In this document: piece after piece, positions 1-34,116 of the stretch
Position numbering within the stretch: the stretch's first letter is position 1
How the letters are laid out: the number at the start of each line of letters is the position of its first letter
From: Deltaproteobacteria bacterium
GTDB lineage: Bacteria; Desulfobacterota; Desulfomonilia; UBA1062
Assembly (NCBI GenBank): GCA_011046135.1
Contig: DSBG01000026.1
Location: 1 to 34,116 of the forward strand
DNA: 34,116 nucleotides
Direction: 5' to 3'
Translations under genes and position numbers: made by a program
The notes under the pieces: model-generated
What the model saw: the letters and a program-made list of their open reading frames with translations, nothing else
The model's database searches: none
Told to the model about the DNA's origin: nothing

Positions 1-192
1 ACCATCAACAAGGCCCTCGAGACATTCTCAGAAGAGGATTTCGGTGGGCTCGTGCCGAACCTCACCTACACACCGGAGGATCACGGTGCATCGTTCACGG
101 CACGGATCGTCCAGATTCATGAAGATGGCCGGTTCACCCCGCTCACCAACTTCTTTGTCCCCGGTAAGGAAAAGATAGAACTCATAGACTGA
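1..192 (+). CDS. Liv-type ABC transporter substrate-binding protein, C-terminal end (partial)
   Basis: An open frame enters from the left edge and ends at TGA 190-192, giving 63 residues. The tail contains YTPEDHGASFTARIVQIHEDG followed by a phenylalanine-rich strand. This resembles the C-terminus of periplasmic type I branched-chain amino acid binding proteins (LivK/Peripla_BP_6 family), where a YTPxDHxG segment precedes the last beta strands. The protein would bind the substrate in the periplasm and deliver it to the LivH/LivM permease. The neighbour livG begins 13 bases after the stop, so the gene is the upstream member of the same operon. The signal peptide and ligand pocket lie outside the window, so the substrate cannot be read. 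Confidence 0.8.
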   Translation, partial: TINKALETFSEEDFGGLVPNLTYTPEDHGASFTARIVQIHEDGRFTPLTNFFVPGKEKIELID

Positions 193-205
193 GGGGGATT
201 TTATC

Positions 206-1051
206 GTGAGGGCATTCCGTGGACAGCCGAAGATATCTTCCGGTGATGGAGCTCAGGGAAAATCGGCAGAACTCGTCATCAGGGGCCTGAATCTCGCCTT
301 TGGCGGGATTCAGGCACTGAGGGACATCGACCTGCAGGTCAACACCGGCGAGCTGTTCGCTTTGATCGGACCCAATGGTGCCGGGAAAACGAGCCTGCTC
401 AACTGCATCACCGGGTTCTACCATGCCAGCAGCGGGAATATTACCTTCAACGGTCGCTCCATCGTGAATCGCCACCCCCACGAGCTCACCCGGATCGGTA
501 TCGGGAGGACCTTCCAGAACATCGAGCTCTTCCCCGGTATGACCGTGCTCCAGAACATGCAGCTTGCTCGCCACATCCACTACCGGTACACGCTCCCGGG
601 TGCTGGCCTCTTCCTTCCCTCGGTACGCAGGGAGGAAGTCCGTCACCGCGCTATCCTGGAAGAGATCATCGACTTCCTCGAGATTCAATCGATACGCAGG
701 GAACTCGTGGGCTCCCTTCCCTACGGCATGAGAAAACGCGTTGAACTCGGCAGGGCCCTGGCCCTTGAACCCAGCCTGCTGGTTCTGGACGAGCCGTTTG
801 CCGGGATGACCCTCGAGGAGAAAGAAGACATGGTCAGGTTTCTTCTGGACCTCCACGAAGGCTGGGGCCAGACCATGATCCTTGTGGAACATGACATGTC
901 CATCGTCATGAGCATTTCGCAGCGGATCGTGGTGTTGAATTTCGGTGAAAAACTGGCGGAAGGACTACCCGAAGAGATCCAGAATCACCCGGATGTAATC
1001 AAGGCGTACCTCGGTGAGACAACGGATCTCGGGGTGGAGGCCCATTCATGA
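206..1051 (+). CDS. livG: Branched-chain amino acid type ABC transporter ATPase LivG
   Basis: This 281-residue cytoplasmic ATPase should power uptake through LivH/LivM. Walker A is GPNGAGKT at about residues 55-62. The FQN Q-loop is near 103, the ABC signature LPYGMRKRVE near 171-180, Walker B LLVLDEP near 191-197, and the switch histidine lies in VEHDM. The LPYG-type signature and the GIGRTFQNIELFPGMTV segment are typical of the LivG subfamily. The GTG start at 206 is supported by GAGGGGG at 191-197; the next ATG (246) is out of frame. About 20 residues precede the usual N-terminus of the family. It follows the binding-protein gene by 13 bases and overlaps the next small frame by ATGA. Confidence 0.95.
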   Translation: MRAFRGQPKISSGDGAQGKSAELVIRGLNLAFGGIQALRDIDLQVNTGELFALIGPNGAGKTSLLNCITGFYHASSGNITFNGRSIVNRHPHELTRIGIGRTFQNIELFPGMTVLQNMQLARHIHYRYTLPGAGLFLPSVRREEVRHRAILEEIIDFLEIQSIRRELVGSLPYGMRKRVELGRALALEPSLLVLDEPFAGMTLEEKEDMVRFLLDLHEGWGQTMILVEHDMSIVMSISQRIVVLNFGEKLAEGLPEEIQNHPDVIKAYLGETTDLGVEAHS

Positions 1052-1218
1052 TGGAGATATTCCGCTCTTCAGCTACCCCTTACTGCAAGACCGTCGCTGA
1101 TGGCCTTCCCTGTACCCTGTCTGTGAAGAACACCTGGGTTCTGCGCAGGTCACGCGCCCCGATTGCTGGGGCCAGGATCAGGATACGAGGACGTTTTTTT
1201 ATCAGGACCGATCGATGA
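1048..1218 (+). CDS. Hypothetical 56-residue small ORF coupled at both ends
   Basis: A 56-codon frame fills the gap between livG and the CoA ligase exactly. Its ATG (1048) overlaps the livG TGA as ATGA, and its own TGA (1216-1218) overlaps the ligase ATG (1215), again as ATGA. GGAGG at 1036-1040 lies 7 bases before the start. The product is basic (about 10 Arg), with two cysteines (residues 13 and 22) and no clear membrane segment or recognised domain. Double ATGA coupling with a good ribosome-binding site argues for translation. The unremarkable composition and arginine-rich tail argue against a conserved protein, so it might only carry ribosomes across the gap. No function is proposed. Confidence 0.45.
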   Translation: MMEIFRSSATPYCKTVADGLPCTLSVKNTWVLRRSRAPIAGARIRIRGRFFIRTDR

Positions 1219-3164
1219 AAAAGTATTCCTTGCAGACTTCACTGCCACAGGACATCCTGGATTCCTACACCCAATGCACTCTGCCACAGATCCTTGCCAG
1301 TCAGGCCGGACATCTGGGAAACACACAGACAGCCATCAGGGAGAAGGCCTACGGTATCTGGCAGGCCTTTTCCTGGAAGGACTACTTCTCATACGTCAGG
1401 GACACGGCGATGGGCCTCAAGGAACTCGGACTGAAACGGGGAGACAACACGGGTATTATTATGGATAACCACCCGGAATGGCTCTTCAGCCAGCTGGGTG
1501 CGCAATCGCTGGGATCGGTGACCCTGTGTCTCTTCACCTCAGCGGTTTCCACAGAGCTCAGTTCAGCCTTGAACCGAATTCAGGCCAGGATCGTCATCGT
1601 TCAGGACCAGGAACAGGTGGATAAGCTCATCGAGGAACGGCACAGGCTCCCTACCGTGAGAAAGGTTGTGTACGTTGATCCCACGGGCATGCGCACCTAC
1701 GCCGACAACGACTGGCTCATCAGCTTCAGGGACCTCCTCGAGCTCGGCAGCGCTCTGCTCCGGGAACAGCCAGAATCTTATGACCATGAGCTCTCCCAGG
1801 GAAAGATTGACGACATAGCCCTCATGATTATGACCTCAGGCACAACGGGCATTTCCAAACTTGCCATGCTGACACACCGGAACCTCTCAGCCATGGCCCG
1901 GAGATGGATCGAATCGGAACGGTATCCCCTGGGCTCGAACTGGCTTTCCATGAGTCCCCCCGCATGGATCGTGGATCAGATGTGGGGGACCGGTGTATCG
2001 CTTCTGGGAGGACTGACCATGAACTTTCCCGAGACAGGCCAGACCGTTACCAGTGATTTCCGCGAGATCGGACCGAGCACCATCATCACATCGTCACGGT
2101 TCTGGGAAGACCTCGCTTCCCGGATCAGGGTAAAAATAGATGATGCCGGGTCCGTGAGGAAAGCCATCTTCTCGGTAGCGGAGTCAATCGGCAGGGCCTG
2201 TGAGGAACGAAGTGCCCACAAAACACGCATCCCTCTATCCCTGAGGTTCCTCAACACCCTCGCCGAGCTGACGGTGTTCCGTCCCCTCCTGGATCGCGTC
2301 GGCTGCTCACGGTTCATCAGTGCATACACCGGGGGGCACCCCATCAGCCCCGATGTCATCAAGTTTTTCCGGGCGGTTGGCCTGAACCTCAAGCAGTGTT
2401 ACGGCATGACGGAGACCTGCGGGATCTTTCAGATTCAGGAAGACGGAGATGTGAAGCCTGAAACCGTGGGCAAGGCCCTGCCCGGGATCGACATACAGAT
2501 CTCTGACGACCAGGAGGTGCTCATCTCTGCGGACATCACCTTTGCAGGATACTACAACGACTTCGAATCCACGGAGGCCGCCTTCGAAAACGGGTGGCTG
2601 CTGACCGGAGATGCCGGATATTTCGATGACGACGGCCACCTCGTCATCATCGGGAGGAAACAGGATATCATCCGTGACAAGCAGGGTCATGCCTTTTCTC
2701 CCGACTTCATAGAAACCCGCCTCAAGTTCTCACTGTTCGTCAAGGAGGCGGTCATCTTCGGAGAGGGACGGCCCTTTCTCACCGCGCTGATCAACATCGA
2801 CATGGGCAACGTGGGAAACTGGGCGGAAGACCGCATGATCCCGTATACGACCTATACAGATCTCTCCCAGCGTCCCGAGGTGGAAGACCTGATCCTTGGT
2901 GAGGTCCGCGCAGTGAACGACCAGCTCCCGGACCCCATGAGGATCAGAAAGTTCATCCTCCTGTACAAACTTCTGGATGCTGATGACGAGGAGCTCACCA
3001 GGACCGGAAAAGTACGCAGGCGGTTCGTGTATGGTCTCTATCTCCCGCTGATAGAAGCAATGTACACGGGACAGGACGAGGTGAACGTGAAGGGGAAGAT
3101 CCGCTACCGGGACGGACAGATCGGCATGATCGAGACGCAAGCGAGGGTTATACACGCCACATGA
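1215..3164 (+). CDS. AMP-forming acyl-CoA ligase, long-chain fatty acid type
   Basis: A 649-residue member of the ANL superfamily, expected to activate a carboxylic acid to acyl-AMP and then acyl-CoA in the cytoplasm. The phosphate loop SGTTGISKLAMLTHRN follows IALMIMT (about residue 207). The A5 motif is YGMTETCG, A7 is LTGDAGYFDDDGHL, A8 is IIGRKQDIIRDKQG, and the C-terminal lysine motif is RTGKVRRRF near 600. The length and the long insert before the A5 motif match the FadD15/long-chain group rather than short acetyl-CoA synthetases. The start at 1215 has AGGA at 1204-1207. Its place between livG and livH suggests it activates the imported substrate. The loop reads GISKLAM instead of the usual G-x-P-K-G, a mild deviation. 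Actual substrate is unknown. Confidence 0.9.
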   Translation: MKKYSLQTSLPQDILDSYTQCTLPQILASQAGHLGNTQTAIREKAYGIWQAFSWKDYFSYVRDTAMGLKELGLKRGDNTGIIMDNHPEWLFSQLGAQSLGSVTLCLFTSAVSTELSSALNRIQARIVIVQDQEQVDKLIEERHRLPTVRKVVYVDPTGMRTYADNDWLISFRDLLELGSALLREQPESYDHELSQGKIDDIALMIMTSGTTGISKLAMLTHRNLSAMARRWIESERYPLGSNWLSMSPPAWIVDQMWGTGVSLLGGLTMNFPETGQTVTSDFREIGPSTIITSSRFWEDLASRIRVKIDDAGSVRKAIFSVAESIGRACEERSAHKTRIPLSLRFLNTLAELTVFRPLLDRVGCSRFISAYTGGHPISPDVIKFFRAVGLNLKQCYGMTETCGIFQIQEDGDVKPETVGKALPGIDIQISDDQEVLISADITFAGYYNDFESTEAAFENGWLLTGDAGYFDDDGHLVIIGRKQDIIRDKQGHAFSPDFIETRLKFSLFVKEAVIFGEGRPFLTALINIDMGNVGNWAEDRMIPYTTYTDLSQRPEVEDLILGEVRAVNDQLPDPMRIRKFILLYKLLDADDEELTRTGKVRRRFVYGLYLPLIEAMYTGQDEVNVKGKIRYRDGQIGMIETQARVIHAT

Positions 3165-3204
3165 GCATTCCCGGCGATGAGGGCGAAACAAACGGAGGAA
3201 GGCG

Positions 3205-4083
3205 ATGGACTTTTTTTTCCACCTGTTGATTAACGGCCTGAGTATCGGCCTTCTCTACGGCCTCTCGGCCATGGGATTTGTCATGATCTTCAAATCATCG
3301 AGCGTCCTGAATTTCGCCCACGGTGAACTCATGGCCATCGGGGCCTTTCTCTTCCTGGTCCTGGTTTCCTGGGCTCATGTTCCCATCCCCGTGGCATTTC
3401 TCATCACCCTGGTCGGCAGCTTCGTCATCGGGTTTGCGGTGGAGCGGGTCTTCCTGAGGCCCCTCATCGGAGAACATCTCATCTTCGTGATCATGCTCAC
3501 CGTTGGGCTGGCCTCGATGTTCAAGGGATTGCTCCTGTTCATCTTCGGGGGAAATCTCTACATCTATCCGGACTTTCTCCCGTCCAGCCTGGGAATTACC
3601 ATCAACACCCTGGTTATTCCACCGGTTTATGTAGCATCATCCATGACCGGGATCATTTTTCTCGTACTCTTCGGGCTGTTCTTCAAGTTTTCCTCACAGG
3701 GGATCTTCATGAGATCAGTGGCAGACAACCAGACGGCTTCCCTGTCGCTCGGGGTCCACGTCAGGCGGGTCTTCGCACTCTCCTGGGCGATCGCGGCACT
3801 CGTGGCGGCCATGAGCGGAATCGTTCTGGGGATCATCAACGGCACCAATGTCCACGAGATCACCTCCATCGGTCTGAAGGTATTCCCCGTGGTCATCCTG
3901 GGCGGACTGGACAGCATCGGCGGTGCCATTATCGGAGGCATCATCATCGGGCTCCTTGAGACCTTTACCGCCGGGTACATATCACCCGCACTCCGGGATG
4001 TGATCCCCTACATCATCCTGGTCTTCATCCTGCTCATCAAGCCCTATGGCCTCTTCGGCCTCGTGGAGATCGAGCGTGTCTAG
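3205..4083 (+). CDS. livH: Branched-chain amino acid type ABC transporter permease LivH
   Basis: A 292-residue inner-membrane permease with about eight hydrophobic segments. The N-terminal stretch YGLSAMGFVMIFKSSSVLNF followed by AHGELMAIGAF is the LivH hallmark. Near residues 230-250 comes VVILGGLDSIGGAIIGGIIIG, the cytoplasmic loop that contacts the ATPases. A strong GGAGGAAGG ribosome-binding site precedes ATG 3205, which lies 40 bases after the ligase stop. It pairs with LivM 15 bases downstream to form the channel. Length and motif order are standard for the family. Confidence 0.95.
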   Translation: MDFFFHLLINGLSIGLLYGLSAMGFVMIFKSSSVLNFAHGELMAIGAFLFLVLVSWAHVPIPVAFLITLVGSFVIGFAVERVFLRPLIGEHLIFVIMLTVGLASMFKGLLLFIFGGNLYIYPDFLPSSLGITINTLVIPPVYVASSMTGIIFLVLFGLFFKFSSQGIFMRSVADNQTASLSLGVHVRRVFALSWAIAALVAAMSGIVLGIINGTNVHEITSIGLKVFPVVILGGLDSIGGAIIGGIIIGLLETFTAGYISPALRDVIPYIILVFILLIKPYGLFGLVEIERV

Positions 4084-4098
4084 GCACCGAGGTGAGCG

Positions 4099-5169
4099 AT
4101 GAAAAAACTCCAGTTTCACCCCTGCGGTAATTTCAAGCAACGCTACGAAGAGGAGCTCCGCATCTTCGAGACCGATTTCGGCAGGCTCTGGCTCATTGTC
4201 GGGGCACTCGTCCTCTTCGGTATTGTTCCCTTTGTCAGCAGTCCCTACCTGCTCTACGTCATCAACATGACCGGTATCGCTGCCATCGGTGCCATGGGGC
4301 TCAACATCCTCATCGGGTACACGGGCCTGATCTCCCTGGGACACGGTGCCTTCATCGGTGTGGGGGCCTATGCGGGAGCCATCCTCGCGACGCGGCTCGG
4401 ATTCCCTTTCTGGCTCGCGATTCCCTCGGCAGGACTGATCACCGCCGGGGTAGGTATGATCTTCGGTCTCCCTTCGGGAAGACTCAAGGGCCTGTATCTG
4501 ACCATTGCCACCCTGGCAGGGCAGATCATCATCGAGTACGTGCTGCTGCGCTGGGAGAGCCTCACCCGGGGAACCATGGGCATTACGCTGCCCACCGCCT
4601 CCCTTCTCGGCATGGAGCTGATCGATGACAGGGATTTTTTCTACGTGATCTATGTCGTTCTCGTGGCGGTCACCTTCATCACGGTGAATATCATGCGTAC
4701 CCGCTATGGCAGGGCCTTCATCGCGATCCGCGACAACGACCGGGCTGCAGAGGGCATGGGCATCCCCATCTTCCCGTACAAGCTCCTCGCGTTTTCCATC
4801 AGCTCGTTCTACGCGGGCGTTGCCGGTTCGCTGTGGGCGTACTACATGATCAGCATCACCTCAGAGCCCTTCTCCCTCTCGCTGTCCGTTGAATACATCG
4901 CCATGGTCATCATCGGCGGCCTGGGGAGCATCCCTGGTTCCATCTTCGGGGCGGTATTCATCATCGGCTTGAACGAGCTCCTCAGGTCTGCAACTGATCT
5001 CTTCATGAGCATGCCTGTTTTCAGGGGATTCGGGCTCAACCTCGCATCGTTGAGAGAATTCGCCTTCGGGCTTGCCATCGTCCTGTTTATTCTCTTCGAG
5101 CCGAAGGGACTGGCAGAGATCTGGCGCATTATTCGTTCCAACTTCAGGCTGTGGCCGTTTTCCTACTGA
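4099..5169 (+). CDS. livM: Branched-chain amino acid type ABC transporter permease LivM
   Basis: A 356-residue inner-membrane permease and partner of LivH. The diagnostic segment ALGLNILIGYTGLISLGHGA falls near residues 62-83 (the first residue reads M in place of A), followed by FIGVGAYAGAILA. RAFIAIRDNDRAAEGMGI near 207-224 is the conserved loop, and VIIGGLGSIPGSIFGAVFI near 274-292 is the ATPase-contacting loop. The first 28 or so residues are a charged cytoplasmic extension before the first membrane helix. GAGGTGA just upstream of ATG 4099 serves as the ribosome-binding site. It follows livH by 15 bases and precedes livF closely. Confidence 0.95.
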   Translation: MKKLQFHPCGNFKQRYEEELRIFETDFGRLWLIVGALVLFGIVPFVSSPYLLYVINMTGIAAIGAMGLNILIGYTGLISLGHGAFIGVGAYAGAILATRLGFPFWLAIPSAGLITAGVGMIFGLPSGRLKGLYLTIATLAGQIIIEYVLLRWESLTRGTMGITLPTASLLGMELIDDRDFFYVIYVVLVAVTFITVNIMRTRYGRAFIAIRDNDRAAEGMGIPIFPYKLLAFSISSFYAGVAGSLWAYYMISITSEPFSLSLSVEYIAMVIIGGLGSIPGSIFGAVFIIGLNELLRSATDLFMSMPVFRGFGLNLASLREFAFGLAIVLFILFEPKGLAEIWRIIRSNFRLWPFSY

Positions 5170-5187
5170 GGCGTGAGAGGGGTTGAG

Positions 5188-5991
5188 ATGAAAGACGCAA
5201 CGGTACTGCAGATCAACAATATCTCAGTGGTTTATTCCGACGTGATTCAGGTGCTCAAGGGTGTGTCTCTGTCCGTCGAAAAACATCGCATCGTGTCACT
5301 CCTGGGGAGCAATGGAGCAGGGAAGACAACAACCCTGAAGGCCATTTCCGGCCTGCTCCATCCGGAGAACGGCAAGGTCACCGAAGGGTCCATCATCTAC
5401 GATGGGGTGCCTGTGCAGAACTCCTCCCCCGAGGAGATCACGAGGCTCGGCATCATCCAGGTTCTTGAGGGGAGACAACCCTTTAAGTATCTCACCATCG
5501 AAGAAAATCTCAGGGTCGGCACCGCCATCAGATGGACGAAGCCCTACAAGAGGGATCTTGAAATGGTCTACCACTATTTTCCCTCCCTCGTGAAACGACG
5601 GAAAACCCTTGCAGGATACTGCAGCGGCGGAGAGCTTCAGATGCTCGTCATGGGCAGGGCGCTCATGGCTCATCCCAAGCTCCTGCTCCTGGATGAACCC
5701 TCCCTCGGGCTCGCACCGCTCGTGGTGAAGGAAATCTTCAGGATAATCGCTCGCATCAACGAAGAACAGGGAACCACCATCATCCTCGTGGAGCAAAACG
5801 CAAACATGGCCCTGCAGATCGCCCACTACGGCTATGTCATGGAAAACGGCAAGATTGTCATGGAAGGGATCTCCTCCGAGCTCCGGGAGAATCCGGATGT
5901 GAAGGAATTTTACCTCGGAGTCGGTGCTGGAGGCGTTTCCAGATCCTACCGCGATGTGAAATCGTACAAGAGACGAAAACGATGGCTGTAG
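5188..5991 (+). CDS. livF: Branched-chain amino acid type ABC transporter ATPase LivF
   Basis: The second ATPase of the importer, 267 residues from ATG 5188. Walker A is LGSNGAGKTTT, the signature is CSGGELQMLVMGRAL, Walker B is LLLLDEPSLGLAP, and the switch region is ILVEQNA. A GTG at 5173 would add five residues, but it sits too close to any ribosome-binding site, whereas AGAGGGG lies at good spacing before ATG 5188. The tail GVSRSYRDVKSYKRRKRWL is strongly basic. Similar RDVK-x-YKRRKRW tails are familiar to me from Liv ATPases encoded next to phenylacetate-CoA-ligase-like genes, which fits the next gene here. That association is from memory, not shown by the sequence. Confidence 0.94.
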   Translation: MKDATVLQINNISVVYSDVIQVLKGVSLSVEKHRIVSLLGSNGAGKTTTLKAISGLLHPENGKVTEGSIIYDGVPVQNSSPEEITRLGIIQVLEGRQPFKYLTIEENLRVGTAIRWTKPYKRDLEMVYHYFPSLVKRRKTLAGYCSGGELQMLVMGRALMAHPKLLLLDEPSLGLAPLVVKEIFRIIARINEEQGTTIILVEQNANMALQIAHYGYVMENGKIVMEGISSELRENPDVKEFYLGVGAGGVSRSYRDVKSYKRRKRWL

Positions 5992-6057
5992 CAGGGTACA
6001 GGGAGCATAGATCAGTCCTCCAGCAGGGCTGCACCGAACCCCGTGGAGGAGAAGAGA

Positions 6058-7359
6058 ATGAGCCCCGCGGATAACCCGTCACCGGGGGAGCAAGGAGCAG
6101 GTGTGAAGACGTACTACGATGAACAGGAAACCAGATCGAGAGACGAACGTGAAGAATCCATGAACAGGGACATCGCCGAGATGGTCCGCCTCGGGTATGA
6201 ACGTTCATCCACGGTGAAAAAGACCATGGACGGGCTGGGGATGAAACCATCCGACATTCAGGGGACACGGGATCTGGTGAACCTTCCCGTCATATCGCGG
6301 GAACAGCTCGTGGAGCTCCAAGCGATTACCCCGCCCTTTGGCGGGCTTGACGATCCCGGCGCAGAGATCGAGAGGATCTTCATCTCTCCGGGCCCGGTCT
6401 ATGAGCCTCATCTGGGCTCTCACGACCCCCTGTGGGCACGGGGGTACCAGGCAGCGGGATTCACGAAAGGCGACGTGGTGATCAACACCTTTTCCTATCA
6501 CATGGTGGCAGCAGGACTCACCTTCCACGGCGGCCTCACCCGTGTGGGCGCAACGGTGGTTCCTTCGGGAGCTTCTTCCACGCAGCAGCAGGTCCAGCTC
6601 ATAAGGGATCTCGGTGTGACCGGGTATACCGGAACCCCGAGCTTTCTGATGGCCCTCATCGAGAAGGCTTCCGAGATGGGTCACGACTTCGCCAAAGACT
6701 TCACGCTCAGACGGGCGAGCTTCGTCGCAGAGCCGCTGCAGCCATCTCTTCGGAAACGATTCGAGGAGGAGTTCGGCATCGACACCTACCAGATGTACGG
6801 TGCCACCGAGGTGGGAGATATTGCCTACGAGTGCGGAGAAAAAAGCGGCTGGCACCTGTGTGAAGAGGTGTTCGTTGAGATCGTCGACCCGGTGACCGGC
6901 ACACCCGTACAGCCTGGGGAACTGGGGGAGGTTGTGGTGACCCGCCTGAATTCCATTTTCTTCCTCTTTCGTTTCGGAACAGGAGACCTTTCGAGGATCA
7001 TCGAAGAGCCCTGCCCCTGCGGAAGAACCGCACTGAGGCTCGACGGAATCGCCGGCCGGGTGGGCGATGCCGTCAAGGTCCGCGGTCTGTTCGTGGCACC
7101 GAGCCAGGTGGGAAACCTTGCAGCACAGTTTCCCGGGATTGCTCTCCAGCTCCTCATCGAAAGGCAGGCCCACCGTGATATCCTCACGGCGAGAATCGAT
7201 CTCCGTGACACCATGATCGACCGGGGAGAATTTTTACCCCGTTTCGAACGGATCTTCCAGGAGGTGTGCACGGTCAAGGTCGACAAGGTGGTCTTTACCG
7301 AGCCCGGCAGCATCCCCGATGACGCCAAAGTCCTCCAGGACACGCGTGAGTGGAAATAA
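6058..7359 (+). CDS. Phenylacetate-CoA ligase-like (PaaK family) adenylate-forming protein
   Basis: A 433-residue ANL-superfamily protein of the PaaK/coenzyme F390 synthetase type. Recognisable features are YQMYGATEVGDIAYEC (A5 region, about residues 239-254), RFGTGDLSRI, the CPCGRT cysteine motif near 318 common in PaaK proteins, and GRVGDAVKVRGLFVAPSQV. Where PaaK has a Ser/Thr/Gly-rich ATP phosphate loop, this protein has FISPGPVYEP (near residue 106), so the loop is atypical. ATG 6058 is chosen because GGAGGAG at 6045-6051 is well spaced; a GTG at 6043 overlaps that site. It lies 66 bases after livF and probably ends the transporter operon. Activation of an aromatic or other carboxylic acid is plausible, but catalysis is uncertain given the altered loop. 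Confidence 0.82.
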   Translation: MSPADNPSPGEQGAGVKTYYDEQETRSRDEREESMNRDIAEMVRLGYERSSTVKKTMDGLGMKPSDIQGTRDLVNLPVISREQLVELQAITPPFGGLDDPGAEIERIFISPGPVYEPHLGSHDPLWARGYQAAGFTKGDVVINTFSYHMVAAGLTFHGGLTRVGATVVPSGASSTQQQVQLIRDLGVTGYTGTPSFLMALIEKASEMGHDFAKDFTLRRASFVAEPLQPSLRKRFEEEFGIDTYQMYGATEVGDIAYECGEKSGWHLCEEVFVEIVDPVTGTPVQPGELGEVVVTRLNSIFFLFRFGTGDLSRIIEEPCPCGRTALRLDGIAGRVGDAVKVRGLFVAPSQVGNLAAQFPGIALQLLIERQAHRDILTARIDLRDTMIDRGEFLPRFERIFQEVCTVKVDKVVFTEPGSIPDDAKVLQDTREWK

Positions 7360-7449
7360 CCCATGAACAGATCCGGGCATACTCCCGTCTGATCATCCTC
7401 GGGTGAATAAAGGAGAACGCACCCAATTTATTCTGGATGTGAATACTAT

Positions 7450-7478
7450 TGCCCAAATCATTCTCTCATGGTATTTCT
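7450..7478 (+). promoter_or_regulatory. Possible sigma70-type promoter before the selenoprotein gene
   Basis: TTGCCC at 7450-7455 and TATTTC at 7473-7478 are separated by 17 bases, about 30 bases upstream of the selenoprotein start. The -10 match is only three of six, so this is weak. The 150-base gap between the PaaK-like gene and the selenoprotein otherwise shows no gene. Confidence 0.22.
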
Positions 7479-7509
7479 CTATCCTCGAGCAAACACGGGA
7501 GGTTGTTTC

Positions 7510-7725
7510 ATGTCAAAGACCATCCTCATCTACGGAAAGTCAGGCTGACCGTATACCGACAAGGCCAGGTCGGTCTACGGGGACACGGCGACATACATCG
7601 ATGTCACGAAGGATAAGGCCAGGCTCGATGAAATGCTCAAGCTCTCCGGAGGCAGGCGTGTCGTGCCGGTCATTGTGGAAGGAGACAAAACCCAGGTTGG
7701 CTATGGAGGTACCTGAGGGGTATGA
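7510..7725 (+). CDS. Glutaredoxin-like selenoprotein with two in-frame UGA (Sec13, Sec69); UXX-star type
   Basis: Reading TGA 7546-7548 and TGA 7714-7716 as selenocysteine gives a 71-residue protein ending at TGA 7723-7725. It starts MSKTILIYGKSG, then U-PYT, which matches the glutaredoxin active site GCPYC with Sec at the attacking cysteine. A VVP near residue 52 fits the cis-proline strand, and VGYGGT-U-GV-stop ends the protein, placing Sec third from the end. GGGAGGT at 7497-7503 lies 6 bases before ATG. Each UGA is followed by a SECIS-like hairpin. From memory, small (seleno)proteins with a terminal U-x-x-stop are catalogued as the UXX-star family; I infer membership. A thiol/selenol redox role is likely; partners are unknown. 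The alternative, a pseudogene with two stops, is disfavoured because both stops fall at redox positions. Confidence 0.85.
7549..7580 (+). promoter_or_regulatory. SECIS-like hairpin for the first UGA
   Basis: The hairpin begins directly after TGA 7546-7548. CCGTA (7549-7553) pairs with TACGG (7576-7580), and ACCGAC (7555-7560) pairs with GTCGGT (7569-7574). A single T/C mismatch separates the two stems, and the 8-base apical loop AAGGCCAG contains GG. Location inside the coding region just after UGA and overall size match bacterial SECIS elements bound by SelB. Confidence 0.8.
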
Positions 7726-7727
7726 TG

Positions 7728-7744
7728 GCTCATCGGTGATGAGC
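7728..7744 (+). promoter_or_regulatory. SECIS-like hairpin for the second UGA, beyond the stop codon
   Basis: GCTCATC (7728-7734) pairs perfectly with GATGAGC (7738-7744) around GGT. The 17-base element starts 11 bases after TGA 7714-7716. From memory, this matches the E. coli minimal SECIS geometry (17-base upper stem-loop, 11-base spacing, GGU in the apical loop). It lies just after the terminal TGA, so the 3' untranslated region supplies the signal. There is no T-run after it, so it is not a simple terminator. Confidence 0.72.
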
Positions 7745-7758
7745 AGTTCTGTCGCGTA

Positions 7759-8838
7759 TCAGTTGACCCTGGGGACGAACAGATCCTGGAAAATCCGGAG
7801 AAATCCCGAATCGGTCAGGCTCGCCATGAAGTCACGGACAACGGTACAGGGATCGTTCTCCCGCACATACCCCTGTGTGAGCCGATCGAGATGATCGGTG
7901 AACACGGGAGAATCCATCCTGTGTGAGAGAACATCTTCCTTGAACCTGCCGAACAGAAGCCGGTACATGGTCCTTATCTTGGTGGATTCCGCCTTGACCC
8001 CTGCATTGAGATAGATCTTCTCATAGTTGAATTCTTTCAGCCGTTTCAGTGCGGAAAATATGCGCTCGGAATACATGATTCCTTCATCCGTGGAGTGGGT
8101 GATGAGGTCTGCCACCAGCGAATAGACGATCTTTCCGTTGGTGTCTCCCAGAACGGAGGTTACCTCTTCAGGAAGCTCCTTCCTCGTGATGATCTTCAGA
8201 ACGATGGCGTCTTCTATGTCCCTCCCGATGTAGCTGATGGTGTCAGCCACCCGTACCAGGCATCCCTCCATGGTCATGGGTGCCGGATTGCCTCCGTCAC
8301 GAATGATGCCGATCTTCCTGTCGAGGTCGTCAAAGGAGGCTCCTGCCTCCGGGGAGAGTATCTGTTCCGTCATTTCCCCATTGTGGCACAGGATGCCATC
8401 GAGCACCTGCATTGTCAGGTTGAGTCCGGATCCTGACTTTTCGATCTTCTCCAGGGCCTGGATGGCCTGAAGATTGTGCCTGAACGGTCCGATGCCCGCC
8501 TCCATGCAGAGTTCGTTCAGGTAGTGCTCGCCATCATGACCGAAGGGCGGATGACCGATGTCGTGACCGATGGCAATGGCCTCGATGAGATCATCGTTCA
8601 GATCCAGCTTTCTCCCGATGGTCCGCGCAATCCTCGAGAGGAGCTGGACATGGATGACCCGGTGTGAGATCCCCTGGTGACCGACGAGGTAGAACACCTG
8701 AGTCTTGTCGATGTAGGAGGTGTACGCCTGGGAGTGGAGAATGCGATCGACATCGATGGAGAACGCATCCCTCATGTCGCCCCTGCTGGTATCTTCCGAT
8801 TTTCTCCTGATTCCGTGAACAGGGAGCGTCTTTTTCAT
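7759..8838 (-). CDS. dgt: dGTP triphosphohydrolase-like HD-domain protein
   Basis: A 359-residue HD-superfamily phosphohydrolase resembling deoxyguanosinetriphosphate triphosphohydrolases, which release triphosphate from dNTPs. The metal site is visible as H63 (in SHRVIHVQL), H92-D93 in IAIGHDIGHPPFGHDGE, and a later D in RVADTISYIGRDIEDA. The N-terminal SRGDMRDAFSIDVDRILHSQAY with DKTQVF is characteristic of this family. ATG 8838 overlaps the glyS stop as ATGA, so translation is coupled and dgt is the last gene of the operon. It converges with the selenoprotein gene, whose stop is 33 bases away. Substrate preference among dNTPs cannot be told. Confidence 0.88.
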   Translation of the reverse strand: MKKTLPVHGIRRKSEDTSRGDMRDAFSIDVDRILHSQAYTSYIDKTQVFYLVGHQGISHRVIHVQLLSRIARTIGRKLDLNDDLIEAIAIGHDIGHPPFGHDGEHYLNELCMEAGIGPFRHNLQAIQALEKIEKSGSGLNLTMQVLDGILCHNGEMTEQILSPEAGASFDDLDRKIGIIRDGGNPAPMTMEGCLVRVADTISYIGRDIEDAIVLKIITRKELPEEVTSVLGDTNGKIVYSLVADLITHSTDEGIMYSERIFSALKRLKEFNYEKIYLNAGVKAESTKIRTMYRLLFGRFKEDVLSHRMDSPVFTDHLDRLTQGYVRENDPCTVVRDFMASLTDSGFLRIFQDLFVPRVN

Positions 8839-10913
8839 TGCTGTGCTGTTATCTTCGAGAATTTCGCAACTTTGTCAAAGAGATGTACGAGCGTGTTCAG
8901 CAACGCGATGCGATTATTCCTGACCTCATCATCCTCGCTCATGACGAGAACCTTTTCAAAGAACCGGTCGATGGGATCCTTGAGGCCGGAGAGCAGTTTG
9001 AGGGCCGATGCGTATTCACCTTTTCCGGCATGATCAATGAATTGCGCCTCCATTTCATCGAACGCACGGAAAAGATCTTTTTCCTCCTCCTGCAAGAGCA
9101 GGTCCTGTCTCACCAGGTGACCTGCTTCGGTCTTTTTGAGAATGTTTTCCACACGCTTGCTCGCAGAGCAGATGGAGGGGAACCAGGGCTCTTTCCGCAC
9201 CTGTTCGATGGCCTGGGCCCGCGTAAATGTGTCCACCGGATCGTCGAAGCTCGTGATGACTGATTCGATCGTGTCTCCCGAAATGCCACGAGCCTGGAGA
9301 ATGGAGACGAAGCGGTTTTCAAAAAAGGTGATGACGGCCTGCTTCACCTCGTCGAAGGGTTTTACCAGCTTTTCCTGAAGCTGCGCGAGGGATTTCTCAA
9401 CGAGCCACACAATGGAGAGGCGATATCCCTTCTCCAGCAGGATGTTCTCGATTGCTATGGCCTGCCTTCTGAGGGCATAGGGGTCCGAGGTTCCACTGGG
9501 GACCATTCCGATGCCGAAGAACCCGCAGATGGTGTCGATCCGGTCAGCGATACCAACGATATTGCCGATCACCCCTGACGGGAGCTCATCATCAGCAGAA
9601 GCGGGCAGGTAGTGTTCGCGTATGGCTGTTGCCACTTCAAGATCGCGACCCTGGCGGATCGCATACTCTCTGCCCATGACCCCCTGGAGTTCGGGCAGTT
9701 CGTACACCATGAGGCTGTTCAGATCTCCTTTGCACAGAGAAGCGGCTTCTCTGACCTTGTGAGTTTTCTCAGGCGCTATTGTTTCTGCAAGAGAAATCGC
9801 AATGATCGTAAAGCGTTGCACTTTTTCTGCGGAGGTTCCAAGGTCCTTGTGGAAGATCACGTCTTTGAGTCTGTCCGCATAGGTTTCAAGGGGAACCTTC
9901 AGGTCTTCGGTAAAGAAGTACTGCGCGTCGTCGAGCCTTGCCTTCAGCACCCTCTCATAGCCTGTTCTCACCACCGTTTCGTCCTTTGGCACGATATTGC
10001 TGACAGCGCAGAAATAGGGCACCAGGACATCCTCGTCGGTTGCAGAATACAAGGGGAAGTAGCGCTGATGGTGCTTCATGACCGTAACGAGCACCTCAGG
10101 CGGCAGAACCAGAAACGCCTCATCGAACGATCCGACTATTACATGCGGGAATTCAATGAGCCCTGCAACCTCCTCCAGGAGATCCTCGTCCTTCACGACA
10201 GCTCTTATCTCGTGAGCCTTCTGCACAACCTGAGCCCATACCAGTTCTTTGCGTTTCTCGACATCAGGGATGACGAAGTACGATTCGAGGATTTCCTCAT
10301 AGTGCTGTGGATCGCTGAGGGTGATGGATGCCGACGACATGAACCGGTTCCCGCGGGTCGTATCCGAAGCTGTGATCGAGCCGAATTCCACGGGGAGCAC
10401 GGTGCTCCCGAAAAGCGCCAGCAGCCAGTGTACGGGTCTGGCGAACCGAACACCCGGATTCGACCATCGCATGGTCTTGGGAAAAGGAATGGCTGAGATC
10501 ATTTCCTGGAAGAGATCCGGAAAGACCTCGCTGATAGGCTTGCCGGGTATTGTCCTGGTGATGCTGAGATAGTCTCCCTTTGGCGTGGTCTGAATGACAA
10601 CATCGGAGATATCCACCCCGGCAGAAGCGGCAAAACCAAGCCCGGCCTTGGTTGGATTTCCGTCTTTGTCGAAGGAGATATTTTTCGGTGGTCCCATCCG
10701 TGTTTCCAAAGTGTCAGGCAGCGTCGGCGCCAGACCTGATATCCTCACGGCGAGCCTTCTTGGCGTGCCGAAAAACTCTATGGGACCGCTGGACACGTTG
10801 AGTGTCGAAAGTTTCTTTTCAAGAAAAACCTTCATGGAATTCAATGCCAAGGGAATAAAGCCCGAGGGGAGCTCCTCGCTTCCTATCTCGAAGATCAGGT
10901 CTTTCGTGTTCAT
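8835..10913 (-). CDS. glyS: Glycyl-tRNA synthetase beta subunit
   Basis: The 692-residue beta subunit of the bacterial alpha2-beta2 glycyl-tRNA synthetase, which recognises tRNA-Gly. The N-terminus has [15 protein letters not shown], the usual family opening. The central region carries [28 protein letters not shown] and [20 protein letters not shown] followed by SDPYALRR, all hallmarks of GlyS. The C-terminal part is the expected helical anticodon-binding domain. Length is normal. ATG 10913 overlaps the glyQ stop as ATGA, keeping subunit synthesis balanced, and its own stop overlaps dgt. Confidence 0.97.
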
Positions 10914-11788
10914 GAGGCCTGGTTCCTCGCATGGAGTTCATCAAGGTAGAGCTTGGCAGATTGCCTTGCCAGTTCCCTCACCCGCAGAACGTAGGACTGA
11001 CGCTCGGTGGTGCTAATGGCATTGCGTGCGTCGAGCAGGTTAAAGAGGTGAGAACACTTGAGGCACATGTCGTAGGTGGGGAGACACAGACCGGCTTGCG
11101 CCGTCCTCCTCCCTTCTTCCTCGTAGAGCCTGAAGAGCTCGAGCAGCATCGGAACACTGGCGTGCTCGAAGTTGTACTTCGACCACTGGACCTCGCCTGC
11201 GTGGTGGACATAGCCGTAGGTGACATCGCCTTTCCAGCTGATGTCATAAACCGAGTTTTTATTCTGGAGATACATGGCAATGCGTTCGAGTCCGTAGGTG
11301 ATCTCGGTGCACACGGGATCCAGGTCAAACCCTCCCACCTGCTGGAAGTAGGTGAACTGCGTTATTTCCATGCCATCCAGCCACACCTCCCATCCGAGAC
11401 CCCACGCACCGAGCGTGGGAGATTCCCAATCATCTTCCACGAAGCGGATGTCGTGCTCCAACGTGTCGATTCCCAGATGCCTGAGGCTGTCGAGGTAGAT
11501 CTCCTGGACCTCCAGGGGAGATGGCTTCAAAATGACCTGGTACTGGTAGTAGTGCTGGAGGCGATTGGGATTCTCACCGTAACGGCCGTCCGTCGGCCTG
11601 CGAGAAGGCTCGACGTATGCCACATTCCAGGGATCAGGCCCCAGAGCCCTCAGGAATGTGGCAGGGTTGAAGGTTCCTGCCCCCACCTCGAGATCGTAGG
11701 GCTGTGCGATCAGACACCCGTACCGTGACCAGAAATCCTGCAGATTGAGTATTACTTCCTGAAATTCCATGGTTCCCCCATGTATCAT
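10910..11788 (-). CDS. glyQ: Glycyl-tRNA synthetase alpha subunit
   Basis: The catalytic alpha subunit (class II) of tetrameric glycyl-tRNA synthetase. Recognisable segments are [58 protein letters not shown] and [11 protein letters not shown] with [17 protein letters not shown]. Two starts are possible. ATG 11788 overlaps the recO stop as ATGA (292 residues), while ATG 11770 gives [11 protein letters not shown], the usual family N-terminus (286 residues), with GGGGGA just upstream. I keep the longer frame and regard 11770 as equally likely. It sits between recO and glyS in a run of overlapping genes. Confidence 0.97.
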
Positions 11789-12492
11789 TGCTTCATATCG
11801 AGGTCAAGCAGCTTTGCCAGGAACGTCCCGCTCTTCAACGGTTTCTCGGAGATAGCGGTGCATACCTGAAGCAGGCACCGTGAAATTTCCCGTTGCGCCC
11901 CCGACCTCACCGAGAGCTTTGCAAGTACCTCATGATTGAGGGATACCCCTTTCTCCAGGCACGCATAGGCTTCGGGCGAAAGTCTGGAAAAGGGACCGAG
12001 GGCTGCTCCAGTGTGTGAGTTCGCCGCACGATCGTGGAGGTCGATCCCGTACCCGAGGCTCCTGAGGATGCTCAACAGGCCGATGCTCCAAACCGGGAAC
12101 CAGTGTCTGGATTTCTCCATAGTGGAAAGGGCTTCCCTGAGGCAGACAAAGGTTTCCGGGCTCGGGTCCTGGGGCCCGAGGTTTTCCCGCACGATCTCCA
12201 GGAGCACGGATGCGTGGGCAAAGAGCGCGAGATTTTCCCTGATCCCGAGGTTCGCTGTTTTCAGTTTCGCCGATTCTATGCTTTGGAGTTCCATGCCTTT
12301 TCTGGAAAAGAGGTCGAGTACGACTTCGCAGAACGGTTCAAGCGTGCCGGGAAAACGCTTTTTGCTCCGCTTTGCCCCCCGTGCAATGGCATTGATCATC
12401 CCCTGGTCACGCGTCAGCGCGCAGATGATCTTGTCGGATTCTCGAAAATCGATGCTGTGAATGATGATGGCATCCGTGCTCTTGCTTGGCAT
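11785..12492 (-). CDS. recO: DNA repair protein RecO
   Basis: A 235-residue RecO-family protein, expected to help load RecA on SSB-coated DNA with RecR. The N-terminal OB-fold is seen as [40 protein letters not shown] and [16 protein letters not shown]. The C-terminal helical domain follows. The four-cysteine zinc site found in some RecO proteins is absent: the corresponding part reads [20 protein letters not shown] 12492 is preferred; a TTG at 12498 directly after the mgtE stop would add two residues. No clear ribosome-binding site is visible, so translation is probably coupled to mgtE upstream. Confidence 0.88.
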
Positions 12493-12498
12493 GAACAA

Positions 12499-13839
12499 TC
12501 AGAAGAGGAATATCGCCGAGATCATCAGATAGCTTCCGACCGCAAGGACATCCATGGCAGTGGTCACAAAGGGACCAGAGGCTACGGCAGGATCCTGATT
12601 CAACTTGTAGAACATGATCGGCAGGAACGTTCCCAGAAACGCTGCCAGTGCCATGGAAAACATGATGGAAAAGCCGATCACCAGTGAAATCCTGAGGTCA
12701 TCGGGAAACATGATAAAGGCAATAGCCCAGAGCATAAATCCGAACATGAACCCCAGAACAAGGCCCACTCCCATCTGCCTGAGCAATACCGCGAAGAAAT
12801 TTCTCTCAGACGTAACGCCGGTGGCGATTCCCCTCACGACCAGGGCGATGGACTGCGTGCCGACATTGCCTCCCATGCCCAGGATGATGGGCATGAAGGC
12901 TGCAAGGCCAACAATCTTGCTGAGGTCTTCCTCAAATCCCCGTATCAGAACCGAAGCGAGCACCCCGCCCAACCAGCATACGAACAGCCAGGGGATCCTG
13001 GTGGTGGCATTCCTGACGATGGAGGAACTCAGCAGGTCTTCTTGTGCACCGGCGAACCGGAACATGTCTTCAGTTGCCTCCTCTTCCATAATATCCACGA
13101 TGTCATCGATAGTGATCCGGCCGAGCAGCATACCTTCCTCATCAACCACCGGCATGACGACCTTGTCATACTTGCTGAAGAGACGGGCCACCTCTTCCTG
13201 GTCCATGGTTACCGGTACCGTGAGGGGATCGATATCCATGATCTGGGAGACCGCTGTTTCCGGCTTTGACAGGACAAGCTTCACCAGGGGAACGGTGCCC
13301 ACAAGAACACCCTTGCTGTCGACCACATAGGCCTGGTGAATGTTGTCGATCTCAGTATGAACCTGCCTGATCTGGGCAACCACATCATCCACGGTTGTGT
13401 TCGGATGGACACTGACGAGCTCCCGCTGCATGATTCCACCCGCACTATCCTCAGGATAGCTGAGCAGCGCCTTGATTTCTGACGACTCCCTGGGGCCGAG
13501 AGCCGCGAGAATCCGCTCCGCTCGTTCTGCGTGAAGATCTCCCAGCAGATCAGCGGCATCATCGGAGTTCATGTCCTCGACGATGCGGGTGAGCTCGGTA
13601 TCACTGATGTCATCCAGCACATCCTCCCGGCTGTCCTGAGAAAGCTCGGAAATGACATCGGAGGCAGTTTCCACATCCAGAAGCAAAAAGAATTTTCCCC
13701 GGGACTCCTCATCCAGGGACTCGATGAGGTCCGCGATCTCTACGGGCTCCAGGTCATAGAGCATATCAATGATATGGAACTCCCACCCCTTCTCGATATA
13801 CTCTTTCAGCAATTTTACACTGGATGGATTGACCGGCAT
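12499..13839 (-). CDS. mgtE: Magnesium transporter MgtE
   Basis: A 446-residue Mg2+ channel/transporter. The N-terminal superhelical domain contains LEPVEIADLIESL and LTRIVEDMNSDDAADLLGDL. A pair of CBS domains spans about residues 135-255, including VDDVVAQIRQ and EEGMLLGRITIDDIVDIM. Five membrane helices follow, with GGNVGTQSIALVVRGIA, the conserved pore segment. ATG 13839 is chosen because GAGGTGA is well spaced before it; a GTG at 13848 overlaps that site. In this family the cytoplasmic domains sense Mg2+ and close the pore. It lies 39 bases after the RodZ-like gene and 6 bases before recO. Confidence 0.95.
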   Translation of the reverse strand: MPVNPSSVKLLKEYIEKGWEFHIIDMLYDLEPVEIADLIESLDEESRGKFFLLLDVETASDVISELSQDSREDVLDDISDTELTRIVEDMNSDDAADLLGDLHAERAERILAALGPRESSEIKALLSYPEDSAGGIMQRELVSVHPNTTVDDVVAQIRQVHTEIDNIHQAYVVDSKGVLVGTVPLVKLVLSKPETAVSQIMDIDPLTVPVTMDQEEVARLFSKYDKVVMPVVDEEGMLLGRITIDDIVDIMEEEATEDMFRFAGAQEDLLSSSIVRNATTRIPWLFVCWLGGVLASVLIRGFEEDLSKIVGLAAFMPIILGMGGNVGTQSIALVVRGIATGVTSERNFFAVLLRQMGVGLVLGFMFGFMLWAIAFIMFPDDLRISLVIGFSIMFSMALAAFLGTFLPIMFYKLNQDPAVASGPFVTTAMDVLAVGSYLMISAIFLF

Positions 13840-13878
13840 CCCGCTCACCTCACGTGAAGGACTCTCTCTCGTGAATTA

Positions 13879-14349
13879 CTAGAGAAAATCAGAGACCTGC
13901 TCAGGGAAACATGGGGCGCTCTGCATAGACACAACTGCATAGGGCTCCACGCTCGTCTGCTGTTGTGGAGCCCTGCACTGTTTCATGGTAACCCCAAAGA
14001 TCACTGCGAGGAGAAGGATCACCACGGCAGTCGCGATGATATACACAGCGTTCGTTCGTTTCGGATACCCGAAATTCCGATAGGGTTTTTCTGTCTTTTC
14101 GCTGGCGACAAGAGCCTCTTCAAAAAGGTTCAGCAGTTCCTCTTCGTTCAGGTCGAATTCTCTGCTGATCACCTGGAGAAATCCCCGCACAAACGCTTTC
14201 GGCGGGAGCATGTCGATCTGATCGTCTTCGAGAAAGCGCAACGTCTGGGCAGGAATCTTTGTCCGCTCTTCGATGTCTTTCAGATCAATTCCCCTGTCTT
14301 CCCGCTCCTTCCTGAAATATTCTCCCAAGGTGAGCTTATGTTCAGACAT
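13879..14349 (-). CDS. RodZ-like HTH protein with one membrane segment
   Basis: A 156-residue protein with a cytoplasmic Xre/HTH_25-type domain (LTLGEYFRKEREDRGIDLKD, TKIPAQTLRFLEDDQIDMLP, KAFVRGFLQVISREFDL) at about residues 5-75. A single membrane segment, VYIIATAVVILLLAVIFGVT, lies near 102-121, followed by a short outer tail of about 35 residues. The layout matches RodZ/YfgA, which links MreB to the cell-shape machinery, but the outer domain is much shorter than in E. coli. ATG 14349 has AGGGGAGGGG upstream; a GTG at 14370 precedes that site and is unlikely. It appears to be the first gene of the mgtE-recO-glyQS-dgt operon. Confidence 0.75.
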   Translation of the reverse strand: MSEHKLTLGEYFRKEREDRGIDLKDIEERTKIPAQTLRFLEDDQIDMLPPKAFVRGFLQVISREFDLNEEELLNLFEEALVASEKTEKPYRNFGYPKRTNAVYIIATAVVILLLAVIFGVTMKQCRAPQQQTSVEPYAVVSMQSAPCFPEQVSDFL

Positions 14350-14391
14350 TGCCCCTCCCCTTGCTTTCACTTAGCATGACCGACAGACACT

Positions 14392-14412
14392 GGCAAGGCT
14401 GAAGAGCCTGCC
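14392..14412. repeat. Hairpin in the divergent intergenic region
   Basis: AGGCT and AGCCT pair around GAAG, extended by GGC/GCC past one bulged A, giving eight base pairs. It lies in the leader of the RodZ-like operon and upstream of the opposite promoter. No T-run follows on either strand, so it is more likely a leader structure or binding site than a terminator. Confidence 0.35.
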
Positions 14413-14424
14413 AAGAAGAAGAGA

Positions 14425-14454
14425 TTGACTCTTTTGTCTGGAAAAAGGTAGCCT
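14425..14454 (+). promoter_or_regulatory. Candidate promoter for the radical SAM gene
   Basis: TTGACT at 14425-14430 and TAGCCT at 14449-14454 are 18 bases apart. The -35 match is good and the -10 is weak (three of six). It faces the + strand gene and lies in the 236-base gap between two divergent genes. Confidence 0.4.
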
Positions 14455-14585
14455 GTCATCCCCGAGAACTCTTGGAGCACGGAGATGAATCACTCAGTTG
14501 GCACAGAGCATCCCGAAACAATGCGATGGGTGATCTCAACAGAGAAACCCGGGCGTTTGAGAAACCAGCTAAAAAGGATACATGC

Positions 14586-16907
14586 TTGAACAGATACGAT
14601 ACGATGCTCCTCAGTCGTGTGGCGAGACCGGGAAGGTACCTTGGAGGCGAAGTCAACGAGATCCTCAAAGATTCTTCCGAGATCACCGTTCGTTTTGCCC
14701 TTGCCTTTCCCGATGTCTATGAAATCGGAATGTCCCATGCAGGAATCAAGATCCTCTACCATATCCTGAATTCCATGCCATATGTCTGGGCACAGAGGGT
14801 TTTCGCTCCCTGGCATGATCTGGCCACAGAACTGAAATCAAGGAAGATCCCCCTGGTGAGCCTCGAGGAGAAGCGCCCCATCAGGGATTTCGATGTTCTG
14901 GGCTTTTCACTCATGTACGAGCTCTCGTATACCTCGGTAGTGAAAATGCTCAGGCTCGCCCAGATACCGGTTCATGCCCGTGATCGCACGCACAGAGATC
15001 CCATCGTGATTGCAGGAGGAACCTGTTGCGTAAACCCCTGTCCCGTCCTTGAGTTTTTCGACCTCATCGTCATCGGTGACGGCGAGGACGTCGTCAGTGA
15101 AATGGCTCGTGTCTGTGAGGGTACACGCAACAGAAATGAGCGCATCGCCGCCATGAGCAGGATCGATGGCGTGTACAGACCAGGGGAATCGAGGAGGCCG
15201 ACTCGTCGCATCCTGGGTGACCTCGACAGCCATCCCTTCCCGCCAAGCACCGTTGTTCCCCACATCTCCATCGTTCATGACCGGATCGGTGTCGAGGTTG
15301 CCAGGGGTTGTACCAGAGGGTGCAGGTTCTGCCAGGCGGGCATGATCTACCGTCCATACCGCGAGCGATCTTTTCCCTCGGTTGTGGAATCATACCGGCG
15401 CGGTTTGAACTCCACAGGATACGACACGCTGGCCATGCTCGCTCTGTCCGTCACAGACCTGTCCTACCTCAATGGCCTGATAGCATCCATTCATTGCCCG
15501 AGCAGAGAGGTTTCTGTCGGTATCCCTTCCCTTCGGGTGGATGGCATTACCGAAACCGTTGCCAAAATCATCGCATCGGCACGAAAGCCCGGCTTCACCA
15601 TGGCTCCCGAGGCAGCTACAGAAAAACTCAGGAGCATCATCAATAAAGGCAACACGCAAGAAGATCTCTTCAGGAGCGCCGGAATCATCAAGTCCCTGGG
15701 CTGGAAATCAATGAAGCTGTATTTCATGGTAGGCCTGCCCTGTGAAACCGACGCCGACATCGATGCCATCGCCCCTCTTGCCCGCTCTCTTCAGAATATT
15801 TTCAGGGGGAACATCACCCTCAGCATCTCTGCTTTTATCCCCAAACCATGTACTCCCTTCCAGTGGGAAGGCCAGGTCTCCCTCCCCCGACACCGTGAAA
15901 TCCTCGCCCTCCTGCAGCGGGATCTCCGACACAAACACCTTTCCCTCAAGTGGCACGAACCGCAGCTCTCCTTCCTCGAGGGTGTCTTTGCCCGGGGTGA
16001 CGGCAGGCTTTCTGAGGTGATAGAGCTTGCCGAGATGAATGGCGCTTACCTCGACGGGTGGGGAGACTCCCTCGACATCAGGGCGTGGGAGAAGGCGTTC
16101 GAGGCCACAGGCGTAGACCCTCAATCCTACCTGGCTCCCCGAAATACCGCCCAGCAGATGCCCTGGGACTTCATTGACATGGCCCTTGACAAGAACTTCC
16201 TCATCGAAGAACGCGATCGCGCCTATTCCCTTCAGTCGACCCCGGACTGCAGGCAGTCAGGCTGTACCGGGTGTGGAGCGTGCTCAGACGAGCTGAAAAA
16301 TATCGTACGGGGAGAGAGCGACCCTGTTCCTCTTTTCTCTGAACTCACGCATCAGGAATCAGTGCCCTATGTAATGGGAATAACAAAGCAGGATGCAATG
16401 CGTTTTCTCTCTCCAAGAGAATTTTCCGAAATGATCAAGCGCGCACTCCGCCGGGCCGGTCTCGATGCCGTCTATTCCCAGGGATACAGCCCGATCATGA
16501 AACTCAGCCTCTCTCCTCCCACCTCCTTCGGGATAGCCTCTACCAGTGAGTATTTCCAATGCGAATTCAGGATCGAGCACGACCCCCAGATGCTCATTCA
16601 GAAACTGAACGAACATCTCCCGCAGGGAGCGGTTGTCTTTTCCTGCACCCAGGACCGCCTTCGGAGTCCCCGTGCAGCAGTGTATACCGTACGCAAACCG
16701 TTTATGCTCACCCTTGATGAGGATACACTCATCGAGAAAGATGGCAAGACGCTCAAGGCAACCGATTTCGTTGTATCCTGGGATGACCTGTCCCTCACCA
16801 TTGCCTTTCTCGAGGGGAGAACCATCTCTCCGCTTCTCATCCTCAACCAGTGCAGCGATGACCAGTACGTGCCCGAAGATATTCTCAAGATCGAGACGCT
16901 TTTTTAA
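14586..16907 (+). CDS. Radical SAM protein (TIGR03960 type) with C-terminal DUF2344-type domain
   Basis: About 773 residues. The 4Fe-4S/SAM motif is CTRGCRFCQAG (C-x3-C-x2-C), following VEVARG. An N-terminal cobalamin-binding-like region carries FALAFPDVYEIGMSHAGIKI. After the barrel come GFTMAPEAATEKLRSIINKG, a cysteine cluster (CRQSGCTGCGACSD) and a DUF2344-type domain starting near VMGITKQDAMRFLSPREFSE. In many bacteria the two parts form one gene near RNase G; the exact reaction is unknown to me. The start is uncertain. TTG 14586 has AAAAAGGA seven bases upstream and gives the family-like LLSRVARPGRYLGGE; ATG 14601, ATG 14526 or TTG 14472 are alternatives. A 34-codon frame (14485-14589) overlaps TTG 14586 as TTGA. 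Confidence 0.85.
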   Translation: MNRYDTMLLSRVARPGRYLGGEVNEILKDSSEITVRFALAFPDVYEIGMSHAGIKILYHILNSMPYVWAQRVFAPWHDLATELKSRKIPLVSLEEKRPIRDFDVLGFSLMYELSYTSVVKMLRLAQIPVHARDRTHRDPIVIAGGTCCVNPCPVLEFFDLIVIGDGEDVVSEMARVCEGTRNRNERIAAMSRIDGVYRPGESRRPTRRILGDLDSHPFPPSTVVPHISIVHDRIGVEVARGCTRGCRFCQAGMIYRPYRERSFPSVVESYRRGLNSTGYDTLAMLALSVTDLSYLNGLIASIHCPSREVSVGIPSLRVDGITETVAKIIASARKPGFTMAPEAATEKLRSIINKGNTQEDLFRSAGIIKSLGWKSMKLYFMVGLPCETDADIDAIAPLARSLQNIFRGNITLSISAFIPKPCTPFQWEGQVSLPRHREILALLQRDLRHKHLSLKWHEPQLSFLEGVFARGDGRLSEVIELAEMNGAYLDGWGDSLDIRAWEKAFEATGVDPQSYLAPRNTAQQMPWDFIDMALDKNFLIEERDRAYSLQSTPDCRQSGCTGCGACSDELKNIVRGESDPVPLFSELTHQESVPYVMGITKQDAMRFLSPREFSEMIKRALRRAGLDAVYSQGYSPIMKLSLSPPTSFGIASTSEYFQCEFRIEHDPQMLIQKLNEHLPQGAVVFSCTQDRLRSPRAAVYTVRKPFMLTLDEDTLIEKDGKTLKATDFVVSWDDLSLTIAFLEGRTISPLLILNQCSDDQYVPEDILKIETLF

Positions 16908-16971
16908 ACCGCCTGTTCGATGGATCCTTCAGAAATAATCGCCTTCTGGTTGCCGTGAAGAACCTGGCTCC

Positions 16972-17000
16972 TTGATTACGTAGGGCACAGCCATTATCAT
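16972..17000 (+). promoter_or_regulatory. Promoter for the metal-transporting ATPase
   Basis: TTGATT at 16972-16977 and TATCAT at 16995-17000 are 17 bases apart; the -10 matches five of six. Transcription would begin near 17007, immediately before the inverted repeat at 17014-17042. Confidence 0.5.
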
Positions 17001-17013
17001 AAAGAAAAAGCTC

Positions 17014-17042
17014 CTGTTCTCGTGTATGAAGCTCGAGAACAG
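17014..17042. repeat. Inverted repeat in the leader of the metal ATPase gene
   Basis: CTGTTCTCG (17014-17022) and CGAGAACAG (17034-17042) are perfect 9-base arms around an 11-base spacer. The element starts about 7 bases after the predicted transcription start and about 50 bases before ATG 17094. It could be an operator for a metal-responsive repressor or an mRNA hairpin. It does not match the CopY box (TACA-N2-TGTA) I know. Confidence 0.55.
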
Positions 17043-17093
17043 AGGGATCCAAAAATCGTACGGAGAGAAGCTCTCAATGTAAAGAGATCCGCA

Positions 17094-19563
17094 ATGAAGA
17101 AACGATCAATTAAAAAACCCTGCTGCGATGCACACGCCAACGAAGAAGGTCCTGTATACAGGGACCCTGTATGTTCCATGAGCACCCGGGATAAGAACAC
17201 GTTTCTGACCCTGGAGCACCAGGGCAACTCCTACTACTTCTGCAGTAAGCACTGTCTCGAGGCGTTCCGGGAAGATCCCGACCGTTACATCGATTCAGCA
17301 AAGGCAGAGACAGCCGAGAACAAGGCATGCAGGACCTTCACCTGCCCGATGCACCCGGAAATACACGCTCCTTCCTCTGGCGCGTGCCCAAGGTGCGGTA
17401 TGGCTCTGGAGCGGGAATCCCCTGACCTGCATCTCTATCCCGAAGCAGCGATGTGGACCTGTCCCATGCACCCGGAGATCGTTTCAGAAGAGCCCGGATC
17501 ATGCCCGAAATGCGGAATGGCCCTGGAACCTGTGACCCCGCCGGAAGAAGATGCGATCAACCCCGAATATGCAGACATGAGGAAGCGTTTCTGGATTGGG
17601 CTCATCTTCACCCTTCCGGTGTTTTTCATCGCCATGCGGGACATGCTTGGGCTTTCCTTTATCGAAACTCTTGCCTCCGCAAAACGTCTGGCACTTTTCG
17701 AGGGGATTCTTACAACGCCGGTTGTGCTGTGGGCAGGCTGGCCCCTCCTTCAACACGCCTGGCAATCCCTGGTGAACCGAAGCCTGAACATGTTCACCCT
17801 CATCGGACTCGGAGTCCTGGTTTCTTACGTCTACAGCCTCGTTGCCCTGCTGTTCCCCGGAATCTTTCCCGTTTCCTTCAGGATCCGGGAAGGGCTCGTG
17901 GGCGTCTACTTCGAGGCTGCCTCTGTCATCGTAACCCTTGTACTCCTCGGCCAGGTCATGGAGCTCAAAGCCCGCAGCAAGACCGGGGAGGCCATCAAAT
18001 CCCTGCTTGGACTTTCACCGAAACAGGCACGAAGGGTAAACCAGGATGGATCGGAGGAGGATGTGCCCATCAACGAGGTGCAACCGGGGGATCGTTTGAG
18101 AATAAGACCCGGTGAAAAGATACCGGTGGATGGAGTCGTCATGGAGGGATCGAGCAGTGTTGACGAGTCTATGCTCACAGGAGAAGCGATCCCCGTGGAA
18201 AAAGAACCCGGAAGTTCTCTGGTGGGAGCAACCATAAACGAAAGCGGAACACTTCTCATGGAGGCTGAAAAGGTCGGTGCCGAAACGGTTCTCGCACAGA
18301 TCATACGCATGGTATCCCAAGCCCAGAGAAGCAGGGCCCCGATCCAGAGAATAGCCGACAGTGTCTCGGGGTACTTCGTCCCCGTTGTGATCCTTGTCTC
18401 GGCGGTATCCTTTCTCACCTGGGCACTGATCGGCCCTGAGCCCAGGCTGGCCTATGCCATCATCGTGGCAGTTTCGGTCCTCATCATTGCCTGTCCCTGC
18501 GCACTCGGACTGGCAACACCCATGTCGATCATGGTTGCCATGGGAAAGGGAGCGAGCCTCGGCGTTCTCTTCAGTGATGCCGAGGCCGTTGAGATTCTGC
18601 GGAAGGTGGACACCCTGGTTGTCGACAAGACCGGGACCCTGACCGAGGGGAAGCCCCGGCTTGTGGAAATGATCCCTGCTTCCGGGTGGGACGACCATGA
18701 TCTCCTCCTGTATGCGGCGAGCCTGGAACAGGGGAGTGAACACCCCCTCGCCTCGGCAATCATCTCTGGAGCAACCTCCCGTGGCGTCTCTCTCTCCTGC
18801 AGAGGACTTTTCTTCCCATGCCGGCATGGGTGTCAGCGGGAAGGTACAAGGACACGCTGTTGCGGCAGGAACGGCCAAGCTGCTCTCCAAACTCGGCATT
18901 GACCCGGGTGATCTTGAAGAAAAGACCAGAGACATGCACAATGCAGGTCAGAGCCTGGTGTATGTTGCCATAGACAACAAGATCTCGGGAGTATTTCGTA
19001 TTTTCGATCCCATCAAACAAACTACACCGGCTGCAATCAAGCGCCTTCATGACGCAGACATCAGGATCGTGATGCTCACTGGAGACACCGCCTCCTCAGC
19101 ACGCTCCGTTGCCCAGACCCTCGGGATCGACGAAGTACAGGCAGAGATCCTCCCGCAGGACAAGGCATCAGCGGTTCGACGCCTTCAGGAATCTGGTCGG
19201 ATCGTTGCGATGGCCGGCGATGGGATCAACGATGCCCCTGCTCTGGCTCAGGCCCATGTGGGTATCGCCATGGGAACCGGTACCGATGTGGCCATGGAAA
19301 GTGCGCATGTTACCCTGGTCAAGGGTGACCTCATGGGCATTGCCAAGGCACGGCTCTTGAGCATCGCCACCATGCGCAATATCAAACAGAATCTCTTCTT
19401 CGCTTTTGTCTACAATGCACTGTGCGTGCCCGTAGCCGCAGGAGTTCTCTATCCCGTGCTCGGTCTTCTGCTCAGCCCCATGATCGCTGCTGCGGCCATG
19501 AGCTTCAGTTCTGTTTCCGTGATAGCAAATTCTCTTCGCCTGAGAACAACGAAGATTGGATAG
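17094..19563 (+). pseudogene. copA: Cu(I)-type P1B ATPase, frameshifted at a TC tract
   Basis: Joined across one frameshift this would be an 823-residue copper-exporting P-type ATPase. The N-terminus has a YHS-like domain ([25 protein letters not shown]) and two TCPMHPEI...CPxCGMALE metal-binding repeats. The CPC motif is at about 467, phosphorylated D511 lies in [15 protein letters not shown] is the ATP-binding HP motif, and [10 protein letters not shown] is intact. FVYNALCVP and [12 protein letters not shown] match Cu(I) selectivity signatures of helices 7 and 8. The first frame runs to TGA 18902; the correct continuation is in another frame from about 18796. The shift falls in (TC)5 at 18787-18796; one more TC restores [21 protein letters not shown] 17094 is preferred over GTG 17022, which lies inside the inverted repeat. 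Without correction, the hinge and last helices are lost. Confidence 0.88.
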
Positions 19564-19606
19564 TGCATGGTTCAGATATCATCTCTCACCCGAATTCATG
19601 TTCCGG

Positions 19607-19630
19607 TGCACAGACCTGCCTGCCTGTGCA
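19607..19630. repeat. Inverted repeat between the ATPase and the histidine kinase
   Basis: TGCACAG (19607-19613) and CTGTGCA (19624-19630) flank a 10-base spacer in the 117-base gap. No T-run follows, so it may be an operator or processing hairpin rather than a terminator. Confidence 0.4.
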
Positions 19631-19680
19631 TGAAACAGGAGACGCCTGAGGGCCTTTCCGCTCCGTAGAGGGAGCCTGTA

Positions 19681-21027
19681 ATGGTGCAGCGCCCTGAATC
19701 ACCACGTCAGAAAAGCTGGATCAATCCTCAGGTCCTGCTTGTTTTTCTTGCCTTTGTGTCTCTGACCATCATCATCTGGCTGAACGAACTCATCGATGTT
19801 CCCCACCTCCTCCTCGGCGCACAGAAAACACCGTTCAACTGGCATGAGGCACTCTTCGAGACGTTCCTTATCGTCGTAATCGGTTCCGTTTCCCTGTATC
19901 TCCTTTCCAGGTCTTTCAAGCAACACGAGCTGGCCCGTGAAGACATCTTCAGAGAAAAATCTTTTTCCCACATTCTCCTCCAGTCGTCCCCCTCCTTTTT
20001 CGTGGCCATTGACACTGAGGGAAAAACGACGATGGTCAACGACGAGTTTATCCGGGAAATCGGCTATACACGAGAAGAGCTTATCGGCAGGGATTTTCTG
20101 ACCGCACTGGTTCCTGCATCCGAGCATGTTGCCCTTGCCCCGTTTTTCAGGGCCCTGGCACGGAAGGGAATGGTCTCGGTTATAGAGAATCATGTTGTGG
20201 CAAAGGACGGCAGAAAGCTTCTGGTGGAATGGAGGGGGCGTCCGGTCTTCAAGGAGAACGGGGAGTTGGATTTTCTTTTCGGTGTTGGCACCGATATCAC
20301 CGAACGAAAGAAAATCGAAAAAGAATTGAGGAAATCCCGCGAACGCATGAGAACTCTCCACAAGCAGGCACAGGATCTCCGCGAGAGGGAGCGAGCCCGG
20401 ATCGCCCGTGAAATTCACGACGAACTCGGCCAGGTCCTGACTGCGCTGAAAATGGATCTCTCCATGCTCAAAAAGAAGCTGCCACCGGAGCAGACGTCTC
20501 TGAACACGAAACTTGCCGGCATGATCTCGTCTCTCGAGACAACCATCGAGACCGTGAGGAGAATCATCACTGATCTCAGGCCAGGTCTCCTGGATCACCT
20601 GGGTCTGTTTGCGGCCATCGAATGGCAGGCACGTGATTTTGAGAAGAGAACCGGGATTACGTGCACCCTCTTCATCGAACCCGAAGAGATCATGCTGGAT
20701 CCCGAATCGACCATTTCGCTGTTCCGCATCTTCCAGGAGGCGCTGACCAATGTCGCCCGTCATGCCGAAGCATCGGAGGTCACTATCGTGATACAGGAAG
20801 AGCTTGATTCTCTGAGCATGACGGTGCAGGACAATGGTAAGGGTATTTCAAAGAATCAGATTGATAATCCAAGAACCTATGGATTAATGGGAATACGGGA
20901 ACGGGTCTATTTCTGTGGAGGTACCGTTGTCATTACCGGAGAGGCAGGGAAAGGAACAACCCTGAACGTGAGCATCCCCACTATGGAACAGAGGACAGCC
21001 GATGATACGAGTACTGGTAGCCGATGA
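19681..21027 (+). CDS. PAS-containing NarX-type sensor histidine kinase
   Basis: A 448-residue membrane sensor kinase. Two membrane helices at about 18-36 and 57-76 flank a short outer loop of only about 20 residues, so the signal is probably sensed in the membrane or by the PAS domain at about 93-210 (VAIDTEGKTTMVNDEFIREI to VGTDITERKK). A coiled linker leads to the HisKA_3 dimerisation domain with H246 in RARIAREIHDELGQ. The HATPase domain has QEALTNVARHA (N box), DNGKGI (G1), GLMGIRERV and GKGTTL. GAGGGAG precedes ATG 19681. It overlaps the response regulator by 26 bases, a clear two-component pair. It lies 117 bases after the copper ATPase, so metal sensing is possible but unproven. Confidence 0.93.
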   Translation: MVQRPESPRQKSWINPQVLLVFLAFVSLTIIIWLNELIDVPHLLLGAQKTPFNWHEALFETFLIVVIGSVSLYLLSRSFKQHELAREDIFREKSFSHILLQSSPSFFVAIDTEGKTTMVNDEFIREIGYTREELIGRDFLTALVPASEHVALAPFFRALARKGMVSVIENHVVAKDGRKLLVEWRGRPVFKENGELDFLFGVGTDITERKKIEKELRKSRERMRTLHKQAQDLRERERARIAREIHDELGQVLTALKMDLSMLKKKLPPEQTSLNTKLAGMISSLETTIETVRRIITDLRPGLLDHLGLFAAIEWQARDFEKRTGITCTLFIEPEEIMLDPESTISLFRIFQEALTNVARHAEASEVTIVIQEELDSLSMTVQDNGKGISKNQIDNPRTYGLMGIRERVYFCGGTVVITGEAGKGTTLNVSIPTMEQRTADDTSTGSR

Positions 21028-21634
21028 TCACCCCATAGTCCGTGAAGGAATCAAGCAGATCCTCGTGGACATCGATGACATAACGGTTGTCAGCGAAGCG
21101 GCCAACGGACAGCAGGTTCTGAATGCAGCATGGAAGGAATCCTGCGATGTCATCCTGCTGGATATTTCCATGCCCGGCAGGGATGGGCTTGAAATCCTCC
21201 AGGAATTGAAAAAACACTTCGCCAAGATCCCGGTGCTCGTCTTGAGCATGTACCCGGAAGAGCAGTATGCCATTCGAGTCCTGAAAAGCGGTGCCGCCGG
21301 ATACCTGAGCAAATCGAGCGCGCCCGAGGAACTGATTTCCGCAATTCGAAAGGTGGCATCCGGGGGAAAGTATATTTCCCCTGCCGTTGCAGAACAGCTG
21401 ACCTTTGAACTCGACAGGGACCCTGCTCGCCCAGGACACGAACGTCTCTCGGACAGAGAATACCAGGTGCTGCGCATGATCGCCGCGGGCAAAACCATCA
21501 CTGAAATTGCACAGGAGCTGTTCTTGAGCGTCAAGACAGTGAGCACCTATCGCTTGAGAATTCTCCAGAAACTCAATCTTAAAAATACTGCAGCCATCGT
21601 GTTGTATGCGGTGGAGCACAACCTGAATCACTAG
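21002..21634 (+). CDS. NarL/FixJ-family response regulator
   Basis: A 210-residue response regulator. The receiver domain has D8-D9 in VADDHPIVREG, phosphoacceptor D54 in VILLDISMPGRDGLE, and K104 in AGYLSKSSAPEE. A LuxR-type helix-turn-helix follows near residues 146-205 (LSDREYQVLRMIAAGKTITE, IAQELFLSVKTVSTYRLRIL, QKLNLKNTA). AGAGGA precedes ATG 21002, which lies inside the end of the kinase gene, so the pair is translationally coupled. A terminator-like hairpin follows. Its targets are not evident; no repeated binding site was identified near the neighbouring genes. Confidence 0.95.
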   Translation: MIRVLVADDHPIVREGIKQILVDIDDITVVSEAANGQQVLNAAWKESCDVILLDISMPGRDGLEILQELKKHFAKIPVLVLSMYPEEQYAIRVLKSGAAGYLSKSSAPEELISAIRKVASGGKYISPAVAEQLTFELDRDPARPGHERLSDREYQVLRMIAAGKTITEIAQELFLSVKTVSTYRLRILQKLNLKNTAAIVLYAVEHNLNH

Positions 21635-21645
21635 GCTGCCCTTTG

Positions 21646-21673
21646 GAGGGTGATCATCCTCGTGTGTTTTTTT
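21646..21673 (+). terminator. Rho-independent terminator after the two-component pair
   Basis: GAGGGT (21646-21651) pairs with ATCCTC (21656-21661) around GATC, including one G-T pair. Seven T follow at 21667-21673 after a five-base gap. It sits 12 bases after the response regulator stop. Confidence 0.55.
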
Positions 21674-21805
21674 CTCAACAGTGTCGGGTTCTCATGCCAA
21701 GGAAAACACTCGTCCCTGCGCACAGCGATATCCGGAAACTCATTCCTGGTACAGGATTATTTTGGATACCAGTGAACTCTCCATGAAAACCTGAAGAAAA
21801 GAGCC

Positions 21806-21834
21806 GGGCGGCCGCCCTGTAAGAATGTTCTTAC
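21806..21834. repeat. Two adjacent palindromes
   Basis: GGGCGGCCGCCC (21806-21817) is a perfect 12-base palindrome. One base later, GTAAGAA-TG-TTCTTAC (21819-21834) has perfect 7-base arms. The first contains a NotI site, and a CCCGGGTCGAC stretch (SmaI and SalI sites) begins at 21840. Such a cluster resembles a cloning polylinker as well as a natural operator. Confidence 0.6.
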
Positions 21835-21913
21835 GCTTTCCCGGGTCGACCACCTACAGAGTTATGAGGGATAGTCTTATTTTCTTCGTGACAGGTCTGT
21901 GCTTTTATGATAG

Positions 21914-21931
21914 GAACAACAAGTGTTGTTC
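21914..21931. repeat. 18-base palindrome
   Basis: GAACAACA-AG-TGTTGTTC has perfect 8-base arms with a two-base centre, the same architecture as the palindrome at 21819-21834. It could be a dimeric regulator site or a small hairpin in a transcript starting from TATGAT at 21906. Confidence 0.5.
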
Positions 21932-21944
21932 TGACCTCCTTTAC

Positions 21945-22010
21945 GCCAGAAGAGGGGGCAATTCCTCTCGTGCTTTGTCCCAAAACCTTATCTTCTTCTG
22001 GCATTTTTTT
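21945..22010 (+). terminator. Possible extended terminator on the + strand
   Basis: GCCAGAAGA (21945-21953) pairs perfectly with TCTTCTGGC (21994-22002), and ATTTTTTT follows (22003-22010). The 40-base loop is long and contains a small internal hairpin (AGAGG/CCTCT). It points in the + direction, although no + strand gene lies between the earlier terminator and this one, which suggests a non-coding transcript or chance. Confidence 0.35.
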
Positions 22011-22073
22011 GTCTGCACCTTCCGGCTTATTTTCCCAGATCGTTATCCACGGGCACAGACCAGAAGAGCGCTC

Positions 22074-23136
22074 CTATTCGGGCGGATACTCCCTGATCTT
22101 CGAGGGAACCTCGAGGGCGGTCAGGGCTGCCTCCAAGAGGGCTTCAAGCTCATTCTCTCCGGGATATATCCTGACCCGACCCAGAAATCCCACCATCTCG
22201 CATATCCAGGTCGTGAACATCTCTGACGCCGCAAGGCCTCCGGTGAGCACAATACTGTCAGGATTTTTCCCGAGAACTGCAGCCATGGCACCGATCTGTT
22301 TGCCGACCTGGTATGCCATTGCCCTGTAGATCACCCTGGCCTGTTCGTCTCCTGACGTGATACGACGCTCAACCTCACGGGCATCTCGCGTCCCCAGGTG
22401 GGCAAAGAGCCCGGATCCCCCAACAAGGAGGTTCCGAGCCTGCTCCTGCGTGAGTCCCCGATCGAGCACATAGTCGATGAGCTGCAGCGTGGGCATTTCT
22501 CCCGCTCGTTCAGGGGTGAACGGCCCTTCGGAAAGACCATGGGTGGCATCGACAACCTTGCCCTGCAGGTGAGCCCCAACGGTAGTTCCTCCGCCCATGT
22601 GTGCGACGATGAGACAGGAATCCTCGTAGGCCCTGCCCATCTCCCTGCAGACTCTTCTCGCACACGCCTTCTGGTTCAGGGCGTGAAATGCGCTTGTCCG
22701 GGGTATGTCCGGCAATCCTGAAACCCTGGCGAGATCTGAAAACTCGTCGGTGCTGGGGGGGGTCGACGATGATCGCATCTCTTCCGAGCTTCCGGGCAAG
22801 CTCAAAGGCGATGAGCGGTCCAAGGGCAGAGGCGTGTTCTCCGAAACGCCCGCTCAAGAGATCATCGCACATTGCCTCATTGACGCGATACATGCCGGAG
22901 GGAACAGGCCGGAGAAGCCCTCCCCTGCTCACAAACAGATCGAGCCTCTCAAGAGAGACCTCGCAAGAGGAGAGAACGTCTTCTATGCTCTGTCTCCTGA
23001 GGGTACGTTCCTCCAGGATTCCGGATCCTCTCTGTGATTCATGCTCCAGTGTTTCCCTGAAGAGCTCTTTCTTTCCCCGGAACACGGCGATCCTCGTCGT
23101 GGTGGAGCCGATATCGAGCACGAGAACCTCAGGCAT
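22074..23136 (-). pseudogene. buk: Butyrate kinase, frameshifted in a C8 tract
   Basis: Joined across one frameshift this is a 353-residue butyrate kinase of the acetate/butyrate kinase (ASKHA) family, converting butyryl-phosphate and ADP to butyrate and ATP. The N-terminal phosphate loop is VLDIGSTTTRIAVF; the family usually has NPGST here. The middle has LIVAHMGGGTTVGAHLQGKV, then VDATHGLSEGPFTPERAG, and the end has SIVLTGGLAAS. The first frame (ATG 23136) reads correctly to DAIIVDPP and then fails. The correct continuation STDEFSDLARVSGLPDIPRT is in another frame. The break is at eight G on the + strand (22755-22762); seven would restore the frame. GGGGGTG precedes the ATG, which overlaps the upstream ptb-like gene by 8 bases. 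Phase variation, a real mutation or a sequencing error are all possible. Confidence 0.88.
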
Positions 23137-24037
23137 AATTCACCCCCTGGCGAGAGAGCAGGCTGGAAATCGCAGCAGAAGCGAGCCTGCCCGATGAGGT
23201 ATCGTAGGGCATGGGAACGATCACGGGAACGGGAAGGCCTGCAATCATCCCGCAAAGCCCCATTCGACCGAAGCAGGAGAGAAACTGGATGAAGCTCTGC
23301 CCCGAATGCACGTCGGGAACCAGAAAAATGTCCACATTACCCTCGAGGAGGCTTGTGATCCTTTTCCGTTCGCACGCCTGTCTGCTCAGGGCACAGTCAA
23401 TATCAAGGGGACCTTCCACGAGGGTATCGCCGAACTGGTGTCTCTCAGCCATCTTCGACAGCACTGCGGCATCAACTGTCGAGGGGATCGAGGGATTCAC
23501 ATACTCCAGTGCAGCCAGGGCCACCACCTTGGGGGTCTCGCTTTCCAGACGTCTCGCCACGCTCAGTACCGTGTTGAGGATTGCGATCTTGTCTTTCAGA
23601 TCCGGTTGGGGGTGGATGAGGGTATCAGCCACCATAAACGACCTCTTCCTGTGAGGATCATCGACCCAGGTGATGTGGCTGGCGTTGGAAAAAAGTTGTG
23701 CAGTGTGCCGGTTCTTCCGCAAAGCCTCCTGCAGGGGCCTGCCCCGGCCACCCTCCATGAGGATGGCCGAAGGATCCCGCAGCGCCTCGTCGATGGCCTT
23801 CTCACACGCGCGTTTTCTGTCAGGTTCATGTACGACCTCATAGTAACGCGTATCAAGGTTCAAGTGCGCGAGGGATCTCTGGATCTCTTCTTCATTGCCG
23901 ACGAGCATTGGTACAACCATCGGGCACAAGGTCGGGAGCATCTCCAGGAGCCCATCATCATCTGCCGGAGCACAGATCAGCAGCGGCTTGTATCCTGCGC
24001 GGAGAGCTTCCTTGATATAGCCTGCAATCCTCTTCAT
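23129..24037 (-). CDS. ptb: Phosphate butyryltransferase
   Basis: A 302-residue member of the phosphate acetyl/butyryltransferase family, expected to interconvert acyl-CoA and acyl-phosphate. Hallmarks are VVALAALEYVNPSIPSTVDA, AAVLSKMAERHQFGDTLVEG, PLDIDCALSRQACERKRI and VDIFLVPDVHSG. This is the more canonical of two adjacent copies. Its ATG (24037) overlaps the stop of the upstream copy as ATGA, and its end overlaps butyrate kinase. Together with buk it would make ATP from an acyl-CoA by substrate-level phosphorylation, or run in reverse. The chain length of the acyl group cannot be read. Family length is normal. Confidence 0.88.
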   Translation of the reverse strand: MKRIAGYIKEALRAGYKPLLICAPADDDGLLEMLPTLCPMVVPMLVGNEEEIQRSLAHLNLDTRYYEVVHEPDRKRACEKAIDEALRDPSAILMEGGRGRPLQEALRKNRHTAQLFSNASHITWVDDPHRKRSFMVADTLIHPQPDLKDKIAILNTVLSVARRLESETPKVVALAALEYVNPSIPSTVDAAVLSKMAERHQFGDTLVEGPLDIDCALSRQACERKRITSLLEGNVDIFLVPDVHSGQSFIQFLSCFGRMGLCGMIAGLPVPVIVPMPYDTSSGRLASAAISSLLSRQGVNYA

Positions 24038-24954
24038 GGAGACATCCCCCGAAGTCGGCGGGCCACGACCACCCCCAGTGCAACCTCTCCCACGATGGCC
24101 TGGTGAGTGTCTGAGCGGGAAGGGATGATGACCGGGCCCCGGGAGGTCATCACCAGGGACCGTCTGGTGACATCAAGGATGAAGTCGAGCTTGGAGAGGA
24201 TGTTTCCCGCATCGAGGTGGGGAACCATAAAGACATGCGGCAGGAACGGGAGGCTCCGGTCAGACCCCGAGATATCCATGAACTCTTGGGAAGGATAGAG
24301 CTCCCACAGAGAGGCTGCTTCGAGAACCTCACACGGCCCGAAATCGCCGCGATCCGCATCTGCCTTCAGCATGGATCTGTCACCGGATTTTCCAGCACCG
24401 TCTTGCCAAGTACCCGATGCAGAGAGGATCATGACTCGGGGCGCTGGATATCCGAGAAGCCTCATGAGAAAGACCGACTCGGCCAGAATCCTTTTCTTGG
24501 TCTCATAACCCGGGGCGATACTCACCCCGGTATCGGTAATCGTGATGAGGTGGTCCGCTCCCGGAACATCCCAGAGCGTATTTACACTGATACTTTTTCT
24601 GCCTCGTATGAGTTTTTCATGGTGGATGATGGAGCGATATACGAAGGAGGTGGGGATATGACCCTTCATGGCGATGTCGGCCTCTCCATCGAAGAGGAGC
24701 TCGATTCCTTTATTCGCCACTGCCTGGAGATCGCGCTCTTCATGAATCTTAACTGAGGAGAGATCAAACTGAACTTCCTGGGCCACCCGGCAGATCGTCT
24801 CCCGCTCTCCGATGAGGATCGGGGTTATATATCCCAGATCCCGGGCAATCTTGATAGTGCGAAGAAACTCCTCCTGGTCCGTGGCAAGGGCGGCCAGTCT
24901 GACCGGCGTCCCTTCACGGGCAATGGCATCGATGTGAGAAAAATTCCTGATCAT
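24034..24954 (-). CDS. Divergent phosphate butyryltransferase-like protein
   Basis: A 306-residue paralogue of the downstream ptb, with the same fold and motif order: VRLAALATDQEEFLRTIKIA, GELLF-like segment GIELLFDGEADIAMKGHI, ISVNTLWDVPG, TDTGVSIAPGYETKKRILAE, and HVFMVPHLDAGNILSKLDFI. In place of the usual ETVNP-type segment it has LSASGTWQDGAGKSGDRSML, so the acyl or phosphate site may differ. ATG 24954 is chosen by the family N-terminus; the frame stays open upstream to 25155, but that part overlaps the helicase gene. It starts one base after the helicase stop and overlaps the next copy by ATGA. It may form a hetero-oligomer with it or use a different acyl group. Confidence 0.78.
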   Translation of the reverse strand: MIRNFSHIDAIAREGTPVRLAALATDQEEFLRTIKIARDLGYITPILIGERETICRVAQEVQFDLSSVKIHEERDLQAVANKGIELLFDGEADIAMKGHIPTSFVYRSIIHHEKLIRGRKSISVNTLWDVPGADHLITITDTGVSIAPGYETKKRILAESVFLMRLLGYPAPRVMILSASGTWQDGAGKSGDRSMLKADADRGDFGPCEVLEAASLWELYPSQEFMDISGSDRSLPFLPHVFMVPHLDAGNILSKLDFILDVTRRSLVMTSRGPVIIPSRSDTHQAIVGEVALGVVVARRLRGMSP

Positions 24955-24955
24955 G

Positions 24956-26827
24956 TCATGTGCTGTGGCATATCTCCGCCAGGAAAGCCGATGGGATTTG
25001 GAAAGACTCCCGCCCGTACATGGCCCGAACTCGCGCCCAGGAAAGAACAACGTCACGTCGGGCCCGTGTGATGCCGACATAGAGCAGCCGACGCTCCTCC
25101 TCGATGTCCAGAGAGGTGTCCATCGACCGGGAGTGGGGGAGCAGCCCCTCTTCAACCCCGAGAATGAACACGTGATCGAATTCCAACCCCTTTGACATGT
25201 GGAGCGTCATGACACTGACTGCATCGCCCGCATCGACATCCATGGCGCTCATGAGGGCCTTCTCCTCAAGATACCTCGTGAGGTCTGTCTGACCTGAGGC
25301 GCTGGACATGAGCTCCCTGATGTTCATCAGTCTGTCGGGCCCGTCGAGCTCCCCTTCGAGGGAGCGCTTTATGCCGGATCTCTCGATGATCACCTCGATC
25401 ATGTCGGCAATGTCGCTGCCTGCTCCTCCGCTCGAACAGACCTGCACAAGGGAAAGGAACTCTTTCAATCCCCTGGCTGCCGCTCCCCTGACCACGGAAT
25501 GTTCGAGGGCTTCCTTCAGAATCAGTGCCGTCGGCTTGCCCCGGCTCCGGGCAAATCGCTGCAGTTCGGAGAGTGTCTTCTCTCCAATACCCCGTGGCGG
25601 GGTATTGATGCACCGGGAGAGGGCTTCTTCATCCTTCGGATTCGCGATGATCCTGAGGTAAGCCAGGACATCCTTGATTTCTCTGCGCTCGTAGAACCTG
25701 ATGCCGCCGTAGACCTTATACGGAATTCCCCTGCGAACAAAGGCTTCTTCCACGAGACGCGAGAGAGCATTGATCCGATAGAACACCCCTATCTCTGCAG
25801 GACTCTTCCCCGATGCAATCAGCTCGTCAACCGTGTGGGCAAGAGAGGCCGCCTCCTGCTCGTCATCATACAATTCCCGAATCTCCAATCCCCTGCTGCC
25901 CTTTCCCCTGGCAGCCCTGAGTCGCTTTGGCTCGCGGTACAGGTTGTTGGCGATCAAGGAAGAGGCCGCCTCAAGGATATCCTCTGTCGATCGGTAATTC
26001 TGTTCCAGGATGATCACTTCTGCCCCGGGAAAATCATCTTTAAAGCGGAGGATGTTTCCCACATCGGCACCTCGCCAGCCATAGATGGACTGATCGTCGT
26101 CTCCGACCACCGTGATGTTGGCCTCTTGTGAAATGAGCTGCATGAGGAGGGTGTACTGGGCCGTGTTCGTGTCCTGATACTCGTCGACGAGGATGTGCTG
26201 AAAGCGATTCTGATAGCGCGAACGGACAGGGGGCATGGCGGTGAGCACCGAGGACGGGACCGTGAGCAGATCGGCAAAATCAAACACGCCGAAGTCCCTT
26301 TTTTTCTGCTCATACAGGGCAATGACCGGGAGGGGATCGAATCTCAGACGGTGAGGAATCTTGCTGATGTCACGCAGCGTATCCCTGCTTATGTTGGCAA
26401 TCCAGGCAATGGTTGCATCGATACCTCGTTCTGTCTTCAGATTCAACTCTTTCATGCACTTGGCGATCAGCGACCGCTGATCCGCCTCATCGTAGATCTG
26501 GAACGACCTCGTATACCCCACATGATGGGCTTCATGCCTGAGGAACCATGCCCCGAAAGCATGGAATGTGCCCGCCCACACACCGCTGGTTTCTGTACCG
26601 AGAATTCCTCTCAGGCGGGTTTTCATTTCCTGTGCCGCCTTGTTGGTGAACGTGAGACAGAGGATATCTGACGGGACAACCCCGTTCTCGATGAGATACG
26701 CCGCCCTGTGGACGATGACCCGTGTCTTTCCCGATCCGGCACCGGCAAAGATGAGCAGGGGGCCTCTCTCGTAGCAGACAGCCCTTCGCTGTTCTGGGTT
26801 GAGCCCGTCCAGGATTGCCGGTCTCAC
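24956..26827 (-). CDS. UvrD/Rep/PcrA-family DNA helicase
   Basis: A 623-residue superfamily 1A 3'-5' DNA helicase. Motifs in order are LNPEQRRAV (Q motif), FAGAGSGKT (Walker A, residues 27-35), LTFTNKAAQEM (Ia), LVDEYQDTN (II), VGDDDQSIYGWRGA (III), ILEQNYRST (IV), VSVMTLHMSKGLEFDHVFIL (V) and EEERRLLYVGITRARR (VI). It is about 100 residues shorter than typical UvrD or PcrA because the C-terminal tail with the RNA-polymerase/UvrB-binding region is missing, which makes it Rep-like in length. The GTG start at 26827 directly follows the U32 stop and has AGGAG seven bases upstream. It probably works in replication restart or repair. Confidence 0.92.
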   Translation of the reverse strand: MRPAILDGLNPEQRRAVCYERGPLLIFAGAGSGKTRVIVHRAAYLIENGVVPSDILCLTFTNKAAQEMKTRLRGILGTETSGVWAGTFHAFGAWFLRHEAHHVGYTRSFQIYDEADQRSLIAKCMKELNLKTERGIDATIAWIANISRDTLRDISKIPHRLRFDPLPVIALYEQKKRDFGVFDFADLLTVPSSVLTAMPPVRSRYQNRFQHILVDEYQDTNTAQYTLLMQLISQEANITVVGDDDQSIYGWRGADVGNILRFKDDFPGAEVIILEQNYRSTEDILEAASSLIANNLYREPKRLRAARGKGSRGLEIRELYDDEQEAASLAHTVDELIASGKSPAEIGVFYRINALSRLVEEAFVRRGIPYKVYGGIRFYERREIKDVLAYLRIIANPKDEEALSRCINTPPRGIGEKTLSELQRFARSRGKPTALILKEALEHSVVRGAAARGLKEFLSLVQVCSSGGAGSDIADMIEVIIERSGIKRSLEGELDGPDRLMNIRELMSSASGQTDLTRYLEEKALMSAMDVDAGDAVSVMTLHMSKGLEFDHVFILGVEEGLLPHSRSMDTSLDIEEERRLLYVGITRARRDVVLSWARVRAMYGRESFQIPSAFLAEICHST

Positions 26828-28069
26828 CTACACGCTCCTGTCCACGATCTTGTCTCCCTCGCTCAGGGGTTTTCTCACCAGCTCTCCGGGATTCGGCACA
26901 AAGGAAGTCTTCATGACGAAGATTTCGTTGGGACGGATCCTTTTCAGGGGCACGCCCTGAGCAGTTGCGCCGTTGAGCACAAAGCTCTGGCGGAGACCGG
27001 AACCAGAGAGCCATTCAAGCTCCATTCCTTCGATGAGCGGGTTCCTCGCCTCGAAGGTTGTCTCGCCACCGTTTACAGAGAGCACCTTTGCCGCGAGGTG
27101 GTGGGTGTGGGAATAACCCTTGAAGTCGTAGTTCATACCGCTTGCATCGGGTCGCCCAGTGAAAAAGCCGGTGAAATATTCCCGGTTGCTGATCTTCCCG
27201 ATCTCATCGAGCCACACGCTCTGCACCGTGAATCCATCGGGATCCTTCAGGAACGAGTCCCGTGCGCTCCTGTAGACGCTGGTTGCCGTGGCCACGTACA
27301 GAGCTGTCTTGTTCCTCCCCTCGATCTTGAGGCCATCCATACCGAGCCTCATCACCTCACCCATGACGGGCAGGAGACAGAGATCCCTCGAGTTGTAGAG
27401 ATAGGTGTACCCGTCCTCCTCCACCACGGGCATGTAGGAGCCCTGCCTGGTTCGCTCAAGGAGAGCATAGTCCCACCTGCAGGGCTGGGTGCACGAACCG
27501 CGGTTCGCATCCCGCCCACACAGGTAACTGCTGATCAGGCATCTCCCGGAAATCGAGATGCAGATACTGCCATGGACGAAGATCTCGAGCTCCACGCTAC
27601 TGTGCCCACGGATGTACCGGATCTCATCCGAGGAAAGTTCCCTTGCCAGGATCACCCGGGAAACCCCAAGCTCTGCCCAGGCATTGATCGCATGGGCGTT
27701 GATCGCATTGGCCTGCGTGCTCAGGTGCAAGGGCAGTGACGGTGCGATCCGCCGCGCCATGTGCAACACGCCGATGTCAGAGACGATCATGGCATCGACT
27801 CCGCTATCAGCAGCAGAAGACATGATCTCTCCAAATCGCACAAGCTCTTCGTCATGAGGGTAGGTGTTGAGGGCGAGGTAGACCTTGACTCCCCTGGCGT
27901 GGGCAAAGGACACCGCTGTTTCAAGCTCATCGGGGGTGAAGTTCCTGGCCCCGGAACGCAGGTTCGTGTCACCCCGAAGCCCGAGGTAGACGGCCTCAGC
28001 CCCATAAAGGCAGGCGGTCTCGAGGGTCTCCATGCTTCCTGCAGGGGCAAGTATCTCGGGGATCTGCAT
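26828..28069 (-). CDS. Peptidase U32 family protein (TrhP/RlhA-type RNA hydroxylation)
   Basis: A 413-residue U32 family protein. The family signature EIFVHGSICISISGRCLIS is present near residue 160, followed by CGRDANRGSCTQPCRW; these four-cysteine regions bind an iron-sulfur cluster in characterised members. The N-terminus IPEILAPAGSMETLETACLY and GAEAVYLGL are typical. Although named peptidases, studied members (TrhP, RlhA, UbiU/V) take part in hydroxylation of tRNA, rRNA or ubiquinone precursors; the single-signature, about 410-residue form with an extra C-terminal domain resembles TrhP. ATG 28069 is preferred; a TTG at 28108 would add 13 residues. It is the first gene before the helicase and butyrate cluster. 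Confidence 0.87.
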   Translation of the reverse strand: MQIPEILAPAGSMETLETACLYGAEAVYLGLRGDTNLRSGARNFTPDELETAVSFAHARGVKVYLALNTYPHDEELVRFGEIMSSAADSGVDAMIVSDIGVLHMARRIAPSLPLHLSTQANAINAHAINAWAELGVSRVILARELSSDEIRYIRGHSSVELEIFVHGSICISISGRCLISSYLCGRDANRGSCTQPCRWDYALLERTRQGSYMPVVEEDGYTYLYNSRDLCLLPVMGEVMRLGMDGLKIEGRNKTALYVATATSVYRSARDSFLKDPDGFTVQSVWLDEIGKISNREYFTGFFTGRPDASGMNYDFKGYSHTHHLAAKVLSVNGGETTFEARNPLIEGMELEWLSGSGLRQSFVLNGATAQGVPLKRIRPNEIFVMKTSFVPNPGELVRKPLSEGDKIVDRSV

Positions 28070-28302
28070 ACCAAGGCTGGGTATAACGCAACACCCCCTC
28101 TTGCACAAGGCTAAAACTCCTCATCGGAAGCATCGTGAAAGAAGAGCTCCTCTGTTCCCAACCCCCGGCATCTCCCTGTTGTTCAAAAAGATCGAAACCC
28201 TTTGCTGCATCAGGGTACTCAACAGCATGAAGCCCACCGTAAGCTCTCATGGCATGCACCAGAACGCCAATAAACACCACCGGCACGAAGGGTTTTTTAC
28301 CC

Positions 28303-28331
28303 TTGACTCGATGAGTGACTGCGTTTAAGAA
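28303..28331 (+). promoter_or_regulatory. Candidate promoter for tRNA-Arg
   Basis: TTGACT at 28303-28308 is followed after 17 bases by TAAGAA (28326-28331), 9 bases before the mature tRNA. The -35 is good and the -10 weak (three of six), but the position is right. Confidence 0.4.
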
Positions 28332-28339
28332 AACCGCAT

Positions 28340-28412
28340 GCCCCCGTAGCTCAGGGGATAGAGCACAGGATTCCTAATCCTGGTGTCGCAAGTTCGATTC
28401 TTGCCGGGGGCA
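28340..28412 (+). tRNA. tRNA-Arg (anticodon CCU)
   Basis: A complete cloverleaf. Acceptor GCCCCCG (28340-28346) pairs with CGGGGGC (28405-28411) and A28412 is the discriminator. The D arm uses GCTC/GAGC. The anticodon stem CAGGA/TCCTG encloses TT-CCT-AA with CCT at 28373-28375, reading AGG codons. The T arm is GCAAG-TTCGATT-CTTGC. The 3' CCA is not encoded. It stands alone, with no visible attachment-site duplication or integrase nearby. Confidence 0.97.
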
Positions 28413-28491
28413 CTGATTTCAAGCCATTCAAATAGAACACCTCGTTCTCAAGGAATCTCTCAATGCATAAATTGTTGCCCAACTATTCTTT

Positions 28492-28517
28492 TATAATTTT
28501 ACCTCAGCACATGAGGT
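28492..28517 (+). promoter_or_regulatory. Consensus -10 hexamer followed by a palindrome
   Basis: TATAAT (28492-28497) matches the consensus, but no good -35 lies at the right distance. ACCTCA (28501-28506) and TGAGGT (28512-28517) form a hairpin or operator directly over the expected start point. No convincing + strand gene follows, so any transcript would be non-coding or antisense to the permease end. The 247 bases between the tRNA and the permease stop hold no gene. Confidence 0.3.
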
Positions 28518-28659
28518 GTTCAGGCATGAGAAAGGGGGATCGGACAGGAAGACAAGGAAGATCTTCCAGCCGCCTAACGCCAATATCGGAGAAGAGAATT
28601 TACAGACAATATGGGACTTGACTTCAGACAAGCGGGGACATGAGGCATGCTGCAACAAC

Positions 28660-31314
28660 TTATTCATCATTTTGAGCATCTTCTCCCACATTCTTTGCAT
28701 CTGCTTTTTTGGGAGAAGAAATACCGGTGAGCACTTCAATGCTCTTTAACGCATCGTCGAGTTTTGCCTGCGCCTTTGCAGCGCGTTTTTTGGCTTCTCC
28801 AACCTTTTCCTGTGCCTGAATGAGATTGAACCGAACCTTTTCGATCTCTTCCTGCTCTGCATTGGAAGTCTTCAACTCTTCCAGGGTACGTTCAAGGATT
28901 TTGGCTTCCTGTGAAGCTTCGTGGACGAACCCCGACACGTTTTTCATCCGTTTCTTTGCCTTTTCCAGGATATCCATCGCCTGAACCAGTTCTCCATACA
29001 TCCCCTCTTCAGGTCCTGCTTCCAGGTCGATGTCCTCTGCTGCAAGCACGAGCGCCACGATCGGCAGCCGGGCCAGAAGGTCTTCGACCTTGCCACCGAA
29101 GGGGTCGAAAATCTGGCTCTGCCTCAGTTTGAGGGGGAGAAAGACCATGGCTGCATCCGAAGACATGGAGGCGACTGTCCCGGCATCGGCTTTCTCTATG
29201 ACCTCGATGGATGCCTGAATGCGGATGTCGGAGAGCATCTGCTTGAGGAGCGAGACAACCTGTTCGGTGCTGTGGGAGTTCCTGGACTCGGCCCCGGCAT
29301 CTTCATGGATATCAGATCCGTTCTTCTCCCTCTGCTCTGGCGTTCCGATGGCCAGCATCCTGATCTTTGCGTCCTCCCAGCCAGAAGAGCGCTTCATGAG
29401 GTAGGCGAACAGGAGCATGAGACGGCTCGTCGAATCACCGAACCACCACACGTCGATTCTGCAGTCTTCTGCTTTCATGGATTCAAGGGTACTCCACTCA
29501 TGCTCCTTGGAGTCGAGGATCACGATGTTACACCCAAGCCGGAAGGCAGTGCGAAGATACAAGCCGAATTCCCGTTCCCTGATGGCAAGAATGCCGCCCG
29601 CGAGTTCGTCGAGCCAGTTCAGAACGACCGTGTTTGCCCGCATGGGACCGACACCGTACGACTGAATCAGGACATGGATTGCATCACGTGCATCAGGGGC
29701 AATGATGACGAGGGGAAACGCCTTGAGTTTGTCTTCCCTGAGGAAGGATCGGAGGTCTTCTTCAGCATTCTCTTTAACCCTTATCATTCTCAGCCCGGAG
29801 CCTTCCTTGATTCTGACCACTGTTGTCATTCCACTTCCACCCTCCAGCCATGAAGAAAACGTCAGGAGCCGCTGACGTCTTTTGGGATCATCAGAGAAAG
29901 CAAGGATCTGGGGTCTCCAGTCCCTGGGATGTTCCGGTTCTGCTGCTGCAGCAATGAGATGATCACGAACCCGCTGGAGGTGATAGGACCGCTGGGAATC
30001 AGCCCACCGGGACGGAGTATCGTGCTGTTTAATATACTGGTAAATACCAAACAGGGTTGCACACGCTATCAGTGCAGGTGTGACATCGATGGCAACCATG
30101 ACGATCAGGCATGCAGCTGCCCCCAGAAGGCTGAGCCTCAGGTCGTAGAACCTGAACCGGGGGCGGAAGGACGGGCTCTTGGCCCGTGCCTCGTAAAAGG
30201 TTGCGTAGTTGAGCAGCCCGTAGGAAATGAGGAAGAACATGGACACGATGGGGGCAATCACGTTCAGGTTTCCCAGGGCAACGGTGGCATAGGCGATGCC
30301 GAGGGAGAGAAGAACCGCCCTGCGGGGGTTGTTGGCAGGGCCGTATCCTTTTGAAAAGGTATTCAGGATAGGGAAAATCTTGTCACCGGCCATGGACTGG
30401 AGGATGCGCGGGGCCCCGAGGAAGGATGCCATGGCGGAAGAGAGCGTTGCCGCCACCACACCTGCATCGACAAGGAATCCCAGCGATGCGATGCGTTTCA
30501 TGGACGCATAGTCCTGTGTGAGGATATCCCGGGGAGCGGCGCCAGCGAAGAGGACCGCGGCACAGAAATAGATCACCATGGAGATGCCCACTGCCGCGAA
30601 CGTCCCCAGAGGAAGGCTTTTCCCCGGGTCTTTGAGATCCCCGGACATGCTCACCCCCTGGGTGAACCCGGTCACGGCCGGGAAGAAGATGGCGAAGATG
30701 AGCCAGAAGTTCATGGGTGAAGGTGGGCCCGAGAGATTCGCTGTCAGAAGAGCGGGTTCGAATCGGGAGAACCCGCCTAAAAAGAACGAGAGAATGGCAG
30801 AGAACAGAATGGCCATGACCACATACTGGAACCTGGTCGCCCAGTCTGCCCCGAGCCACGCGAAGATAAAGAGCGTGGATATCGCACCTGCAGCGATCAC
30901 CTGGGCCGGGAGTCCCGACGAGAGGCCGAGCATGCCCGAGACCGCTTCCCCGAACCCGATGCAGTAGAAGGCGACCGAGATCGATTGGGCGAGGAACAGC
31001 ACGATGCCGATGGCGCCTCCGAACTCGATTCCCAGGGTCCGGGAGATGAGGTAGTAATCACCGCCGCCCTTCACCTTCATGTTCGTCGCGATTGCAGAGA
31101 GGGAGAACGTGGTGAGGATCGAGATGGCATTGGCCACAGCGATGATGACGATGGCCTTGACGAGCCCTGCATTGCCTACAACATAGCCCAGCCGGAGGAA
31201 GAGGATGATGCCCAGGATCGTGAGGATGCTCGGGGTGAATACCCCGGGGAAGGTTCCCATGGTTGCCTGTGCATGATTCTCAGGTGTGCTGTTTTTCATG
31301 GCTTTCATGGCCAC
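28660..31314 (-). CDS. SLC12-like (cation-chloride cotransporter family) permease with C-terminal coiled coil
   Basis: An 884-residue membrane protein of the APC superfamily resembling bacterial homologues of Na-K-Cl cotransporters. The first helix region FTPSILTILGIILFLRLGYV followed by VGNAGL, and then ATNMKVKGGGDYYLISRTLG, are characteristic. About twelve hydrophobic segments lie within residues 25-430. A cytoplasmic domain of about 370 residues resembles the SLC12 C-terminal region (GANTVVLNW-type segment RANTVVLNWLDE). The last 90 residues are a charged heptad-rich coiled coil (AEQEEIEKVRFNLIQAQEKV and AKKRAAKAQAKL). GTG 31314 has GAGGGGGA at good spacing; ATG 31308 is an alternative. 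The transported ion or amino acid is unknown. It lies about 180 bases downstream of a BCCT transporter remnant. Confidence 0.85.
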   Translation of the reverse strand: MAMKAMKNSTPENHAQATMGTFPGVFTPSILTILGIILFLRLGYVVGNAGLVKAIVIIAVANAISILTTFSLSAIATNMKVKGGGDYYLISRTLGIEFGGAIGIVLFLAQSISVAFYCIGFGEAVSGMLGLSSGLPAQVIAAGAISTLFIFAWLGADWATRFQYVVMAILFSAILSFFLGGFSRFEPALLTANLSGPPSPMNFWLIFAIFFPAVTGFTQGVSMSGDLKDPGKSLPLGTFAAVGISMVIYFCAAVLFAGAAPRDILTQDYASMKRIASLGFLVDAGVVAATLSSAMASFLGAPRILQSMAGDKIFPILNTFSKGYGPANNPRRAVLLSLGIAYATVALGNLNVIAPIVSMFFLISYGLLNYATFYEARAKSPSFRPRFRFYDLRLSLLGAAACLIVMVAIDVTPALIACATLFGIYQYIKQHDTPSRWADSQRSYHLQRVRDHLIAAAAEPEHPRDWRPQILAFSDDPKRRQRLLTFSSWLEGGSGMTTVVRIKEGSGLRMIRVKENAEEDLRSFLREDKLKAFPLVIIAPDARDAIHVLIQSYGVGPMRANTVVLNWLDELAGGILAIREREFGLYLRTAFRLGCNIVILDSKEHEWSTLESMKAEDCRIDVWWFGDSTSRLMLLFAYLMKRSSGWEDAKIRMLAIGTPEQREKNGSDIHEDAGAESRNSHSTEQVVSLLKQMLSDIRIQASIEVIEKADAGTVASMSSDAAMVFLPLKLRQSQIFDPFGGKVEDLLARLPIVALVLAAEDIDLEAGPEEGMYGELVQAMDILEKAKKRMKNVSGFVHEASQEAKILERTLEELKTSNAEQEEIEKVRFNLIQAQEKVGEAKKRAAKAQAKLDDALKSIEVLTGISSPKKADAKNVGEDAQNDE

Positions 31315-31422
31315 TGATCTTCCCCCTCACGAGGTGTAACTATAAGAACTATGCAATACTCTCAACTCAAGAATGATTATAATACGGGAAGTGGGGGAAG
31401 ACAATAAATGGACCTGAACGTT

Positions 31423-31450
31423 GAAGCGCATTCTTCAGTAGAATGCTTCT
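31423..31450. terminator. Hairpin between the BCCT remnant and the permease
   Basis: GCATTCT (31428-31434) and AGAATGC (31440-31446) form a 7-pair stem around TCAGT, extended by GAA/TTC past unpaired bases. It lies 45 bases after the BCCT stop on the - strand. The T content after the stem is higher on the + strand, so its use as a terminator is uncertain. Confidence 0.35.
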
Positions 31451-31490
31451 TGCTTCAGCATCTGATCTGTATCCTGAGTTAGGTAAGCTC

Positions 31491-32258
31491 CTACGATGTC
31501 CTATCCTTGTCCGATAATCCCTGCTTTCCCACTGGTATTTCAATTCTCTGGATCTCGGGCCGGATTTTTTCGATAATCGTGGCATGGTAATGCTCTTCCT
31601 GCTGCCCTCGGAATAAGCTGTAACACATGATCAGCAACACAATGGTGAAGGGCAGGCCTGTGGCAATAGACGCGCTTTGCAGGGCGGCCAGGCCTCCACC
31701 CATGAGCAGTACCGCGGCGCACACTCCTTCCATGACTCCCCAGAATATTTGCTGGGGCACCGGAGAATCGAGCTTTCCACCGGAAGTGAGATGATCGACC
31801 ACCAGAGAGCCGGAATCAGAGGAGGTAACGAAGAAAATCGTTACCAGTACTATGCCGACAAAAGATGTTATTGTTGTGAAAGGAAAACTTTCGAGCATCA
31901 CGAAAAGTGCGGTTGAAACATCTTTGCTTACGGCGCCGACAATGTCAGCGGTTCCGGTGAGCTGAAGCCAGAGCGCCGATCCGCCAAATGATGACATCCA
32001 CAGAAATGAGAACAGCGTCGGAAAAACCATGACGCCCAGGATAAATTCACGCACGGTGCGACCCTTGGAGATTCGCGCGATAAACATTCCAACAAAGGGA
32101 GACCACAATATCCACCACCCCCAGTAGAAAATGGTCCAGGCATTATACCACCTCATGTACATACTTCGTGTGTTTTCTATTGATTGACGGAAGAAGAACT
32201 GTTTGTCATGCAGAACTATTCCAACTCTCATATAACCATGACTACAAAACAGCATCAT
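31491..32258 (-). pseudogene. BCCT-family transporter, C-terminal half only
   Basis: The 255-residue open frame has the second half of a betaine/carnitine/choline transporter. NAWTIFYWGWWILWSPFVGM followed by FIARISKGRTVREFI, and TSSDSGSLVVDHLTSGGK, are highly characteristic. Family members are usually 500 residues or more, so the first six or so helices and much of the substrate site are absent. The first 35 residues (from ATG 32258) look only loosely like family sequence. Upstream there are 129 bases and then hcp in the opposite direction, leaving no room for the missing half. I read it as a 5'-truncated remnant. Its C-terminus appears intact. The cause could be a deletion that brought hcp next to it. 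Confidence 0.82.
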
Positions 32259-32309
32259 AAGATTCCAGGCTGAAATGTCAAATCACCTATGACACGAAAA
32301 ATATGCCTG

Positions 32310-32325
32310 CTTGACTAAGGTCAAG
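32310..32325. promoter_or_regulatory. HcpR/FNR-like operator upstream of hcp
   Basis: CTTGAC-TAAG-GTCAAG is a perfect palindrome with 6-base arms, 63 bases before the hcp start. From memory, HcpR, a CRP/FNR-family regulator of nitrosative stress, uses TTGAC-N4-GTCAA-type sites in deltaproteobacteria. A class II position (centre at -41.5) would put transcription at 32359, with TAGCCT at 32347-32352 as a weak -10. TGTCA/TGACA (32276-32280 and 32290-32294) may be a weaker second site. Confidence 0.75.
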
Positions 32326-32387
32326 TACGTCCTGCCATTTTACGGGTAGCCTAAGGAGAGAATATATCCAAGGGGGGGAGAAACGAC

Positions 32388-34025
32388 ATGTTCTGTATTC
32401 AGTGTCAGGAAACGGTGAAAAACCAGGGCTGCACAGTCAGGGGTGTATGTGGCAAGACAGAGGATACGTCGAATCTCATGGATCTGCTCATCCATGTGCT
32501 CAAAGGGGCTTCTCTGTACGGAGAGAAGGAAATTGAAAAGGGCTCGTTCGACCTCGTCTACGGCAGATTCTTCTCGGATGCGCTGTTTGCGACGCTTACC
32601 AATACGAATTTCGATACATCGCGCATAACCGATTATATCAGAGAGGCATTCAAGGTCAGGGACGATCTCAGGATACAGGCTGGAGATGAAGCTGGTGACG
32701 TGATCCACGACGGCGCTGTCTGGTTCTCGGACAATGAAGAGGATTATCTCGCCAAGGCAGCCCAGGTGGGTGTCCTCGCCACGAAGGACGAGGATGTCCG
32801 GTCACTGAGGGAGCTCCTCATCTACGGACTGAAGGGGATCGCGGCCTATGCACATCATGCCATGATTCTTGGCTTTGAGGATGAGGAGATCTATTGTTTC
32901 CTGGTAGAGGCTCTTTCTTCAACTACCAAGGAAACATCCGTTGACGATCTCGTTGGCCTCGTTATGAAGGCAGGGCAGACCGCTGTCACCAGCATGGCCC
33001 TGCTCGACAAGGCAAACACGGAGACGTATGGCAATCCTGAGATCACCAAAGTTAACCTCGGGGTCAGGGGCAATCCCGGTATTCTCGTTTCCGGGCACGA
33101 CCTGAAAGACCTCGAGGAGCTCCTGGAGCAGACACAAGGCACAGGCGTGGATGTCTACACCCACGGTGAGATGCTGCCCGCGCTCTCGTATCCATTCTTC
33201 AAGAAGTACGACAATCTGGTGGGCAACTACGGTGGGTCTTGGTGGCACCAGCGAGAGGAATTCGAGACCTTCGGCGGTCCTATCCTCATGACCACCAACT
33301 GCATTATACCGGTCAAGGAGAGTTATGCGGATCGCATCTTTACAACCGGGACCACGGGCTATCCGGATATAAAACACATACCGGACAGAACGGTCGGCAA
33401 TGCAAAGGATTTCTCTTCTCTCATCAGCATGGCCAAGACCTGCCCGGCTCCCAGGCAGCTCGAGCAAGGCGAGATCGTCTGCGGGTTCGCCCACAATCAG
33501 GTACTGGCCCTGGCAGACAAGGTGGTGGATGCTGTCAAGTCTGGTACCATCAAACGCTTCGTCGTCATGGCTGGCTGCGATGGGCAGCAGAAGGCCCGAA
33601 GTTACTTCACCGAGGTTGCCGAGAGCCTCCCCGAAGACACTGTGATTCTCACCGCAGGATGCGCCAAGTACCGCTATAACAAGCTGAACCTCGGCTCTAT
33701 CGAGGGCATCCCCCGCGTGCTCGACGCAGGTCAGTGCAACGACTCCTACTCGCTGGCCGTGATAGCACTTAAACTCAAGGAGATCTTCGGGCTCGACAAC
33801 ATTAACGAGCTTCCCATCTCCTTTGACATCGCCTGGTACGAACAGAAGGCCGTGGCCGTGCTTCTGGCTCTCCTGCATCTCGGCATCAAAGGCATCCGCC
33901 TGGGCCCAACACTTCCGGCCTTTCTCTCGCCGAACGTTTTGAAGGTTCTGGTGGAGAAATTTGATATCAGACCAATTGGTGATGTCACAGCAGACATCGA
34001 ATCAATAATGAAAGGGAGTTACTAA
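32388..34025 (+). CDS. hcp: Hydroxylamine reductase / hybrid-cluster protein, class I
   Basis: A 545-residue hybrid-cluster protein. The N-terminal cysteines C3, C6, C15 and C21 ([10 protein letters not shown]...[10 protein letters not shown]) have the C-x2-C-x8-C-x5-C spacing of class I proteins from strict anaerobes. Hybrid-cluster ligand regions are visible as [47 protein letters not shown] and [12 protein letters not shown]. In the family this protein reduces hydroxylamine in vitro and is now mainly linked to nitric oxide handling under anaerobic nitrosative stress. AGGGGGGGAG precedes ATG 32388. The palindrome at 32310 suggests control by an HcpR-type regulator. No reductase partner (Hcr) is seen in the window. 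Confidence 0.97.
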
Positions 34026-34028
34026 TAA

Positions 34029-34116
34029 GTGTATAATAGTATAGACTCATTAAGCTGCCGCATAAGCACATTCGGGATGCCGGAAGAAGCTCTTGATTAT
34101 CTCCGGCAGTTTCTGG
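34029..34116 (+). CDS. Start of an unidentified frame running off the right edge (partial)
   Basis: From GTG 34029 the frame stays open to the edge, giving 29 residues that include FGMPEEALDYLRQFL. AAAGGGAG in the last codons of hcp lies about 9 bases before this GTG, so it may be cotranscribed. ATG 34077 is an alternative start without a clear ribosome-binding site. The fragment is too short for identification. Confidence 0.35.
   Translation, partial: MYNSIDSLSCRISTFGMPEEALDYLRQFL

Follow-up and report, generated by a model that had tools for sequence, protein, structure and literature searches.

The open frame at positions 7510-7725 (plus strand) of the window, that is, the whole stretch of 34,116 nucleotides analysed here, is identified by comparative sequence evidence as a genuine gene for a glutaredoxin-like protein, the two internal UGA codons of which are predicted to be decoded as selenocysteine (Sec). 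The gene consists of 71 codons and a stop codon, and a Shine-Dalgarno-like GGGAGG (7497-7502, plus strand) is located 7 nt 5' of the ATG at 7510. Three in-frame TGAs are present. Codon 13 (UGA 1, 7546-7548, plus strand) lies in the glutaredoxin active-site motif U-P-Y-T, codon 69 (UGA 2, 7714-7716, plus strand) belongs to the C-terminal U-G-V-stop, and the third TGA is the stop codon (7723-7725, plus strand). With TGA read as U, the 71-residue translation is MSKTILIYGKSGUPYTDKARSVYGDTATYIDVTKDKARLDEMLKLSGGRRVVPVIVEGDKTQVGYGGTUGV, which is devoid of Cys. The active site U13-P-Y-T16 corresponds to UxxT, with no second Cys or Sec at the CxxC place, and the C-terminus U69-G70-V71-stop displays the U-x-x-stop of UXX-star proteins.

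The UXX-star label given in the first-pass annotation was clearly confirmed by profile searches. The protein scored 105.2 bits against NF041114 ('UXX-star selenoprotein family 1', cut-off 72), with residues 5-71 aligned over profile positions 1-70. The broader profile NF041212 was also passed (80.9 bits, cut-off 66), as was the glutaredoxin profile PF00462 (31.3 bits, gathering threshold 22.9). Scores for families 2 and 3 and for the HUGP/GUXX-star fusion were far below the cut-offs (NF041211, NF047338 and NF045501 with 53, 60 and 49 bits against 100, 97 and 325, respectively). The protein belongs to a catalogued, widespread and uncharacterised family.

Conservation of the UGA codons among homologues

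Both TGAs were found at identical columns in 14 homologues of the same taxonomic family (61-74% identical), in line with the 15-member alignment obtained for the gene. When the frame was read through both TGAs and compared with 11 relatives, pN/pS values of 0.29-0.38 were obtained, non-synonymous changes being well under synonymous ones. The two in-frame Sec codons proposed earlier, and coding conservation across both of them, were hence corroborated.

Matches above the NF041114 cut-off were detected in 16 of 42 genomes of the class and in 99 of 395 genomes sampled from the phylum. In the class, 15 two-TGA matches (including that of the window) occurred in 14 genomes. The 103 phylum matches contained two TGAs in 75 cases, one in 24 and none in four, the last two classes undercounting the second UGA as several alignments end just before it. 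A search of IMG/VR viral contigs revealed no relative. Two Sec are the normal state of NF041114 members, and the family is listed with two Sec and the motif UxxT as 'Distant Grx-like protein 1' in Table 1 of a 2026 review (PMC13188914). The initial view that two Sec would be unusual was consequently not upheld.

A comparison of 49 fully read homologues, one of them the window gene, revealed that the C-terminal Sec is constant and that the active-site Sec exchanges with Cys. The C-terminal position was UGA in all 49 sequences. Position 13 was encoded by TGA in 37 and by TGC or TGT in 12, a ratio that is biased, as eight of the 12 Cys13 homologues had been picked up by scanning for Cys-codon patterns. 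No Cys was found at position 69 among the 49, all of which were collected as UXX-star-like, so that Cys69 forms are perhaps under-sampled. The U-x-x search required a U, and any Cys69 form would have shown as 'not found', an outcome that did not occur. The expectation of U or C in homologues held for position 13, but at position 69 only U was seen. The codon following U-x-x was TGA in 21 homologues, TAA in 14 and TAG in 13, one homologue being a residue longer; the third TGA of the window gene is therefore a stop codon, and its reading as a further Sec was ruled out by the presence of TAA or TAG in more than half of the homologues.

Several relatives deserve a separate mention. In one genome, two two-Sec UXX-star genes (L045 and L024, G036:C16:100071-100696) are arranged in tandem about 225 bases apart. 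A second group of NF041114 matches carries the motif GTD[TS]UPY; these proteins have Sec13, and their C-terminus is longer and lacks a clear U-x-x-stop. Two members of this group were viewed in their genomic context and both are located among arsenic genes: one context comprises ArsM, Acr3 and an ArsR-type regulator, and the other an arsenate-reductase-like gene together with homologues of these. One member of the arsenic-linked group (L038, 1501-1665, minus strand) displays TGG (Trp) in place of the active-site TGA and a degraded C-terminal part, and is perhaps a decaying copy. Relatives with a Cys active site and a C-terminal Sec of UXX-star type (L058 and L059, 8001-8207) lie in a common cluster together with genes for CbiM-type cobalt uptake and for a cobalamin adenosyltransferase.

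SECIS-like hairpins

Two SECIS-like hairpins were identified on the plus strand, the loop of each starting 18 nt after its UGA. Hairpin 1 (AGGCC-AGGTC-GGTCT, 7562-7576) is located within the coding region after UGA 1. Its five-pair helix is possible in 19 of 19 aligned sequences with a loop AGGUC or near to it, and all of the 95 pair cells (100%) are paired. It varies little because it lies within the coding region, and a single compensatory change (G-C to C-G in one genome) was observed. From the window sequence alone, a longer minimum-energy fold at 7549-7580 is more stable than hairpin 1; however, only 71% of its cells are paired in relatives, with zero compensatory changes, and the shorter AGGCC/GGTCT hairpin is therefore preferred.

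Hairpin 2 (GCTCATC-GGT-GATGAGC, 7728-7744) lies wholly 3' of the stop codon, and the comparison with homologues thereby added a covarying hairpin beyond the interval of the first-pass annotation, which had delimited the gene exactly but ended at the stop codon. In this hairpin 98.9% of the cells are paired and five of the six pairs show changes on both sides. Its covariation score was reached by none of 500 shuffles, no slid version came close, and the helix was recovered unprompted by RNAalifold. A role as terminator was rejected, as no T-run follows the hairpin in the window.

A SECIS model for bacteria that includes a G[G/U] loop rule is quoted in PMC13188914. A loop N(0-1)G[G/U] after position 13 was found in 31 of 37 Sec13 genes versus three of 12 Cys13 genes; for the C-terminal UGA the corresponding figures were 34 of 37 and 11 of 12, against a background of about 10-23% in shuffled sequences. 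Judged from these predicted loops, Cys13 genes mostly drop hairpin 1 but retain hairpin 2; they form a natural control for the pairing of hairpins with UGAs and suggest which hairpin would serve which codon.

Selenocysteine machinery and genomic surroundings

The Sec machinery was searched across the whole genome. SelB (343 bits, cut-off 242), tRNA-Sec (selC, 74.6 bits, gathering threshold 47) and SelD (374.6 bits, cut-off 125) are present (contigs C38, C80 and C7), and SelD itself carries one in-frame TGA. In the 181 contigs of this draft, rated 99% complete by markers, selA was not found by TIGR00474, PF03841 or a SelA protein query from a genome of the same taxonomic family, so that of the four genes whose presence had been made a check of the two-Sec reading, selB, selC and selD were recovered but selA was not. 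SepSecS as a substitute for SelA was not found either. In the same search, a selA match was obtained in 34 of 41 genomes and seven were without it; six of these are other genomes of the same family, two of them rated 98% complete. A gene located near selA in a relative (G033), sought with regard to a possible assembly gap, had no match in this genome. An assembly gap is probably the simplest reading of the missing selA, because SelD carries a UGA itself, and such gaps probably account for the six other genomes as well.

A gene for a PaaK-like AMP ligase ends at 7359, upstream of the selenoprotein gene, and the convergent genes downstream encode a dGTPase, glyS, glyQ, recO and an MgtE-type transporter. 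The order of the PaaK-like ligase followed by dGTPase, glyS, glyQ and recO is common to close relatives, but the neighbours change in distant ones. This points to inherited order, and a functional cluster was rejected. Elsewhere in the window, a copper-type P-type ATPase (17022-19563, plus strand; CopA profile positions 191-577 and 562-831) and a butyrate kinase (22074-23136, minus strand; profile positions 4-131 and 130-355) are each split over two overlapping frames, as a result of a frameshift or a sequencing error. At 31491-32258 (minus strand), only the C-terminal part of a BCCT betaine transporter (profile positions 283-479 of 483) is left as a remnant.

Fold, possible function and related selenoproteins

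An AlphaFold2 model built from a 15-sequence alignment (mean pLDDT 88.8) displays the glutaredoxin topology strand-helix-strand-helix-strand-strand. The best matches among solved structures identified by Foldseek were glutaredoxins and NrdH, including glutathione-bound E. coli Grx3 and cGrx2, and sequence matches were also to glutaredoxins. Together with the PF00462 score, the model and the PDB matches bear out the glutaredoxin-like nature that had been proposed from the sequence. In glutaredoxins, the Gly-Gly turn that follows the last strand helps to hold the gamma-glutamyl part of glutathione beside the active-site residue. By comparison, G66-G67-T68-U69 occupy this turn in the window protein.

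With a confidence slightly better than even, the protein is predicted from its sequence to be a small single-domain thiol/selenol oxidoreductase of glutaredoxin fold, in which a Sec13-Sec69 couple would be used instead of a glutathione mixed disulfide. During translation, SelB and Sec-tRNA would read UGA 1 aided by the in-frame hairpin 1 and UGA 2 aided by hairpin 2 just 3' of the stop codon, both hairpins having been recognised by comparison. Sec13, located where helix 1 begins, would be the attacking selenol. Sec69 would act as the resolving partner; it follows the Gly-Gly turn, which in ordinary glutaredoxins is the binding place for the gamma-glutamyl end of glutathione. The Sec13-Sec69 bond (Cys13-Sec69 in some relatives) would stand in for the glutathione mixed disulfide. 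Exchange of Sec and Cys at position 13 with a constant C-terminal Sec is expected if both residues take part in redox chemistry. Two observations count against this reading: position 69 is never Cys in the 49 homologues, as would not be expected of a simple resolving residue, and selA was not found. The wider proposal of a glutathione-free glutaredoxin, where a C-terminal Sec that is seldom or never Cys stands in for glutathione by pairing across the fold with Sec13 or Cys13, is offered tentatively and with some doubt. If true, a Sec placed two codons before the stop would allow its SECIS hairpin to lie in the 3' UTR, where no coding constraint acts, and the family would represent a naturally occurring two-SECIS system, the first hairpin being within the frame and the second beyond it.

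The principal competing explanation is that the two Sec form a binding site for soft metals or metalloids (Hg, As, Cu, Co). On this view the protein would carry or scavenge metals, or serve as the partner of a reductase, and would not be a general redoxin. Sec residues of UXX-star proteins were indeed proposed as possible metal ligands (PMC13188914), some relatives above the NF041114 cut-off sit among arsenic genes (ArsM, Acr3, ArsR), and other UXX-star genes adjoin cobalt uptake and corrinoid genes. However, the window gene and its close orthologues stand alone beside the dGTPase gene and glyS/glyQ, with no adjacent metal gene, and the active-site and cis-Pro features are redoxin-like; this explanation is considered rather unlikely.

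A monothiol-type glutaredoxin, in which Sec13 would work alone, using an external thiol of low molecular weight, and Sec69 would tune the site without a bond to Sec13, would account for the U-P-Y-T motif, for the lack of a Cys or Sec partner at the CxxC place and for glutathione-bound glutaredoxins being among the closest folds. It is nevertheless regarded as improbable, since no residue of the family is as constant as Sec69, which, judged from known glutaredoxins, sits at the place expected for bound glutathione. That the frame is a pseudogene or a chance open frame interrupted by stop codons could be suspected from three TGAs in 72 codons and from the selA result. This was refuted, and is held to be next to impossible, given the identical TGA columns in the 14 close homologues and far beyond, a pN/pS of about 0.3 and the covariation of the hairpins.

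The window protein can be compared with known selenoproteins. Selenoprotein L, with two Sec in a UxxU motif of a thioredoxin-like fold, is reported to form a diselenide bond. Both proteins have two Sec in a thioredoxin-like fold in common, but the Sec are three residues apart there and 56 residues apart here. For selenoprotein L, Shchedrina 2007 is cited in PMC2398784. The selenium-containing glutaredoxin of Clostridium and cGrx2 are longer proteins with UxxC and one Sec, for which glutathione-bound structures are known, and they are not known to carry a C-terminal U-x-x-stop. They resemble the window protein in fold and in the Sec-capable active-site position (cGrx2 structures 4tr0 and 4tr1; reviewed in PMC13188914). 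With NF041211, NF047338 and NF045501, the fold and the idea of a C-terminal U-x-x-stop are common, but the scores set the window protein well apart from them. In contrast, it matches NF041114 in length, glutaredoxin fold, UxxT motif, C-terminal U-x-x-stop and two Sec, and is an ordinary member of that family with no difference that matters.
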